From NCBI GenBank assembly GCA_021733925.1, contig JAIPJY010000023.1, forward strand, positions 40,247 through 104,246: a stretch of 64,000 bases of DNA, given 5' to 3'. The notes beneath the pieces are model-generated. The model was not told where the DNA came from. It saw nothing but the letters and a program-made list of their open reading frames with translations, and searched no databases. How positions within the stretch are numbered: the first letter of the stretch is position 1; the number at the start of each line of letters is the position of its first letter. The position numbers were made by a program, and so were the translations under genes. Source of the DNA: Prosthecobacter sp. GTDB lineage: Bacteria; Verrucomicrobiota; Verrucomicrobiia; Verrucomicrobiales; Verrucomicrobiaceae. Below are positions 1 to 64,000 of this stretch, in pieces.

Positions 1-610
1 CCGGAACGGAGTGTGGCTGAACGATGATGCGCTGGCGGGGATAGATATTTTGCAGGAGGGCTGCTTCACGCGGATTGCATGAGAAGATGGCATCCGTGTT
101 TTGCAGTACATGGCGGCTACGGACAAGCGCATCAAGAGCCTTGCCCCACTCCAAGCCACCTTTCAGTGGAGCCGTAAGCCTGGCATTCACTTCATCGGGC
201 ATGTCGTGAGCGCCGCCATGCAGTGTGACTACATGTGGCACGCCGCGTGATCTTGCCGCCATCAGGCTGATGCCTGCAATCCGGTTGAGCACATGCGAGT
301 GCATCACATCCGCACCGCTGTCGCGGAGTTGCCAGAATAGATCAAATGAAAACAGATTGCCACCCCATGAAAGCAACGCCTCACGTTGTGCGGACGAAAT
401 CCCAATCACAGGAACAAAGGCGCTATAGCGCTGAATTTTGGGGCTGGCATCGCGCAGAGGATCGATGTTGTCGAGGCTGGCATTTTGTGGGGCATGCACC
501 GCTGAGGAAATGCCGTGCATCTGCAGCCCTTGAACAAGGCGTTGCACGGCAGTCTCGGTTCCACCCCATTGTGCTGGATCGTATTTGCGGAGAATGTGGG
601 ATGCTTGCAT
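1..610 (-). CDS. Glycosyltransferase family 4, N-terminal part (runs off left edge)
   Basis: The minus strand is open from an ATG at 610 to the window edge, giving about 203 residues. The N-terminus has the GT-B family 4 layout: a GGTE-type loop near residues 16-19 (QWGGTETAVQRL) that forms the donor-side glycine-rich loop in the family, then HSH and a VTLHGG segment typical of the first Rossmann domain. The C-terminal donor-binding domain lies outside the window, so the sugar specificity cannot be judged. The start lies seven bases after the stop of the flippase-like gene upstream on the same strand, so the two are probably co-transcribed. The family is clear. The substrate and the integrity of the rest of the gene are unknown. 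Confidence 0.8.
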   Translation of the reverse strand, partial: MQASHILRKYDPAQWGGTETAVQRLVQGLQMHGISSAVHAPQNASLDNIDPLRDASPKIQRYSAFVPVIGISSAQREALLSWGGNLFSFDLFWQLRDSGADVMHSHVLNRIAGISLMAARSRGVPHVVTLHGGAHDMPDEVNARLTAPLKGGLEWGKALDALVRSRHVLQNTDAIFSCNPREAALLQNIYPRQRIIVQPHSVP

Positions 611-616
611 AAGAGA

Positions 617-1522
617 TCACGCAGCTTGAAGCACGGGTGAAAATTTCTTGAAGGGAGAGGGAAGGCGTGAACGGAGCCACTGGCGCTCTGACGCCGTCAA
701 CGCCCCAGACCACAGGCAAAGCAGCGAAGTGAGGCCGCCTGCGCTTCCCATCAGGAAAATGCGGATCGAGGTGTTCTCGATCTGCAAATCTGGAAATAGC
801 AGAGGTGCGCCCAAAGCAAAGATGGAGAAGCTCATCGTTGCACGCATGATGGACTTTGAAAACATGCCTGGTAGCAGTTTCGCCTCCGGCATGTGACGCA
901 GGGCGAAGAAGGCTGAGACAAGGTCCGGAGCCAGGGCAAAGAGCAATGCTGTGAGCATTATGGCCAGCAGGCTCCAGCCCGCATAAACGGCCCAGGCAAC
1001 GACGGCGAGTCGCATGAGCATGGCCATCGTGATGATGTTGTTGATGGTGCTGATGCGCTGCTGACTTCGCAGGATATCCGGGATAATGGCCAGTGGAAAA
1101 GCAAGGCCAATGGCGGCGAAGAATATGATCTGCACGATGCGAATCTCCACATGATTGGCAGAGGAAACTCCAAGGGAACGAACGATTTCATCGTCTCCGA
1201 GTGCCACTGTGCCCGCCATGAGTGCGGCCACACCGAGGTAAAAGAACAGAATCGAGCTCAGCACCTGGCTGAGCTTGTGCCATTCACCGGTGAACGACAG
1301 TTCGGCGACACGTTTTTGCGCGGCAAAGCCAAAACCAAAATCCAACAGGATGCCGTATCCAAAAACACTCCAAAACAGAGACCAGAAGCCAAATGACTCG
1401 CGTGGCAGCGCCTGGTATAACAACCGAAAAGTCACCAGTCCGACAACAATGCCGACAAAAGTGCGCAGGTAGTTCGAGAGTGCGCTGCTCAAGATAGGTT
1501 GTTTGACGCAGTCGCAGGTCAT
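617..1522 (-). CDS. Wzx-like polysaccharide flippase, internally shortened
   Basis: This 301-residue polytopic membrane protein begins like an O-antigen/teichoic-acid flippase of the MATE/MOP superfamily: an amphipathic start, then helices near residues 18-60, 88-108, 130-155 and 165-205. Family members usually have 400-500 residues and 12-14 helices. After about residue 232 (MSFSIFAL) the sequence jumps directly to what resembles the family's C-terminal end: one last hydrophobic helix (RIFLMGSAGG) followed by ERQWLRSRLP. About 150 central residues therefore seem to be missing without loss of frame. It lies between the GAF-like gene and a family-4 glycosyltransferase on the same strand. The family call is good, but activity is doubtful because half of the transmembrane bundle is absent. 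Confidence 0.65.
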   Translation of the reverse strand: MTCDCVKQPILSSALSNYLRTFVGIVVGLVTFRLLYQALPRESFGFWSLFWSVFGYGILLDFGFGFAAQKRVAELSFTGEWHKLSQVLSSILFFYLGVAALMAGTVALGDDEIVRSLGVSSANHVEIRIVQIIFFAAIGLAFPLAIIPDILRSQQRISTINNIITMAMLMRLAVVAWAVYAGWSLLAIMLTALLFALAPDLVSAFFALRHMPEAKLLPGMFSKSIMRATMSFSIFALGAPLLFPDLQIENTSIRIFLMGSAGGLTSLLCLWSGALTASERQWLRSRLPSPFKKFSPVLQAA

Positions 1523-1556
1523 CGCGAGAGCTAAAGTCTCGTGGCGAGTCCAGTGC

Positions 1557-2347
1557 TCAACAATCCCCGCAGCTGCGGGGAGGAGGGTGTATCATGGCTT
1601 CCGCGCGCGAAGGGCGGTTGTTCATCAAAGACGAGAGCAAGCTGAGTTCAGGCTGCCAACGCCTGGGTGAAGGTGCGGCGATTTTGATCTCAGGGCGTTC
1701 CGGCGCTTTTTCCACCAGGCGATGGATATGCGGAATGGGAGTGAGGTCTTCTGGGACATTGGGCGAGTTGCTGAAGAGTGCCGCATAGCTCTGCGGATCA
1801 TGTGGATGACAGCCATGCATGGCGCGCATGGGTCGTTCCCCCATGTAGCTGGAAATGATCAACACGCCTTCTTTGACGAGGAAAATGAGTTCGCCAAAAC
1901 GTCCGCGAGTAAAGTGAGCGAGGAAACGCTGCAGTTCTTCATTTTCCATGATGCGGCCTTCAAGAACGCCCTGCAAGAGGGCGGTGATCTTCTGACGCGC
2001 CACTTCGTTGAAGAACCAGAGAGCACTCCCGCGAGATCGCCTCCGCTTTCGAGAGGATGCGCCAGTCCGCATATGTGCTCACCGGCTTTTCGCAGCGGAT
2101 CTGAGGCGGCAAAGTCGGTGTTTCCATCAAACCATTGATCCTGACGTGTGACTGCAGCACGGACTTCAACGACGTCTGCGGTGCGGAGGTCCAAGAGCGA
2201 ATCCCAGGCGATGGTGGAGGGCACACCGCCTACGATGGGGAGCCTGCCGGCTTCGGTGTCAGCCATGCGCAGCAATAGAAAATCTGCGCCGGACAGTTCA
2301 CGCAGTTCTTCGAGCCATCGCGGCCGGCTCCACATCATTGCCAGCAT
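1557..2347 (-). pseudogene. GAF-domain-like protein, frameshifted
   Basis: Two overlapping minus-strand frames each carry half of one protein. The upstream frame (2347 to about 2024) reads LEELRELSGADFLLLRM and ends with HPLESGGDLAGVL. The downstream frame (to 1557) continues as WFFNEVARQKITALL. Joined they give the GAF-like pattern in which a ...PL...G...GVLWFF strand leads into the last helix. The switch falls in AGAGAG at 2018-2023 (CTCTCT on the coding strand); removing one CT restores the frame. The start is uncertain, because another frame just upstream (coding ETLANIF, near 2385) also looks protein-like, so a second lesion near 2340 is possible. It follows the RsbW-type and STAS genes and may have been a sensory partner for them. 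The GAF assignment is moderate; the frameshift is seen directly. Confidence 0.6.
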
Positions 2348-2396
2348 CGGCGATGAGCCGGAAGATGTTGGCGAGGGTTTCTTAACAAGAGGCGAC

Positions 2397-2873
2397 CTAT
2401 GCGGTCATGAGTTCGAGCGTCGCCTCGGTGTCTTCACTGGCTTGTGGGGGAGATTTGCGCCGCGTCTTCAGGCAGAGCACATTGTGCCCTTGTCCGTGCA
2501 AGTAAGATACGTGATCGGTGAGTGAACTGATGATGAAGAGCCCGCGCCCATGCTCGCGCTCGTCGTCTTCGGGAAGTTCCACATTGTCAGGCCATGCAAA
2601 GCCACTGGTGTGATCGGTGATGCGGATTTCGATGACGTCCGCAGTCAGCGCCGCTTCGATGCGAACTGTGTGCCGGGCCTGTTCGGGGGTGGCATAGAGC
2701 ACCGCGTTGTTCGCTGCTTCTGCCAGCACCAGCTCCCACTGCTGGCACTCGTCCTCCCGGATCTGCCGATCCAGCAGCCATTGCATGGCAGAGCGTACGG
2801 CATCGCGGGCATCTTCCAGAGTTACTGGAAAATCGAGCCGAAAGACATCGAACTGCTGCTGCGGAAGCGACAT
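2397..2873 (-). CDS. RsbW-type anti-sigma factor / serine protein kinase
   Basis: This 158-residue protein has the HATPase_c_2 fold of anti-sigma serine kinases. The N-box is at residues 47-58 (ELVLAEAANNAV), a G1-type motif at 86-91 (TDHTSGF region, with the ATP-contacting Asp) and the G2 motif HGRGL at 108-112. In this family the protein binds a sigma factor or other target and phosphorylates its STAS-domain antagonist on serine. The gene for a STAS protein lies immediately upstream with a six-base gap, the classic antagonist-kinase gene order. The GAF-like gene follows on the same strand. No SpoIIE/RsbU phosphatase domain and no sigma factor gene are visible in the window, so the target is unknown. 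The N-box and G2 residues look intact. Confidence 0.85.
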   Translation of the reverse strand: MSLPQQQFDVFRLDFPVTLEDARDAVRSAMQWLLDRQIREDECQQWELVLAEAANNAVLYATPEQARHTVRIEAALTADVIEIRITDHTSGFAWPDNVELPEDDEREHGRGLFIISSLTDHVSYLHGQGHNVLCLKTRRKSPPQASEDTEATLELMTA

Positions 2874-2879
2874 GAGCGA

Positions 2880-3215
2880 TCAATTATGGATAATTTCGAA
2901 AACGCGATGAAGTCTTGTCAGTTCGATCAACTGGCAGACGGCGGAAGAAGGATTGATCAGTTTCAGGCTGGCCCCTCGGGAGCGGAGGTTTTTGTTCAGT
3001 GTCAGCAACTCACCGAGGCCGGAGCTGTCGATGTCACGTGTCTTGGAGAAATCAATGCCATTCCTGAGAGCGGGGAGATCTTCGATGGCTTGGATGAGAA
3101 GGCGGTACATGCAATGCGCAAAAGTGTTTTGCAAACATCGCCGTTCACGTCGGACAGTCATTCCCCGCAGATGTGGGGGAATAGTCCCCTGCCTCCACAT
3201 CTCATGGGCTCGCAC
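2880..3215 (-). CDS. STAS-domain anti-anti-sigma factor (antagonist)
   Basis: The C-terminal 75 residues of this 111-residue protein match the STAS fold: IDFSKTRDIDSSGLGELL places the phosphorylatable serine at position 64 or 65 in the conserved DSSGLG loop, followed by the helix, the LKLINPS strand and a terminal LTRLHRVFEI helix. The first 35 residues do not show the usual beta1-beta2 hairpin and are rich in Arg and Cys, so the N-terminus may be altered by a frameshift or the true start may differ. It is the expected partner and substrate of the RsbW-type kinase encoded next. It follows the VanZ-like gene by eight bases on the same strand, so the vanZ-like, STAS, kinase and GAF genes could form one transcript. 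Confidence 0.75.
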   Translation of the reverse strand: MRAHEMWRQGTIPPHLRGMTVRRERRCLQNTFAHCMYRLLIQAIEDLPALRNGIDFSKTRDIDSSGLGELLTLNKNLRSRGASLKLINPSSAVCQLIELTRLHRVFEIIHN

Positions 3216-3223
3216 TTCTGAAT

Positions 3224-4138
3224 CTACGGAGGAGACCCATCCTCACGTGGCACCAATCGAAGTTGGTGGATGTGCAGGCTGGCCGCAGGTTTTCCAGCCG
3301 CCAGAAAGACAACCAACTGGTGGACATGCCGGGGGGGATCAGTGCTTGGCCATTGAATTTGAATTCGGTGGTGGCCCGGCATCATCCACGCTCCAGCTCG
3401 GAGGCGTGGACCCACTTCATTGTTCAAGTCGAGCCGCAAGCCCACTTCGACGGCCTCCGAAGCTTCCAGGGTTCCATCTATCTCCAGGCTATCGAAGGAA
3501 GTCCAGTCACGACCACGGGCATCCAGATGAGCGCTGGCCGCCCTTTGAGCGGTGCGTTCGAGGATCATATGGCCATGCCGACTGATTTGCCCACTTGAGG
3601 AATCCTCCTCTGGCTCCAAGGACCAAAAAAAGCCGCCTAGTTCTCCGGTGAAATCAGTCAATACAGGGAACTGTCTGTCTGCAGCCTGCTTTGCCATCAG
3701 CACCTGTGCTGTTAGCACCAAGGGTGGCGATAGAAGTATGAGCATGGCCAGAAGTCGTGCGATCACACGCAACCCCATCGAATGAATCATGCCTGTAACA
3801 ATCCAGAGAGTGCCTGCGACAATCCCTGCCACTCCCCACATGAAGTCGCCTATGTCTGCGGTGCGGTGACACCAGGGCTGAACAATTTCAATCAAGGCGG
3901 CAAGCAGGATCGCTGACAAAACAGCCGACAATAAGCTGCGCTTATTCACGGCAGCTGTGTTGCGGAACAAGCCCTCCAACGCCACACAGCAGATTCCCAT
4001 CATGGGGACATGCATGTGGTTGATGAGCTCTCCTCGCCAGCCTGCAGACCACCCCTCAGGCAGCGGCAGCAGCATGGCGACGCCAATCCCAACAAGCAGG
4101 GAAGACAGAATCAAAGAACGCAAAGATAGTCGCTTCAA
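3224..4138 (-). CDS. VanZ-like membrane protein with C-terminal soluble domain
   Basis: This 304-residue protein has about five hydrophobic helices (residues 8-27, 42-58, 70-89, 95-116, 125-147). The VanZ-type motif spans helices 3-4: EIVQPW at 84-89, then HRTADIGDF and a glycine-rich helix. VanZ proteins are membrane proteins that confer low teicoplanin resistance in enterococci; elsewhere they are common beside envelope-glycan genes with no proven reaction. Unlike the short family members, this one carries about 150 further residues that look like a beta-rich extracytoplasmic domain (EVGLRLDL, RIQIQWP, HQLVVFLAAG). The start is a TTG; a stop lies four codons upstream. It is divergent from the DUF218 gene at 4257. 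A decayed copy of the same pair lies at 6719-7548. Confidence 0.75.
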   Translation of the reverse strand: MKRLSLRSLILSSLLVGIGVAMLLPLPEGWSAGWRGELINHMHVPMMGICCVALEGLFRNTAAVNKRSLLSAVLSAILLAALIEIVQPWCHRTADIGDFMWGVAGIVAGTLWIVTGMIHSMGLRVIARLLAMLILLSPPLVLTAQVLMAKQAADRQFPVLTDFTGELGGFFWSLEPEEDSSSGQISRHGHMILERTAQRAASAHLDARGRDWTSFDSLEIDGTLEASEAVEVGLRLDLNNEVGPRLRAGAWMMPGHHRIQIQWPSTDPPRHVHQLVVFLAAGKPAASLHIHQLRLVPREDGSPP

Positions 4139-4256
4139 GCTGGGGATTTATAAAGAGGAGTGTTTCTGAGATAAACGCGAAGTGAATACCTGGCAATTGC
4201 CATGATGCCGAGGTGATGAATGGCTTTGAACAACTGTATCCTAGGCGAAGCCTGGG
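4139..4256. promoter_or_regulatory. Divergent promoter region between vanZ-like and ydcF-like genes
   Basis: This 118-bp spacer separates two divergently read genes and is clearly more AT-rich than its surroundings, so it must hold at least one promoter. No convincing -35/-10 pair or operator was identified. A GAGGAG-like stretch near 4155 lies on the strand opposite to the vanZ-like reading frame. Confidence 0.35.
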
Positions 4257-5090
4257 ATGAACATTTTTGCCGCTGCGGTTGCAGAACAACCTATTGTGAT
4301 CCTACTCTTCCAAGTGATCACGCTTTTAAAAACTGTCCTGCAATTCACTCAGCCGTTGTTTTTGATCTGGCTACTTCTGGGAATTTGGCTGCTGAGGATG
4401 CTTTGGAATCGCCGAAGTGTCAGCTTGTGGATGCCTGCCACGTCTTGGGTGCTGCTCACGGTTATCTCATGCACGCCAATAGCCTCTGTACTTCTGGCAG
4501 ACCTTGAGAACCAGGTTCCCAAGGTCCAGATGAACCAACTCCCTGCTGCGGATGCGATTCTATGCCTCGGCGGCGGCGCTGAACCATCCTTGTCAGAGCC
4601 CACGGGATTTCATCTGAAAGTTGGAGCGGACCGACTGAGCACCGCTCTTACGCTTGCGGCAGCTGGTAAGGCTCCACTGCTGATCCTGGGCGGCGGTGGG
4701 TATCCACATGAGGGACTGACGTTTTCTGAGGCGGACGCGGTTCGTGACTACCTCGCAGATCACGTCCATCTCAACATCCAATTGCACAGCATTGGGGTAT
4801 GCAGTGACACGCATGATGAAACTCTCAAGGTTGCGGCGCTGATGAAGCAGCGCGGATTAAAGCGACTTCTGCTCGTCACCAGCGCGAGCCACATGCCACG
4901 TGCCGCGGCCGTCTTCCGCAAGACCGACGTCCAGGTGATACCGGTTCCCTGCAACTATTCCAGCAGCCTCAATCACGTGGGTGATCTTCACTGGTTTCAT
5001 TGGCCCAGCCATCATGGGTTTGAGATTTTCGCCTTCTGGATTCACGAGGTTATTGGCCATTATGTGTATCTCTTGCGAGGGTGGATTTGA
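4257..5090 (+). CDS. YdcF/SanA/ElyC-like DUF218 membrane protein
   Basis: This 277-residue protein has two N-terminal hydrophobic segments (about 13-46 and 59-82) and a C-terminal DUF218 domain (about 97-277). The domain shows DAILCLGGG, GADRLSTAL, LLILGGGG, then VCSDTHDET and the signature LLVTSASHMPRAAAVF. DUF218 proteins such as E. coli SanA, YdcF and ElyC sit at the inner membrane and affect envelope and lipid-carrier homeostasis; the biochemical activity is not settled. The ATG at 4257 begins a plausible signal-anchor sequence. The gene is divergent from the VanZ-like gene, and the same divergent partnership is repeated in damaged form at 6719-7548, which suggests the two functions belong together. 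Confidence 0.85.
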   Translation: MNIFAAAVAEQPIVILLFQVITLLKTVLQFTQPLFLIWLLLGIWLLRMLWNRRSVSLWMPATSWVLLTVISCTPIASVLLADLENQVPKVQMNQLPAADAILCLGGGAEPSLSEPTGFHLKVGADRLSTALTLAAAGKAPLLILGGGGYPHEGLTFSEADAVRDYLADHVHLNIQLHSIGVCSDTHDETLKVAALMKQRGLKRLLLVTSASHMPRAAAVFRKTDVQVIPVPCNYSSSLNHVGDLHWFHWPSHHGFEIFAFWIHEVIGHYVYLLRGWI

Positions 5091-5271
5091 GCATGCCTCA
5101 AATCTCTACATCATTCCTTTTGTGCTGACTGTACTCGCACGCAGCGTGCAGCCACGGAAGGGAAACCCTCATTCGAAATGCCAGGAACTCAGTGCTTCAT
5201 TGAGTCCGAAAAGTGGCGGGCCAAGGTCGTGGACTCCTGTCAGTTCGTGAGAGGACTCCAAGCATAAAAGC

Positions 5272-6573
5272 TCACCAGCAGATCCCCTCATACTGCCAGG
5301 AAAGGGTCGATAATTCCCGCCAGCCTTGAACATCGATCACGACCTGATCCGGACGCGCCAACTCCTTCAGAGTTTCGAAGGGGACGCATTTCTGGGAAAC
5401 CACGATCACCTCACTTGATTGGATCACGTCCCTGGCATCCTGCTTCAAAAGCTGCGCGAGGTGCGGCATGCGTGCTTGAATTTGTTGTTCATTGGCACCG
5501 ATGAGGCGGGAAAGGTTGATGTGCGGATCGTAGATGCTGAGTTCGTGGCCGCGCCCGATCAGCGTCTCAGCTGCCGCCACCATCGGACTGCCGCGCAGGT
5601 CGTCCGTGTTTGCTTTGAAGGCGAGGCCGAGGAAGCCGATGCGGCGCTTCGCCTTGCCCTCAATCAGGCTCACGAAGAGATCCTGATGAGCGGCATTGGT
5701 GGCTGCGGTGTTTTCAAGAAGGGGCAGGCTGAGGTTTTCCTGACGAGCGAAAGATTTCAGCGCGGAGACGTCCTTGGGCAGGCAGGAGCCGCCGAAGGGA
5801 TTGCCGGGCTTCATGTAATAGCGGGAGATGTTCAGCCGCGTGTCGGCACACAGCACGTCCATGACGCGGGTGCCGTCCTCACCCAGGTGCTTGCAAAGGC
5901 GACCGATCTCATTGGCAAAGCCCACCTTCAGAGCATGGAAGTAGTTGCAGGAGTACTTGATCATTTCCGCGCCCTCCCACGCCAATATGGACGGCTGACC
6001 GCCCATGATTTCGCACACTGCAGCATCCACGGGGGCGGTGCCATCGTGGGTGCCGATGACCACCAGGGAGGGCTCGTGGAAATCCCGGACGGCGGTGCCT
6101 TCCCGTAGAAATTCGGGGCAGTAGTAGACGCGCACCTGGCCGGACGCCACCAAGTCTGCCAGCATGTCAGTCACTATCGCGCGGGTGCTGCCGGGCAGCA
6201 TCGTGCTGCGATAGAGCAGGATGTGTGTCTTCTTCGATTCCTTGATAGCCTCAACGATCTGTGCGGTGACCTTGTGGACGAAGTCGAGATTCAGCTTGCC
6301 GGAGGGAAGGGATGGGGTGCCCACGCAGATGATGCTGGCATCAGACTGCGCCACAGCCTCCGCTGCATCCTGGGTGGCGGTGATCTGCCCGCTTTCGCTG
6401 CCAGATTTCAGCAGCGCGTCCAAGTCCGGCTCCACAATGGGGGAGATGCCTTGGTTGAAGGCAGCCACTTTTGCGGCATGCAGGTCCACGCCGATGATGA
6501 GATGCCCTTTCTGCGCCAGACAGGCGGCGGTGACAGCACCAACGTAACCAAGACCAAAGACAGAAATGTTCAT
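5272..6573 (-). CDS. algD: GDP-mannose 6-dehydrogenase-like (UDP-glucose/GDP-mannose dehydrogenase family)
   Basis: This 433-residue protein oxidises a nucleotide hexose at C6 in two NAD-dependent steps to give the uronic acid. The Rossmann motif GLGYVG is at residues 7-12, EFLREGT at 154-160, and the catalytic cysteine is Cys264 in GGSCLPKD. The segment YFHALKVGFANEIG (211-224) resembles AlgD-type GDP-mannose dehydrogenases more than Ugd, so GDP-mannuronate is the favoured product, though UDP-glucuronate cannot be excluded. Length and all three domains are normal. It is read alone on the minus strand, convergent with the ydcF-like gene and flanked on the other side by the decayed vanZ/ydcF copy. 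It would supply a uronic acid to the glycan made by the surrounding genes. Confidence 0.85.
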   Translation of the reverse strand: MNISVFGLGYVGAVTAACLAQKGHLIIGVDLHAAKVAAFNQGISPIVEPDLDALLKSGSESGQITATQDAAEAVAQSDASIICVGTPSLPSGKLNLDFVHKVTAQIVEAIKESKKTHILLYRSTMLPGSTRAIVTDMLADLVASGQVRVYYCPEFLREGTAVRDFHEPSLVVIGTHDGTAPVDAAVCEIMGGQPSILAWEGAEMIKYSCNYFHALKVGFANEIGRLCKHLGEDGTRVMDVLCADTRLNISRYYMKPGNPFGGSCLPKDVSALKSFARQENLSLPLLENTAATNAAHQDLFVSLIEGKAKRRIGFLGLAFKANTDDLRGSPMVAAAETLIGRGHELSIYDPHINLSRLIGANEQQIQARMPHLAQLLKQDARDVIQSSEVIVVSQKCVPFETLKELARPDQVVIDVQGWRELSTLSWQYEGICW

Positions 6574-6718
6574 ATGTTATGCGACGGCGGAGAAAAGCGG
6601 TAAATGGAGAATCCTGCTTATTGGGCGATCCCCGACTCTTGTAAACCAGCAGACGGTATTTTTTTTGTGCCGGGCGGCCCGCCAGGCGCGCTGACTGCAG
6701 CAGCAAGGGGGGCTTGTT

Positions 6719-7187
6719 CTGGCGTGGGAGCAGGCGCAGGCGATGGATCTGCAGCCGGGCCGCCGCAGGATTGGCCGCCAGGAAGACCGCCAATTGATGT
6801 ACACGCGGTGTTGGGGCGTCCTTGTTCCAGTAAATTTGAATTTGACTGGTTCCCGGCTGCATCCAACCGCCATCCCGCAGGCGGTTGGCTCCATATGCGC
6901 CCAGATCCAGCCTGACACCGACTTCGACGGCTGACGCTGCCTGCAACGTGCCGGCTATTTCCAAACCGGCGAAGGCGCTCCAGTCACGATCCAGGGTGTC
7001 CAGGTGAATGCTGGAAGGATGGCCGGCGTCTCGTGCCAGAAGCAGAGCATCAGGACCCGGGCCAGCTTGGGCGGGCTCGATGGTCCAGAGCGGATGCGAG
7101 CGGTCAGCCAGACCAGCGTTGGCGCCAGCACGCAGGCCACGGCCAGCAGCCGGGTGGCATGCCGCAGGGCTGCCGCCTGCATTCCGA
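6719..7187 (-). pseudogene. Truncated, frameshifted second copy of the vanZ-like gene
   Basis: On the minus strand this stretch encodes fragments alignable to the VanZ-like protein at 3224-4138. From about 7187 one frame reads RLLAVACVLAPTLVWLTA, matching the fifth helix (RLLAMLILLSPPLVLTA). A second frame then reads PLWTIEP, SSIHLDTLDRDWSAF and LEIAGTLQ, matching FFWSLEP, DARGRDWTSF and LEIDGTLE, and continues to HRLRLLPRQ near 6719. The first four helices are absent, a frame change and a short deletion lie near 7090, and no stop occurs at the expected place. The 5' breakpoint abuts the truncated ydcF copy. This is seen directly by comparing translations. Confidence 0.8.
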
Positions 7188-7548
7188 GGCCGATGCGGCG
7201 GGCGATTTTCTGCGCGCGCATGTTGGCCTGAAAACCGACATCCACAGCCTGGGAATCTGCAGTGACACCCATGATGAAGCCGTCAAAGTGGCCGATTTGA
7301 TGCAGAAGCGGGGTCTCACGCAGCTGCTGCTCGTGACCAGCGCCAGCCATATGCCGCGCTCCCTGGCGGTATTTCGCAAAGCAGGCATCAACGCCATTCC
7401 GGTGCCGTGCAACTACACCAGCAGTCTGAACCGCGTGGGAGGGCGGTACTGGCTGCATCTGCCCCATGTGCAAGGATTCGAGAGCTTCAATGGCTGGCTG
7501 CACGAGATCGTCGGCTACTGGGTCTATCGCTGGCGTGGGTGGGTTTGA
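7178..7548 (+). pseudogene. Truncated second copy of the ydcF-like (DUF218) gene
   Basis: From about 7178 to the TGA at 7546-7548 the plus strand encodes the C-terminal 120 residues of a DUF218 protein: SEADAAGDFLRAHV, SLGICSDTHDEAVKV, LLLVTSASHMPRS and IPVPCNYTSSLNRVG, each matching the intact copy at 4257-5090. The membrane segments and the first half of DUF218, including the first GGG motif, are missing. The frame stays open to 7033, but that upstream part reads through the antisense of the truncated vanZ copy and has no family similarity. Both genes of this divergent pair were therefore cut at one point near 7180 that joined their interiors. Confidence 0.8.
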
Positions 7549-8239
7549 TGGCGCGATGAGTTGATATTGCGGTTTTTTCCCCCGCGGGGGGGGGTAATGG
7601 GTACGTTTACACTGCATGAACATGTTTTATGTAAGAAATGACACTTGAAATGGCACAAGACATGAGCCAAATGAATCATCGTTTAGATAGGCTAGGATGT
7701 ATGCTCACAGGCCAGTTTTTGTGATGCATTCGTCCTGAACCTTTGCATTCCATCATGAAGTTGAGTGAAGTCTCTGCTGTGCTACGAAGCGCTTGTGGAG
7801 ATCTTTTTTATTCCAGACACATAACGCCTTCCTCAATAATGACATTCGCAAGATTCTTCACCTGTACGCTGCTGGTCTTTCTTGCTCAACAACTGGGGGC
7901 ACCGAACACCGTCACAGGCACCTCGCCGGGCACTGGAAGCATCGTCGGCGGCACGAAGAAGACCACCTCATTCAATGGCTTTACCGGCACCACGGGGGTG
8001 GACTTTAGCGCGGTGGAGGGCAGAGCGGGTGCGTCCAGCTTGGATGTGACGCCTCCTTTTGGCCAAGACGCTATATCCCAGGTTTTCCCTTATCCGTCTT
8101 GCTCATCCGTCACTGACACCTCCCCTGTCCTCCCGCTGGTGAAGCATGGCTTCCGCGTCAGTCCTTCCCGTTTCCCCACCGTTCTGTTTTCACTCTTCGT
8201 CTGACGTTGTTCCCAGCCTCCCGTCCCGCCTTCTTTGCC
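7549..8239. other. Gene-poor spacer before the giant gene
   Basis: This 690-bp stretch holds no well-supported gene. It contains a T6 tract followed by a C/G palindrome (about 7571-7594), an AT-richer patch at 7610-7740 that probably includes the promoter of the giant gene, and the weak open frame described at 7839-8204. Confidence 0.5.
7839..8204 (+). CDS. Short secreted ORF with a possible degenerate TIG remnant
   Basis: From the ATG at 7839 a 121-residue frame begins with a signal-like hydrophobic segment (FARFFTCTLLVFLAQQLG). It is followed by GSIVGGTKKTTSFNGFTGTTGVDF, quoted here as two parts GSIVGGTKKTT and SFNGFTGTTGVDF, which resembles the GGT.VT..G.GF.G.T.V.FGG core of IPT/TIG domains. 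After that the sequence loses any recognisable pattern. It could be a remnant of a duplicated 5' end of the giant gene, whose own product starts with a signal peptide and a TIG domain, or simply a chance open frame. Nothing else supports it, and I do not assign a function. Confidence 0.3.
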   Translation: MTFARFFTCTLLVFLAQQLGAPNTVTGTSPGTGSIVGGTKKTTSFNGFTGTTGVDFSAVEGRAGASSLDVTPPFGQDAISQVFPYPSCSSVTDTSPVLPLVKHGFRVSPSRFPTVLFSLFV

Positions 8240-11200
8240 ATGAAAAGCTTCCTCACGCTCTTCCTTCTGTGTTTCACCGCAGTGCTGCACGCAGTCCCGC
8301 CCGTCGTCTTTAGCATTCTGCCAACCAGTGGCACGACCGCAGGCGGAACCACTGTGACGATCCTTGGCACGGCCTTCGACTTATCCACGGCCGTGACCTT
8401 CGGCGGTGTGGCCGTGGCCAGTTTCACGGTGGAGAGCAATCATATCATCACTGCTACCACCCCGGCACATGCTGCCGGCACTGTCAGTGTGGATGTCACC
8501 AATCCCAGTGGCACGAGTGCGGCGAACACGCTTTACACTTATTTTGCACCCACGGTGCAAATTGGACCGCCCTTCGCAGAATTTGTCGATCCCAATCCGG
8601 CAGCGGGGAATCAGTTTGGAGCCACGGTGGTGGCGCTAAACACGGGGAACGTGGTGGTCACCGCACCTTACGACGACGCGGGCGGGACGGACGCCGGGGC
8701 CGTTTACCTCTTCAACGGCGCCACCGGAGCGCTCATCAGCACGCTGACGGGTTCCACGGCCAATGATCGTGTGGGTGGCGGGGGTGTGAGGGTGCTGGGT
8801 AACGGCAACTATTTGGTGCACAGCGGAAATTGGAACAACGGAGCTGCAACCAATGCCGGCGCGGTGACGTGGGGCAGCGGCACGGCGGGGGTGAGCGGCG
8901 CGGTCAGTGCCGCCAACAGCCTCGTCGGTTCCACGGCCAATGACAGCCTGGGCAACGCTGGGGTGACGATTCTGAGGAATGGCAACTATGTGGTGGCAAG
9001 CTATCAATGGGACAACGGAGCCGTCGTTGATGCTGGAGCGGCGACCTGGGGCAGCGGCACGGCGGGAGTGAGCGGCGCGGTGAGTGCCAGCAACAGCCTC
9101 ATCGGCTCCACCGCCAATGACTATGTGGGCATCGGCGTGAGGGCACTGAGCAATGGCAACTATGTGGTGAACAGCTCCAACTGGGACAACGGAGCCGTCG
9201 TTGATGCCGGCGCGGTGACCTGGGGCAGCGGCACGACAGGGGTGGTCGGTGCGGTGAGCAGCAGCAACAGCCTCGTCGGCTCCACGGCCAGTGACCAAGT
9301 GGGCTACTCCAGCACGATGGCGCTGAGCAATGGCAACTATGTGGTGAACAGCCCCTACTGGGACAAAGGAGCCGTCGCTGATGCTGGAGCGGTGACCTGG
9401 GTCAACGGCACGTCTGGGATGGTCGGTGCGGTGAGCAGCAGCAACAGCCTCGTCGGCTCCACGGCCAGTGACCAAGTGGGCCGCAGCGGCGTGACCCCGT
9501 TGACCAATGGCAACTATGTGGTGGCAAGCTATCAATGGGACAACGGAGCTGTCGTTGATGCTGGAGCGGCGACTTGGGGTAGCGGTACGTCTGGGGTGAG
9601 CGGCGCGGTGAGCTCGATCAACAGCCTCGTCGGCTCCACAGCCAATGACAATGTGGGGGGGGGCGGCGTGTATACGTTGAGCAATGGCAACTATGTGGTG
9701 CGCAGCACTAATTGGGACAACGGAGCCGCCATCAATGCCGGAGCGGCGACCTGGGGCAGCGGCACTGCGGGGGTGACCGGTGTGGTGAGCTCGATCAACA
9801 GCCTCGTCGGCTCCACCGCCAATGACAATGTGGGCAACGTCTTGGTCCCCTTGACCAATGGCAGCTACGTGGTGCATAGCTCAATTTGGGACAACGGAGC
9901 CGTCTCTAATGCCGGAGCGGCGACCTGGGGCAGCGGCACGACTGGGGTGAGCGGCGTGGTGAGTTCCAGCAACAGCCTCGTCGGCTCCACGGCGAGTGAC
10001 AATGTGGGCGGCGGCGGCGTGACGGCACTAAGCAATGGCAACTATGTGGTGCGCAGCCAGAACTGGGACAACGGAGCCGCCATTAATGCCGGAGCGGCGA
10101 CCTGGGGCAGCGGCACGACTGGGGTGAGCGGCGCGGTGAGTTCCAGCAACAGCCTCGTCGGCTCCACGACCGGTGACACTGTGGGCAGCAGCCCTGTGAC
10201 GGCACTGAGCAATGGCAACTATGTGGTGGGCAGCCCCAACTGGGACAACGGAGCCGTCTTTAATGCCGGAGCGTCGACCTGGGGCAGTGGCGCGTCCGGG
10301 GTGAGCGGCGTGGTGAGTTCCAGCAATAGCCTCGTTGGCTCCGCCGGCAATGACCAAGTAGGCGGCAGCGTGACGGCGCTGAGCAATGGCAACTATGTGG
10401 TGCGCAGCGGTTTTTGGAACAGCGGTGCCGCCAATGCCGTCGGAGCGCTGACTTGGGGCAGTGGCACCACCGGGGTGAGCGGCGCGGTGAGTTCCAGCAA
10501 CAGCCTCGTCGGCTCCACGGCCAGTGACCAAGTAGGCGGCAGCGTGACGGCGCTGAGCAATGGCAACTACGTGGTGTATAGCTCATTTTGGGACAACGGA
10601 GCTGCTGCCAATGTCGGCGCGGCGACCTGGGGCAGTGGCACGACGGGGGTGAGTGGTGCGGTGAGCAGCAGCAACAGCGTGTTGGGCCAGTTGGCCAGCG
10701 CCGGCCTGCAACTCGCCAATCCGGACGATGTCAACGGCACTTTTTTTGCTGTGTTCCTCACTGAGGGGGGCGGGAAAGTCCGGCTCGGTTCCCAGAACGA
10801 TGGCCTCGGTCCCCCCCCAGCCCCCACGGTTACCAGTCTCGACATCACCAGCGGCAGCACGGCGGGCGGCACCAGCGTGACCCTCACCGGCACCGCCTTC
10901 ACCGGAGCCACGGGCGTGACCTTTGGCGGCGTGGCAGTGGCCAGCTTCATGGTGGTCAATGACACCACGATCACGGCCGTCACGGCAGCGGGCAGCGCAG
11001 GCAGCAGCAGCGTGGTGGTGACCACAGCGGGCGGCAGCAACGCGGCGAACACGCTTTACACCTTCGGCAACACCGCTCCCGTGATCACCAGCAATGGCGG
11101 TGGCGGCACGGCGGGCATCAACGTGGCCGAGAACACCACGGCTGTGACCACTGTCACTGCTACCGACTCCGAAGTGCCAGCGACGCAGAGCCTGACCTTC

Positions 11201-11599
11201 ACCAAGAGCGGCGCTGACGCGGCTCTTTTCACCCTCAACTCCAGCAGCGGCGCGCTCTCCTTCACCACCGCGCCGAACTTTGAAGCGCCTGCCGATGCAG
11301 GTGCCAACAACGTCTATGACGTTACGGTCACGGTCACGGACGACGGCACCGGTTTGCTGACCGACACCCAGGCTCTGAGTGTGACCGTCACGGATGTGAA
11401 TGAAGCGCCGAGCATTGCAGGCGACTCTGTCCAACTCGCCTACGAGACCGTGAATCCGACGCGTTCGGGCAGCAATATTGTCTATTCCGTCAACAATGCC
11501 GCCGCCCTGGCTGGCGCCACCTTCAGCCGTGTGCGCTACCGCATGGAATTGACGGTGGCTGGCACGCCGCGTTATGCAGAAACGACGTTTGATGCCTAG
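8240..11599 (+). CDS. Giant repeat protein, N-terminal part (signal peptide, TIG, 59-residue repeats, TIG, cadherin-like)
   Basis: The product starts with a cleavable-looking signal peptide (residues 1-18). A first IPT/TIG domain (about 20-105: FSILPTSGTTAGG, VTFGGVAV, ANTLYTY) is followed by an FG-GAP-like stretch. Eleven tandem 58-59-residue repeats with the core LSNGNYVV..P.WDNGA and ATWGSGT.GVSG occupy 8738-10677; they resemble the DUF5650 repeat family. A second TIG domain (10830-11080) and a cadherin-like domain (11085-11420, with NVAENTT, TATDSEV and VTDVNEAP) follow. The frame ends at TAG 11597-11599, after which the same frame continues. The codon at this place was probably TGG, giving DAWAGLNV, but that is an inference. 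A TTG 11 codons upstream also keeps the frame open but precedes the signal peptide. Confidence 0.8.
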   Translation: MKSFLTLFLLCFTAVLHAVPPVVFSILPTSGTTAGGTTVTILGTAFDLSTAVTFGGVAVASFTVESNHIITATTPAHAAGTVSVDVTNPSGTSAANTLYTYFAPTVQIGPPFAEFVDPNPAAGNQFGATVVALNTGNVVVTAPYDDAGGTDAGAVYLFNGATGALISTLTGSTANDRVGGGGVRVLGNGNYLVHSGNWNNGAATNAGAVTWGSGTAGVSGAVSAANSLVGSTANDSLGNAGVTILRNGNYVVASYQWDNGAVVDAGAATWGSGTAGVSGAVSASNSLIGSTANDYVGIGVRALSNGNYVVNSSNWDNGAVVDAGAVTWGSGTTGVVGAVSSSNSLVGSTASDQVGYSSTMALSNGNYVVNSPYWDKGAVADAGAVTWVNGTSGMVGAVSSSNSLVGSTASDQVGRSGVTPLTNGNYVVASYQWDNGAVVDAGAATWGSGTSGVSGAVSSINSLVGSTANDNVGGGGVYTLSNGNYVVRSTNWDNGAAINAGAATWGSGTAGVTGVVSSINSLVGSTANDNVGNVLVPLTNGSYVVHSSIWDNGAVSNAGAATWGSGTTGVSGVVSSSNSLVGSTASDNVGGGGVTALSNGNYVVRSQNWDNGAAINAGAATWGSGTTGVSGAVSSSNSLVGSTTGDTVGSSPVTALSNGNYVVGSPNWDNGAVFNAGASTWGSGASGVSGVVSSSNSLVGSAGNDQVGGSVTALSNGNYVVRSGFWNSGAANAVGALTWGSGTTGVSGAVSSSNSLVGSTASDQVGGSVTALSNGNYVVYSSFWDNGAAANVGAATWGSGTTGVSGAVSSSNSVLGQLASAGLQLANPDDVNGTFFAVFLTEGGGKVRLGSQNDGLGPPPAPTVTSLDITSGSTAGGTSVTLTGTAFTGATGVTFGGVAVASFMVVNDTTITAVTAAGSAGSSSVVVTTAGGSNAANTLYTFGNTAPVITSNGGGGTAGINVAENTTAVTTVTATDSEVPATQSLTFTKSGADAALFTLNSSSGALSFTTAPNFEAPADAGANNVYDVTVTVTDDGTGLLTDTQALSVTVTDVNEAPSIAGDSVQLAYETVNPTRSGSNIVYSVNNAAALAGATFSRVRYRMELTVAGTPRYAETTFDA
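8738..10677 (+). repeat. Eleven tandem 177-bp (59-residue) repeats, DUF5650-like
   Basis: Each unit encodes L(V/I)GSTA.D.VG, then LSNGNYVV.S..WDNGA, (V/A)TWGSGT.GVSG.VSS.NS. Ten of the units begin with a GSTA, GSTT or GSAG variant of the first motif, and the phase is 174-177 bp. The unit-to-unit DNA identity is high, so this tract is prone to recombination and to mis-assembly. The periodic WDNGA and NGNYVV motifs suggest repeated beta-blades. Confidence 0.85.
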
Positions 11600-11611
11600 G
11601 CCGGTCTGAAC

Positions 11612-14600
11612 GTGGCAGGCTTGAAGGTTCCGGATGGCAGCAACCTGCTCACCATCCAGCGCAACGTGACGAACTTGACGGTGGACTCGAACTATCCCGG
11701 CGTCGTCAATGCCACGGCTCAGACGGGACGGTTGGAGATCTGGCCCAGCAACTACAATCAAACGGCCTCAGGTGGTGTCGGTGGCTCCAGCAGCACCTTT
11801 GATTTTGACGATGGAGGCTTTGGCACGAGCGTGGGTCATGGCAGCTTTCAGGTTCATAACCTGTCTTCCGCCCCGATACAGACAGTTTTAGCCTGGAACA
11901 ATCATGGGGCGGCCAATCCTGAAACCGGTTTCGGCAACCAACCCACGACTAACCCTGACTGGACTTTTGCCACTTTGGGCACCACGGGCTGGAAGCTGCA
12001 GATTTCGATCATGACGCCGAATCTGCCCGCCACCTTTGCCCTGACGGAGGACGTGACGGGCAACCTGCTCTTCACTGGCACGCCCTTTGCAGATGACAGC
12101 GCCTCGCTGACGGTCACACTGGCGGTGGCAGACGGTGTCATCACCGGCAACGCGGGCACCGGCATCACGGTGGGCGGCACGGCCGTCTCACGGACCTTCA
12201 CCGGCACGGTGGCCGACCTCAACACCTACTTCACCACCGCTGGAAAAGTCACCTACCTCGGCGTCCTGAACAACGACACCGCACGGACGCTCACCACGAC
12301 CATTTCCGACGGCACCTTCAGCGCCAACACGGACAGCACGATCAACTTCGCGCCGGTGAATGACACACCATTGGATCTTGCACTGAGCGCCACAAGCATC
12401 GCGGAGAACGTGGGGGCAAATTCAACGGTGGGCACGTTGAGCACGACGGATGTCGATACGGGCGACACCTTCACCTATACGCTGGTGGCTGGCACCGGCA
12501 GCACGGACAATGCCGCGTTCAACATCTTGGGGAACGCCTTGCGCATCACCGCTTCCCCGAACTTTGAGGTGAAGAACAGCTACGACGTCCGGGTGCGCAG
12601 CACCGATGCGGGCGGGCTGTCCTTCGAGAAGCAGTTCACCATCAGCATCAGCAACGTGATCGAAGCGCCGGTGATCGCCTCTGCCACGAGCGCCAACTTG
12701 GCTCCCACGACCGCCACGCTCGGCGGGAACGTGACGAGTGATGGCGGCCTGGCGGTGACGGAGCGCGGGGTGGTGTATGCGCTGACGGCCACGAACAGCA
12801 GTCCGCAGATCGGCGGCACCGGAGTGACGAAACTCGTGGGCACGGGCACGACCGGGGTTTTCACGGTGGATGTGAGCGGCCTGAGCTCCAACAAGGACTA
12901 TTCGTATGCGGCCTACGCCCTCAATGGCGATGCCACGAGCTACACGAGCGTGGACACCTTCACCACGACGACCGACTTTGTGCCGGGAACGGGAGTCACG
13001 GTCACCTACAGCGGCGTCATCGGCGGCACGACGGGCGTGAGTATCACTGGCGGCGGCACGCTCGAACTGACTGGCCTGAACACCTACAACGCGAACACGA
13101 ACGTGGGGGACGGCACGATTTCCATCAACACGGTGGGCACCGGAGCCTCGCCGCAGTCCCTCGGCGCGGGCGGCACGGTGAACCTGGGTTCGCCGGGCAC
13201 CTCGTCGGGTGCGCTGATCTACACAGGCGGTGCGGGCACGCTGGACAAGGACATCAACGCGCTGGGCAACGGCGCGGATACCGTGCAGAACGCCGGCAGC
13301 GGGCTGCTGACGCTTTCCGGCACCCTCGACAAGACCGGCACCGTACTCACACTCAAAGGCGGGGCCAACGGTATCACCGTGTCAGGCTCCATCACGGGCA
13401 ACACCGGCAGCCCGAACTCCGACCTGATCGTGGACGGCGGACCGGTGACGCTGAACAGCGCAAACAGCTACAACGGCCCGACCTACATCATCAACGGCGG
13501 CACGCTCAATGCGAACGCGGTGGATGCGCTGCCGACGAGCCCGGCACGTTCGGCCATTCTCATGGACCAGAGCGGCACCGGCAGCTCTACGCTGGCACTT
13601 GGCGTCAGCCAGTCGGTGCTGTCCCTGACTGGAGCAGCCACCTCGGCCATCAATCTGAATGCCAATTCGCTGACCGTGGGAGACACCTCCGGCAGCACCA
13701 CCTTTGACGGCGTCATCAGCGGCGTGGGCGGCAGCCTCATCAAAGATGGCGCCAGCACCCTGGTGCTCAGCGGCACCAACACCTACACCGGCGGCACGAA
13801 TGTGACTGCGGGCACCATCGTGCTGGCCAACCAGAGCGGGTTCGGCACCGGCACCGTCACACTGGCCGGCGGGGTCAATTTCAGCACCTCCGGTTTTGAA
13901 GGCAACAGCGCCGGCGGCGCGCTTCCGAATGCCCTCGTCCTCAGCGGTGGCATGGTAAATGTGGATGTCAGCTTTGGTGCCAAGGACATCTGGATCAACA
14001 CAGGCGTCTCCGGCACCGGTGGTTTCTCCGTCACAGGCGCTGGCGCGATCATGCGCAACCCTGGGCTGATGCTCTCGGGCGCCAACACCTTCCAGGGCGG
14101 GGTGACCATCGCCAATCAGACCCGGGTCTCGATTGACAACAACACGTCCCTCGGAACTGGCGGCCTGCGGGCGGCCAGTGGCACTGGCACGCTCCGGGTG
14201 GCCGGCAACGTGTCCAATGTGGCGAACAGCATCGTGATCGCCAGTGGCGTGACCTTGAATGTCGAGGTGGACAGCGGGATTGGTGGTGTGCTTTCCGGCG
14301 TCATCTCCTCCGAAGGGGCCGGCGGCAGCCTGACGAAGAGTGATGCAGGCACGCTGACCTTGACCGGGGCGAACACCTACACGGGAGCTACGACGGTGAG
14401 CGCGGGCACCTTGCAAGCTGGCAGTGCCGTGGCATTCACCAACAAGGGGGCGCTGTCGATGTCCGGCAGCGGTGTCCTTGACCTCGGCGGGTTTGCCGTT
14501 GGCTTCACGGATGCGAGTGCCAGCGCGACAACCAACACCATCACCAACAACGGGGCCGCGAATGCCACGCTGAACTTTTCTAATTTGAACACTCAGATCA

Positions 14601-17600
14601 GCAGCCTCATCCAGGACGGAACCAGGACCCTGGCGGTGAGCTTTAGAAATGACAATTCGGCCAGCAACCTCTTTAAACTCGACAGCGCCAACACGTTCTC
14701 CGGCGGTGTGACCCTTTTGGACGGAAGCGCTGTTGGTTCCGGGTTTGGCTCGCGGCTAAGAATTAGCAATCTGGTCACCACCGTGGGATCTGCGGGCTCG
14801 ATTGTCAGCAGTCCCTTCGGCACCGGAGCCATCACCATCGGTCAGGTGGCCACTGACAAGGCTGGCATCTTGTTCGACACCACGGCCAACAACACCCTCG
14901 CCAATGCAATTGTCGTCAATACCGCACTGGGCAATGATCAGCCAGGTATTCGAGTGGACACCGCAGCCACGGGCCTTGTTTTGTCAGGACAGATAACCGC
15001 GAACTTGGCCAACGCGCTGTTCTCCAATGGCACGAGTGGCAGTGGCGTGGCGACGGTGAACCTGACGGGCCAGGTGACGGGTGCATTTGGTCTTGAGACC
15101 AATGCATCGGCTATCGCGGTGACTTTGAACAATGCGGCAGACAACAACGATTATGCTGGCAACACGATTACCGGGTCAACTTCCTTCTTGAACTTGGGCA
15201 GGGCCAACCAGATTCCCAACGGTGCGGCCAAGGGGAATGTGGTCAATGCGGGCACCTTGAATCTGAATGGCTTCAGTGAGACGATCAACGGCCTCAGCGG
15301 CGCGGGCACGATTGACGGCGTCAGCGGAACTCCGACACTGACCATCGGTGACAACGATGCGAGCAGCACCTACTCTGGTGTGATCAAGAACACTGCCGGC
15401 ACGCTGGCGCTGACCAAGACCGGCGCTGGCACGATGACTCTGGACGGTACGGCGGCCAACACCTACACCGGAGCCACGACAGTCAACGGCGGCGTGCTGG
15501 TGCTGAACAAGACGGGCGCGGGCAGTGAAAACGCGATTGCCGCCGGCGGCAGCATTGTCGTCAATTCTGGCGGCACCCTGCGTTTGGGCACCCAGGGGCA
15601 GATCAATGACAGCATCACCAGTTTCAGCATCAACGGCGGCACCTTCGACCTGCAGACTTTCACCGATGGGGTGAACTCTCAAATTGCGCTCACCAGCGGT
15701 TCCATCATTGGCGGAGACACAGGTTTCGTTCTTGCCCGCGGTGGCTACGCAGGCGCTGGCACCACCACGATTTCCAAGAGGATTTCCGTCCGAGCTGCAG
15801 ATGCGAACAGCGGGTTGTTTGATATCACAAGCGGCACGACTACGGTCAGTGGGGTCATTCACACGGACTCAGGAGGCGCTGCAGGCATTTCAAAGACCGG
15901 CACGGGCACTCTGGTGCTCAGCGGGGCGAGCACCTACGCGGGCGCCACGACGGTGAGCGCAGGCATCCTCAACATCCAGACCGCCACGGGTCTCGGTACC
16001 ACTGCGGGGAGCACCTCCGTCAGCAATGGCGCGACCTTGCAGTTGCAGGGTGGCATCACGGTGGGAGCGGAAGCGCTATCTCTCAATGGCGGCGCGGCCA
16101 GCGGTCAGACGGGGGCCTTGGTCAACGTCAGCGGCACCAACACTTACGGCGGTGCGGTCACGGTCACGGCCAGCAGCTCCATTTCCGCTGCCAGCGGCTC
16201 GGTGCTCAACCTCACTGGCGGGGTGATCAAAAACGGCACCGTGGCGACCTTCAACGGCGGGGGCACGATCAATGTGGGGACCGTGGGTATCAGCGGTGCT
16301 TCGGCCAACTCGGACCTCGTCATTGACGGAACCATAGTAAACCTGAATGTGGCCAACACCTACAATGGTCCGACCTTCATCCGCAACAGCGGCACGCTCA
16401 ATGCCAATGTGGTGGGCGCGTTGCCGACGGGAACGCGCACCGCGCTGACCTTTGACGGCACGGGAACGTCGGTGCTGACCCTGGGTGCGGCGCAGTCCGT
16501 GGCCTCCTTGACTGCGGCAGGTGCTGCGACGGTGACGCTCAACGCCAATACATTGACGGTAGGCACCAGCACCGGAAGCACGACCTTTGCGGGAGCCATT
16601 GGGGGCACGGGCGGCCTGACCAAGGATGGGGCGAGCACTCAGGTTCTTAGCGGTAGCAACGGCTACAGCGGCGCGACGACGGTGAGCGCAGGCACTTTGT
16701 CGATCACGGGTGACATCAATGCCTCCGCGACGATTGCGGTCAACGGCGGGCTGCTCTCCACGAGCGGAGCGGACATGCTGGCCAACACGGCGGCGGTGAC
16801 AGTGGCCGGCGGCACACTCACGGTGGGTGGCGCAGACACGGTGGGCACGCTGACAATGAGCAGCGGCATTATTGGCGGTTCTGCAACCCTGACGGCAACG
16901 ACCTACGGCCTGAGCGGCGGCACGGTGAATGGGAATCTGGGTACGGGAACGATCAACAGTTCGGGCACGGTGGCCCTCAACGGCACGGCTGGCGCGACCG
17001 TAGTAAATGTGACGGCTGGGACGCTGACTCTCGGAGCCAGTAGCGCGATCAACAGCGCCACGACGGTGGGCATCAGTGGTGGCAGCCTGACACTGGGAGC
17101 TTCCAACCAGATTGGCAATAGTGCGGCAGTGACGGTGTCCGGCGGCACTTTGGCGATGGGAGCCAACAGTGACACGGTGGGAACCGTGGTGTTGACCTCG
17201 GGCAGCATCACCGGCAGCACGGGTGTGCTTACCAGCACAGCGGCGTATGACATGCGTGCTGGCAGTGTGAGTGCGATTCTTGGCGGCACCGCCGGCCTGA
17301 ACAAGACGACGGCGGGAACGGTGACGCTGAGCGGCGCGAACACCTACACCGGCGCGACGACGATCACCACAGGCACCTTGCAGGTGGATGGTTCCCTGGC
17401 CGCTGGCAGCACGGTGGGAGTGGGCACGGCGGGCACGTTGAGCGGTTCGGGCACGATCAACGGCAACACGACCCTGACGGGAAGCGGCATCATTAACCTG
17501 ACCAACCCTGGAGTCATTGCTGGCACCTTGGGAGTGACCGGCGGCAACTGGAATGGCACGGGCAGCGTGACGGGCCTGGTGACCTCCAGCAGCGGCACCT

Positions 17601-20600
17601 TCACCATCGGCAGCGGGGCGAACTTGACGGCGAATGGCGATCTGAACGTCACCGGGGGCACGTTGGCCAGCGGAAGCGGCACGAGCACGATCACCGGCAG
17701 TGTGAACTACACCAGCGGCAGCAGCAGCACCTTTGGTGGGGTGATCGCCGGCAGTGGCAAGACGGTGACGATGAACAACGGGTCGGGCACCTTGACCTTG
17801 AGCGGCAACAACTCCTACACGGGATTGACTACGGTGAGCGCGGGCGTGTTGAACATTCAGAGCGCCAACGCCCTGGGAACAACGGCTGCGGGCACGAGCG
17901 TCACTTCGGGGGCTGCACTGCAAATTCAGGGCAGTATCACGACGGCGGCCGAGGCTTTGACCTTGAACGGCACGGGCGTCAGCAATACCGGGGCGCTGCG
18001 CAACATCAGCGGCACCAACGACTTCGCTGGTCTCGTCACGCTGGGCAGCGCGGCGCGGATCAACTCGGATGCAGGAACGCTGACGCTGAGCAACACGGGC
18101 ACGATCACGGGAGCATTCGGCCTCACGGTGGGTGGCGCGGGAAACACCACGATCAACAGCATCATCGGCACCACGGCGGGCGGCTTGACCAAGGATGGAG
18201 CGGGCACACTGACGCTCACGGGCGCAAACACCTACTCGGGCGGCTACACATCGGTCCAGGCCGGTACGCTTCAAGCCGGGGCCAACAACGTGCTCCCAGG
18301 CTCCGTGGAAGTGAAGTTCACCGGCACCCTTGATCTCAATGGCTTCAACGCCACGGTTTCGGGCAATACCATCGGAACTTCCAGTCTCTACTTCGGTGCC
18401 AATTCGGTAGGCCAGACAGCGACGGTCACCACCGGCGCAGGGACTTTGACGGTGAACGGGAACATCGGGGTGGACAGCAATGCCTACGGAACCAATCTCC
18501 TCAGCGGCAATCTTGATCTGGGGGGAGCGGTTCGCACCATTTCAGTGATCACCGGTGGCACGGGGGTCACCTTGACGATTTCAGCGGCGGTTTCCAACGG
18601 CGGTATAACCAAGACTCAGGGGGGCACATTGATTCTCTCCGGCAGCAACGGCTACAGCGGCGCAACGACGGTGAGCGCGGGCACCTTGTCCGTCACGGGT
18701 GACATCAACTCCTCCGCGACGATTGCAGTCAACAGCGGGCTGCTTTCCACGAGCGGGGCTAATAAACTGGCCGATGCTGCGGCAGTGACCGTGGCCGGCG
18801 GCACACTCACGATCGGCGGAAATGACACGGTGGGCACGCTGACGATGAGCAGCGGTGCCATTGGTGGTTCGGCTACCTTGACGGCAACGACCTACGGCCT
18901 GAGCGGCGGCACGGTGAATGGGAATCTGGGCACGGGAACGATCAACAGCTCGGGTACCGTGGCTCTCAACGGCACGGCGGGAGCGGCTGTGGTCAATGTG
19001 ACGGCGGGCAATCTGACGCTCGGAGCCAGCAGCGCGATTAACAGCGCCACCACGGTGGGCATCAGTGGGGGCAGCCTGACACTGGGAGCCTCCAACCAGA
19101 TCGGCAATAGTGCGGTGGTGACGGTGTCCGGCGGCACCTTGGCAATGGGAGCCAACAGTGACACGGTGGCGTCAGTCGTGTTGACCTCGGGCAGCATCAC
19201 CGGCAGCACGGGCGTGCTTACCAGCACAGCGGCGTATGACATGCAGGCTGGCAGCGTGAGTGCGATTTTGGGCGGCAGCGCCGGCCTGAACAAGACGACA
19301 GCGGGAACGGTGACGCTGAGCGGCGCGAACACCTACACAGGCGCAACGACGATCAGTGCTGGTAAGTTAACACTCCAGGGAACTTATGGTTCGTCTGGAT
19401 TTGCCATCTCATCGGGGGCCGTTCTTGAGTTCAACAGCGGTTCATCCCAAGACTATGGCACTGCCAACTTTTCAGGGGCTGGGACACTTCTAAAAACGGG
19501 TACAGGTGAACTCAGGTGGGGAGGGAGTGCCGCCACATTTGCGCTGACTTCTGGATCACTCATTGACATCCAGGGTGGATTGGTGGTTGGCGGGAACTTT
19601 GCCAACGAAGTTTGGACCAACAACAAATCGGATCTGAACATTGCCGGCGGAGCTTTCTTTGCGGGGGTGGAAGCCAACGTCCGAGTCAATGCACTGACAG
19701 GTGGTGGTACACTTTCCACGGGCTTCTCCGGCAGCGGTTACACCAGTTTTACCCTTGGGGTTGACAATGGAGGAGGGACCTTTTCAGGAACTATCACCGA
19801 TGGTGTAAGCAGCTTGGGTGGGTATTCGGATTTTGGTGGTGCGGTTTCCACAGGCAACCTTACCAAGGCAGGCACCGGAACGCAGATTTTAACGGGCGCG
19901 AACACCTACACCGGCACGACGACGGTGAGCGCGGGCATCCTCAACATTCAGAATGCCACGGGCCTCGGCACCATCGCAGGTGGCACTTCGGTGAGCAATG
20001 GAGCGACTCTGCAATTGCAGGGTGGCATCACGGTGGGGGCGGAGGCGCTCTCGCTCAATGGCGGTGCGGCCAGCGGTCAAACGGGGGCCTTGGTCAACGT
20101 CAGCGGTACCAACACCTACGGCGGTGCGATCACGGTGACGGCCAGCAGTTCCATCTCGGCGGCCAGCGGTTCCGTGCTCAACCTCACGGGTGGGGTGGTC
20201 AAGAATGGTACTGTGGCGACCTTCAACGGCGGCGGCACGATCAATGTGGGGACCGTGGGCATCAGCGGTGCTTCGGCCAACTCGGACCTCGTCATTGACG
20301 GAACGGTGGTGAATCTCAATGTGGCCAATACTTACAATGGCCCGACCTTCATCCGCAACAGCGGCACGCTCAATGCCAATGTGGTGGGCGCGTTGCCGAC
20401 GGCAACGCGCACCGCGCTGACCTTTGACGGCACGGGAACGTCGGTGCTGACCCTGGGTGCGGCGCAGTCCGTGGCCTCCCTGACTGCGGCGGGAGCTGCG
20501 ACAGTGACACTCAATGCGAATACGCTGACCATCGGCGCAGCCAGTGGCAGCACCACCTTTGCAGGAATCATTGGTGGCACGGGCGGTCTAATCAAGGATG

Positions 20601-21046
20601 GAGCGAGCACGCAGATCCTCACCGGCACGAACACCTTTACCGGTACGGTGACCGTCAACAACGGAACGCTGGCGGCCAACGGTCCGAACTCCATCAATTC
20701 AGCCCTGGGTTCGGCCAGTTCCATCGTCATCAACAATGGCGGAACGATCACGGTGGGTGGTGACAACTCGTTTACCGGCGGGCTAGATCCGACAGGGGCA
20801 GGAAAGTTCACGCAGATCAATGCGGGCGGTCTGCTCAGCAACGCGGGTTCTTCCACCAACCATCTTTTTCATCTGGTGATGAACGGAGGGACGCTCTCGG
20901 CCACGACGGCTAACTCTTACTTTGGCAATTGGAATTTCGACTATGGGGTCGCCACGCTTGGCAACGGGTCCACTTCGCTGATCACCGGTGGCAATGCCAC
21001 GCTGACGCAAATTGGGGGGCACAATTTTCGACATTGGCGCGGGTGA
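11612..21046 (+). CDS. Giant repeat protein, middle part (cadherin-like and beta-strand repeats)
   Basis: This frame is the direct continuation of the N-terminal part after the TAG; the GTG at 11612 is only the first possible start after that stop. It begins with about 120 residues resembling a surface-associated beta domain ([19 protein letters not shown]). Then come cadherin/Calx-type domains ([28 protein letters not shown]) to about 12660 and a fibronectin-like module ([10 protein letters not shown]). From about 13010 onwards it is built of autotransporter-associated beta-strand repeats (PATR, Pfam PF12951 type), each with a motif like [20 protein letters not shown] and G/S/T/N-rich strands between, predicted to fold as a right-handed beta-helix. 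It ends out of frame at 21046, after the G6 run. Large blocks inside it are duplicated with later parts. Confidence 0.8.
15940..16640 (+). repeat. Duplicated block A (second copy 19912-20612)
   Basis: This 700-bp block recurs 3,972 bp downstream at 19912-20612 with no net insertion or deletion across the whole length, judged from matching landmarks at 15961/19933 and 16621/20593. Both copies encode [30 protein letters not shown] and [16 protein letters not shown]. The borders fall in or next to the ANTYTGATT-type motif. Confidence 0.85.
16652..17367 (+). repeat. Duplicated block B (second copy 18641-19356)
   Basis: This 716-bp block recurs 1,989 bp downstream at 18641-19356 with constant offset, so without net indels. 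Both copies start at [17 protein letters not shown] and end at [12 protein letters not shown]. They share long near-identical stretches encoding [24 protein letters not shown] and [10 protein letters not shown]. In the first copy B directly follows block A; in the second, B' precedes A'. Confidence 0.85.
17340..17830 (+). repeat. Duplicated block C (second copy 21568-22058)
   Basis: This 490-bp block recurs at 21568-22058 with a constant offset of 4,228 bp. Both copies encode [36 protein letters not shown] and [13 protein letters not shown]. It starts and ends at PATR motifs. Confidence 0.85.
17818..18240 (+). repeat. Duplicated block D (second copy 21155-21580)
   Basis: This 420-bp block recurs at 21155-21580 with an offset of 3,337-3,340 bp, one codon longer in the second copy (GAFGLTV against GAGLGLTV). 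Both encode [26 protein letters not shown] and [15 protein letters not shown]. The order is C-D in the first region but D'-C' in the second. Confidence 0.85.
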
Positions 21047-24000
21047 CACCCTCAATGTGCAGACAAAGATTGATGCGGGGGGGGCGGGTGTGACTGACTC
21101 GGGATTGACCAAGAGCGGCGTTGGAACCATGACGCTCAGCGGAGCCAACACTTATGCCAGTGCAACGACGGTGAGCGCCGGTGTGCTCAACATACAGAAC
21201 GCAAGCGCGCTGGGGTCGGTGGCCGCTGGGACGAGTGTGACTTCTGGTGCGGCGCTGCAAATTCAGGGTGGCATCACGACTCTCGCCGAGGCGCTGACCT
21301 TGAACGGCTTGGGTGTCAGCAATGATGGCGCGCTGCGCAACATCAGTGGAACCAACAGCTACGCGGGCTTGGTGACCCTCGGCAGTGCGACGCGGATCAA
21401 CTCGGACTCCGGCACCTTGGCCTTGAGCAACACGGGCACGATCACTGGCGCAGGTCTGGGACTGACGGTGGGCGGGGCAGGCAACACGACGATCAACAGC
21501 ATCATCGGTACGACCACCGGCACACTGACAAAGGACGGCGCCGGCACCGCGATCCTCACCAATGCCAACACCTACACGGGAGCCACCACGATCACGGCGG
21601 GCACGTTGCAGGTGGATGGATCTATCGCCTCAGGCAGCACAGTGGGAGTAGGCACGGCAGGAACGTTGAGCGGTTCTGGTACTGTCAGCGGCAATGCCAC
21701 CCTCACGGGCAACGGTATCATCAACCTGACCAATCCGGGTGTCATTGCGGGCACCTTAGGAGTGACTGGTGGCAGGTGGAACGGCGCGGGCAGTGTGACG
21801 GGTCTGGTAACCTCCAGCAGCGGCACCTTCACGATCGGCAGTGGAGCGAACCTCACTGCAAACGGTGACCTGAATATCACCGGTGGCAGCATTGCCAGTG
21901 GCAACAGTGCCAGCACGATCACCGGCAATGTGAACTACACCAGCTCCAGCAACAGCAGCTTTGGCGGGGTGATCGCCGGCAGCGGCAAGACGCTGACGAT
22001 GAACAACGCCTCGGCCACACTGACCTTGAGTGGCACCAGCAGCTACACCGGGGCGACGACCTTGACGGCTGGCAGTCTGGTAGTCAATGGCAGCATCGGT
22101 AGCAGCAGCTTGACGACGATCGACGGCGGGACCTTGATGGGCACGGGCACGGTGGGGGCGATTCAGCTCAACAGCGGCGGCACGATCAATCCCGGAGGAT
22201 TGTCGTCTGCGGGGACGCTGAGCACGGGGAACATTGCCATTGTGGACGGGCAGCTCCACTTCAACATCGGCGGCACAGGCAGCTACGACCAGCTCAACGC
22301 CACCGGCACGATCAATCTCGCCGCGGGTGGTGCAGGTGCCAAGCTGGTGCTGGATGCGATCAGCAGTTACACCGCCACGCTGAACAACGCCTTCACGCTC
22401 GTCAGCAACGATCTGACGGATGCCATTTCAGGGGCGTTTGCCAAAGGCACCTTTGGAGGCACGAAGATAGTGACGCTCAGCGGAGTGGATTATGTGGAAA
22501 ACCTGCTGGGTTCAAACTATTACGGGCGCATCAACTACACAGGTAATTCGACCGATCCTGGCACGCTGGCTACGGCGGGCAACGATATCGTCATCAAGGT
22601 GGTGACCCCTGAGATCACCGTGACGGAGGGGGCCACTACGCTGAGCGACAATGGTGGGTATAATTTTGGCGATGTGGACAAGCTGGTGCCAGCGGTGCCT
22701 TTAACGAAGACCTTCACCATCAAGAACGACGGCGAGGTGGACCTGATGAATATCGCGATTACCGGGCCGACCGGTGCAGCGGCGGCGGATTACAGCGTCA
22801 ATACGACCGGTACGGCGACGAACCTGATCCCCGGAGCGAGCACGACGTACACGGTGACCTTCGATCCGCGCCGGATCGGCACGCGCAACGCCTACATATC
22901 GATCACCAGCAACGATCTGGACGAAGCCACCTTCGACATCCCGTTGACCGGGGTGGGATCAATCGGTCGGGATATCCTGGAGCCATGGACGGTGACCTAC
23001 GGAGGACCGGATGCTCCGGGCACTTCGCGCGACGGCGCGGCTACGGCGGTGGCGGTGCAGAAGAGCACGACGAGCGACGAGGCGATGGCGGTGTTTGCCA
23101 CAGGTTACACGTCCAATGCCTCGGGCACACGGGACATTTACACAGCCAAGTATGATCCAGTGACCGGGGTCAAGCAGTGGCAGCAGACCTTCAATGGCGC
23201 GGCCAACGGCCATGATGAGGGAAGGGCCATCGCGGTGGACGGCAATGGGGACGTTGTAATTACCGGTTACACGACCAATAGCAGCACTGACACTGACGCG
23301 TATGTCGCCAAGTATGCTGGTGCGGATGGCACGCTGCTGTGGCAGAAGATCTACGCGGGTGCGGGCGGCAGCTACGATGGTGGTAACATCGTGGCGGTGG
23401 ACGCGGCCAACAACGTGGCTGTGGCAGGCTATGGAACGGCCACCAGCGGGGCCGCGCTGGACATTTTGGCCGCTCGCTACACCGTGGCAGGCGCGACGAT
23501 TTTTGAGAGACTGGTGGATGGCGGTGCCAACCGCGAGGATGTGGCCTACGGGGTGGCCGTGGACACGGCGGGCAACCTTGCTGTGGCTGGCTATGCCGGG
23601 AGCGTCTCCACCGGGAAGGACTTCCGCATTCTGCATCTGGCCGCCGGGAGCGGGAGCACCAACTGGCAGTACACCAAGAGCGGCAGCAGCAGCACCGACG
23701 ATCTGGCCTATGACGTGACCTTCGATGCTTCCAACCAGGTGGTTGCAACTGGCACGGTGCGGTCCATCAACTATGATTTCTATACTGTGAAGGTGAGCAG
23801 CGGCGGCGGGTTGCTCTGGGAAAGGCAGTGGAACAGCACCTACAACTCCTCTGACGCCAGTTATGATGTCGCCGTTGACGGTAATGGCGACGTGATCGTG
23901 GGTGGTGCCAGCTACCAGTATGCCAATTCCTCTGATGGGTATGTGGCCAAATACAACGGCACGAGCGGGGCGCTGATCTGGGACCGCCGCTTCATCGGTG

Positions 24001-26087
24001 CCGCCGGACTGACCGATGCCATCACCACGCTGGACCTAGACGTGCTCGACAATGTCATCGTCACCGGCTACACCGGCAATGCTGCGGCCAATTATGACGT
24101 CCTGACGGCCAAGATGCTGGCCGCCGATGGCGGCCTGCTGTGGCAGAGGTCGTTCGACGGCACTGCCGCCAAACATGACCTCGGGCTGGCCGTGGCCGTC
24201 TCTCCCGACGGCAATGTGTTCGTCGGAGGCTACACAACGACGGGAGCCAACACGACCGACTTCCTGGTGAAGAACTACCAGGCGGAGCACGCCAACACCC
24301 AGAACGCACAGACCATCTCGTTTGCCAATCCCGGTGCGCAGAGCGCCGGCGCCGACCTGTCCTTGTCGGCCACGGCCAGCAGCGGATTGACGGTGATGTT
24401 TGCCGTCGTCAGTGGTCCGGCCGTGATCAGTGACAGCAGCAACATGCTGCTCAACTTTACCGGCAGCGGCAGTGTCACCGTGCGCGCCTCGCAAAGCGGC
24501 AACTCCGTGTATGCAGCCGCCACGCCGGTGGACCAAACCTTCACGGTGAACAAATCCGCCCAGACCATCAGTTTCACGCTGCCCGGCAGCCTGACCTCCA
24601 CGGCGCAGTGGCCACTCACGGGGGTGGCCACCAGCGGCCTGGCGGTCACTTACAGCGTGCAAAGCGGTCCCGGCACCATCACCGGCGGAGTACTGAGCTT
24701 CAGCGGTTCCGGAGTGGTCACCGTGCGAGCCAGTCAGGCAGGCGACGTGCGCTTCAACGCTGCAGCGAATGTGGACGCCACGATTACCTCAGTAAACCAT
24801 GCACCGATAATCATCTTGGATAATATTGCAGAGAACTGGCGTGATCGCTATGCGGGCAGTGGAGCAGGACAGGGCAACGACCTCGCGTTGCAACTCAGTG
24901 GCAACGATGCCGTGGCTGGTTTCGTGGGTGGATACACCACAACTGGCACCGGCAAAGACCTGTATCTCGTCAAATACCTCGCCGATGGCACGCTGGTGTG
25001 GTCCGTCATCAGCGGTGCTACTGGTGATGACGAAGCCATGGCCGTGAAGGTCGATGGCAATGGCGATGTCTTCGTCGTCGGGTACACCACAGGCACCGGC
25101 CAGGACGTTTATGTGGCCAAGTACAACGGCGGCACCGGAGCCAGGATTTGGTCCTACACCTACAACGGCACAGGCAATGGCAACGATGTCGGCGTCTCAC
25201 TGGACCTGGAAGGCACCAGCAATGTGGTGGTGGGTGGCTACGCGGTGGGCTCGGGCACCAGCAACGACTTCTTCGCCGCCAAGCTCGACCAGAGCACTGG
25301 TGCCGTCGTGTGGACCAGTGTGCAGAACCGCAGCGGTGCCAATTCGGATGTGCCCGCCAAAGTCGTTGTGGGTACGGACGGCAGCGTGGTGCTCGCCGGC
25401 ATCTCCGCTAACGACGCCTGGACGGTCAAACTTGCAGCAGCCACTGGCAGCAAAATCTGGCAGCAGGTTTACAATTACGCCAACAAACCGGACGCCGTGC
25501 GCGGACTCGCACTTGATGCCGCCAATAACGTCATCATCGCCGCCTATTCGCAGGGAGCCAACTATGACATGTACACCGCCAAGTACGCAGCGCTGGATGG
25601 CAGCATAATCTGGGGGCAGCGCTACAACAGCAGCTTCAACTCCTCCGATGCACCTTGGGACATGGTGCTCGATGAAGACGCCAATGTCTATGTTACGGGC
25701 ACCTCCTACCGTTCGGCCAGTGTGCGCGATGGCATGACGCTGAAGTATGCCGGTCTGGACGGCACCCTGGTTTGGGAAGGGCGCTACAACGGATCAAACA
25801 ATGGCAATGATGAGAACACCTCCATCGCGCTCGACGGCATCGGTAATCCGGTAGTAAGCGGCTACACCACCAACGCCGACACTACAACCGACGTTTATTT
25901 GGCCAAGCACAACAAAACTCCCGGGGACATCCGGTGGCAGAAGACCTTCGACGGCGACAACAATAAAAACGACAGTATCAAAAAAGTGAAAGTGGATCCC
26001 AACGGCAACGTCTGGATGACGGGCTCTGCCACCGGGAGCAGCGGGCTTTTGGAGGTGCTCGTTCTGCGCCACATTCCTAGTTTTTAA
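21012..26087 (+). CDS. Giant repeat protein, C-terminal part (last PATR units, ASH-like domain, two SBBP propellers)
   Basis: This frame is entered from the middle part by dropping one G of the run at 21014-21019; the apparent TTG start is not real. It carries the last beta-strand repeats to about 22600. An ASH/choice-of-anchor-D-like domain (22606-22970) contains [11 protein letters not shown] and [16 protein letters not shown] first SBBP-type beta-propeller (22975-24285) has blades such as [11 protein letters not shown] and [14 protein letters not shown]. Two immunoglobulin-like modules (24300-24800: AQTISF...[11 protein letters not shown]) and a second propeller (24830-26070) follow. It ends in VLRHIPSF with no membrane anchor, sorting motif or barrel. 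Its secretion route beyond the signal peptide is therefore unclear. Confidence 0.8.
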
Positions 26088-26138
26088 TATCCTTTGAAAA
26101 AGCCGGATCTTTCAATATTTTAAATCGCACAACAAGCC

Positions 26139-26903
26139 ATGAACTTCCCGCAGCTAAAAACCCTCCTCATTCTGCTGTTCCTCAGCCATGGGCTAACCCT
26201 CCGTGTCAGCGCCACGCAGATCATCAACGCCGGACCAAGCATGAGTTTGGTGCAGGGGGATGCCGCCTCTTTCAACGCCCAGTTCTTTGATGCCGATGGC
26301 AATAGCGGTGTGAGCATTCGTGCGGTGCATATCGCCACCGGGCAGAACATCGGCCAGTTCGTTCGCAACAACTCCAATGGCGACCTGCTATGGACCTGTG
26401 ACACCAGCACGCTGCCCACCGGGACCAATCCTGTGCAGCTTATCGCCACGGATCCGGCAGGAGCCAGCACGGTCGTGTCGTTCGCATTGCAAATCAGTCC
26501 GGCAAGCACGGTCCAGCAGTGGCGGCAGAATTATTTCGGCAGCAGCCAGAACAGCGGTGCGGCTCTGGACGGCGCTGACCCCGACGGCGATGGTCTGAAC
26601 AACCGTGCAGAATTTGCTTTTGGCCTCAACCCGAAAGTCGGCGGATCCGACGTTGGAGGCCGCGTTGAATCCAATGACAGCAATGATGGCAAAATGCGCG
26701 CTATTTTCAGGCGCCGCAAAGACTACCTAAGCTCCGGACTCAACTACATCTATGAGTTCAGCAGTGATCTGCAGACGTGGGAGACAGGCACCGTTACACC
26801 GCAGATTCTGGGAGACGATGGGACGATGCAAAGCCTCACTCTGGATTTTCCTGTGATGAGTTCCGGCCAGCCGAGCAGGTTCTTCCGCACTCGCCTCCAG
26901 TAG
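26139..26903 (+). CDS. Small secreted protein with Ca-binding-like DxDGDG motif
   Basis: This 254-residue protein has a signal peptide (residues 1-26, KTLLILLFLSHGLTLRVSA). A domain of about 100 residues of bacterial Ig type follows (GPSMSLVQGDAASFNAQFFD, then LPTGTNPVQLIATD). Next comes the segment DPDGDGLNNRAEFAFGLNP at about 147-165, which resembles a calcium-binding thrombospondin type 3/EF-hand-like loop and is common near the C-terminus of verrucomicrobial secreted proteins. A C-terminal beta domain ends in SRFFRTRLQ. It begins 51 bases after the giant gene on the same strand and may be an accessory or partner of it. I do not recognise a defined function. Confidence 0.65.
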   Translation: MNFPQLKTLLILLFLSHGLTLRVSATQIINAGPSMSLVQGDAASFNAQFFDADGNSGVSIRAVHIATGQNIGQFVRNNSNGDLLWTCDTSTLPTGTNPVQLIATDPAGASTVVSFALQISPASTVQQWRQNYFGSSQNSGAALDGADPDGDGLNNRAEFAFGLNPKVGGSDVGGRVESNDSNDGKMRAIFRRRKDYLSSGLNYIYEFSSDLQTWETGTVTPQILGDDGTMQSLTLDFPVMSSGQPSRFFRTRLQ

Positions 26904-27019
26904 TCCCTCAGTGTCAGGGCACGCTGATCAACAAGTCTATACCGCTTCATTGGGCTGGTGGTGAGATGATTTCATCTTGCGCTTTCGCTTGGAATCATCC
27001 GGTAGAATAGTGGCTGCCA

Positions 27020-27940
27020 ATGTCAGTCGGAAGCCCATGTCACATTCCGGTGCTTTTTTTGATCCACCGTCGTCTCGGGCCTGCCACCCGGGTTATGGCG
27101 GCATTGAAACTCGCGCAGCCTGAAGTGCTGCTGATCGCCGCAGACGGGCCAGGTGGTGATGAAAAGTGCGAGAAGGTGAGGGAACGGGTGGTCAACAGCA
27201 TTGACTGGCCATGTCAGGTAGAAACGCGTTTTCTGGATGAACAACAAGGCTGTCGGAGAGCGGTCTCATCCGCTTTGGACTGGGCCTTTGGTTTGCATGA
27301 GCAGTTGATCATTCTGGAGGACGACTGCGTGCCTCATCCGAGTTTCTTTGCGTTTTGTGCAGCCATGCTGGATCGGTTCAAAGATGAGCCCGAAGTGATG
27401 CAGATCTGTGGCTGCAATCTGACCGGCATGAGGCCGGCGGAGCAGAGTTATTTTTTCTCGCGGTTTGGTCCCATCTGGGGCTGGGCCTCCTGGCGCCGCG
27501 CCTGGCAGGACTATGATGTCGAAATGAAAGCATGGAGCGAACTGAGAAATTCCGCGCAGCTGGGCCAGCTCTGTCCTGAGCCCTTTGAAGCTGGCTGGCG
27601 TCGTGAGGTGCTGGACGCGGTGTATCGAGGAGAAGTGGACACCTGGGACTACCAGTGGGCCTTTGCCAAACTGCGCTGCGGAGGCCTGAACATCGTGCCT
27701 GCGGTCAATCTGGTATCAAACATCGGCTTTGGACCGGATGCGACCCACACCATGAACTCCGCTGACCCACGGGCAGACATGGCGACGCAGGAACTTTCCG
27801 CACCCTGGCAGCATGCACACAAGATCATGGCATGGCAGGAGTCAGACCGTGCTTATTTGACCCAGGTCGTAGGCCTGCCCGACAGCGTCTGGTCGTTCAA
27901 GGGACTGCGTCGCTGCCTGCGCATATTTTTTAACCGATGA
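27020..27940 (+). CDS. GT-A type glycosyltransferase (nucleotide-diphospho-sugar transferase fold)
   Basis: This 306-residue protein starts with a strand-helix pattern (PVLFLIHRRLGPATRVMAALK) and contains an acidic metal-binding motif in LIILEDDCVPHPSF (about 99-112), as in GT-A glycosyltransferases. The motif GPIWGWASWRRAW (about 154-166) is typical of the small family often annotated as hemolytic-protein-HlpA-like or nucleotide-diphospho-sugar transferase in glycan clusters. It is predicted to be cytoplasmic, and the donor sugar is unknown. The stop overlaps the start of the pyruvyl transferase gene (ATGA at 27937), so they form an operon. The spacer of about 116 bases after the secreted protein gene probably holds the promoter. 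Confidence 0.75.
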   Translation: MSVGSPCHIPVLFLIHRRLGPATRVMAALKLAQPEVLLIAADGPGGDEKCEKVRERVVNSIDWPCQVETRFLDEQQGCRRAVSSALDWAFGLHEQLIILEDDCVPHPSFFAFCAAMLDRFKDEPEVMQICGCNLTGMRPAEQSYFFSRFGPIWGWASWRRAWQDYDVEMKAWSELRNSAQLGQLCPEPFEAGWRREVLDAVYRGEVDTWDYQWAFAKLRCGGLNIVPAVNLVSNIGFGPDATHTMNSADPRADMATQELSAPWQHAHKIMAWQESDRAYLTQVVGLPDSVWSFKGLRRCLRIFFNR

Positions 27941-29079
27941 AACGCGTTTGTCTCATTTCGACAGTGAATCACAACGTCGGCGACGACTTTGTGCGTGAAG
28001 GCATCCTGTGCCTGCTGCGCGAAGTGTTCGGCGCGGTCGAAGCCTGTGTCATTCACAAACATTTCCCGGTCACGGTACGTGGTGAGCCGTGGTCGCTGGT
28101 GGATCAACTGACACGGGGGGTGCCGAACTGGTTGTCCTGGCGAAGTCATATTTCAAGTGCGGCGGATGTTCTGCCCATGAATCCTTTGGCGGACCTGGTG
28201 CTGAGCAGTGATTTGGTCGTGCAGTGCGGTGCTCCCGTGTATTGGAAAAATGTCTGGTCCACATGTGCGCAGACGGAGTGGTTCGCGCCGCTCATAGAGC
28301 AGCGGTGGAGGAAGCTCGAACGACGCGTGCCGTTGCTGAACCTTGGGGCTGGCTCCTGCCAGGCCTGGGGCAGTGATGGCACGGAAATTGTCGAGGACGC
28401 GGAGTGCCGGTCCTTCATTGATCGCTTTACCAGTTGGAGCGCCCTGACCACGGTGCGTGATTCTTTGGCGCAGCGCATTGTGAGCCAGTGCGGTCATGAG
28501 GTGCCACTGCTGCCTTGCCCGTCCATCTTTACGCCTGGATCGTTGCGCCTGCAGCCCGGGACGGGCGAATACATAGCGCTCAATTACATGCCTCAGGGGG
28601 GGCACTACGATCTCGCAGGAGACGGAGCACCGGCCCGGCAGCGCTGGGAGGACGCCTTCTGCAAGGCGGCGCGTGAGTTGGCCCGGCACCATGCATGTTT
28701 GCTGATCTGTCATGACAGGCAGGAGCATGCGGAAGCGGAGCGGTTGCTGCCTGAGATACCGCGCTTTCACAGTCTGGACTGGCGGGAGTATCTGCAGGCT
28801 TATTCTCGCTGTCGCATCGCGGTGGTCAATCGCGTTCATGGGGCCGTGGTCGCGGCGGCGATGGGCCGGCAGGTGCTGCTGACCGGCAATGATACTCGTC
28901 TGCTCGCGGCGGCCGAAGTTCCGGGACTCATCGTCCTGCCATTGTCTGAGGTGGTTGACTCATTCTCTGAGCGAGTGGCAGAACTGCTACTCGTACCCGC
29001 TGCGTCGCCATCCGTGAAATGGATCGAAACCACAAGATCGCACTATTTGGAACTGCTGCGATCCACCTTGCTGGCATGA
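27937..29079 (+). CDS. Polysaccharide pyruvyl transferase family protein
   Basis: This 380-residue protein matches the polysaccharide pyruvyl transferase family (CsaB/WcaK/GumL type, PF04230), which adds ketal pyruvate from PEP to sugars. Visible features are the N-terminal NVGDDFVREG loop, VLSSDLVVQCGAPVYW, LLNLGAGSCQAWG and, near the C-terminus, the family hallmark VVNRVHGAVVAAAMGRQVLL with its NRxHG motif. Length is normal. It is translationally coupled to the gene upstream (ATGA) and to the GT9 gene downstream (ATGATGC at 29076). Pyruvylation would add negative charge to the glycan. The acceptor sugar cannot be inferred. Confidence 0.8.
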   Translation: MKRVCLISTVNHNVGDDFVREGILCLLREVFGAVEACVIHKHFPVTVRGEPWSLVDQLTRGVPNWLSWRSHISSAADVLPMNPLADLVLSSDLVVQCGAPVYWKNVWSTCAQTEWFAPLIEQRWRKLERRVPLLNLGAGSCQAWGSDGTEIVEDAECRSFIDRFTSWSALTTVRDSLAQRIVSQCGHEVPLLPCPSIFTPGSLRLQPGTGEYIALNYMPQGGHYDLAGDGAPARQRWEDAFCKAARELARHHACLLICHDRQEHAEAERLLPEIPRFHSLDWREYLQAYSRCRIAVVNRVHGAVVAAAMGRQVLLTGNDTRLLAAAEVPGLIVLPLSEVVDSFSERVAELLLVPAASPSVKWIETTRSHYLELLRSTLLA

Positions 29080-30200
29080 TGCACTGGCTTCGACTTCTGT
29101 TCTATCGACTGACGCTGGCCATGCTTCGGCTCCTGCCGCAGGGCAGGGGGCGTGGTTATCGTCTGGCCATTCTGAAACTCGACCGCCTGGGTGATGCCGT
29201 GCTTGCGCTCGGGGCGGTGCGTCTCCTGGTCAGGGAGTTCGGGGCCTCGGAGACTTTGCTCATTGTTTCCACGGTCGCCGAGCCTCTGTTTCGACGGGAA
29301 TTTCCAGAGGTCGAACTCCTGGTGATGCCGCCCTTTTGCGAGCGCTTCTGGCCTGATTTTGTGAAAACCATGGCCCGGCATGCGTCGGAATTACGCGCGA
29401 TCAAGGCGGACCATCTTGTCTGTCTGCGTCATCAGGCGTCCGATTATCTGCATGCCATTGCTGAGTTGGTGCAGGTCCGGCACGTGCATGCCACCCACTG
29501 GACCAAACCCTGGGAACGAGTTTGCCTGAGCTATCCCCAAGGCCACCGGATGCCCTACCCGGAGCAGGCGGCGGAGGGGTGTCTGGAACTGGAGGCGCAT
29601 CGCAGGGTGGTGCAGAGCGTGCTCGGCCATCCCGTGGCATTTGAGGACATTCTGCCGGTCCTGCAGGCCGGACCTGCTGAGGGCAACGCCACGCTGCTCG
29701 TGTGTCCGATGGCTGGCAGCGCGATCCGCCAGTATCCGCCTGTGAGCCTTGTCAAAGCGGTGGAGTTGTTTTTGCACACCGCACCCGGTATGCGCGTGAC
29801 CTTTTGCCTTCCTCCGGCTATCGATCGAACTCCCTGGGAGCAAGCCGTGAAAGACGCAGGCATCACACCAGTGGTGGCCTGGGTGCAGCCGGAGGATCTG
29901 GGAGGGCTGCTGCAGGTCATCAGTGCCGCGCGGCTGGTGCTGGCACCCGATTCAGCGCCGGCGCATCTGGCTTCCGCCATGAACAAGCCTGGCGTGTTTT
30001 TGCTCGGGGGCGGGCATTATGGCATGTTTGCCCCCTGGCGGCGCAGTTCGCTGCAGGTCTGGCTGACTCACCCGATGAGCTGCTATCAATGCCAGTGGAA
30101 CTGCATGCATCCTGAGCCCTTTTGCATTACCTTCATTTCGCCGTCGGCTGTTGCCGAGGCCCTGTTGACCGGTCATGCCGCAGCAGCGGAAGAGGTCTGA
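29076..30200 (+). CDS. Glycosyltransferase family 9 (heptosyltransferase-like)
   Basis: This 374-residue protein has the GT9 pattern: an N-terminal LAILKLDRLGDAVLALGA motif and the C-terminal donor-site motif LAPDSAPAHLASAMNKP, followed by GVFLLGGG and SCYQCQWNC, a cysteine-rich tail often seen in family members. GT9 enzymes transfer heptose or related sugars from ADP or other nucleotides to LPS core or other glycans. The start was taken at the ATG of 29076, which overlaps the previous stop; an upstream in-frame start inside the pyruvyl transferase gene is less likely. The 3' end overlaps the convergent FkbM gene by 28 bases. Confidence 0.85.
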   Translation: MMHWLRLLFYRLTLAMLRLLPQGRGRGYRLAILKLDRLGDAVLALGAVRLLVREFGASETLLIVSTVAEPLFRREFPEVELLVMPPFCERFWPDFVKTMARHASELRAIKADHLVCLRHQASDYLHAIAELVQVRHVHATHWTKPWERVCLSYPQGHRMPYPEQAAEGCLELEAHRRVVQSVLGHPVAFEDILPVLQAGPAEGNATLLVCPMAGSAIRQYPPVSLVKAVELFLHTAPGMRVTFCLPPAIDRTPWEQAVKDAGITPVVAWVQPEDLGGLLQVISAARLVLAPDSAPAHLASAMNKPGVFLLGGGHYGMFAPWRRSSLQVWLTHPMSCYQCQWNCMHPEPFCITFISPSAVAEALLTGHAAAAEEV

Positions 30201-30946
30201 TTTTTCAAGGCAAAAAAGCAGTCTGCATAACTCGCATTCGTGGTCAGCGAAATAGGCTGTTCATAGTGGTCTGCGAGCAGACTTTGTACTGCCGCGAGAT
30301 TTTCGTGTCGGACTTCGACGCAAATGGCTCGCGGCAGAAAGCGGTGCAAGTCCAGTCCGCGCAGAGCTGCGACCTCGGCGCCTTCCACATCCAGACTGAG
30401 GAGGTCAAAATCTGGCGGTGTACCACTTTCCGCCAGCACATCGGTCAACGTACGCACCGGTGCCTCTACAATTTGTTCCAAAGGCGGCAGGCCCTGTCCT
30501 TTAAGCCCTGCATCGGCACGTGCATGTTCCGTGGCATCATCAGCGAGGGCACCGCAGACCATGGTCATGAGGCCGGCATGGCGCAGGCGGACAGTTCGGC
30601 CGGAATCTTCAGGAGCGCCGAGAACACAGGAGATCACGATCGACTCTTTGCGGCGCTGCTGGCAGCGCCTGGCAAGCTGAGGCAGCGGCTCAATCAACAC
30701 ACCGCGCCAGCCCTTCAGCCTGGCGAAATAGTAGGTATTGCTCTGCTGGATTCCATCATAGGCACCGGCTTCGACAAACCACCCGCCATGGCGTGGCAGC
30801 AGGCGTTCAAGTTTTTCATCCAGCTGGTTCAGGGCAGGGCGTGACAGCCACCCGATGCGAAAAAACTCCAGCACCGGCCTGACCAGATTTATGAGCCGAT
30901 CGCGCCGCGAGTAGATGGACCGGTAGGGTAGCTGCTCTGAGTTCAC
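30173..30946 (-). CDS. FkbM family methyltransferase
   Basis: This is a class I SAM-dependent methyltransferase of the FkbM family, about 257 residues from a GTG at 30946 that overlaps the stop of the upstream methyltransferase (GTGA). The SAM motif is GGWFVEAGAYDGIQQSNTYY, with the family's E.GA.DG pattern in place of the usual GxGxG. The later motif DFDLLSLDVEGAEVAALRGL matches the FkbM signature DxxGxE. FkbM enzymes O-methylate sugars or other hydroxyls. The frame stays open upstream to 31042, but that part lies inside the neighbouring gene. It is convergent with the GT9 gene (28-base overlap). Confidence 0.8.
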   Translation of the reverse strand: MNSEQLPYRSIYSRRDRLINLVRPVLEFFRIGWLSRPALNQLDEKLERLLPRHGGWFVEAGAYDGIQQSNTYYFARLKGWRGVLIEPLPQLARRCQQRRKESIVISCVLGAPEDSGRTVRLRHAGLMTMVCGALADDATEHARADAGLKGQGLPPLEQIVEAPVRTLTDVLAESGTPPDFDLLSLDVEGAEVAALRGLDLHRFLPRAICVEVRHENLAAVQSLLADHYEQPISLTTNASYADCFFALKNQTSSAAAA

Positions 30947-31629
30947 GCCGGTTGCACCAAGTTGCCATACACCGATGCCGCCCAGGGACTTCCCCGATGA
31001 GGCACTGCACATTGTCGGCGGATGAAGATGGATGTGCACCAAGTGTAGTTGTTCACGGGACCAAAACCATGGAAATCAATCTGCATCATCCCCTGTGAAC
31101 GCAACCAAGAGCAGAGGGGTGCATACCAATCGGAGTTGTCCAGAATGAGAAGTCCATGCTCTGCCAGAAAGGGCAGCGCCGCCCTGGCACACTCTGGGCG
31201 TAGCAGGCCGTCAATGATGAGAACTTCAAACATCCGCTTCTCCTTGAGCGGAGTTTCCACATAACTGCTTCCCTCCACCGGACCGATTAGCCGCAGATTT
31301 TCCGGCGCTTTATCCCGGAGCATCTTCGCCCACTGCTCTCGTGCTTCGACTGTGGTAATCGTCCTAGCCCGGGCCGCCCACCACAGTGAACTCTGCCCAC
31401 CGCCGTATTCGAGCACGCTCGACTGGGAGAAATCGAGCTGGGAGAGGTAGTCCAGCGCAGGGAAGGTGATCCATGGCACAGGTTGACCTTGGCCGTCCAC
31501 CGGGAGTCCGGTGCGGATGGACTGCCATAGCGCCCGCTTGACGAACAAGGTTTGCATGATGAGCATCGCTTTGCCTACACGTGGGAAAAAGTAGTGCAGC
31601 GCACGCTCAAGGAAGGTCATCGACGGCAT
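30943..31629 (-). CDS. Class I SAM-dependent methyltransferase-like protein
   Basis: This 228-residue protein starts at ATG 31629 (MPSMTFLERALHYFFPR), or three codons later. The SAM-binding region reads SSVLEYGGGQSSLWWA (about 81-96), a family variant with three glycines, then TITTVEAREQWAKML and, after a loop, FEVLIIDGLLRPECARAAL and LLILDNSDWYAP, a layout common in glycan-cluster methyltransferases of the class-24/TylF-like type. It is translationally coupled to the FkbM gene downstream and divergent from the GT2 gene at 31675, sharing a 45-base spacer. The acceptor is unknown. An open reading frame extends upstream to 31806 but overlaps the divergent gene and is not believed. Confidence 0.7.
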   Translation of the reverse strand: MPSMTFLERALHYFFPRVGKAMLIMQTLFVKRALWQSIRTGLPVDGQGQPVPWITFPALDYLSQLDFSQSSVLEYGGGQSSLWWAARARTITTVEAREQWAKMLRDKAPENLRLIGPVEGSSYVETPLKEKRMFEVLIIDGLLRPECARAALPFLAEHGLLILDNSDWYAPLCSWLRSQGMMQIDFHGFGPVNNYTWCTSIFIRRQCAVPHRGSPWAASVYGNLVQPA

Positions 31630-31674
31630 TAATCTCTGCTTGCGGCGCTTCTGGCAAGCTTCTATTTGCAGACG

Positions 31675-32592
31675 ATGGAGGTCGTATCCAACCACACAGT
31701 TGCAGCGGAAAATGTATGGATTGTCATTCCAGTTCACAACCGACGTGCCACCACGGCGCGGTGTCTGGGGCATTTGAGCGAACTGGGGGTGTCGGCATGG
31801 GCTCATGTTCTGGTCGTGGATGATGGTTCATCCGATGGTACTCGGAGCATGCTGGAGCATGATTTCCCCTGGGTGCAGGTTGTTGCAGGAAATAGTGAGT
31901 TGTGGTGGAGCGGTGCGATCCGGCTTGGCATGGTAACGGCCATTCAGGGCGGGGCCAGCTGCATCGTCTGGCTGAATGATGATACGCTGCCGCAGTGCGG
32001 AGCTTTGGAACATCTAGTAAACCTTGCAATTGAGAGGTCCTCCATCTGCGGCGGAGTTTCGCGCACATCCTCAGACACGTTTGTTTATTCAGGTGGAGTC
32101 ATGCTTCGGCGCTGGCCCGAGCGCCTGAAAGCAGCCCCCCGACCTGAAGCCGATCCGTTTTCAGTGGAATGGTTGCATGGCAACCTGGTCGCCATCCCAG
32201 CCGTAGCCTGGCGCCGAGTTGGGCTGAATGAATCCTGCTGGATGAAGCACTCTTTTGCTGACATCGAATACACCCTGCGAGCGCATCGGGCGGGCATTCC
32301 GGTGCTGATTGTCCCAGCGGCCCAGGCGGCGGCTGACTACAACGATTCCGCCTCCTACTGGTCCTGGGCTGATCCGCGCCTCTCCTGGTGGGATGTCCTA
32401 GGCGGTTTTGGCAGTCCGAAGGTTTGGTGGTACCTTCCGGGGCTGGTCTATTTCAAATTTGCCACGGCGGGTGCTGCGGGTGCAGTTGACTGTGTCTGGG
32501 TGTGTGTCAAGGCACTGCTTCTGGGTGTTTTTAAAGGTATTCCAATCCGCAGGTTGACACAAAATATTAATACGACCAAGGGCATGTCCTGA
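31675..32592 (+). CDS. Family 2 glycosyltransferase (rhamnosyltransferase-like)
   Basis: This 305-residue GT-A enzyme has the N-terminal VWIVIPVHNR strand, VLVVDDGSSDGT, the donor/metal motif IVWLNDDTLP (Asp-Asp) and an acceptor-side segment HSFADIEYTLRAHRAGIP matching the ED-type catalytic base loop. The C-terminus is hydrophobic (VDCVWVCVKALLLGV) and may associate with the membrane. A TTG three codons upstream is an alternative start. It is immediately followed (no spacer) by the glycosyltransferase gene at 32593 and is divergent from the methyltransferase at 31629. The sugar is unknown; the GNSELWWSGAIR segment is typical of GT2 rhamnosyltransferase-like proteins. Confidence 0.85.
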   Translation: MEVVSNHTVAAENVWIVIPVHNRRATTARCLGHLSELGVSAWAHVLVVDDGSSDGTRSMLEHDFPWVQVVAGNSELWWSGAIRLGMVTAIQGGASCIVWLNDDTLPQCGALEHLVNLAIERSSICGGVSRTSSDTFVYSGGVMLRRWPERLKAAPRPEADPFSVEWLHGNLVAIPAVAWRRVGLNESCWMKHSFADIEYTLRAHRAGIPVLIVPAAQAAADYNDSASYWSWADPRLSWWDVLGGFGSPKVWWYLPGLVYFKFATAGAAGAVDCVWVCVKALLLGVFKGIPIRRLTQNINTTKGMS

Positions 32593-33756
32593 ATGAGTGA
32601 AGTATCAACCAGCCACTGCCAGCGCCACCAGTTTGTGGTCTTTGGCCCTGATTGGGGAAGGCACCCGTCCACCAGTCAACATCTCTTCAGTGAGCTGCTT
32701 GATTCGAACTCGGTTGTCTGGGTGGAAACGGTGGGTCTGCGCCTGCCTCAATTGAACCTGCGGGATCTGCGGCGTAGCTGGCAGAAACTCCTGGATTACT
32801 TCACCGGGCGGCGGCAGGGTATCGCCTCAGAGCAGTCGGGTCTCACGGTGGTTTGTCCGCTGACACTGCCTTTCACGCAATACCGATGCGTGAGGCGGTT
32901 CAATCTCTGGCAGATTCGCCGCGCCGTGGCCGGGGCATGCCAGCGGCTGGGATTTACGCAGCACACTCTGGTGGTGACCGCGCCCAGCCACTGCGATGTG
33001 GTCGGCAGACTGGGCGAGAGCCTGAGCATTTTCTACTGCCCGGACAACTATGCCCTGTGGCCGGGAATGAACCCACGGTTGGTCCACTGCATGGAGCTGG
33101 AATTGACAGATCGGGTGGGTGCCATCGTGGCGGTTTCAGATTGCCTCGGGGAGAGATTAAAAGCCAGCGGCAAGCCGCTGCTGGTCCTGACGCAAGGAGT
33201 GAACGCGGCGCATTTCGCACGTTCTTTGCCACCGCAAAGCTCCGGGCGGTTTGAGATCGTGTACTTTGGCATGATAGATGAACGGCTGGATCTGGACTTG
33301 CTCGTCGAACTGGCGCAGCGTCTGCCGCAGGCTCTCATCCGAATGATTGGACCGGTGCTCATCAATCCCACCAGACTGCGCGAGCAGCCGAATGTGAGAC
33401 TGGAGCCGCAGGTGCCGTTTGCCACTTTGCCGGCATCACTGAGCACGGCCAGCCTGTTCATTTTGCCATTCAGTTTGAATGAACTCTCGAAGAGCTGCAG
33501 TCCGCTGAAAATGAAAGAATATCTGGCCTGCGGACGTCCGGTGGTTGCCACGGCGGTGCCTGAAGCCGAGCGGCTCGCGCCTTTCGTCCACGTGGCCAGC
33601 GACCAGGCGTCATTTGTGACAGCCGTCGCAGCAGCCGTCGAAGGCAGACTGCCGTTCGATGCTGAAGCCGTGAAGCTGATGATTGCGAGGGAAGGGTGGG
33701 ACGCCAAGGCGCAGGAGTTCATCCAGTTTGTGGAATCGCAGCGGCCCCGGCATTGA
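32593..33756 (+). CDS. GT-B family 4-like glycosyltransferase
   Basis: This 387-residue protein has two Rossmann halves. The N-terminal half reads QFVVFGPDWGRHPSTSQH, then FYCPDNYALWPGM and AIVAVSDCLGERL. The C-terminal half contains IVYFGMIDERLDLDLL and the donor-binding CSPLKMKEYLACGRPVV, the equivalent of the EX7E region in GT4 enzymes. It resembles glycosyltransferases of the GumH/TagH kind found in capsule clusters. The ATG directly follows the stop of the previous gene, so translation is probably coupled. It ends just before a small inverted repeat and the convergent GT-C gene. Confidence 0.75.
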   Translation: MSEVSTSHCQRHQFVVFGPDWGRHPSTSQHLFSELLDSNSVVWVETVGLRLPQLNLRDLRRSWQKLLDYFTGRRQGIASEQSGLTVVCPLTLPFTQYRCVRRFNLWQIRRAVAGACQRLGFTQHTLVVTAPSHCDVVGRLGESLSIFYCPDNYALWPGMNPRLVHCMELELTDRVGAIVAVSDCLGERLKASGKPLLVLTQGVNAAHFARSLPPQSSGRFEIVYFGMIDERLDLDLLVELAQRLPQALIRMIGPVLINPTRLREQPNVRLEPQVPFATLPASLSTASLFILPFSLNELSKSCSPLKMKEYLACGRPVVATAVPEAERLAPFVHVASDQASFVTAVAAAVEGRLPFDAEAVKLMIAREGWDAKAQEFIQFVESQRPRH

Positions 33757-33775
33757 GATGCACAACTTTGCATCT
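33756..33775. terminator. Inverted repeat between convergent genes (weak terminator candidate)
   Basis: AGATGCA (33756-33762) and TGCATCT (33769-33775) form a perfect 7-bp stem with a 6-base loop at the end of the plus-strand glycosyltransferase gene, facing the convergent minus-strand gene. There is no T-tract, so a factor-independent terminator is only a possibility. Confidence 0.3.
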
Positions 33776-33809
33776 GAAGGCAGGAAGGATAAGGAAATAC
33801 CAGAGACTT

Positions 33810-35408
33810 TCAGGAGCGCTGGTAAACCAGCATGGTGCCTTTTTCCCACCAAACTCGCATGACGGGTTCCTCGAAACTCAGCTTCCAGCGTTGGTCTCCT
33901 GACTGCATGGCAGCAAGCAGCAGTTGCAGATGGGCGGGGCGTTGCGCCTCCGGTATGGACAGGTCCACAAATACGCGGGTTATGCCTGCTTTGTCGAGAT
34001 GAGCCAGCAGTTCTGGAACACTGCCGACTGCCGCAACATAGCCTCGTCCCATCCAGTCGCTGGAAGACAGCTCCTTGCTGCCGCGATAGACGCGCAGCAG
34101 GGAGGGCGAGCGTTGCGGGCAGGCAAAAGCTGCCGCCGCAATGACCGCGCCTTCGCCATTTGGATCGGAGGCCACCAGCCAGGTTTGCTTCACATCGCCT
34201 TGCTTTGGCATGCCGGAGCTTAACACCGCAGAATCAAAACCATGCACGTCCTTCGTTGGCCAGATGTCAGCATTCATCAGTGGCAGGAGTGCGAAGCCGA
34301 ACAGCAGCACCGGCTGGCACCAGCGCTCCAGTTTCGCAGGCCAGGGCGGCAGCGCCAAGCCATAGGCGGCGGCCAGCATGACCGGAGGCGCCAGCGTGAG
34401 CAGGTAGCGGGTGCTCAGTCCCACAGGAACGAGCAGGAGCACCAGCACCATGCCCACCGACATTGCAAAGAGAGATGCCTGCACAGGATCGAGTGCCCGG
34501 TGCCGCCAGCCAGTCACGAGGCTGTGAACCACTGCGGCCACGGCCAGCAGGGTCAGCGGCCAGCCAAAAACTGCAGGCATCCCTTTGAGATAGAACGGCA
34601 CCGCCTGCACGAAGTATTGCGCAGGGGTGAGCAGGGTCATGCCTTCCTTAGAGATGCCTGTGGAGTAGATCATCCAGGGGCCGGCCAAGATCGCCACCGG
34701 CACGGCTGCGCACCACCATGACCAGGTAAAGATCAGCCGCCAGCGCCCGGCCAGCAGAGTGCCCAGCGGTGGCAGCAGACAGAGGCCCATGCCTGAACCT
34801 TTCGTGAGAATGGCCGCTGCGGCGACGCAGCCCCAGATGAGCGCTCTGCGAACCGTGGGAGCACGCAGGTACCAGGCCCATATCATCACTGCCCACAGGC
34901 ACAGAGTTGCCAGCAGAATGTCTGACATGACATGCAAGGTCAATTTAAGAGCCAACGGCAGCAGGAGCATTGCCAAACTCGCGGCGGCGGCGGGCAGCGG
35001 TTTCAAAAAACGACAGCCCAGGAGGTACGTCAGCGTGGCGAGGAGCGACAGAGTCAGGGCCTGAAAAATCAGCAGGGTGCTCACACTGGTGTGCGCCAGC
35101 AGCAAGGGGGCGGTCAGAACATAATACAGGGGGGGATAGTGCCCCAGCGCCACACGGGGGAAATCAGCATAGTAGGCTTTGGCGAAGTGCATCGGATGCT
35201 GCCCCAGGCCGGTGCCCAGATAGTCCCGCAGCATGAGTGAGGTAACGGCATGCGCCGCCTCATCGGGGTCACCTCCCAGATCCGAGGAAAATCCGCCGCC
35301 CCCGACTACAAATGCCAGAGTGAAAAGTGTGGAAAGCACCAGCACCAGGACTAGCAACCTGGTGGCAGCTGCAGCGCCCGGCTTGAGATGATTTTGACTG
35401 TTGGACAT
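33810..35408 (-). CDS. GT-C membrane glycosyltransferase (ArnT/PMT-like)
   Basis: This protein of about 532 residues has some 10-12 hydrophobic helices and a C-terminal soluble domain. After the first helix (TRLLVLVLVLSTLFTLAFVV) the first extracytoplasmic loop has DLGGDPDEAAHAV with the paired acidic residues that form the active site in PMT/ArnT-type GT-C enzymes, and GHYPPLYYVLTAPLLL follows. Such enzymes transfer a sugar from a polyprenyl-phosphate carrier on the outer face of the membrane. The start was taken as the ATG at 35408, just before the positively charged end of helix 1; ATG 35429 and 35501 are alternatives. It stands alone on the minus strand between two plus-strand glycosyltransferase genes. 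Confidence 0.8.
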   Translation of the reverse strand: MSNSQNHLKPGAAAATRLLVLVLVLSTLFTLAFVVGGGGFSSDLGGDPDEAAHAVTSLMLRDYLGTGLGQHPMHFAKAYYADFPRVALGHYPPLYYVLTAPLLLAHTSVSTLLIFQALTLSLLATLTYLLGCRFLKPLPAAAASLAMLLLPLALKLTLHVMSDILLATLCLWAVMIWAWYLRAPTVRRALIWGCVAAAAILTKGSGMGLCLLPPLGTLLAGRWRLIFTWSWWCAAVPVAILAGPWMIYSTGISKEGMTLLTPAQYFVQAVPFYLKGMPAVFGWPLTLLAVAAVVHSLVTGWRHRALDPVQASLFAMSVGMVLVLLLVPVGLSTRYLLTLAPPVMLAAAYGLALPPWPAKLERWCQPVLLFGFALLPLMNADIWPTKDVHGFDSAVLSSGMPKQGDVKQTWLVASDPNGEGAVIAAAAFACPQRSPSLLRVYRGSKELSSSDWMGRGYVAAVGSVPELLAHLDKAGITRVFVDLSIPEAQRPAHLQLLLAAMQSGDQRWKLSFEEPVMRVWWEKGTMLVYQRS

Positions 35409-35534
35409 CGGCTTTGTTTTCAAGGACATGTGGCATGGCGGCGTGTAAAGCAAAGATTCAGCCACGGTCGGTGAATATGTGAGGCAGCCATTTTTGTGCA
35501 TTGCATAAAGCCCACCGCGTGACTATGCGCACTG

Positions 35535-36758
35535 ATGCAGTCCGATACGTCCAACGCCTCCGCCAACTCCGTGCACCCGTCTGCTTTCTATGGGCTCATT
35601 GGCAGCGGGCTGGTTGGGCGTGATCCTTTCGACCGCCGCAGTTTTTCCGGCATCAGCTATTACTTTTTTAAAGAATGCGAGCGCCAGGGGCTGCTTCTAG
35701 GCGCTGCAGGATGTGAACTGGAAGGCTGGCGCAAGTGGCTGCTGCTGGCTCTCAGCTATCACCGTCAGAAGGCGCTCTGGCGCATGCGCTACTACCTCGG
35801 TTCGCGTTATCGTGATCAACTGACGCGCATTCTGGCCAGCAAAATTCCACGGGACCAGCGCATCGGCACACTGCTCCAGATTGGCGCTATGTTTGACGGC
35901 GGGGAACTGCTCCAAAAGAATGCCTACTGCACGTCCTATCACGATGGCAACATCGCCATGCGACTGCGCAGTCCGTTTGGAGCTCGCGGTTTTGACAAAC
36001 GCCGTGCGGCCCAGGCGCTGGCATACGAGCGCAAAGTGGCGCAGAAAATGGATCGTGTCTTTGTCATGGGTGACTACCTCGCCAGATCCTTTGAGGAGGA
36101 TCTGGGTGTCTCACCGCACCGAATTGTCAACATCAGCCACGGGGCTAATCTGGACGAGATACCCACATCTGATCCGCAAAAAAACTATGCTTCATTGGAA
36201 GTGCTTTTTGTCGCGGTGGAGTTTGAGCGCAAAGGCGGGCGTGTGCTGCTGCCAGCCTTTCAGCGCGTGCGTCAGCAACTGCCTGGAGCGGTGCTGCATG
36301 TCATTGGCGTACGTGGAGAGCCTCCCGCAGGTCTGCCGCTGGAAAACGTCCGGTGGCACGGATTTATGCGGAAGGAAGTGCCTGCGGAGGCGGCGGTCAT
36401 CGAGGACTTGTACCGTCGTTGCTCGGTCTTTGTGCTGCCCTCTTTTTATGAGCCGTTCGGCATTTCCGTGTCCGAGGCCATGTTGTATGGCATTGCGCCC
36501 ATCATCACCGGAGACTGGGGGGTGGCGGAGAAGGTGGAGCCCGGTGTTTCCGGCCTGCATGTGAAGGCAGGTGATGAGGCGGGGCTCGCGGCGGCCTTGC
36601 TGGAATTGCTCGGCGATCCTGCAAAAGCCTCCGCCTACGGCAAAGCCGCCCGCCAGCGCGGCCTCGACCACTTCACCTGGCCTGCCGTCGTCACCAGCCT
36701 CGGCCACGCCCTCGATGCCATGCATCAGGAGCCCTCCCTCGGCAGCCTGCGCCAGTAG
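35535..36758 (+). CDS. Family 4 glycosyltransferase
   Basis: This 407-residue protein has a GT-B fold. The N-terminal half holds RVFVMGDYLARSFEEDLGV and RIVNISHGANLDEI; the C-terminal half has VLFVAVEFERKGG and the donor-site EX7E motif in PSFYEPFGISVSEAMLYGI (the two Glu flanking PFGISVS). It is typical of capsule and O-antigen mannosyl/glucosyltransferases of GT4. The gene is preceded by a short spacer after the divergent GT-C gene and followed by a 155-bp spacer leading to the broken GbsR-like regulator, so it is probably a single-gene transcript. The donor sugar is unknown. Confidence 0.85.
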   Translation: MQSDTSNASANSVHPSAFYGLIGSGLVGRDPFDRRSFSGISYYFFKECERQGLLLGAAGCELEGWRKWLLLALSYHRQKALWRMRYYLGSRYRDQLTRILASKIPRDQRIGTLLQIGAMFDGGELLQKNAYCTSYHDGNIAMRLRSPFGARGFDKRRAAQALAYERKVAQKMDRVFVMGDYLARSFEEDLGVSPHRIVNISHGANLDEIPTSDPQKNYASLEVLFVAVEFERKGGRVLLPAFQRVRQQLPGAVLHVIGVRGEPPAGLPLENVRWHGFMRKEVPAEAAVIEDLYRRCSVFVLPSFYEPFGISVSEAMLYGIAPIITGDWGVAEKVEPGVSGLHVKAGDEAGLAAALLELLGDPAKASAYGKAARQRGLDHFTWPAVVTSLGHALDAMHQEPSLGSLRQ

Positions 36759-36913
36759 CCCTTCTCGAAGGTGTCTCCACCTGGATCATTTAAATAAAGC
36801 TAAACGATATGGACAGTCTCGGCCCTGCTGGTCGCTTTTGTTGCAAATCGGGCATATTCGCTGCTTTACAATCTCGGGGAACCACGCTAACAAAGTTTAG
36901 CTTTTTCTAAACA
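36759..36913 (+). promoter_or_regulatory. Regulatory spacer before the GbsR-like gene
   Basis: This 155-bp AT-rich spacer holds three related elements: GCTAAAC at 36799-36805, GTTTAG at 36895-36900 and CTAAAC at 36907-36912. The last two form a palindrome that ends one base before the ATG of the regulator gene, a position that suits autorepression. GCTAA (36886-36890) and TTAGC (36897-36901) add a second, overlapping inverted repeat. Binding by the adjacent regulator is an inference from position and symmetry only. Confidence 0.45.
36895..36912. promoter_or_regulatory. Palindromic operator candidate GTTTAG-N6-CTAAAC
   Basis: The 18-bp sequence is a perfect 6-bp inverted repeat around CTTTTT. 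It lies directly against the start codon of the GbsR/MarR-like gene at 36914. A third half-site (GCTAAAC) occurs about 95 bp upstream. Confidence 0.45.
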
Positions 36914-37493
36914 ATGCCTGCTGTCGCCGACTCCCACAAGCCCCGGACCGACTCGTCTTCCCGCTCGCAGGGGCCATGGAATCGTGAAGTCACGCGCTTC
37001 ATTGAGGCCAGCGGTGCCACCACGCACTCCTTTGGTCTCGGTCGCCTGATCGGCAGGCTTTTTGCCCTGCTCTACCTCACTCCCGAGCCAATGTGTCTCG
37101 ATCAGATCGCCAAAAAGCTTAAGATCAGCAAGGCCAGTGCCAGCATCACTGTCCGCCAGCATCACTGTCCGCCAGCTCGCCGCATGGCATGCCGTCCACA
37201 AGGTGGAGGAACTCGAAGCCGCCGGCCGCCGTGACTTCTACCAGGCAGAGCTCAGCTTCGGCCTCATTCTGCGCAATGGCCTTCTGCCCGGCCTGCAGAA
37301 AAAGCTACGCTCCGCCGGCGTGCAGATTGACCGCACCCTCGGCGTCTCTCCTTCACAGGCAGATCTGCATGCAGCCGCCGACGCCACCAGTGATCACCAA
37401 AAGGAGATCTGCCGGCGGCTGCGCCTCGCGCGTGGTTTGTATCAGAAAGCCAATGCTCTGTTCTCCAATCCACTGCTGGAGAACCTCCTCTAA
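36914..37493 (+). pseudogene. GbsR/MarR-like transcriptional regulator, broken by a 16-bp tandem duplication
   Basis: The 5' frame encodes FIEASGATTHSFGLGRLIGRLFALLYLTPEPMCLDQIAKKL and then the recognition-helix region KISKASASITVRQ (quoted in parts), a GbsR-type winged helix. An exact duplication of 16 bases (units 37141-37156 and 37157-37172) shifts the frame, and translation stops at about 37234. The 3' frame (to 37493) continues perfectly from the same point as VRQLAAWHAVHKVEELEAAGRRDFYQAEL, here AAWHAVHKVEELE and GRRDFYQAEL. Removing one unit gives a normal regulator of about 187 residues. GbsR-like regulators are common beside polysaccharide clusters. The ABC exporter operon begins 148 bp downstream and is the obvious candidate target. 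The lesion can revert by slippage. Confidence 0.8.
37141..37172. repeat. Exact 16-bp tandem duplication inside the GbsR-like gene
   Basis: The unit CAGCATCACTGTCCGC is present twice without mismatch, and the periodicity extends a few bases on both sides (37139-37176). One copy is needed to keep the regulator in frame. Confidence 0.95.
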
Positions 37494-37640
37494 TCCCGCT
37501 TAACCCCGCCACCCCTGGCGGCACGTTGCACACCCTCGTGGGCAGCATTCACATCTCCATCACCCCGCCACCGGTTTTCGTAACCGAGGGCGGCAGCGCG
37601 CCCGCAGCCGCTGCACCTGCAGCGCTCTGATTTTCACCCC
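37494..37640. other. Spacer with a possible coding remnant
   Basis: Between the regulator and wzm, one plus-strand frame is open from about 37460 to a TGA at 37628-37630 and reads like a protein C-terminus (TLHTLVGSIHISITPPP, then VFVTEGG and an Ala/Pro tail). It has no start codon of its own. It may be the tail of a deleted gene; no family is recognised. Confidence 0.25.
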
Positions 37641-38522
37641 ATGTCGCAGCCCGCACCACCACCGGTAGAAACTGAAGATCTGGAATGGGATCTCGAGATC
37701 CGTGCAAGCACCGGCTGGTTCAATCTCCACCTGCAGGACCTCTGGCGTTACCGTGACCTGCTGCGCATGTTCGTCTGGCGCGACTTCGTCGCCGTTTACA
37801 AGCAGACCATACTTGGCCCCGTCTGGTTCTTCATCCAGCCCCTGCTCACCACCGCCACCTTCACCATCATCTTCAGCGGCGTCGCCAAGCTCTCCACCGA
37901 TGGCCTCCCTCCGCTCCTCTTCTATCTCGCTGGCACCACACCGTGGAATTACTTTGCCGCCGCCATCACCAAGACATCTAACACCTTTGTGACCAATGCG
38001 AATCTCTTCGGCAAGATCTACTTCCCCCGGCTGGTCACACCGCTCTCCGCCGTCATCTCCACCTTGATCCAGTTCGGCATCCAGTTCCTGCTCCTCCTCG
38101 GCATGCTCGCTTGGTATCTCTTTCAAGGAGTGCCCATTCATCCCGACTGGGGTGGCATTCTGCTGCTCACTCCCTTGCTCATTCTCCTGCTCGCCGGTCT
38201 TGGCCTCGGCGTCGGCATCATCGTCTCCTCTCTTACCACCAAGTATCGTGACCTCACCTTCCTGGTGAATTTCGGCGTGCAGCTCGCCATGTATGCCACC
38301 CCGGTCGTCTATCCCCTCTCCATGGTGCCGTCCAAATATCGCTTTTGGCTCGAGCTCAATCCCATGACCTCCATCATCGAAGCCTTCCGCTCCCTCTATC
38401 TCGGCGTCGGTACCTTCTCCTGGAGCGGCCTCGGATACAGTTCGCTCGTGGTCTTGGTCGTGCTCTCCGCCGGCGTGGTCATCTTTAATAGGGTGGAAAA
38501 AAGTTTCATGGACACCGTCTGA
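37641..38522 (+). CDS. wzm: ABC-2 polysaccharide export permease (Wzm)
   Basis: This 293-residue inner-membrane protein is the transmembrane half of an ABC exporter for O-antigen, capsule or teichoic acid. After a cytoplasmic N-terminus of about 45 residues it has an amphipathic segment (LLRMFVWRDFVAVYKQTILG) and six hydrophobic helices between about 63 and 285, including the typical YKQTILGPVWFFIQPLL and YATPVVYPLSMVP segments. It ends in FNRVEKSFMDTV, the usual RxExxFxDxx tail of Wzm/TagG proteins. The stop overlaps the start of the ATPase gene, so the two subunits are coupled. It exports an undecaprenyl-linked glycan together with Wzt. It is the first gene of the long plus-strand cluster and probably has its promoter in the preceding 150-bp spacer. 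Confidence 0.9.
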   Translation: MSQPAPPPVETEDLEWDLEIRASTGWFNLHLQDLWRYRDLLRMFVWRDFVAVYKQTILGPVWFFIQPLLTTATFTIIFSGVAKLSTDGLPPLLFYLAGTTPWNYFAAAITKTSNTFVTNANLFGKIYFPRLVTPLSAVISTLIQFGIQFLLLLGMLAWYLFQGVPIHPDWGGILLLTPLLILLLAGLGLGVGIIVSSLTTKYRDLTFLVNFGVQLAMYATPVVYPLSMVPSKYRFWLELNPMTSIIEAFRSLYLGVGTFSWSGLGYSSLVVLVVLSAGVVIFNRVEKSFMDTV

Positions 38523-39835
38523 TGAGCCGCCCCGTCATTCACCTCGAAGACATCTCCAAGCTGTACCGCCTCGGGCAGGTCAGCACCGGCACCCTTGCCC
38601 ATGATCTGAACCGCTGGTGGCACCGCGTTCGTGGCCGCGAGGACCCTTATGCCAGGATCGCCCTGGACAACGACCGCACCCGCAAGACCTCGCCCGGCTC
38701 CGCGCCCTCCTATGCCTGGGCCTTGAAGAACATCAATTTCAAGGTCAACCAGGGCGACGTCGTCGGCATCATCGGCCGCAATGGCGCAGGCAAAAGCACC
38801 CTCCTCAAAATCCTCTCCCGCGTCACCTCGCCCACCTCCGGCCGCATCCGTGTCAAAGGCCGCATCGCATCTTTGTTGGAAGTCGGCACCGGTTTCCACC
38901 AGGACCTCACCGGTCGCGAAAACATCTACCTCAATGGTGCCATCCTCGGCATGGGCCGCCGCGAGATCACTCGTAAGCTCGACGCCATCGTGGACTTCTC
39001 CGGCTGCGCCGCTTACCTCGACACCCCCGTCAAACGTTACTCCAGCGGCATGAGCGTACGCCTCGCCTTTGCCGTCGCCTCACATCTCGACGCCGAGATC
39101 CTCGTCATCGACGAAGTGCTCGCCGTCGGCGACGGCGAGTTCCAGAAGAAGTGCCTCGGCAAAATGAACGACGTCGCCAGTCAGGGCCGCACCCTCCTCT
39201 TCGTCAGTCACAACATGGGCCTCGTCAGCTCCCTCTGCAAACGCGCCATCCTCCTGGAGGAAGGCGGCTTGCGGCTGGACACCGGCACCTCCGAAGCCGT
39301 CCTCTCCTACTACACCCACGGCAAAGGCACCCCCTTTCACGTACGCTTTGACGAACTGAACCGCCGCATCGGCAGCAATGGCGGCATCCTCCTTGAAGGA
39401 GCCGTGGAAGACATGAGCGGCAAACCCTGCGCGGAGGTGGACATCCGCAAACCCTTCCAGATCCGCATGCGCTATCGCGTGGAGCGGGAGGCCTCCCGGG
39501 CACCGTTTCCCAACGTACACGTCACCGACAACACCGGAGCCTACGTCTTCGTCAGCTTCCCCCCCGGCAACGAAGTCGGCAAGACTCCCGGTGAGTACGA
39601 AGCCGTCTGCCAGATCCCCGGCAACCTCCTTAACGACGGCACCTATTTCATCGGCCTTGGACTCACGTTCATGGACAAAGGCATGCAGGTGGCTTTCTTG
39701 GAAAAGGACGCCCTCTGTGTGAATCTGCATGATCCCCTGGAAGAAACTCTGGACCATGAGCGCAACGGTTTCTCCGGCACGATGCCTGGAACCGTCAGAC
39801 CCAGTCTCGATTGGCAAGTAAGACAACAACTATGA
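38522..39835 (+). CDS. wzt: ABC polysaccharide export ATPase with C-terminal Wzt domain
   Basis: This 437-residue protein contains a complete ABC ATPase domain: Walker A GRNGAGKS (85-92), signature YSSGM (173-177), Walker B ILVIDE (193-198) and a switch histidine in LFVSHNMG. The extra residues from about 270 to 437 form a Wzt C-terminal carbohydrate-binding-like beta-sandwich (LNRRIGSNGGILLEGAVE, FPNVHVTDNTGAYVF), which in E. coli O8/O9a Wzt recognises the capped end of the O-chain. The presence of this domain suggests that the glycan carries a terminal modification, which fits the many methyltransferases in the cluster. It overlaps wzm by one base and the RfbF gene by four. Confidence 0.9.
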   Translation: MSRPVIHLEDISKLYRLGQVSTGTLAHDLNRWWHRVRGREDPYARIALDNDRTRKTSPGSAPSYAWALKNINFKVNQGDVVGIIGRNGAGKSTLLKILSRVTSPTSGRIRVKGRIASLLEVGTGFHQDLTGRENIYLNGAILGMGRREITRKLDAIVDFSGCAAYLDTPVKRYSSGMSVRLAFAVASHLDAEILVIDEVLAVGDGEFQKKCLGKMNDVASQGRTLLFVSHNMGLVSSLCKRAILLEEGGLRLDTGTSEAVLSYYTHGKGTPFHVRFDELNRRIGSNGGILLEGAVEDMSGKPCAEVDIRKPFQIRMRYRVEREASRAPFPNVHVTDNTGAYVFVSFPPGNEVGKTPGEYEAVCQIPGNLLNDGTYFIGLGLTFMDKGMQVAFLEKDALCVNLHDPLEETLDHERNGFSGTMPGTVRPSLDWQVRQQL

Positions 39836-40605
39836 AAGTGATCATCCTCTGCGGCGGCCTTGGCACCCGACTACGTGAAGAAACCGAATACCGCCCCAAG
39901 CCCATGGTGCCGGTCGGTGGTCAGCCCATTCTCTGGCACATCATGAAGACCTATGCCTGTCATGGGTTCAAAGATTTCGCCCTCTGCCTCGGTTATAAAG
40001 GGGAGGTCATCAAAGACTACTTTCGCAACTACCTCTGGAACCGCAGCGACGTCACCCTGAAGCTCGGACGCAATCCCCAGATCACCTATCACAACGCCCA
40101 TGATGAGGAGGACTGGACTGTCACCCTGCTGGAGACCGGCCTCACCACCAACACCGGCGGCCGCCTCCGCCGTGCCATGCAGCACATCGGCCCGGAGGAC
40201 GTTCTCTTCACCTACGGCGACGGACTCACGGATAGCGACATCGGCGCGACGCTTCAGTCGCACCGTGACAGCGGTGGACTTGTCACCCTCACCGCTGTTC
40301 AACCCGCTGGTCGCTTCGGCGAACTCAGCATGGAAGGCAATGTCGTGCAATCTTTCCAGGAAAAGCCCGCGCAGGAGGTCGGCTACATCAACGGTGGCTA
40401 CATGGTGCTCGACAAGAGTGTCATTGATCATCTTGGCGATGACGCCTGCAGCTTTGAACAGGAGACCCTCCAGGCCCTCGCTAGCAAAGGCATGCTGCGC
40501 GCCCATCACCATCAGGGTTTCTGGCAGTGCATGGACACCTATCGCGAGCAGCAGTTGCTCGACAAAATGTGGGTGGACGGCAAAGCCCCTTGGAAGATCT
40601 GGTAA
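39832..40605 (+). CDS. rfbF: Glucose-1-phosphate cytidylyltransferase (RfbF)
   Basis: This 257-residue enzyme makes CDP-glucose from CTP and glucose-1-phosphate, the entry to CDP-deoxysugars. The N-terminal nucleotide-binding loop LCGGLGTRLREETEYRPKPM (5-24) with the conserved Arg and Lys, then GQPILWHIMK, LCLGYKGEVIKDYF and FTYGDGLTD (metal-binding Asp), and the C-terminal FWQCMDTYRE are all typical of RfbF. The ATG overlaps the wzt stop (ATGA), so the start is secure. It is followed by an acyltransferase gene and then by the dehydratase that uses its product. Confidence 0.92.
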   Translation: MKVIILCGGLGTRLREETEYRPKPMVPVGGQPILWHIMKTYACHGFKDFALCLGYKGEVIKDYFRNYLWNRSDVTLKLGRNPQITYHNAHDEEDWTVTLLETGLTTNTGGRLRRAMQHIGPEDVLFTYGDGLTDSDIGATLQSHRDSGGLVTLTAVQPAGRFGELSMEGNVVQSFQEKPAQEVGYINGGYMVLDKSVIDHLGDDACSFEQETLQALASKGMLRAHHHQGFWQCMDTYREQQLLDKMWVDGKAPWKIW

Positions 40606-40630
40606 CCGCGCCCTATCAAGCGCTTTTCGC

Positions 40631-41857
40631 ATGCACCCTCCCGCCACCACCCCATCCAAGGCCGGCCATCAGTGGCCGCTCGACGGGCTGCGTGGCGTCG
40701 CCTCGCTCGCGGTGGTCATGGCGCATTTCGGCGGCATCTTTTACCCCGCCGCCGTCTTTGGCGGTTCCTTCGCGGCGCACAGCTCTCTGGAGTCCACCTT
40801 TTGGCAGAGCCCACTGGTCCTGCTCTCGCATGGTGAACTCGCCGTCTGCATCTTCTTTGTGCTCAGCGGTTATGTGCTCACCTTTCGTGACGTGGCAGAC
40901 ACCCGGAGCGCCCGCGCGCATGCCTTGCTCAACATGCTGAAACGCCCGGTGCGCCTCGGCGGCATGGTGCTGTGCATGATGTTCCTTTCCTACGGACTCA
41001 AGCTGCTCGGCGGCTATAAAATCGAAGAAGCCGGGCTGCTCTCCGGTTCCGAAAAATACGTCGCAGGCTCGCTGGACTTCGGCACCTGGCTGCGCGGCTT
41101 CTTGCAGGAGGCCCTGTTCAGCCCCTTCTCCACCGGCTACAAATACGACCCGCCGCTCTGGACCATTCGCGATGAACTCTGGGGCAGTTGGGTCGTCTTT
41201 GGCGTCCTGCTCCTGGCTCCGCGTCCGTCCTGGCGCATGTGGCTGTGTCTCATTCTGCTGCCCATCTGTCATGGCAGTCACATCCAGGGCATGGTCCTTG
41301 GCATGATGCTCGCCCGCGCCTCCCAGTTGCCCTGGTTTGGCAAAGTTCTCGGCAGGGCAGGGGTGTCGCTCGCACTGCTCGCCGTGGCGTTCCCGCTCTG
41401 CTGTTATCCCTACTACGTCAGGCAATTTTCACCCGCCGATTTTGCGGTTTCATGGTATGGATCATGGCCAGCCTTGGAATGGCAGGCAGGGAGCTGGTGC
41501 ATGGTCGGCGCATTCATCCTCGTAGCCGTGCTGGTGCGCTGGGGGGGATCCTTGCCCACCGGGGCCAAAGGCTTCTTCACCTGGCTGGGCAAGCTGAGCT
41601 TTGCGCTCTATGCCGTTCACTTCATCGTACTCGGCAGTTGCACAGCCCAGGTGTACCTTGCCCTGCGCCAGCATGCTTTTGGGCATCATGCCGCCGCCGG
41701 TATGGCGCTCGCCTTCACGCTGCCAGTCCTCACCGCCGTCTCCTGGATCCTGTGGCGCTGCGTCGATGTCCCCTCCATTCAGATCAGTCGTAACCTCAGC
41801 GACTGGGTGGCCCGCCGTTTCAAAATCGGACCGCGCCGCACCGCCACTGGTGCCTGA
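40631..41857 (+). CDS. Acyltransferase 3 family membrane protein (first of five)
   Basis: This polytopic membrane protein of about 408 residues belongs to the acyltransferase 3 family (OafA/WecH/NodX type), which O-acetylates glycans using acyl-CoA from the cytoplasm. The N-terminal LDGLRGVASLAVVMAHFG holds the catalytic-site histidine (MAHF). AVCIFFVLSGYVLTF is the second hallmark, and about ten hydrophobic helices follow, with YAVHFIVLG near the C-terminus. The ATG at 40631 directly precedes the LDGLRG motif. It is placed between rfbF and rfbG, so it probably decorates a sugar of the same glycan. Confidence 0.85.
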   Translation: MHPPATTPSKAGHQWPLDGLRGVASLAVVMAHFGGIFYPAAVFGGSFAAHSSLESTFWQSPLVLLSHGELAVCIFFVLSGYVLTFRDVADTRSARAHALLNMLKRPVRLGGMVLCMMFLSYGLKLLGGYKIEEAGLLSGSEKYVAGSLDFGTWLRGFLQEALFSPFSTGYKYDPPLWTIRDELWGSWVVFGVLLLAPRPSWRMWLCLILLPICHGSHIQGMVLGMMLARASQLPWFGKVLGRAGVSLALLAVAFPLCCYPYYVRQFSPADFAVSWYGSWPALEWQAGSWCMVGAFILVAVLVRWGGSLPTGAKGFFTWLGKLSFALYAVHFIVLGSCTAQVYLALRQHAFGHHAAAGMALAFTLPVLTAVSWILWRCVDVPSIQISRNLSDWVARRFKIGPRRTATGA

Positions 41858-41873
41858 CCGCATCCGTCCTCTC

Positions 41874-42962
41874 ATGTTCGACCATTTTTACCAAGGCAAG
41901 CGCGTCCTCGTCACCGGCCACACCGGATTCAAAGGTTCCTGGCTCTCTCTCTGGCTTCACCGCCTCGGCGCGGAAGTACACGGCCTCGCGCTCCCGGCGG
42001 ACACCGACCGTGGCGTTTATGCCACCTCATGCGCCGGAGCCTTTGCCAGTGAATCCTTCACCGACATTCGCGATGCCGCTGCCACGGCCACGGCCATTCT
42101 CGCGGTGCAGCCTCAGGTGGTGTTTCACCTCGCCGCACAGCCGCTTGTCCGGCTGGCTTATGCGCAGCCCGTGGCGACCATCGCCACCAATGTCATGGGC
42201 ACCATGAATGTGCTGGATGCATTGCGCGTACTGCCGCAGCCGCCCGCTTCTGTCGTCGTCGTCACCTCGGACAAATGCTATGAGAATATGGGCTGGCACC
42301 ACGGCTACCGTGAGCCTGACCCCATGGGCGGGCATGATCCCTACTCCGCCAGCAAAGGTGCCTGTGAGCTCCTCGTCGCATCCTGGCGGCGTTCCTTCTG
42401 TGCCAGCGGCACACCACGTCTTGCCACGGCTCGTGGCGGTAACGTCATCGGCGGCGGTGACTGGTCCGCAGACCGCATCCTCCCCGACTGCATTCGCGCC
42501 TTGAGCGCCGGTTCCGCCATCGACCTCCGCAATCCGCAGGCCACCCGTCCCTGGCAGCATGTCCTCGACTGTCTCAGCGGTTACCTCTGGCTCGGTGCCC
42601 GCATCGCAGACGCACCCAATCACGACGTCCTCTGCAACGGCATGAACTTTGGCCCCATGCTCGCCTCCGTCAAAAACGTCCGCACACTTGTTGAAGAAGT
42701 CCTGCGCCACTGGCCCGGCGCATGGCAGGATCAAAGCGACGGCAACGCCCTGCATGAGGCCAAGTTCCTCCACCTAGCCATCGAGAAAGCCGCCTCCCTC
42801 CTCGGCTGGCTGCCCGTGTGGGACTTTTCCGCCACCGTGAAGCACACCGTGGACTGGTATGCCACCCAGCGCGATCACGCCGGCACCCTCGCGGCTTTCA
42901 CGCTTCAGCAGATCAACTCGTTTGAAGCCGATGCCGCCCGCACCGGAGCCGTCTGGGCCTGA
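41874..42962 (+). CDS. rfbG: CDP-glucose 4,6-dehydratase (RfbG)
   Basis: This 362-residue short-chain dehydrogenase converts CDP-glucose to CDP-4-dehydro-6-deoxyglucose. The NAD-binding motif is GHTGFKG (15-21), the catalytic pair Tyr157-xxx-Lys161 lies in PYSASKG, and the RfbG-typical TSDKCYENMGWHHGYRE and ARGGNVIGGGDWSADRILPD are complete. It starts at the ATG 41874, 16 bases after the acyltransferase stop, and is followed at 8 bases by the RfbC-like gene. Together with rfbF it defines a CDP-6-deoxyhexose pathway. No RfbH-type dehydrase is present in the window, so a 3,6-dideoxy sugar is not expected from these genes alone. Confidence 0.92.
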   Translation: MFDHFYQGKRVLVTGHTGFKGSWLSLWLHRLGAEVHGLALPADTDRGVYATSCAGAFASESFTDIRDAAATATAILAVQPQVVFHLAAQPLVRLAYAQPVATIATNVMGTMNVLDALRVLPQPPASVVVVTSDKCYENMGWHHGYREPDPMGGHDPYSASKGACELLVASWRRSFCASGTPRLATARGGNVIGGGDWSADRILPDCIRALSAGSAIDLRNPQATRPWQHVLDCLSGYLWLGARIADAPNHDVLCNGMNFGPMLASVKNVRTLVEEVLRHWPGAWQDQSDGNALHEAKFLHLAIEKAASLLGWLPVWDFSATVKHTVDWYATQRDHAGTLAAFTLQQINSFEADAARTGAVWA

Positions 42963-42970
42963 TCTCTTCT

Positions 42971-43513
42971 ATGGACTCCCGCTTTGACTTCACCCCCACC
43001 GCCGTTGACGGCGTCTTCATCGTGGACATCAAGCCGCGCGCCGACGAGCGCGGCTACTTCGCGCGCGGCTTCTGCAGCCAGGACTTTCAGAATGCCGGAC
43101 TCTGCGGCAGCTTCATCCAGGCGAACCTCTCCTTCAATCACGCCGCAGGCACCCTGCGCGGCATGCACTGGCAGGACTCGCCGCATGCGGAGGTGAAGGT
43201 GGTGCGTTGCACACGCGGGGCCATCTTTGATGTGGCTCTGGATCTCAGGCGCTCATCACCCACTTATCTGAAGTGGGCGGGCGTTGAACTTAATGCGGAA
43301 AACGGTCGTTCATTGTACATTCCAGAAGGCTGTGCGCATGGTTATCTGACCCTGGTCCCTGGCGCGGAGGTTCATTATCTCGTCTCGGCACTTTATGCGC
43401 CATCTCATGACAGGGGGGGACGGTGGGATGACCCGGCCTTTGGCATCGTCTGGCCAGACAAGCCCGCCATCATTTCCAAACGGGATGAGGAGCACCCTCT
43501 GTGGCAGTCATGA
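42971..43513 (+). CDS. rfbC: RfbC-like sugar 3,5-epimerase (cupin)
   Basis: This 180-residue cupin matches the dTDP-4-dehydrorhamnose 3,5-epimerase family. The catalytic histidine is His66 in LRGMHWQ. The strands VVRCTRGAIFDVALDLR and LYIPEGCAHGYLTL and the C-terminal WDDPAFGIVWP, with the paired acidic residue, are conserved. Since the neighbours make CDP-4-dehydro-6-deoxyglucose, it probably epimerises that CDP sugar rather than the dTDP form. The stop overlaps the next start (ATGA at 43510), and the next gene is a possible reductase. I cannot tell from sequence whether it acts at C3 only or at C3 and C5. Confidence 0.85.
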   Translation: MDSRFDFTPTAVDGVFIVDIKPRADERGYFARGFCSQDFQNAGLCGSFIQANLSFNHAAGTLRGMHWQDSPHAEVKVVRCTRGAIFDVALDLRRSSPTYLKWAGVELNAENGRSLYIPEGCAHGYLTLVPGAEVHYLVSALYAPSHDRGGRWDDPAFGIVWPDKPAIISKRDEEHPLWQS

Positions 43514-44448
43514 ATTTGCGTGTTCTTATCACTGGCAGCGGTGGCTTTATCGGCAGCCGTCTCGCCATTCGTTGTCGTGAGGCTGGCCATGAGGTGATCG
43601 CTACTGCACACCGCTCAACGCCGGAACTGGCACAAGCGCTCGGAGTGCCGGATGTGATTCCTATGGATGTGCTCAATCCGCACGTAGCGGACCTTCCTCT
43701 CGATGCCGACATCCTCTTTCATTGCGCCACAGCCAATGACATCGTCTCGCGCGATTTTAAATCAGGAGTGAATCTTAGCGTTCATGGCACCCGCAATGTT
43801 TTGGAGCTTGCTCTGCGGCGTGGCATCCGGCGGGTGGTGTTTTTTTCCACAATCCAGGTTTATGGCACTGAACTGCACGGCGAAATCACTGAAAATACGC
43901 CTGTCAGATGTGAATCTTCCTATGCGCTCAATCATCTGTTGGGTGAAGAAATCTGTCGTTTCTATGCCGCCAAGCATGGCTTGGACATCGTTCTTTTGCG
44001 CCCTGCCAATGTCATCGGCGTGCCGGATGCCTCTACTGTTCAGCGCTCGACCCTGGTGCCCATGTGCTTTGTGAAGGAGGCACTTGCCACGGGGAAAATT
44101 GTCATGCGTTCCTCCGGTCGTCAGATCCGAAATTTCGTCACATCTGATCAAGTTGCTAACATCTGCCTGTGCTTGGGCCAATCCTTTCCTTCCGCTGCCA
44201 CAGTCATCAATGCGAGTTCTCCATGGAATGCCAGCATTGCGGAAATGGCCGGTATAGTAGCCGAGGTCTTCTTCGAAAGGACGGGTATAGAACTCGTTTT
44301 GGAAATTCAGTCAGACGAGCCCGAGCAAGGGAATAAGTTCAGGATTTATTCGTCGCTGGATCCTTGCAGGGATTCTGCGGAAGCCTGTGCGAACGCGGCC
44401 CGTGGGATGATCCGGCGACTGTTTGATTATTTTCAAGCCTCAATGTGA
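43510..44448 (+). CDS. NAD(P)-dependent SDR, putative CDP-4-keto-6-deoxyhexose reductase
   Basis: This 312-residue extended SDR has the nucleotide motif GSGGFIG (9-15) and FFSTIQVYG (111-119) with the catalytic Ser/Thr region. The active-site tyrosine is Tyr138 in SSYALNHLLGE, but the usual catalytic lysine four residues later is replaced by His142 (Y-A-L-N-H). The start is taken at the ATG 43510 that overlaps the RfbC-like stop; a GTG at 43501 would lie inside that gene. Position after the epimerase suggests it reduces the 4-keto group to give the final CDP-6-deoxyhexose. The missing lysine makes the exact chemistry uncertain. Its codon use is less C-ending than that of rfbG. Confidence 0.75.
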   Translation: MNLRVLITGSGGFIGSRLAIRCREAGHEVIATAHRSTPELAQALGVPDVIPMDVLNPHVADLPLDADILFHCATANDIVSRDFKSGVNLSVHGTRNVLELALRRGIRRVVFFSTIQVYGTELHGEITENTPVRCESSYALNHLLGEEICRFYAAKHGLDIVLLRPANVIGVPDASTVQRSTLVPMCFVKEALATGKIVMRSSGRQIRNFVTSDQVANICLCLGQSFPSAATVINASSPWNASIAEMAGIVAEVFFERTGIELVLEIQSDEPEQGNKFRIYSSLDPCRDSAEACANAARGMIRRLFDYFQASM

Positions 44449-44518
44449 TTGATTGCGTCGCTCCAGTGCCGGGACTGCGAGCGAGGTGGGGAAAGTAAAA
44501 CAATCCGCCATTGGTGTC

Positions 44519-45685
44519 ATGTCTGTAGAATCCACCAACACCTCGGCTCCCAGGGGGGGCAGGCGCGACGTCTGGCTTGATGTGCTGCGGTTTGCCGCCA
44601 TCGCCATGGTTCTTGGTTCGCACATGGACGAATGCACGCCGGACGTGCATCCCTGGCTGCGTGCCGTAGCGGACACCTGGCGCTGTGGGGGCTGGACTGG
44701 CGTGGACTTGTTCTTTGTGCTCAGCGGCTTTCTGGTCTCAGGACTCCTCTTCTCCGAGTATGATCGTTTGGGCACCGTGAACACGGGCCGCTTTCTCATC
44801 CGCCGGGGTTTCAAGATCTATCCCGCCTTCTGGGTGGTGTTCGCCTTCACCGTCGCTTATCGCCTCCGCTACTACGGCGGCTGGCTCACGCCCCCCAAGA
44901 TCCTCTCGGAACTGCTCTTTGTGCAGAATTACGTCGAGGGCTTCTGGGCTCCTCACTGGTCGCTCGCGGTGGAGGAGCACTTTTATTTGCTGCTCGCCCT
45001 CGGTGTCGCGCTCACCTTGAAGTATGCCAAAGCCGGGGCAGGGGATCCTTTCCACCGCCTCCCGTGGGTGTTCCTTGCCGTGGCCGCCTTCTGCCTTTCC
45101 GTGCGCTGGTACAACGGCACCCACTACCCCTTCAGTCTCCGCATCCACCTCATCCCCACCCATGCTCGCATCGACTCGCTCTTCTTTGGCGTGCTGATCG
45201 CCTGGGCACTGCGTGGCCGCCTCTGGTCCGGGGTGAATTTCAGCCCCGGTCGGCGCTGGCAGCTCCTCGCCGCAGGGGCCGCGCTGTTTGTTCCTGCCTT
45301 CATCTATCCCTTTGCCGACGTCTGGTGGATTCTGGTATTCGGTGTCATCGCCTTTTATCTCGGTGGCGGCCTGTTGGTGATGGCGGGGCACGGCATCCGC
45401 GCGGCCTGGCCACTGCCGTTTCGTGTGGCCGCCTTCATCGGTGAGCACTCCTACAGCATCTATCTCTGGCACACTCCTTACCGCATCTGCATCAACGCCC
45501 GCCTCACCAAAATGCTCGGCATCGACGACATCTGGTGGCTGCGGACTTCATTCTACATGATCGGCTCCATCGTGGTCGGCTGTGTCATGGCAAAGCTCAT
45601 CGAGCGGCCTCTGCTCATGCTGCGGGACCGTTGGTTCCCTTCCCGCAGATCCAGCCTTCCCTCCACTGTCGCTGCCGCTGCCTGA
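44519..45685 (+). CDS. Acyltransferase 3 family membrane protein (second)
   Basis: This 388-residue protein has the acyltransferase 3 hallmarks: WLDVLRFAAIAMVLGSHMD near the N-terminus with the conserved Arg-Phe and His, GVDLFFVLSGFLVSGLLF, FLIRRGFKIYPAFWV with the conserved RR...YP, and WSLAVEEHFYLL, a Glu-His pair typical of the family. About ten helices are predicted. The product probably O-acetylates a sugar residue. The start is the ATG at 44519; an upstream TTG keeps the frame open but lacks family similarity. The IS701 element is inserted 15 bases after the stop and separates it from the GT2 gene that was once its neighbour. Confidence 0.85.
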   Translation: MSVESTNTSAPRGGRRDVWLDVLRFAAIAMVLGSHMDECTPDVHPWLRAVADTWRCGGWTGVDLFFVLSGFLVSGLLFSEYDRLGTVNTGRFLIRRGFKIYPAFWVVFAFTVAYRLRYYGGWLTPPKILSELLFVQNYVEGFWAPHWSLAVEEHFYLLLALGVALTLKYAKAGAGDPFHRLPWVFLAVAAFCLSVRWYNGTHYPFSLRIHLIPTHARIDSLFFGVLIAWALRGRLWSGVNFSPGRRWQLLAAGAALFVPAFIYPFADVWWILVFGVIAFYLGGGLLVMAGHGIRAAWPLPFRVAAFIGEHSYSIYLWHTPYRICINARLTKMLGIDDIWWLRTSFYMIGSIVVGCVMAKLIERPLLMLRDRWFPSRRSSLPSTVAAAA

Positions 45686-45700
45686 AGCCGCCACGCTTAA

Positions 45701-45713
45701 TTCTACATTGTTA
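45701..45713 (+). repeat. IS701 left terminal inverted repeat
   Basis: TTCTACATTGTTA matches the complement of 47191-47203 without mismatch. The transposase stop codon (TAA on the minus strand) lies within its last bases. Confidence 0.9.
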
Positions 45714-47048
45714 AGTTTTCAAAGTCGTTAGCTGACGCTTTTTTCGAGCCTTGGCGTGGGATTGGGATGATTGCGCGCGGTTTGAGTGTCGTTGCAGCAT
45801 CTGGCGCAGCACTTCCTTCTCGCTGCGTTCTCGACGTGGCAGATAGAGGTCGAGCAGTTCGGTGACGTCGCGCACGCTGAGCAACGGCACGGTTTTGGAG
45901 ACCCTCCGCCTCTCCTTCACTGTGAAGAGTTGAGCCAGACTCACCATGGCCATGTGATGGTGCCAGCCTCCCCAGCCACGCACTTCATACTGTGCCATGC
46001 CCAGCACCCCCTTGGCCTCTTTGAACGCCTGCTCGATCCAGAACCGCTGCGCCTGCATCAGTGCAAGCCGCTCCCACGAAGTGTCTGCTGGCAGGTTGCC
46101 CAGGCTGTATTTGAAGCTGCCGTCGGCTTCTTTTCTGACCACCAGCAGCCGTGCCCGGGCCGTCTCTGTTTTCCCATCCCACAGCCAGACGCTTCTGACC
46201 ATGACCGGCGCACGCAGCTCTCCTTGCGTGCTGCCGCGCAGTTTGATCTCCCGGCTTTCCTTCTCAAAGCATTCCGCCACCAGCGCGCTGAGCTTCTTTT
46301 GCTCCGCCTGTGCGTTGCCTGCCTGCACGCTGCGCCGGGGCCTTCCGCCTTTGGGCGTGCTGCGTGGCTGCACGATGCCCGGTCGTGGATCGCTGGTCCA
46401 CACCCGGGTGACATGGGCCACGTCCATGAGGAACTTTTCTCCCAGATCCTCCAGCTGGGCGCAAAACACCTGGTTGTTGCCATACACCTCATCGCCGCCC
46501 ACCCAGGCATGCCTGCTGCCGCGCTCACGGGCCGCTTCCACCATCTGCAACGCCAGCGCCGTTTTGGTGTGATGCTTTTGCCTGTCCTGCGGCACCTTGG
46601 CTTTCTTGCAGCGTTCCTCGTCCTGGGCCCAGGATTCAGGCAAAAACAGACGCATGTCCACCAGCGCAGCATGACTGCCCCGCCCCAGGCACGCGAACAC
46701 ACCTACCTGGCAGTTTTCAGTTTTGCCCAGCCGCCCGCAGTATTGACGCTGCACGCCGACGGAGAGCTCTCCCTTTTTAGCAAAGCTGCTTTCATCAAGC
46801 ACCAGTACGCTCTCAGCATGGCCGCCGAGCTCCAAGTCGGCCTCCTGGCCTATCTGACGCATGAGCGCCTCGTGGCTCCAGGGCGAGTCGCTGATGAACT
46901 GCTGCATGCCCTGATAGTCGCTGCCGCCAATGTGAAAACCGATGCATTCGATGTTCTTGCGCCGCTGCCTGCCCAGCAGGCCACCGAGATAATGGCGCGC
47001 GTGACCAATGACGTCTTTGCCCCTGACAATGAAGTGATGCTCAAACAT
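45711..47048 (-). CDS. IS701-family DDE transposase
   Basis: This 445-residue transposase has the three acidic residues of the DDE site: LVLDESSFAKKGE (first Asp), WVGGDEVYG (second Asp) and RFWIEQAFKEAKGVLGM (Glu). The stretch SVGVQRQYCGRLGKTENCQVG is quoted in parts here (SVGVQRQYCG, GKTENCQVG) and is a signature of the IS701 group. The frame is also open upstream of the ATG at 47048 and there reads as protein (CLRDTAKNFIDYC) back to about 47165, but without ATG, GTG or TTG, so the native start may be a rarer codon. The terminal repeats and target duplication are intact, so the element may be active. Confidence 0.88.
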   Translation of the reverse strand: MFEHHFIVRGKDVIGHARHYLGGLLGRQRRKNIECIGFHIGGSDYQGMQQFISDSPWSHEALMRQIGQEADLELGGHAESVLVLDESSFAKKGELSVGVQRQYCGRLGKTENCQVGVFACLGRGSHAALVDMRLFLPESWAQDEERCKKAKVPQDRQKHHTKTALALQMVEAARERGSRHAWVGGDEVYGNNQVFCAQLEDLGEKFLMDVAHVTRVWTSDPRPGIVQPRSTPKGGRPRRSVQAGNAQAEQKKLSALVAECFEKESREIKLRGSTQGELRAPVMVRSVWLWDGKTETARARLLVVRKEADGSFKYSLGNLPADTSWERLALMQAQRFWIEQAFKEAKGVLGMAQYEVRGWGGWHHHMAMVSLAQLFTVKERRRVSKTVPLLSVRDVTELLDLYLPRRERSEKEVLRQMLQRHSNRAQSSQSHAKARKKRQLTTLKT

Positions 47049-47190
47049 CGAGCAGTAGTCGATGAAGTTTTTCGCCGTGTCACGCAGGCACGGGAGGACA
47101 TTTTTTTTGGCGCTGTTGCGGGTGGTTCGTTCTCGCTTCCAGCGCTGCTTTTTTATCAGCTCATGCCGGCATCAAAGCAAGCTCATTGTC

Positions 47191-47203
47191 TAACAATGTA
47201 GAA
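47191..47203 (-). repeat. IS701 right terminal inverted repeat
   Basis: TAACAATGTAGAA is the exact complement of the left repeat at 45701-45713. It is followed by the duplicated TTAA. Confidence 0.9.
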
Positions 47204-47214
47204 TTAAGCACCCC

Positions 47215-48225
47215 ATGAAAATCAGCGTTGTCGTTCCAACCTGCCAGCGGGCTCAGATGCTCCACACCGCTGTGCGCAGCATTCAAAATCAGAGCCGTCC
47301 CGACCTGATCGCGGAGATCATCGTCAGCGAAAACAGCGACGCCCCTGAGTCCGCCGCCGTCTGCCGTGAGTGTGACACGGTGACGGTCAAATTTTGCCGT
47401 CAAAGCCCGGCCCTGCGCGTCGTTGACCACTTTCTCTGGCTGGTGCGTCAGGCGGAAAGCGAATGGGTGGCCTGGCTCGCGGACGATGACATGTGGGGGC
47501 GCCATCATCTGGCAGAGGCCGCATACTTCCTCGCGCTGCACCCTGACGCGGTCGCCTTCGTCAGTGAGAGTGTCCTGGTGCGCAATGATTCGCGCACGGC
47601 CACCCAGGGCTTTCGCTCCACGCTCCACTCTTTCCTGGAACCACACACCAGCACCTATGAAGACCACTGGGTCTGGGGCGCGGAGGAAATGTTCGTCGAG
47701 TGCATGGCCCAGACCCCCGTGAACATGTGGGCCATGGTCGTGAAAAAGTCCGTGCTCCTCGCCGCCGTGGAGGCGCTGGTGCCTTCGAACGTCGGCTATG
47801 AGAGTGACCGCATTTTCCTCTGGCGCATCGCCACCCTGGGTAAAATTGTCGTCGGCAGGGAAGTCACCACCTTCTTTCGCCAGCACGATGACAATGCCTC
47901 CATGCGCATGTGGCAGCAAAACCAGCCCGAGCAGGAGCGGATGACGCGCTTTTACATCAAGCAGATCATCGCCGAGGCGACTCAGCTTGGCATTCCTGTT
48001 CGTGCCGCATGGTTCAAGGTCTGGGATCAGCTCACCGATGCGGCCAAGTCGCACATTCTGAAGGCCGCCGGTAAAGCTTCCAAGCAAGAGATCATCGAGC
48101 AATGGGGGGCTGCTGCTCTGGCTACCACGGCGGCAGCAGAGGAACGACCAAAACGAGCAGGACTGCTCAAGTGCTGGGTTCCACCGGTCATCTGGGCCTT
48201 GGCCGGCAAGCTCTTCAAGGCATGA
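47215..48225 (+). CDS. Family 2 glycosyltransferase
   Basis: This 336-residue GT-A enzyme begins MKISVVVPTCQRAQMLHTAV and has the metal/donor motif VAWLADDDMWG (three Asp) at about 85-95 and the acceptor-side HDDNAS segment. The C-terminal 60 residues are Ala-rich and end in a hydrophobic stretch (WVPPVIWALAGKLF). The start codon is only 7 bases after the TTAA target duplication of the IS701 copy, so its original upstream region has been displaced by 1.5 kb and its expression now depends on IS-borne or read-through transcription. Another GT2 gene follows after 64 bases. Confidence 0.85.
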   Translation: MKISVVVPTCQRAQMLHTAVRSIQNQSRPDLIAEIIVSENSDAPESAAVCRECDTVTVKFCRQSPALRVVDHFLWLVRQAESEWVAWLADDDMWGRHHLAEAAYFLALHPDAVAFVSESVLVRNDSRTATQGFRSTLHSFLEPHTSTYEDHWVWGAEEMFVECMAQTPVNMWAMVVKKSVLLAAVEALVPSNVGYESDRIFLWRIATLGKIVVGREVTTFFRQHDDNASMRMWQQNQPEQERMTRFYIKQIIAEATQLGIPVRAAWFKVWDQLTDAAKSHILKAAGKASKQEIIEQWGAAALATTAAAEERPKRAGLLKCWVPPVIWALAGKLFKA

Positions 48226-48289
48226 ACAAGACCCCTGCCGACACGACACCTACAACCGTCAAACTGGTCAAAAGCAACGGCAAGCACGC

Positions 48290-49342
48290 ATGAGCCAGGA
48301 CGCCTTAGTTTCAGTCATCATCCCCACCTTCAACCGGGTGGAGCTGCTCCTCCGCGCGCTTGACTCCGTGCTGCGGCAGACCGTGCCCGTGAAGGAGATC
48401 TGGGTGATCGATGATGCCTCGACCCATCCCGTGGAGCAGGCGGTGCGTGCGCTTGCCGCCACATCTGGCGCTGGGTGGATCTGCTATCACCGCATGGAAG
48501 TGAACGCGGGTCAGGGGGCCTGTCGAAACTCTGGCATGCAGCTTGTCTCCGGTGAGTGGGTCGCCTTTTTGGATGATGATGACTGGTGGCTGTCCAACCA
48601 TGTCGAGGAGCTTCAAAAGGCCGGCGTGGATGGCACCGCCGCCGTCATCGGCCTGGCCGAGATCCGTCCTGAGGGCAGCGCGCGAGGCACCAAGACCTGG
48701 GGACCCACTTCGTCGCAGATGCAGCAGGCGGCTCGCATGCTGTTCTTTATAAACTACGTCCTCCCCAGCGCCAGCATGTTCAGGCGGGGGCCGCTCCTTG
48801 CTCTCGGTGGCATTGACGCAGCCCCTGAACTTCGTCGTGCGGAGGATTGGGACCTCGCCCTGCGTGGCATGCAGTCAGGCTGGCTCTTCGCCTGCACGAA
48901 CAAGATTACAGTGATCTACACCGAGCCGGTCAGGCTCACACGTGAAAAGCGTCACTCCACCTACCTCGCCGTCATGCACTGCCTGGCCAGACACCACGAC
49001 TACCCGGCGGCATCGCTGCAAGATCGCAGGCTCAGTCTCTGCCACCACGCCGTGAAGACGGTGCTGGACGGTCAGGCACTGGGGCTGCCGCGCTTCTGGG
49101 CACCTCTCGAACTCGCGCGTCAAAGTTCCCATGGCAGCTGGCAGGCCGCTGCGCTCGCACTGCTCGCCAAGGCCATCGCATTTTCCCCAGTGTGGCTGGC
49201 AGCGCTTCTGCTTCGCATTTTGAAACAACAGGCCGCAAGCCTGGATGCCCAGATCACCGCTGTTTTGTCCCCTCAGGACCCGCAGCCAGCAGGCGCTCCC
49301 CCCGCTTCAGCCAACCGGGAACTCCTCACACCGGCACCTTAG
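48290..49342 (+). CDS. Family 2 glycosyltransferase
   Basis: This 350-residue protein starts with LVSVIIPTFNRVELLLRAL. It has IWVIDDAST (nucleotide-binding Asp pair) and VAFLDDDDWWL (DXD metal site), followed by a polymorphic C-terminal half with RRAEDWDLALRG as the catalytic-base region. The last 50 residues are hydrophobic and then Pro/Ala-rich. The GT2 family is clear and the donor unknown. It shares the GTA core with the gene at 47215 but is not a recent duplicate. It is followed by the methyltransferase at 49368, where codon use becomes much more C-ending. Confidence 0.87.
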   Translation: MSQDALVSVIIPTFNRVELLLRALDSVLRQTVPVKEIWVIDDASTHPVEQAVRALAATSGAGWICYHRMEVNAGQGACRNSGMQLVSGEWVAFLDDDDWWLSNHVEELQKAGVDGTAAVIGLAEIRPEGSARGTKTWGPTSSQMQQAARMLFFINYVLPSASMFRRGPLLALGGIDAAPELRRAEDWDLALRGMQSGWLFACTNKITVIYTEPVRLTREKRHSTYLAVMHCLARHHDYPAASLQDRRLSLCHHAVKTVLDGQALGLPRFWAPLELARQSSHGSWQAAALALLAKAIAFSPVWLAALLLRILKQQAASLDAQITAVLSPQDPQPAGAPPASANRELLTPAP

Positions 49343-49367
49343 CCGCTTACACCAACTTTACCACATC

Positions 49368-50156
49368 ATGTCACAGTCATCCCCGCCCCCCCGGCGCTCC
49401 ACCTCCACGCCCAAACCCATGGGCGTCTTTCCCTTCTGCCTCGAAGAAGTTGCCAGGGCCGGTCTCGTCAAGCGCCTCCTCTTCCGCCTCTTTCCCTGGC
49501 GCTTTTTCGGCACCGTCCAGTTCGAGTTCCGCAACGCCTGGCTTCGTCTCCTCGCCCCCCTTCGCGCCCGCCGCTTTCGCGGTCAGACCAACCTCCTCGT
49601 CCAAGTCGGCTGCGGCCCCCATGGCCGTGACGGCTGGGTCAACGTCGACTGCTTCCCCGGAAAAAAAGTCAACTGCCTCTACGACATCCGCAAAAACCTC
49701 CCCTTTGACGACGCCTCCGTGCGTGGCGTCTACAGCGAGCACGTCGTCGAACACCTCGATTACACCGAAGAGATCCCCGTTTTCCTCGCCGAGTGCTACC
49801 GCTGCCTCGCCCCCGGCGGCATCCTTCGTATCATCGTCCCGGACGCCGGCCGCTACCTCAAGGCCTACGCCGCCGGCGGCTGGTCCGACTTCATCCCCCT
49901 GCGTCCGCTCGTGGACGGTGCCGACCGCTGGTTCAAGCACAAATACCACACCCCCATGGAACTCGTGAACGCCGTCTTCCGCCAGGGCCCCGAGCACCAC
50001 TTCGCCTACGACGCCGAGACCCTCGAATTCGTCCTCCGCCACGCCGGCTTTGACAACGTCACCCAGCAGTCCTTTGGCGTCTCCGCTGACCCCGTCATGT
50101 GCCTCGACCTTGCTGACCGCGCCACCGAGAGCCTCTACATGGAAGCCATTCGCTAG
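49368..50156 (+). CDS. Class I SAM methyltransferase, glycan-cluster type
   Basis: This protein of about 262 residues has an N-terminal tail of about 70 residues, then SAM motif I in LLVQVGCGPHGRDGWVNVD (about 76-94) and motif SEHVVEHLDY, with motif III YRCLAPGGILRIIVPD. This SEHV.EH pattern marks predicted methyltransferases common in surface-glycan clusters. Start ATG 49368 follows the GT2 gene by 25 bases. The codon usage of this gene and the next one is strikingly biased to C-ending codons, which produces a long spurious antisense frame. The acceptor is unknown. Confidence 0.8.
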   Translation: MSQSSPPPRRSTSTPKPMGVFPFCLEEVARAGLVKRLLFRLFPWRFFGTVQFEFRNAWLRLLAPLRARRFRGQTNLLVQVGCGPHGRDGWVNVDCFPGKKVNCLYDIRKNLPFDDASVRGVYSEHVVEHLDYTEEIPVFLAECYRCLAPGGILRIIVPDAGRYLKAYAAGGWSDFIPLRPLVDGADRWFKHKYHTPMELVNAVFRQGPEHHFAYDAETLEFVLRHAGFDNVTQQSFGVSADPVMCLDLADRATESLYMEAIR

Positions 50157-50195
50157 CACCTCTCTCGCCCTCTTTTCCCACTCCACCAACCCCGC

Positions 50196-51254
50196 ATGAA
50201 AAGTCTCCTCGTCACCGGTTCCTCCGGCCTCATCGGCTCCGAAGTCGTCACCCATTTCTCCGAGTCTGGCTGGACCGTTCATGGCGTGGACAACAACATG
50301 CGCGCCGTCTTTTTCGGCCCCGGCGGCGACACCCGCTGGAACACCCAGCGCCTCAAAGACCAGTATCCCGCCTTCCAACACCACGAGCTCGACATCCGCG
50401 ACCGTGCCGGAGTCCAGAACCTCCTCAAAGAACTCCGCCCGGACGCCATCGTCCACACCGCCGCCCAGCCCAGCCACGACCTCGCCGCCAGCCGTCCCTT
50501 TGATGACTTCGACGTCAACGCCGTCGGCACCCTCAACTTCCTCGAAGCCGCGCGCCTCGCCTGCCCGGAGTCCCCCTTCGTCCACATGAGCACCAACAAA
50601 GTCTACGGCGACGCCCCCAATGAGATCGCCCTCGTCGAGCTCGAAAAGCGCTGGGACTACGCCGACAGCACCTATCACGACGGCATCCGCGAAACCTACC
50701 GCATCGATCAGAGCAAGCACTCCCTCTTCGGCGCCTCCAAGGTCGCCGCCGACGTCATGGTACAGGAATATGGCCGCTACTTCGGCATGCCCACCTGCGC
50801 CCTGCGCGGCGGCTGCCTCACCGGCCCCAATCACAGCGGCGTCGAGCTCCACGGCTTCCTCAGCTACCTCATCCGCTGCAATCTCGAAGGCAAAACCTAC
50901 CGCGTCTTCGGCTACAAAGGCAAGCAGGTCCGCGACAACATCCACAGCCACGACGTCGTCACTTTCATGGAGCACTTCATCGCCGCACCACGCCAGGGCG
51001 AGGTGTACAACATCGGCGGCGGTCGCGCCAATTCCATCTCCATCCTCGAAGCCTTCGACCTCATCGCCTCCATCTCCGGCAAGCCCATGCAGCACGAATA
51101 CGTGGACCAAAACCGCCAGGGCGACCACATCTGCTACATCTCCAATCTCGACAAAATGAAAGCCCACTACCCCGGCTGGGACATCACCAAGGACCTCAGC
51201 ACCACCTTCCAGGAAATCCATCAGTCCTGGCTCGCTCGCACGCAGGTGCCTTGA
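50196..51254 (+). CDS. CDP-paratose 2-epimerase-like SDR with Phe in place of the catalytic Tyr
   Basis: This 352-residue extended SDR has GSSGLIG (8-14), [13 protein letters not shown] and the segment [14 protein letters not shown], then [20 protein letters not shown], a combination seen in CDP-paratose/tyvelose 2-epimerase-like proteins. The catalytic pair usually written YxxxK reads Phe178-xxx-Lys182 here, so the tyrosine hydroxyl is absent. In this window it could act on the CDP-sugar made by RfbF/RfbG, or on another nucleotide sugar. The missing RfbH makes CDP-paratose itself unlikely as substrate. It stands between two methyltransferase genes, with the same extreme codon bias as the preceding gene. 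Confidence 0.78.
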
Positions 51255-51280
51255 TCGCTCCTTCCCATCTTCCGCACGCC

Positions 51281-52762
51281 ATGTCTGACGCACCCACCCC
51301 CACTCCTCCCGAAACTCCCGTCCTCTGGGGCATGGCCGCCATTGAGGGCAAACGGCAGAGCATTCTCGAAAGTGCCGAGGCCCATGCCGACGAGCGCGAC
51401 TACCACATCAGCCGCAACAAATACTTCTACGACCTCGTCGGCAAGGAGCTCAACACCCTCATCGGCGCTGCCGGTCGCCTCCTCTTCGTCCGCTGCCAGA
51501 CCGGCAAGCTGCTCGACTACCTTTCCGTAGATTCGGCCACCGCCGTGGAGGTCAGTGCCAAAATGACCGACATCGCGCGCCAGAAGTATCCGCACGTGGA
51601 CGTCCGCCTCATGGATCCTGAGAAAGAGCTCCCCTCCGGCCCGTTCGACACCGTCCTCATCCAGGACACCACAGACACCGTGGACATCCAGGCCATGCTC
51701 GACCGCGTCCGCGCCGTCTGCCTGCCCCACACCCGCATCATCATCTTCACCTACAATCACCTCTGGGAGCCCCTCGTTGCCCTCTCGGAGAAGTCCAATC
51801 TGAAGACCCCCAAGGTGGAGCCCAACTGGCTTTCTGTGCGCGACTATGAGAACCTCCTCCACCTCTCCGGTTTGGAAATGCTCCGCGTCTCCCGCCGCGT
51901 CCTCATGCCCTTCGGCATTCCGCTGCTCGCACCGCTCCTCAATAAATTCATCGCCTGGATGCCCTTGATCGACCGCCTGAATCTCTGCCACTTCATCGTC
52001 GCCCGTCGAGCCTCCCAGCCCAGCCCAGCCACAGACTTCAAGGTCTCCGTCATCATCCCCTGCAAAGACGAAAAAGGCAATGTCCGCAGCGCCATCGAGC
52101 GCATGCCCCAGCTCGGTCGCGAGACTGAAATCATTTTCTGCGACGACAAATCCACCGACGGCACCGCCGATGAAGTCCGCCTCCTGCAGGCCGAGTTCCC
52201 GCACAAAAACATCCGCCTCGTGGACGGCCCCGCCATCTCCAAGTCCCGCAACGTCTGGACCGGCTTCGCCGCCGCCACCGGGGACATCCTCATGATCCTC
52301 GACGCCGACCTCACCGTCATGCCCGAGGAGCTTCCCCGCTTCGTCGAAGCCATCGCCTCCGGCAAAGGCGAATTCATCAACGGCTCCCGCATGGTCTATC
52401 CCATGCAGGGCCAGGCCATGAAGTTCGCCAACATGCTCGGCAACAAAGGCTTCGCCACCCTCTTCTCCTACCTCCTCGGCTCCCCCGTGCGAGACACCCT
52501 CTGCGGCACCAAGGTACTCTGGCGCAAAGACTGGGAAAAAATCAGCCGCATGATCGACACCTGGGGTGCTGAAGACCGCTGGGGCGACTACGAGCTCCTC
52601 TTCGGCGCCGCCAAGCTCAACCTCCGGATCGTGGACCTCCCCGTCCACTATCAGGAGCGCGTCTATGGCGACACCAAGATGAACCGCCGCTTCAAAAACG
52701 GTCTCGTCATGCTCCGCTTCTGCTGGGCCGCCTTCCTCAAGCTCAAACTGCCGCAAATGTGA
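51281..52762 (+). CDS. Methyltransferase-like / family 2 glycosyltransferase fusion
   Basis: This 493-residue protein has two domains. Residues about 1-245 look like a class I methyltransferase, but motif I reads LLFVRCQTGKLLDYL, lacking the first glycines of the usual GCGTG, so SAM binding may be lost. Residues about 250-490 are a DPM1-like GT2: VSVIIPCKDEKGNVRSAI, EIIFCDDKSTDGT and LMILDADLTVMP (DAD), followed by RDTLCGTKVLWRKDW. The GT2 half resembles polyprenyl-phosphate sugar synthases, though no C-terminal helices are present. The start was taken at ATG 51281. It follows the epimerase-like gene by 26 bases. Confidence 0.8.
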   Translation: MSDAPTPTPPETPVLWGMAAIEGKRQSILESAEAHADERDYHISRNKYFYDLVGKELNTLIGAAGRLLFVRCQTGKLLDYLSVDSATAVEVSAKMTDIARQKYPHVDVRLMDPEKELPSGPFDTVLIQDTTDTVDIQAMLDRVRAVCLPHTRIIIFTYNHLWEPLVALSEKSNLKTPKVEPNWLSVRDYENLLHLSGLEMLRVSRRVLMPFGIPLLAPLLNKFIAWMPLIDRLNLCHFIVARRASQPSPATDFKVSVIIPCKDEKGNVRSAIERMPQLGRETEIIFCDDKSTDGTADEVRLLQAEFPHKNIRLVDGPAISKSRNVWTGFAAATGDILMILDADLTVMPEELPRFVEAIASGKGEFINGSRMVYPMQGQAMKFANMLGNKGFATLFSYLLGSPVRDTLCGTKVLWRKDWEKISRMIDTWGAEDRWGDYELLFGAAKLNLRIVDLPVHYQERVYGDTKMNRRFKNGLVMLRFCWAAFLKLKLPQM

Positions 52763-52964
52763 AGTCGCAGCGCAGATCTGCATCAGCCCGCTTCGCAGCA
52801 CCTACTTCCGCGCCGCCCAATGCCCTGACCGCGGGCAGGCTTTTCAATCCGGTTGGCGCGTAGGGGCGCCCCCAGCGCTCAGTTTTTCCACTGCCGTTGC
52901 TCCTGGCAGACAAGACCCAGGATCACCCATCGCAGCAGCAGCAATCAAAACCCACCCCTTTAGT

Positions 52965-54362
52965 ATGCATCGGTTTACTTCCCCTTTGAACACCAGCCTC
53001 GTCTGGCTGCTTGCCCTGATCGGCATTTCCCCCTTTGTTCTGCTCTGCTGTTACGCACAACCCTCCGCTGATGACTGGTACATGGCCGCAGATACCATGG
53101 AGAAAGGCTACTGGCAGTCCAACATCGACTTCTATCTTGGACTTACTGGGCGCTTCTTCTCCTCGGCCGTGCTCTTTTTGCATCCCATGCTGCTCTCTTT
53201 TGGCGCGTTCAAATGTTATTCACTTGCCCTGATTTTGGGTCTTGTTGTCAGCTTGCGCTGGGCTGTGGGTGGCTGGTTTCCTGAAACCTCCAGCGGCTGG
53301 AAATGGCTGCTGGTGGTCACCTCCTCCGTCTTATTTCTTTGGGCCATGCCGAGTACCGCGCAGGGCTTCTACTGGGGGACCGGCTCTGCTGGTTACACCC
53401 TGCCAGGCCTCCTATCCCTCTGCCTTGCCGGCATGTTCGGCAGGCGCTGCCTGGACTCCGGCTGGCGTCCGCAGCCTGTCATGCTGGTCATTGCCTCATT
53501 GATGGCGATCGCAATCACCGGGTGTACCGAGGTGGCCATGGCACTCTTCTTCGCCCATCTGGTTGTGTTAAACGCCGTCTTTTTCTGGCGTCATCGCCAG
53601 GTCAGCCGGCCGCTGGCCATCCTGCTGGCCGCCACGCTCATCGGTGTGGCTGCCGTTGTACTGACACCCGGCAACTCCGTCCGCCGCACCTGGTACACCA
53701 ATGATGTGAATCATGTGTTTGTCCCTGCTGTGCTGATGGCCTTGAAGCTCGCTCTCAGGCAGCTCGCCGTCTGGCTGACGTTCGCACCTTTCTTTTTGTT
53801 TTCGCTGGTGATCGTGAGCGCCTGGCCTGCCGCGCTCCAGCTCTCACGGCAGCGCGCCTGGGAGCTCATTGTGATCGCCGTGGTGCTCATGGGGGGCACG
53901 CTCTTTGGCGGCTTTTTTCTGGGCACGTGGAGCATGGGCGCAGCCATTCCACTTCGTGGCATCAATCTGCTGCTGCTGTTCTTTATAATCGACTGGATCA
54001 TCCTCCTCGCCGGCATCATCGCCCTGCTGCGCACCTGCAGCATTGAACTGCCTCGTGCGGGTGTGGTCCTTTCCCTCTGTGCCTTCCTCATCTTCTGCTC
54101 CAATGCACAAATGTCTGTTGGCAACAACATCAAGGCCGCATGGCTTGACCTCCTCAGCGGTCGCGCCGCACAGTATGAACAGCAATGTGCTCAGCGCCAC
54201 GCCCTCATCCGCGCCGCCACCACGCCGGACGTCCTCGTTCCCATCCTGACCGCGCGTCCCTACACCCTCTTTTTCAACGACCTCACCGCCGATCCCGCCA
54301 ACTGGCGCAACGTCGGCTGTGCACGTTTTTTCCGCAAGCACAGTGTCGCCCTCCAGCCCTGA
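52965..54362 (+). CDS. Polytopic membrane protein, DUF6056/GT-C-like
   Basis: This 465-residue protein has about ten hydrophobic helices. After helix 1 (LVWLLALIGISPFVLLCCYA) the first loop carries SADDWYMAADTM, a pair of Asp similar in position to the active-site acids of GT-C glycosyltransferases. Later SSVLFLWAMPSTAQGFYWGTG and the C-terminal soluble tail follow. Proteins with this SADDW...YWGTG layout belong, as far as I recall, to DUF6056, whose function is not established; a lipid-carrier glycosyltransferase is likely by position. A 200-bp spacer without a recognisable gene precedes it. The next gene follows after 20 bases. Confidence 0.6.
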   Translation: MHRFTSPLNTSLVWLLALIGISPFVLLCCYAQPSADDWYMAADTMEKGYWQSNIDFYLGLTGRFFSSAVLFLHPMLLSFGAFKCYSLALILGLVVSLRWAVGGWFPETSSGWKWLLVVTSSVLFLWAMPSTAQGFYWGTGSAGYTLPGLLSLCLAGMFGRRCLDSGWRPQPVMLVIASLMAIAITGCTEVAMALFFAHLVVLNAVFFWRHRQVSRPLAILLAATLIGVAAVVLTPGNSVRRTWYTNDVNHVFVPAVLMALKLALRQLAVWLTFAPFFLFSLVIVSAWPAALQLSRQRAWELIVIAVVLMGGTLFGGFFLGTWSMGAAIPLRGINLLLLFFIIDWIILLAGIIALLRTCSIELPRAGVVLSLCAFLIFCSNAQMSVGNNIKAAWLDLLSGRAAQYEQQCAQRHALIRAATTPDVLVPILTARPYTLFFNDLTADPANWRNVGCARFFRKHSVALQP

Positions 54363-54382
54363 ACCCTCTCCCCGCTCAACCT

Positions 54383-55207
54383 GTGAACACCAAAACCAAG
54401 ATCGGCATCGCCAAATGCATCTACCGCGCCCTGCGGTTGGTCGGCTTCAGCCAGCACCGCATCATCACCCGCAACGGGGTTCGCTTTGACGCCGACCTCG
54501 CAGAGGGCATTGACCTCTCCCTCTTCCTCTTCGGCAGCTTTCAGAAGTGGGTCATTGACGACTCCCTCCTTCCCCGTAAAAGCGACTTCTGCGCCATCGA
54601 CATCGGTGCCAATATCGGTGCCATTTGCCTCCCGCTCGCAGCACGAAATGCAGATTCGCGCATCATCGCCGTCGAACCCACCGACCACGCCTACCAGCGT
54701 CTTCAACGCAACTTGGAGCTGAACCCCACCCTCCAGCCACGCATCAAGACCGTGCAGGCATTCATGGGGGACGGCTCCCAGACTGTTCCCAGCATGATCG
54801 CCTACCCGAGCTGGCGTCTCGACAACCCAGCAGGCGCGCAGCATGAAGTTCACATGGGACAGGCTCATGAAGTCTCCTGCCCCATGCTTTCCATCGACTC
54901 ACTGGTGCAGCAGGAAGGACTCAACCACCTCGACTTCATCAAGATCGACACCGACGGCCATGAACTCGACATCCTTAAAGGCGGCACCCAGACCATTGAA
55001 CGCTGGCGTCCCATCATCGTCTTTGAGTTTTGTTTCTATGAAAACGAAAAGCGCGGGTACAGCTTCACCGACTTCACAGCCTTCTTCCACGCTCTGAACT
55101 ACGACATCTGCCTCAGCGACAAAACAACCCGCATCGCCGACGACGCCGCCGCCCGCCGCGTCGTCCCACCGCTCGGCTCCTACGACTTCGCCGCCATCCC
55201 TCGCTGA
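54383..55207 (+). CDS. FkbM family methyltransferase
   Basis: This protein of about 274 residues is read from a GTG at 54383 (NTKTKIGIAKCIYRAL) placed 20 bases after the previous stop. SAM motif I is FCAIDIGANIGAICLPLAA, and the FkbM signature is LDFIKIDTDGHELDILKGG with DxDGHE. The final strand IIVFEFCFYENEKRGY fits the family. It O-methylates a hydroxyl on an unknown acceptor. It is the second FkbM member of the window (the other is at 30173-30946), and the two are only distantly similar. The upstream continuation of the frame into the preceding gene is not supported. Confidence 0.82.
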   Translation: MNTKTKIGIAKCIYRALRLVGFSQHRIITRNGVRFDADLAEGIDLSLFLFGSFQKWVIDDSLLPRKSDFCAIDIGANIGAICLPLAARNADSRIIAVEPTDHAYQRLQRNLELNPTLQPRIKTVQAFMGDGSQTVPSMIAYPSWRLDNPAGAQHEVHMGQAHEVSCPMLSIDSLVQQEGLNHLDFIKIDTDGHELDILKGGTQTIERWRPIIVFEFCFYENEKRGYSFTDFTAFFHALNYDICLSDKTTRIADDAAARRVVPPLGSYDFAAIPR

Positions 55208-55220
55208 GTCCTCCCAACCC

Positions 55221-55991
55221 ATGCATCAGGAACAAACCGTCACGTCCAAGGAAGCCACCGCCATGGCGGACGCCGCCGAACTCAAGAGCCGCCTGCAGCC
55301 CAGCCCCGGTGAACGTTTCTATCTTCACCTCTCTGACCTCCGGCAACTCATGGGTGACCTCACCTCCCATGTCACCGGCCGCGTGCTCGACTACGGTTGC
55401 GGGGGCAGTCCCTATCGCCCCCTCTTCAAGTATGACGCCTACGCCCGCGCTGATGTTGTAGGAATGACCGATCTGGATCATATCATCACTCCCGGTCTGC
55501 CGCTCGACGCGCCCGACCGCAGCTTCGACTGCATCCTCTCCACTCAGGTGCTCGAGCACGTTGCTGCTCCGCAGCAATACCTCGCCGACTGCCACCGCAT
55601 GCTCTCCGACTCCGGCACCTTGCTCCTCTCCACGCACGGCACTTTTCCAGATCACAGCGTCCCCTGGGACTTCCAGCGCTGGACCACCAACGGCCTGCGC
55701 CGCGACATCGAAGCCGCTGGTTTCAAAGTGGAGAAAATCTGGAAACTCACCACCGGCCCCAGAGCGGTTATACAACTGCTCGAACTCAACATCGACCGCA
55801 TCCCCGGCGGCGGGTTCCCCTTCGGGCTCCTCTTTCGTGTGCTGCGGGTGCTCTGGCGTAAAATGACCCCCGCTTTCCATCGCTGGGCAGACCAGCGCAC
55901 CGGCGGCTTCCGCCTCGTGGACGACAGCGAACACCAGCATCATCGTCTCTACCTCGGCATCATGGTGCATGCCCGTAAAATTCCCCGCTGA
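55221..55991 (+). CDS. Class I SAM methyltransferase (type 11)
   Basis: This 256-residue protein has motif I in GRVLDYGCGGSPYRPLFKYD (about 53-72), the acidic ribose-binding region DVVGMTDLDH, and CILSTQVLEHVAAPQQYLAD followed by LLLSTHGTF, the complete type-11 pattern. The start is the ATG at 55221; an ATG at residue 15 (MADAAELK) is an alternative. It follows the FkbM gene by 13 bases and precedes another methyltransferase-like gene by 44 bases, so three methyltransferases are consecutive here. The acceptor is unknown. Confidence 0.85.
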   Translation: MHQEQTVTSKEATAMADAAELKSRLQPSPGERFYLHLSDLRQLMGDLTSHVTGRVLDYGCGGSPYRPLFKYDAYARADVVGMTDLDHIITPGLPLDAPDRSFDCILSTQVLEHVAAPQQYLADCHRMLSDSGTLLLSTHGTFPDHSVPWDFQRWTTNGLRRDIEAAGFKVEKIWKLTTGPRAVIQLLELNIDRIPGGGFPFGLLFRVLRVLWRKMTPAFHRWADQRTGGFRLVDDSEHQHHRLYLGIMVHARKIPR

Positions 55992-56035
55992 CCCTCCTCT
56001 CAAGCAAAAACCAGCATCCAGTCCCATCCTCCTTC

Positions 56036-57001
56036 ATGAACGCCTTAAAGAAACTGTTACCCACGCGCCTCATGGCCGGACTGCGCTACATTCGTCATGG
56101 CCGCTTGTCCTGGGATCGCACCCTGCCCTCGGCAGACCTTTCCTCTGCCATGACCACCAAGGAGGAGCAGGCCCTGTTCACCAAGTCCGTCCGTGACGTC
56201 GCCAAACTTCAGGGCCAGGTCATCGATCTCGGTTGCTGGCTCGGCTCCACCACCATTTCCCTCGCCTCCGGTTTGCGCGACCTCAATGACAGCGGCAAGG
56301 TCTATGCCTTCGACCGTTTCACCTGGGAGCCATGGATGGATCTCTACTCCAGTGAGCACTGGTGCGACTATCTTCCCGGTGAATCCTTCCTCCCGGAAAC
56401 GCGCCGCCGCATGGGCGACTTGAAGCCTTGGGTCGTCCTGGTCGCCGCCGACTTGACCACCTATCATTGGGACAACGGCCCGGTACGTTTGCTCCTCGTC
56501 GATGCCATGAAAAGCTGGCGTCTGACCACCTCTATCGCGCGTGAATTCTACCCCTCCCTCGTCGTGGGCTCCATCGTCCTGCATCAGGATTATCTCTCTT
56601 ACAATCATCCCTGGCTTTCGGTCCTCCAATATCGTCTCCGTGACTACATGCGTTATGACACCTGTGTCTCCCACGGTTGCACCGCCACCTTCAAGCTCAT
56701 CCAGCAGATTCCCCCAGACGTTCTCACCGCAGCCATCAACTTCTCGCTCCTCTCCGATGACGAGGCAGAACGTTCCTGGCTCTGGTCCCTGGCCGTGATC
56801 GGCGAACGTGCCCGTGGCACCATGGCCTGTTCGAAAATCATGTATCACCTCGGCAAAGGCGACATCGAGCGCAGCAAACGCCTCCTTAGCGAAAGCGGAA
56901 ATGAGCACATCGAGCCGCACAACCTGCTCACCGTTCAACAGGACATTGCCAAGGCAGAGTCCGGGGATCATTCCTGGGCTGAGATGAACGCAGACCGCTG
57001 A
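56036..57001 (+). CDS. SAM methyltransferase-like protein (TylF/class-24 like)
   Basis: This 321-residue protein has a SAM-type motif I in GQVIDLGCWLGSTTISLASG (about 60-79) with a GCWxG variant, the acidic loop VYAFDRFTWEPWM and RLLLVDAMKSWRL, then a family-specific SIVLHQDYLSYNHPW. This pattern resembles TylF/macrocin-type and class-24 methyltransferases, in which an Asp-rich loop binds a metal. The C-terminal 100 residues show no known domain. It is the third of three consecutive methyltransferases. A 175-bp spacer with no recognisable gene follows before the next acyltransferase, where a promoter may lie. Confidence 0.65.
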   Translation: MNALKKLLPTRLMAGLRYIRHGRLSWDRTLPSADLSSAMTTKEEQALFTKSVRDVAKLQGQVIDLGCWLGSTTISLASGLRDLNDSGKVYAFDRFTWEPWMDLYSSEHWCDYLPGESFLPETRRRMGDLKPWVVLVAADLTTYHWDNGPVRLLLVDAMKSWRLTTSIAREFYPSLVVGSIVLHQDYLSYNHPWLSVLQYRLRDYMRYDTCVSHGCTATFKLIQQIPPDVLTAAINFSLLSDDEAERSWLWSLAVIGERARGTMACSKIMYHLGKGDIERSKRLLSESGNEHIEPHNLLTVQQDIAKAESGDHSWAEMNADR

Positions 57002-57176
57002 CCTTGCCGCGTCCGGTTTCCAAACGGTTCTGTCTCGTCGCACGACGGCGTGAATATTGGACTGGCTGGCATGCTCTCGCCACATCCATCCACGGACCAC
57101 ATGCCGCCTTTTTCCAGCTCGCACGCTTGGTTGCATCTCAGAGCCAGCAGATGATATCCTCATTTTAGTGCGTTTC

Positions 57177-58280
57177 ATGCCCCCTCCTGAAATCGTCACC
57201 AAGCCGTTGCTCCATGGCATCCAGACACTGCGCGGAATTTTTGCCGTCCTCGTCGTTTGCCATCACATGGGAGTTCATTCCGCACGGCATTGGACGCATG
57301 ATTGGCTCGGTGGCATCTTCAACGACAGCACCTTCCGAGTCGATTTCTTCTTCGTCTTGAGCGGCTTTGTTCTCTGGGCAGCACACCGCTCGGATGCTGG
57401 TGCGCCTGCCGCCACACGCCTTTTTCTCCGGCGGCGCTTCTGGCGTCTCTATCCGCTGCTTATCGCCTTGAGTTTGTTCAAAGTGCTGCTGCTCTGCGTT
57501 GTGCCCGGCAGGGACATCAACTTTACCCAGGTCTTTTGTTCGCTGCTCGCCCTTCCACAGAGTTCCTTTCCCCTCATTGTCTCCGCCTGGACACTTTCCT
57601 TTGAAATGTATTTTATGGTGCTGCTGGCTCTTTGCCTCGCATTGCCCCGCCAGTGGGTGCTGCAAACCCTGCTGGCGCTGGTCGCCCTGCTTGCCATCGC
57701 GGGCGTTCTACTGGACATTCGCCCGTCCATCTCCGGCGCAGGTTTCTTTACCCATCCTTTCATCCTCGAGTTCGCCGCCGGTGTAGTAGTAGCAGAGTGC
57801 ATCAGGCAGCGTCATAGCCAGCTATGGGGAATGCTCGGCTGCGGTCTCGCCTTGCTGGGTCTGATCTTCAGTGCCTTTCAGCACGACTGGCTCAGTGATC
57901 AGCCGGTCATCTGGCAGAAACTTTTCTGGGCTGCGGTGTTTGCCCTGGGCATTGGCGGTATGGTACTGTGGGAGCGTTCTTGCGCGGTGGAGTGCTGGTG
58001 GTTGCGGGATCATTGGTATCTTGGCCGAGCGAGCTACTCCATCTTTCTGTCGCATGGCATCGTCCTGATGGCCTTTTTTGACAGCCTGAATCCCCAACTG
58101 TTGGGCAGCAATCCCTACTTGATAAACCTCTTTTTTCTATTGGTCGTTGCCGTTGCGGTGCTCTTTGGCCTCGTCGTTTATCGCTGGGTGGAACGTCCGT
58201 TGACTCGCTGGTGCAAATCGCTCGGCAGGGTATCGCCGGGCATTCAGCGCACACCGGCGCCGCAGATCCCCTTATCATGA
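57177..58280 (+). CDS. Acyltransferase 3 family membrane protein (third)
   Basis: This protein of about 367 residues begins IQTLRGIFAVLVVCHHMGVH, with the TLRG and CHH catalytic region of the acyltransferase 3 family, followed by RVDFFFVLSGFVLW and RRRFWRLYPLLIALS. The segment WTLSFEMYFMVLLALCLA supplies the conserved SFE.YF. About ten helices follow and YSIFLSHGIVLM lies near the end. The start was taken at ATG 57177 although the frame is open to 57057. The stop overlaps the next start (ATGA at 58277), so the two products are made together. Confidence 0.85.
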   Translation: MPPPEIVTKPLLHGIQTLRGIFAVLVVCHHMGVHSARHWTHDWLGGIFNDSTFRVDFFFVLSGFVLWAAHRSDAGAPAATRLFLRRRFWRLYPLLIALSLFKVLLLCVVPGRDINFTQVFCSLLALPQSSFPLIVSAWTLSFEMYFMVLLALCLALPRQWVLQTLLALVALLAIAGVLLDIRPSISGAGFFTHPFILEFAAGVVVAECIRQRHSQLWGMLGCGLALLGLIFSAFQHDWLSDQPVIWQKLFWAAVFALGIGGMVLWERSCAVECWWLRDHWYLGRASYSIFLSHGIVLMAFFDSLNPQLLGSNPYLINLFFLLVVAVAVLFGLVVYRWVERPLTRWCKSLGRVSPGIQRTPAPQIPLS

Positions 58281-59983
58281 TTTCCATGCCCCACCTTTCC
58301 TCGTTGAACCTGTCACGTCTCGCGCTGGTTATCTCCTGCCTCCTGGCTCTCGTTATCCAGGGCCATACCCTGCTGCGGCCCATGCTGATCACCGATGACA
58401 TCGCCCAGCATCATGTCTGGCTGGATGCCGGTGAGGGCAGCGGCTTTCTGCCCGATGATCCCTGGATTTCTACTGCCAAGGTCATTCAGCCCTACGTCTC
58501 CGCCGCAGTCTTTTCCTCCGTTCGCCTCCTTCTGCCGACCCTGCTGGTTGGCAAAGTCATCGCTCTGCTGCTGCTTGCCCTGACTGGTTGGCTCGTTTAC
58601 CGCATCGGTCAGTGCCTTGGCGGTGCACGACTCGGCTGGATCGCCCTTGGCTTGTTTTTTATCTCCGATGCCTGGATCGGTCTCAGCGGCGGCTTTGCAC
58701 GCAGCTTTGCTTGGCCGATCGTCTGTGGCTTTCTACTTGCGCTTCTCAACGGACGCCGTGGCTGGGCCGCCCTTTGCCTGTTTTTGGCGGCGGCTCTTTA
58801 CCCCATCGCTTTTGTCCTGCTTGCTCCCGCCTACGTCCTGGTTTGGCTCAGCAACCAGTCGCGCCACGGCTGGCGCAGCCTGTACAATTTGCGCCTCCAC
58901 TTGCAGAACCATTGGCCGGTCCTGCTCGCCGTCGTGGCGGGTAGCACCCTCGTACTCCTCAAAAGCAGCGAAATCTCCCACCATCCCTTTGTGGGCCCGC
59001 AGGTCACGCTCGCGCAGATTCAGCAGGATCCCCTCTATGGTGTGGGAGGGCGCGTGCCACTCTGGCCGCAGACCCCCATCCAGGCCATGCTGCCCTGGAC
59101 GCTCCTGCCGTGGAACAAGACAGTCATCGAACCCTTAACCCGCCATTTGCCCACCCTGCCCGCCAGCGTGTCCCAAGGATTCACTGTCGCGTGGCAGTTG
59201 GCGGCGTTGCTGGGAGTCGTCCTGGCACTGTTCCTCGTCAGCCGACGCAGCCGTGGTCACGCATTGGTGCTCCTCGCACTTGCTCTCTCCGGCTGCCTGA
59301 CTTTCTGCCTAGCAGAACTGTTGCTACCCCGGCTCTTTGAGTCCTCCAGATATCTGGTCTGGAGCATGCCTGTGCTTGCCGTGCTGTCCTGGGCGGTCCT
59401 CCTCGACGCCGTATTCGCTCTCGTGCCGCCGGGACGTCTCAGACCCGCCGCATTCGTCCTGCTGGCCCTCATACTAGCCTCACGTGTGCCTTCCATTCGT
59501 GGCAAGGGCGCGGAAGACGTCTCCGAGTACACCGCTTTGTACACCCAGCTCGCGCGCACCGGCGGTGGCGAAGTCATCGCCTGCTTTCCTCGTACCGGGG
59601 ATTTCATTCCCGTGCTCTGCCACCGCAGCGTTTTCATCAGCAATGAGTCCGCGCATGCCGTGCTCTTCACCCGCTACCGCGAACTCGTCATGTCCCGGCA
59701 GACCGCGCAGCTCAAGGCCTTCTATTCCGCCAAGGCTGAGGACGTCCGCACCTTCTGCCAGCAGCACAACATCAGCTGGCTGGTTGTGGAGGAAAAATAC
59801 TACCGGCCCGACATGGAGCCCGGTTTGATCTTTGCCCCCTTCGAGCAGGAACTGCGTGACATGCTCAAGCAAACGCCGCAACCCTGGCTGCTCACCTACG
59901 CTAGAAAATCTGGCAAACAGGTGCAGCCCGGCGTTTACTTGTGCAACACCGGTCCCATCCTCGACTCAACTGCCCAACCATGA
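58277..59983 (+). CDS. Polytopic membrane protein with C-terminal periplasmic domain, GT-C-like
   Basis: This 568-residue protein has about nine to eleven helices in the first 400 residues and a soluble C-terminal domain of about 130 residues (SEYTALYTQLARTGGGEV, RTGDFIPVLCHRSVFIS, WLVVEEKYYRP), which is the layout of GT-C membrane glycosyltransferases and related glycan proteins. Loop 1 has LITDDIAQHHVWL with an Asp-Asp pair. No family-specific motif is clear, so the reaction is unknown. It is translationally coupled to the acyltransferase upstream and to the DPM1-like GT2 downstream (ATGA at 59980), the usual pairing of a lipid-linked sugar synthase with a GT-C enzyme that uses its product. 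Confidence 0.65.
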   Translation: MISMPHLSSLNLSRLALVISCLLALVIQGHTLLRPMLITDDIAQHHVWLDAGEGSGFLPDDPWISTAKVIQPYVSAAVFSSVRLLLPTLLVGKVIALLLLALTGWLVYRIGQCLGGARLGWIALGLFFISDAWIGLSGGFARSFAWPIVCGFLLALLNGRRGWAALCLFLAAALYPIAFVLLAPAYVLVWLSNQSRHGWRSLYNLRLHLQNHWPVLLAVVAGSTLVLLKSSEISHHPFVGPQVTLAQIQQDPLYGVGGRVPLWPQTPIQAMLPWTLLPWNKTVIEPLTRHLPTLPASVSQGFTVAWQLAALLGVVLALFLVSRRSRGHALVLLALALSGCLTFCLAELLLPRLFESSRYLVWSMPVLAVLSWAVLLDAVFALVPPGRLRPAAFVLLALILASRVPSIRGKGAEDVSEYTALYTQLARTGGGEVIACFPRTGDFIPVLCHRSVFISNESAHAVLFTRYRELVMSRQTAQLKAFYSAKAEDVRTFCQQHNISWLVVEEKYYRPDMEPGLIFAPFEQELRDMLKQTPQPWLLTYARKSGKQVQPGVYLCNTGPILDSTAQP

Positions 59984-60909
59984 CCGCGCCCTCCCTTACC
60001 ATCCTCATCCCCTGCCTCAACGAAGAGGTCGCCATCCCCGGCGTGGTCGCCGAATACCAGCAGGCCTTTCCCCACGCCCGCATCCTTGTCGTCGATAATG
60101 GCTCCACCGATGCCACCAGCGCACGCGCACGCGCCGCCGGTGCTGACGTCCTGCTAGAATCACGCCGTGGCAAAGCCAAGGCCGTCGCCACCGCACTCGC
60201 CCACATCGACACCGATCTCATCCTCATGGTGGACGGTGACGGCAGCTACCCCGCAGCCGGCGGCAAACTCCTCTATGACCGCTACTGCGAATCCCCCGTG
60301 GACATGATCACCGGAGTGCGTCAGACCAAGCAGGACGTTTTTCGTCCCGGCCATCAGTGGGGCACCAACATGTTTGCCTCTTTTGTTAAAGCCGTCTTCG
60401 GTCAGCAGCCCGGCGACGTCTTCTCCGGGCTGCGCCTTTTCTCCCGGCGCTTTTACATGAACGCCCCCGTGCTCTCACGCGGCTTCGAACTCGAAATCGA
60501 GCTCACCATTCAGGCCATCGACAAAGGCTTCACCACCGTTGACATTCCCATCCCCTTTGGTGATCGTGCCGAAGGCACCAGCTCCAAACTCAAGACCTTC
60601 CGCGACGGCTCCCGCATTCTTCGCGTCCTCCTAGTCCTCTTCCGCGACTACCGCCCCATGCGCTTCTTCGGCCTCATCGCCGCCCTCGGCTTCCTCCTCG
60701 GAGCGCTCGCCGGCGCCCTCCCCGTATATGAGTTCATCCAGACCGCCTACGTCAAGCGCGTCCCCATGGCCGTCCTCGCCGCCAGCATCATGATCATCTC
60801 CACCGTCGTCCTCCTCGTCGGTCTCATCCTCGAATCCAACCTGCGGCATCACCGCGAAATGTACCATCTCCGCCTGCGTCGCTTCGGCAAAACCGGCATG
60901 GTCGAATAG
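59980..60909 (+). CDS. DPM1/GtrB-like GT2, polyprenyl-phosphate sugar synthase
   Basis: This protein of about 309 residues starts LTILIPCLNEEVAIPGVV and has ILVVDNGSTDAT, the DXD metal site LILMVDGDGSYP, and GDVFSGLRLFSRRFYM with a loop typical of DPM1-like enzymes. Two C-terminal helices (FFGLIAALGFLLGALAGAL and AASIMIISTVVLLVGLIL) anchor it in the membrane. Enzymes of this type move a sugar from a nucleotide to undecaprenyl phosphate. The coupled GT-C-like protein upstream is the likely user of the lipid-linked sugar. The start at 59980 overlaps the preceding stop. Confidence 0.87.
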   Translation: MTAPSLTILIPCLNEEVAIPGVVAEYQQAFPHARILVVDNGSTDATSARARAAGADVLLESRRGKAKAVATALAHIDTDLILMVDGDGSYPAAGGKLLYDRYCESPVDMITGVRQTKQDVFRPGHQWGTNMFASFVKAVFGQQPGDVFSGLRLFSRRFYMNAPVLSRGFELEIELTIQAIDKGFTTVDIPIPFGDRAEGTSSKLKTFRDGSRILRVLLVLFRDYRPMRFFGLIAALGFLLGALAGALPVYEFIQTAYVKRVPMAVLAASIMIISTVVLLVGLILESNLRHHREMYHLRLRRFGKTGMVE

Positions 60910-60923
60910 TCGCTCTCCTCCCC

Positions 60924-62018
60924 GTGGCAAACCCGGACCCCAAGCCCGCCCACGAGCGCATCATCGCTCTCGATGCCCTGCGTGTCATCGCCGCCTTCAT
61001 CGTGCTCGCGCAGCACTTTCGCCTCGTCTTTGAGCTCCACTGGCCCGAATGGCTGCGCAAAGGACTCTTCGACTCCAAGGCCGCCGTCATGCTCTTCTTC
61101 GTCCTCAGCGGCTACGTCCTCGCACTTTCCCTCGGCAGCAACGCCCCCACCTTCATAGCCTATGTAAAATTCGGCGTTCGTCGCATCTTTCGTCTCTACC
61201 CCGTTTATTGGGCCGCGCTGCTCCTCGCCTTTATGGTGCTCTGGGCCGTCCAGCAAACCGGGGCAGGGCAGGTGACCGGCCTCCCTGTCTGGTTCCTAGA
61301 TGCCCCGGGCCCCCAGCTCAAACAATGGTTCTTGCAGAGCACCCTCATCGCCCCCGGCATGAAATCAGACTTCGACCTCCCCACCGTCTGGACTCTCATG
61401 ACAGAGGCCAAAGTCTCCATTGTCTTCCCGTTCCTCGCCTGGGTCATCCTCCGCAGCCGTCCCTCGCTCGCCTGCGCCGTTGTCGCCGTTTTGGTCCTTG
61501 GCAGTCACTGGCTCGATAAACACATCATCGGGACCGCCGCTTTTCTTGGCATGTTCGCCCTCGGCACCTTGCTCTGCCGTGTACCCAACACTTTTTGGAC
61601 CCGCTTAAACAACGCCGTCTGGTGGCTGCTCCTCCTCCTCGCCCTCGCACTTTATTCCGCTATCTCCTGGCGCTACATCATGCCCAGCATCTGGCTCGGC
61701 TACTACCTCTGCGGCCTCGGCTCCCTCATCCTCATCGCCGGTACCATCCATTGGCCCCTCATGCGCAGCGCCCTCACCAAATTGCAAAACATCCTTCGCG
61801 TCGATCTCTCCTACAGCATCTACATCCTGCACTACCCTGTCCTCGTCGCCTTGAAAAAACTCGCTGGCACCGGAATCGCCACCTCGCCTGTGCTCGCCTT
61901 CATCCTCGCCGTTGCGGTGACCGTCGGCCTCGGCCTGCTGCTGCACCACACTCTCGAAAAACCCGCCATCGAGCTCGGCCGCCTCCTCACTCGTTCACGT
62001 TCCGCCAGCAAGGCATGA
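60924..62018 (+). CDS. Acyltransferase 3 family membrane protein (fourth)
   Basis: This 364-residue protein is read from GTG 60924, with LDALRVIAAFIVLAQHFRLV carrying the conserved Arg and the catalytic-site His. AVMLFFVLSGYVLALSL and IFRLYPVYWAALLLA follow, then SDFDLPTVWTLMTEAKVSI, and YSIYILHYPVLV at the end. The next gene is clearly its paralogue with the same order of motifs (GPGMKSDFDLPTVWTLM against IPGMNSDFALPTVWSLM), so the pair arose by tandem duplication. It probably acylates a glycan. It starts 14 bases after the GT2 gene. Confidence 0.85.
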   Translation: MANPDPKPAHERIIALDALRVIAAFIVLAQHFRLVFELHWPEWLRKGLFDSKAAVMLFFVLSGYVLALSLGSNAPTFIAYVKFGVRRIFRLYPVYWAALLLAFMVLWAVQQTGAGQVTGLPVWFLDAPGPQLKQWFLQSTLIAPGMKSDFDLPTVWTLMTEAKVSIVFPFLAWVILRSRPSLACAVVAVLVLGSHWLDKHIIGTAAFLGMFALGTLLCRVPNTFWTRLNNAVWWLLLLLALALYSAISWRYIMPSIWLGYYLCGLGSLILIAGTIHWPLMRSALTKLQNILRVDLSYSIYILHYPVLVALKKLAGTGIATSPVLAFILAVAVTVGLGLLLHHTLEKPAIELGRLLTRSRSASKA

Positions 62019-62157
62019 TGTGTTCATCTCACCCGTATTGCCCCAGGCAAATGGTGACGAAAATTTATCTTGCGATGAAAGAAATTTATGACTTTTGAAG
62101 ATACGGCTTATCGGCGCGTCATTAAAATCATCATTCGGTCGCGCTTCAGGGATAGCA
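62019..62157. promoter_or_regulatory. AT-rich spacer between paralogous acyltransferases
   Basis: This 139-bp spacer is much more AT-rich than the flanking genes (62040-62100 in particular) and probably holds a promoter for the fifth acyltransferase. No clear operator was found. It marks a break in the otherwise tightly packed gene order. Confidence 0.35.
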
Positions 62158-63318
62158 ATGGAGCAAGGCCGCTGGCTGGGCATGTCTCGCGTTAAATTGT
62201 CCATCCCCTCCAGTCCGCAGAAGCGCCTCAAATCTCTCGATCTTTTGCGCCTGCTTCTCTGCCTGCTCGTCATGGCCACCCATGCACGCAGGGTCTTTGA
62301 CATTGATATCCCTGTCTGGCTTACCAAGGGCTTGTTTGATGGCAAAGGCGGCGTGGTCCTCTTTTTCGTCCTTAGCGGTTATGTTCTCACCAAGTCCCTG
62401 GCCCGCAGTTCCATTTCTTGGGACAACTACAAAAACTACATCATCAAGCGTGCCCTCCGTCTCTTCCCTTTGTATTGGGTCGGCGTGCTGTTTGCCTTTG
62501 TCGTTCTAGTCTGGATCAAACAGGGGGGCGCAGGCCTCGTCGATGATGAGCATCTGCAATTCCTCCGCGCCAACGGTCCCACATGGCCACAGTGGCTGCT
62601 CCATCTCTTTCTGCTCATTCCCGGCATGAATTCAGACTTCGCCCTCCCCACCGTCTGGTCCTTGATGACGGAGGCCAAAGTTTCCATGCTCGCCTTTCCA
62701 TTCTTTGGCTGGGCCATCCTCCGTTTCCCCGTCTGGGGAGCGGTCACCATGGTCGCCTTTTGTGTCTTTGGCAGCGATTACCTCTACCATCATGTTTTCG
62801 GCACTGCTGCCATTTTGGGAATTTTTGGCCTCGGCGCAGTGCTTGCCCGCGTTCCTGAACACTGGTGGAACCGCATTCCCGGGGCCGCCTGGTGGACTCT
62901 CCTGCTCACCGGCGGCACCTTCTATTCCTGCATGTCCCTGCGCTACCTCTTCCCCAGCGTCTGGATCGGCTACTGCCTTTGTGCCTTTGGTGCCGTCTTG
63001 ATCATCGCCTGCGTCTCCCACTGGCCCGCTTTGAGCCGCCCCATGCACGCGCTCTATTCCGTCTTTGATGTCGATTTGTCGTACGGCATCTACCTGCTCC
63101 ACTACCCCATGCTGCTTGTCTTCTTCAAGATCAGCGCGGCTTACTCCTCGCTCCCCTCGGTGCCCGTTGCTCTTCTTGCCATGGCTGCCACAATCGCCCT
63201 TGCTTGGTTCTTCGTACATGCAGTGGAAATACCCATGATCAAACTCGGGCGTCGGGTGACCCGTCGGCAGGAGGAGGGCGCCCAAAACAGCTCTGCTTCC
63301 TGCCCCCCCAGTCCATGA
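62158..63318 (+). CDS. Acyltransferase 3 family membrane protein (fifth)
   Basis: This paralogue of the preceding acyltransferase has LKSLDLLRLLLCLLVMATHA, VVLFFVLSGYVLTKSL, IIKRALRLFPLYWVGVLFA, SDFALPTVWSLMTEAKVSML and YGIYLLHYPMLLV, all in register with the fourth copy. The start is uncertain: ATG 62158 (MEQGRWLG) and ATG 62182 (MSRVKLS) both precede the conserved region, and 62158 has a weak AGGGA a few bases upstream. The C-terminus is extended by about 20 polar residues. The stop overlaps the next start (ATGA at 63315). It contains at least ten helices. Confidence 0.83.
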   Translation: MEQGRWLGMSRVKLSIPSSPQKRLKSLDLLRLLLCLLVMATHARRVFDIDIPVWLTKGLFDGKGGVVLFFVLSGYVLTKSLARSSISWDNYKNYIIKRALRLFPLYWVGVLFAFVVLVWIKQGGAGLVDDEHLQFLRANGPTWPQWLLHLFLLIPGMNSDFALPTVWSLMTEAKVSMLAFPFFGWAILRFPVWGAVTMVAFCVFGSDYLYHHVFGTAAILGIFGLGAVLARVPEHWWNRIPGAAWWTLLLTGGTFYSCMSLRYLFPSVWIGYCLCAFGAVLIIACVSHWPALSRPMHALYSVFDVDLSYGIYLLHYPMLLVFFKISAAYSSLPSVPVALLAMAATIALAWFFVHAVEIPMIKLGRRVTRRQEEGAQNSSASCPPSP

Positions 63319-64000
63319 CCGTCTGTCAGATCTTCCCGCACTACGCACCCGTTCTCGCAGGTGCCGCAGAGCGCTTTCGCCGTTACGCACCCGGACTCCA
63401 CTCCCGCGGTATTGACACCTCCGTCATCACCTCCCGTAGCGATCCCTCCCTCCCCCTGGAGGAAAAAATCGACCGCCTCGTCCAAGTCACCCGCATGGAA
63501 GTCGGCCACGACTCCCGCGCCCGCGACCAGCTCCTCTTCCAGGCCGCCGCCGCGCACCTCCACATGCAGGGCAGGGCAGGGGCCCCCGTCGTCCAGACCA
63601 TCAAAATCGGCCGCCGCCTCTTCCGCAGCCTCTGGTCCATCAAGCGCCAGCGCCGCGCCCTCATGTTCGTCTCCACCATGGTCGAGCCCGAGACCTGGGG
63701 CCGCACCGCCTTCCACCGCTGGGCAAACCTTCAGCTCCAGATCCTCTCCCAGCGCCTCTTTGACGCCGTCGTCGTCGGCTCCCCCGTCATGGCCGCCGCA
63801 CAGCGTCGCATGGGCGTCAGCCCCCGCCGCCTCCACATCATCTCCCATGGGGTGGACGTTCGCCGCTTCCAGCCCCCCTCACCCGGCCAGCCCCTCCCGC
63901 CCCTCATCGCACCCCAGCTCCCCCCCGACGCCAAAATCTGCCTCTACGTCGGCCACCTCATCCCCCGCAAAGGCGTCCTCACACTTCTCCAGGCCTGGCC
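63315..64000 (+). CDS. Family 4 glycosyltransferase, N-terminal part (runs off right edge)
   Basis: The frame opens at ATG 63315, overlapping the acyltransferase stop, and stays open to the window end (about 228 residues). It begins TVCQIFPHYAPVLAGAAERF, the glycine/alanine-rich first loop of GT4. FDAVVVGSPVMAAAQRRMGV and LHIISHGVDVRRFQPPSP mark the start of the second domain, and CLYVGHLIPRKGVLTLLQ its first strand. The donor-site EX7E region lies beyond the edge. C-ending codons dominate, as in 49368-51254. The donor sugar is unknown. Confidence 0.85.
   Translation, partial: MTVCQIFPHYAPVLAGAAERFRRYAPGLHSRGIDTSVITSRSDPSLPLEEKIDRLVQVTRMEVGHDSRARDQLLFQAAAAHLHMQGRAGAPVVQTIKIGRRLFRSLWSIKRQRRALMFVSTMVEPETWGRTAFHRWANLQLQILSQRLFDAVVVGSPVMAAAQRRMGVSPRRLHIISHGVDVRRFQPPSPGQPLPPLIAPQLPPDAKICLYVGHLIPRKGVLTLLQAW

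What the first reader, a model, noticed from the sequence alone, without database searches (positions are those of the whole stretch)
8240..26087. A ~5,950-codon repeat protein gene interrupted by exactly one TAG and one extra G
Frames 8240-11599 and 11612-21046 are the same frame split by TAG 11597-11599. The switch to 21012-26087 is explained by one extra G in the G6 run 21014-21019. The whole span then has exactly 5,949 codons including the stop. Such huge genes rarely survive long as pseudogenes with only two lesions, so either the inactivation is very recent, the lesions are switches, or the assembly is wrong.
Basis: seen in the sequence. Interest (0 to 1): 0.7.

Follow-up and report, generated by a model that had tools for sequence, protein, structure and literature searches.

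The report
Giant surface-protein gene with two breaks
A giant gene for a bacterial surface protein carries one stop codon and one frame slip in this draft genome, but the three matching genes found in relatives are whole and the part behind both breaks still looks like a working gene, so the breaks are either very new or errors in the assembly.

Summary
In detail: frames 8240-11599, 11600-21046 and 21006-26087 are pieces of one gene, split by a TAG and by a slip in a 41-base interval holding a G6 run. The genome is a draft (7.3 Mb, 127 contigs) related to a Verrucomicrobiaceae MAG. The product would be a secreted multi-domain surface protein with PATR repeats beside a polysaccharide locus. Giant PATR frames are common here. 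Syntenic homologues in three relatives are unbroken frames of 6199, 4693 and 4617 codons. Five of five copies read at the TAG column have tryptophan. The last 1094 codons, behind both breaks, show dN/dS 0.14-0.19 and no excess amino-acid change. Three more giant genes in this assembly break at G7-G8 runs; in the two with close orthologues, three of three are in frame without so long a run. So it is not an old pseudogene, and evidence for a switch is weak. The breaks are very recent mutations or consensus errors; only reads can decide.

The parts
8240..11599 (+). First piece of the giant gene: signal-peptide-like start, TIG domain, DUF5650 repeats, second TIG, cadherin-like domain (just below cut-off), then a conserved domain cut by TAG
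   Evidence: signal peptide judged by eye
11597..11599 (+). In-frame TAG; 5 of 5 homologous copies read at this column (4 genomes) carry tryptophan and an open frame
11600..21046 (+). Second piece, same frame as the first: rest of the interrupted domain, then PATR / TIGR02601 beta-strand repeats
21014..21019 (+). G6 run inside the only interval (21006-21046) in which the reading frame can change
21006..26087 (+). Third piece, shifted frame: PATR repeats, choice-of-anchor D domain (about 22611-22922), delta-60-like repeats (below the family cut-off), stop at 26085-26087
26139..26903 (+). Small secreted-looking protein; homologous (39-40%) to the C-terminal module fused to the giant protein in G015; a separate frame in G001 and G022 (74%, 73%)
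27020..29079 (+). Conserved neighbours (27020-27940 without Pfam match; 27937-29079 polysaccharide pyruvyl transferase) that fix the synteny

Best explanation
The gene encodes a giant secreted surface protein: an N-terminal part with TIG, DUF5650 and cadherin-like domains, a long PATR beta-helix stalk and a C-terminal part with choice-of-anchor D and delta-60-like repeats. By its repeats and its place beside a polysaccharide locus it probably serves attachment or the cell-surface matrix (inferred). It was whole and under selection until very recently. The two breaks are independent small events, a change to TAG in a conserved tryptophan column and a one-base slip at a G run. Each is either a very recent mutation in the sampled cells or an error of the draft consensus; I put about even odds on at least one being an error. 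Shown: frames, domains, intact syntenic relatives, low dN/dS. Inferred: role at the surface and the age of the breaks.
For: Syntenic homologues in G001, G022 and G015 are single open frames. The TAG column is tryptophan in 5 of 5 copies read, from 4 genomes. The last 1094 codons give dN/dS 0.189 (W-G001), 0.137 (W-G022) and 0.136 (G001-G022); W's dN to G022 (0.193) is below that of G001 to G022 (0.250), so its lineage shows no relaxation. TAG ends 71 of 357 sampled frames, so it is an ordinary stop here. Breaks at G7-G8 runs hit three other giant genes. In C74 and C32, 3 of 3 orthologues each are in frame there and have no run longer than G5, and dN/dS is about 0.07-0.22 on both sides. Relatives' giant-gene stretches gave 0 candidate breaks in 471 kb with the same filter.
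Against: If the breaks were mere consensus errors they should hit all genes alike, yet the G-run breaks found lie in giant repeat genes: 4 of 57 G/C runs of 6 or more (55 once two runs counted in overlapping frames are counted once) against 0 of 169 in other genes, p about 0.003-0.004, or about 0.05 after scaling the second group by its lower sensitivity. Relaxed constraint, a switch or poor assembly of repeats would each explain that. No orthologue carries the exact repeat unit at the second site; only remote units (30-34%) were found in G001 and G022, so the frame there is judged from the flanks. The third sister gene with a G-run break (C93) has no close orthologue to test (best 56%). The relatives' stretches were picked for long open frames, which biases them towards zero. 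In G011 the neighbours are present but no giant frame lies in the 22 kb before them, so the gene is not universal.
Confidence: 0.82

Rival explanations
1. Consensus or assembly error at one or both sites: the gene is whole in the organism. Long G runs in repetitive, G+C-rich genes are miscounted, and mixed strains or paralogues put a minority base at the TAG.
For: Draft of 127 contigs. Three further breaks at G7-G8 runs in the same assembly, one about 0.5 kb from a contig end (C93). Orthologues in frame in the two genes testable. Two more frame breaks, a split sulfatase and a split hydrolase-like gene, lie within about 2.2 kb of each other on C66, and a 25-base tandem duplication breaks another gene. 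Purifying selection behind the breaks. The GeneTack survey expects single frameshifted genes confirmed by homologues to be sequencing errors rather than genuine indels (PMC3711429, passages).
Against: The break is at a G6 run while G9, G8 and C8 in the same gene are in frame. A substitution to TAG is not a homopolymer error. The G-run breaks found are confined to giant repeat genes. No stop lies inside any of 82 sulfatase matches, and only one of those genes is split. No read data.
Confidence: 0.42
2. Real, very recent inactivation: both lesions are true mutations, fixed or segregating, in an accessory surface gene that this lineage has just stopped needing.
For: Break density is higher in giant repeat genes (4 G-run breaks in 227 kb against none found at such runs in 821 kb of other coding DNA). 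One nonsense change corresponds to about 0.33% neutral divergence, 95% upper bound about 1.6%. The gene is not universal in the genus.
Against: No acceleration of amino-acid change in this lineage. Two independent lesions with no other visible decay.
Confidence: 0.4
3. Phase variation: slippage in G runs switches giant surface proteins on and off, with the G6 run one such switch.
For: Four of the 27 PATR genes that I count in the capped list are out of frame at a G6-G8 run. G runs of 8 or more in own giant genes are 8 against 4.3 (sd 1.9) expected. Long guanine repeats in two capsule genes led to the suggestion of slippage phase variation in the verrucomicrobium Akkermansia muciniphila (PMC3048395, passages).
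Against: G runs of 7 or more are not enriched over synonymous shuffles (14 against 13.7). The tract is not conserved in orthologues in 2 of 2 testable genes. A G6 run is short for a switch, and longer runs in the same gene are in frame. The TAG is not reversible by slippage.
Confidence: 0.08
4. Programmed recoding: ribosomes read through the TAG and shift at the G run.
For: The frames behind both sites stay open and constrained.
Against: The 5 copies read have a sense codon at the TAG column and the 3 syntenic genes have no frame change; TAG is an ordinary stop in this genome. The GeneTack survey requires a conserved site for this class (PMC3711429, passages).
Confidence: 0.02
5. Three real, separate genes.
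For: GTG 11612 and TTG 21012 can serve as starts.
Against: Relatives carry them as one frame; the first cut falls inside a conserved domain.
Confidence: 0.02

Closest known systems
PATR / TIGR02601 autotransporter-associated beta-strand repeat proteins
   Same: 12 stretches of PF12951 in the second piece and 3 in the third, over the curated cut-off for the whole piece; same counts with TIGR02601
   Different: No autotransporter barrel family was found in the three pieces at E 0.001, and no PEP-CTERM-like tail such as I see by eye in some sister genes of this genome
Giant genes of planctomycetes (PMC5177795, passages read)
   Same: Genes above 5 kb, many per genome; [quoted passage not shown]
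   Different: This one is broken in two places in the assembly and comes from a Verrucomicrobiaceae relative
Singleton frameshifted genes of the GeneTack survey (PMC3711429, passages read)
   Same: A frame change seen in one genome with unbroken homologues; the authors expect homologue-confirmed singletons to be sequencing errors rather than genuine indels
   Different: Here a nonsense change lies in the same gene

Membership tests
PATR beta-strand repeat surface protein | Several PF12951 / TIGR02601 repeats above cut-off | tested here: met
Classical autotransporter (type Va) | C-terminal translocation barrel | tested here: not met
   No barrel family in the three pieces at E 0.001; so it is not filed as an autotransporter
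PEP-CTERM sorted protein | C-terminal PEP motif, hydrophobic stretch and basic tail (recalled definition, also described in PMC4960237 passages) | tested here: not met
   C-terminus read directly; no such model in the NCBIfam scan
Old pseudogene | Relaxed selection and accumulated lesions | tested here: not met
   dN/dS 0.14-0.19 over 1094 codons behind both breaks; two lesions in all
Phase-variable contingency gene | Conserved or over-represented hypermutable tract at the frame change | tested here: inconclusive
   Not conserved in the two sister genes with orthologues; G>=7 runs not enriched, G>=8 mildly so. Not testable at 21014 itself, for want of an orthologous unit
Phase-variable contingency gene | Both run lengths present in a population | not testable with these tools
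   no reads
Programmed frameshift or stop read-through | Site conserved across homologues | tested here: not met
   5 of 5 copies lack the stop; 3 of 3 syntenic genes lack a frame change

The most novel reading that the evidence does not exclude
Slippage at G runs acts as a random off-switch over the whole set of giant PATR surface proteins of this bacterium: about 4 of 27 are off in this assembly, giving a population with varied surfaces, while in ordinary genes such slips are not seen.
Probability: 0.07. Interest if true: 0.55.

Novelty: new member of a known kind. Interest (0 to 1): 0.2.

Why it matters
Mostly as a caution: in this clade long repeat genes are normal, and a broken one in a draft genome says little until reads are checked. 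If the breaks are real, it is a snapshot of a giant surface gene at the first moment of loss. If the G-run slips prove to be a switch, a large family of giant surface proteins in an environmental phylum would be phase-variable.

Tried and rejected
Old pseudogene: rejected by low dN/dS and lack of acceleration. Recoded TAG: rejected by ordinary TAG use. Three genes: rejected by homologues. A first version of the frame model with cheap gene ends explained the breaks away as tiny gaps; it was re-run with dearer gene ends. A first repeat motif was too strict and found one PATR gene only; loosened. A first orthologue alignment had wrong orientations; redone. The prediction of the interrupted domain from the G015 copy was poor (mean pLDDT 36.7) and is not used; no fold search was run. 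Comparing the pieces around the TAG with G015 by dN/dS gave near-saturated values and is not used.

Literature: (any two of 'verrucomicrobi', 'giant genes', 'beta strand repeat') 22 papers, 15 listed, none about such breaks judging from titles and abstract starts; ('autotransporter-associated beta strand repeat' with 'verrucomicrobi') 0 papers; (three of 'phase variation', 'homopolymeric', 'verrucomicrobi', 'giant') 13 papers, 12 listed; (MAG, homopolymer, frameshift, pseudogenes, indel errors, all five) 0 papers; 7 papers. Papers seen as passages only: PMC5177795, PMC3711429, PMC3048395, PMC4960237.

Census details: of the 19 own-genome rows I accept 6 as true breaks (two in the window, L062, L066, L067, L077). 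The other 13 I set aside as ordinary neighbouring genes or chance frames, 4 after reading their DNA and 9 from the short translations, none by a homology test. Two further breaks in L063 show only in the unfiltered list; the filter loses them to a nearby ATG. L063 was fetched because of the split sulfatase, and many other stretches because they hold PATR genes, so the sample is not random.

Full report
What is there. The window is G000:C21:40247-104246 of a draft genome of 7,315,188 bases in 127 contigs. The only named relative found is a Verrucomicrobiaceae MAG, JABTUN01; the tool says records of the window's own genome may be left out there. The three frames of the finding are confirmed. The frame can change only within 21006-21046, which holds the G6 run 21014-21019.

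What the protein is. Pfam and NCBIfam give, from start to end, TIG (2 stretches), DUF5650 (11 stretches), a cadherin-like domain (just below cut-off), PATR / TIGR02601 repeats (12 stretches in the second piece, 3 in the third), a choice-of-anchor D domain and delta-60-like repeats below cut-off. The start looks like a signal peptide (by eye). Downstream lies a polysaccharide locus with pyruvyl transferase, glycosyltransferases, a Wzt-like ABC protein and acyltransferases; a UDP-glucose dehydrogenase lies upstream. Attachment or matrix function is an inference from this.

The first break. The TAG cuts a conserved domain. Both flanks of it match copies in G015, G009, G018 and two in G033 (5 and 7 of 56 genomes had a match to the two flanks, own included). 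All five copies carry tryptophan in the TAG column in an open frame. Seven further, weaker matches were not read at that column. TAG is the stop of 71 of 357 sampled frames, so the code is ordinary.

The second break. No relative has the same repeat unit at this spot; remote units of the same shape (30-34% identical) lie elsewhere in the G001 and G022 genes and run on unbroken into the next repeat. The third piece matches, colinear to the last residue, the ends of unbroken frames in G022 (63.6% over residues 10-1692) and G001 (60.5% over 40-1692); its match in G015 (38.5%) ends shortly before the fused C-terminal module. These three genes are syntenic: behind them lie orthologues of 27020-27940 and 27937-29079 (91% and 92% identical in G001) and, as a separate frame in G001 and G022 or fused in G015, the 26139-26903 protein. 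The pyruvyl transferase search matched 13 of 48 genomes. Of its other strong matches I read G032, G025, G057, G010 and G011 and found no giant gene: the contig ends within about 1-8 kb in the first four, and in G011 no giant frame lies in the 22 kb before the transferase. A partial match in G031 was not followed.

Selection. Over 1094 codons behind both breaks dN/dS is 0.189 (W-G001), 0.137 (W-G022) and 0.136 (G001-G022); dS is high (1.1-1.8), so these ratios are rough. dN from W to G022 is 0.193 and from G001 to G022 0.250. So the tail has not been drifting faster in this lineage. Only 1.7% of substitutions in this gene create a stop; one nonsense change corresponds to about 0.33% neutral divergence with a 95% upper bound of about 1.6%.

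How unusual is a break here. The PF12951 search of the own genome scored 150 of 408 candidates; the 150 matches lie in 29 open frames, by my count 27 genes, with frames up to 10,656 residues. Four of the 27 are out of frame somewhere: this one, and those on C32, C93 and C74 at G8, G7 and G8 runs; of the C125 gene with the 1569-residue frame only part was read. In C32 and C74 the three closest orthologues (G027, G029, G030) are in frame and have no run longer than G5 there; inside the genes no other frame-breaking difference appears in the aligned 3.4 kb (the C74 alignment has a two-base gap past the gene end). dN/dS is 0.07-0.22 on both sides of those runs. C93 has no close orthologue (best 56%). 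In 1.278 Mb of own-genome sample 19 candidates passed an automatic filter, 6 of which I accept. Sensitivity of that filter in simulation was 96 of 150 in giant repeat genes and 55 of 150 in other genes; without the filter 126 and 113. In 471 kb of relatives' stretches none passed, but those were chosen for long frames. Of 82 sulfatase matches none has a stop inside; one gene is split between frames.

Switch or error. G-run breaks found: 4 of 57 G/C runs of 6 or more in giant repeat genes (55 distinct, as two runs sit in overlapping frames), 0 of 169 elsewhere (p = 0.003-0.004; about 0.05 after scaling the second group by the filter's sensitivity). Own against relatives' giant genes is 4 of 45 against 0 of 35 G runs (p = 0.13). 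G runs of 7 or more in own giant genes are as frequent as synonymous shuffling gives (14 against 13.7); those of 8 or more are 8 against 4.3 (sd 1.9). These numbers do not carry a switch, nor do they exclude one. Excess in giant genes can also come from relaxed constraint or from poor assembly of repeats.

Conclusion. Ordinary until reads say otherwise.

Noticed in passing
window 8240-26087 against 27020-29079: The giant gene is far more diverged from its syntenic homologue in G001 (dS about 1.1 in its last 1094 codons; the N-terminal DUF5650 part has no clear counterpart there) than its two neighbours (dS about 0.2): the locus looks mosaic or replaced by recombination.
   Followed up: partly
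window 26139-26903: Separate small protein with its own signal-peptide-like start here, a separate frame in G001 and G022, but fused as the C-terminal module of the giant protein in G015.
   Followed up: partly
L066 about 3600 (-), L067 about 10246, L077 about 11642: Three other PATR genes of the same genome are out of frame at G8, G7 and G8 runs.
   Followed up: partly
L063 about 3535 and about 5746 (C66): Two neighbouring hydrolase-type genes, one a sulfatase, are each split by a frame change without a long homopolymer at the switch.
   Followed up: no
L062 about 3171 (-, C66): A 25-base tandem duplication breaks the frame of a gene.
   Followed up: no
L031, L032 (G033): Two related giant genes sit at contig ends in G033, probably a tandem pair that broke the assembly.
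   Followed up: no
genus-wide: Open frames up to 14,657 residues (G002) turn up among relatives matching one of these repeat proteins.
   Followed up: no
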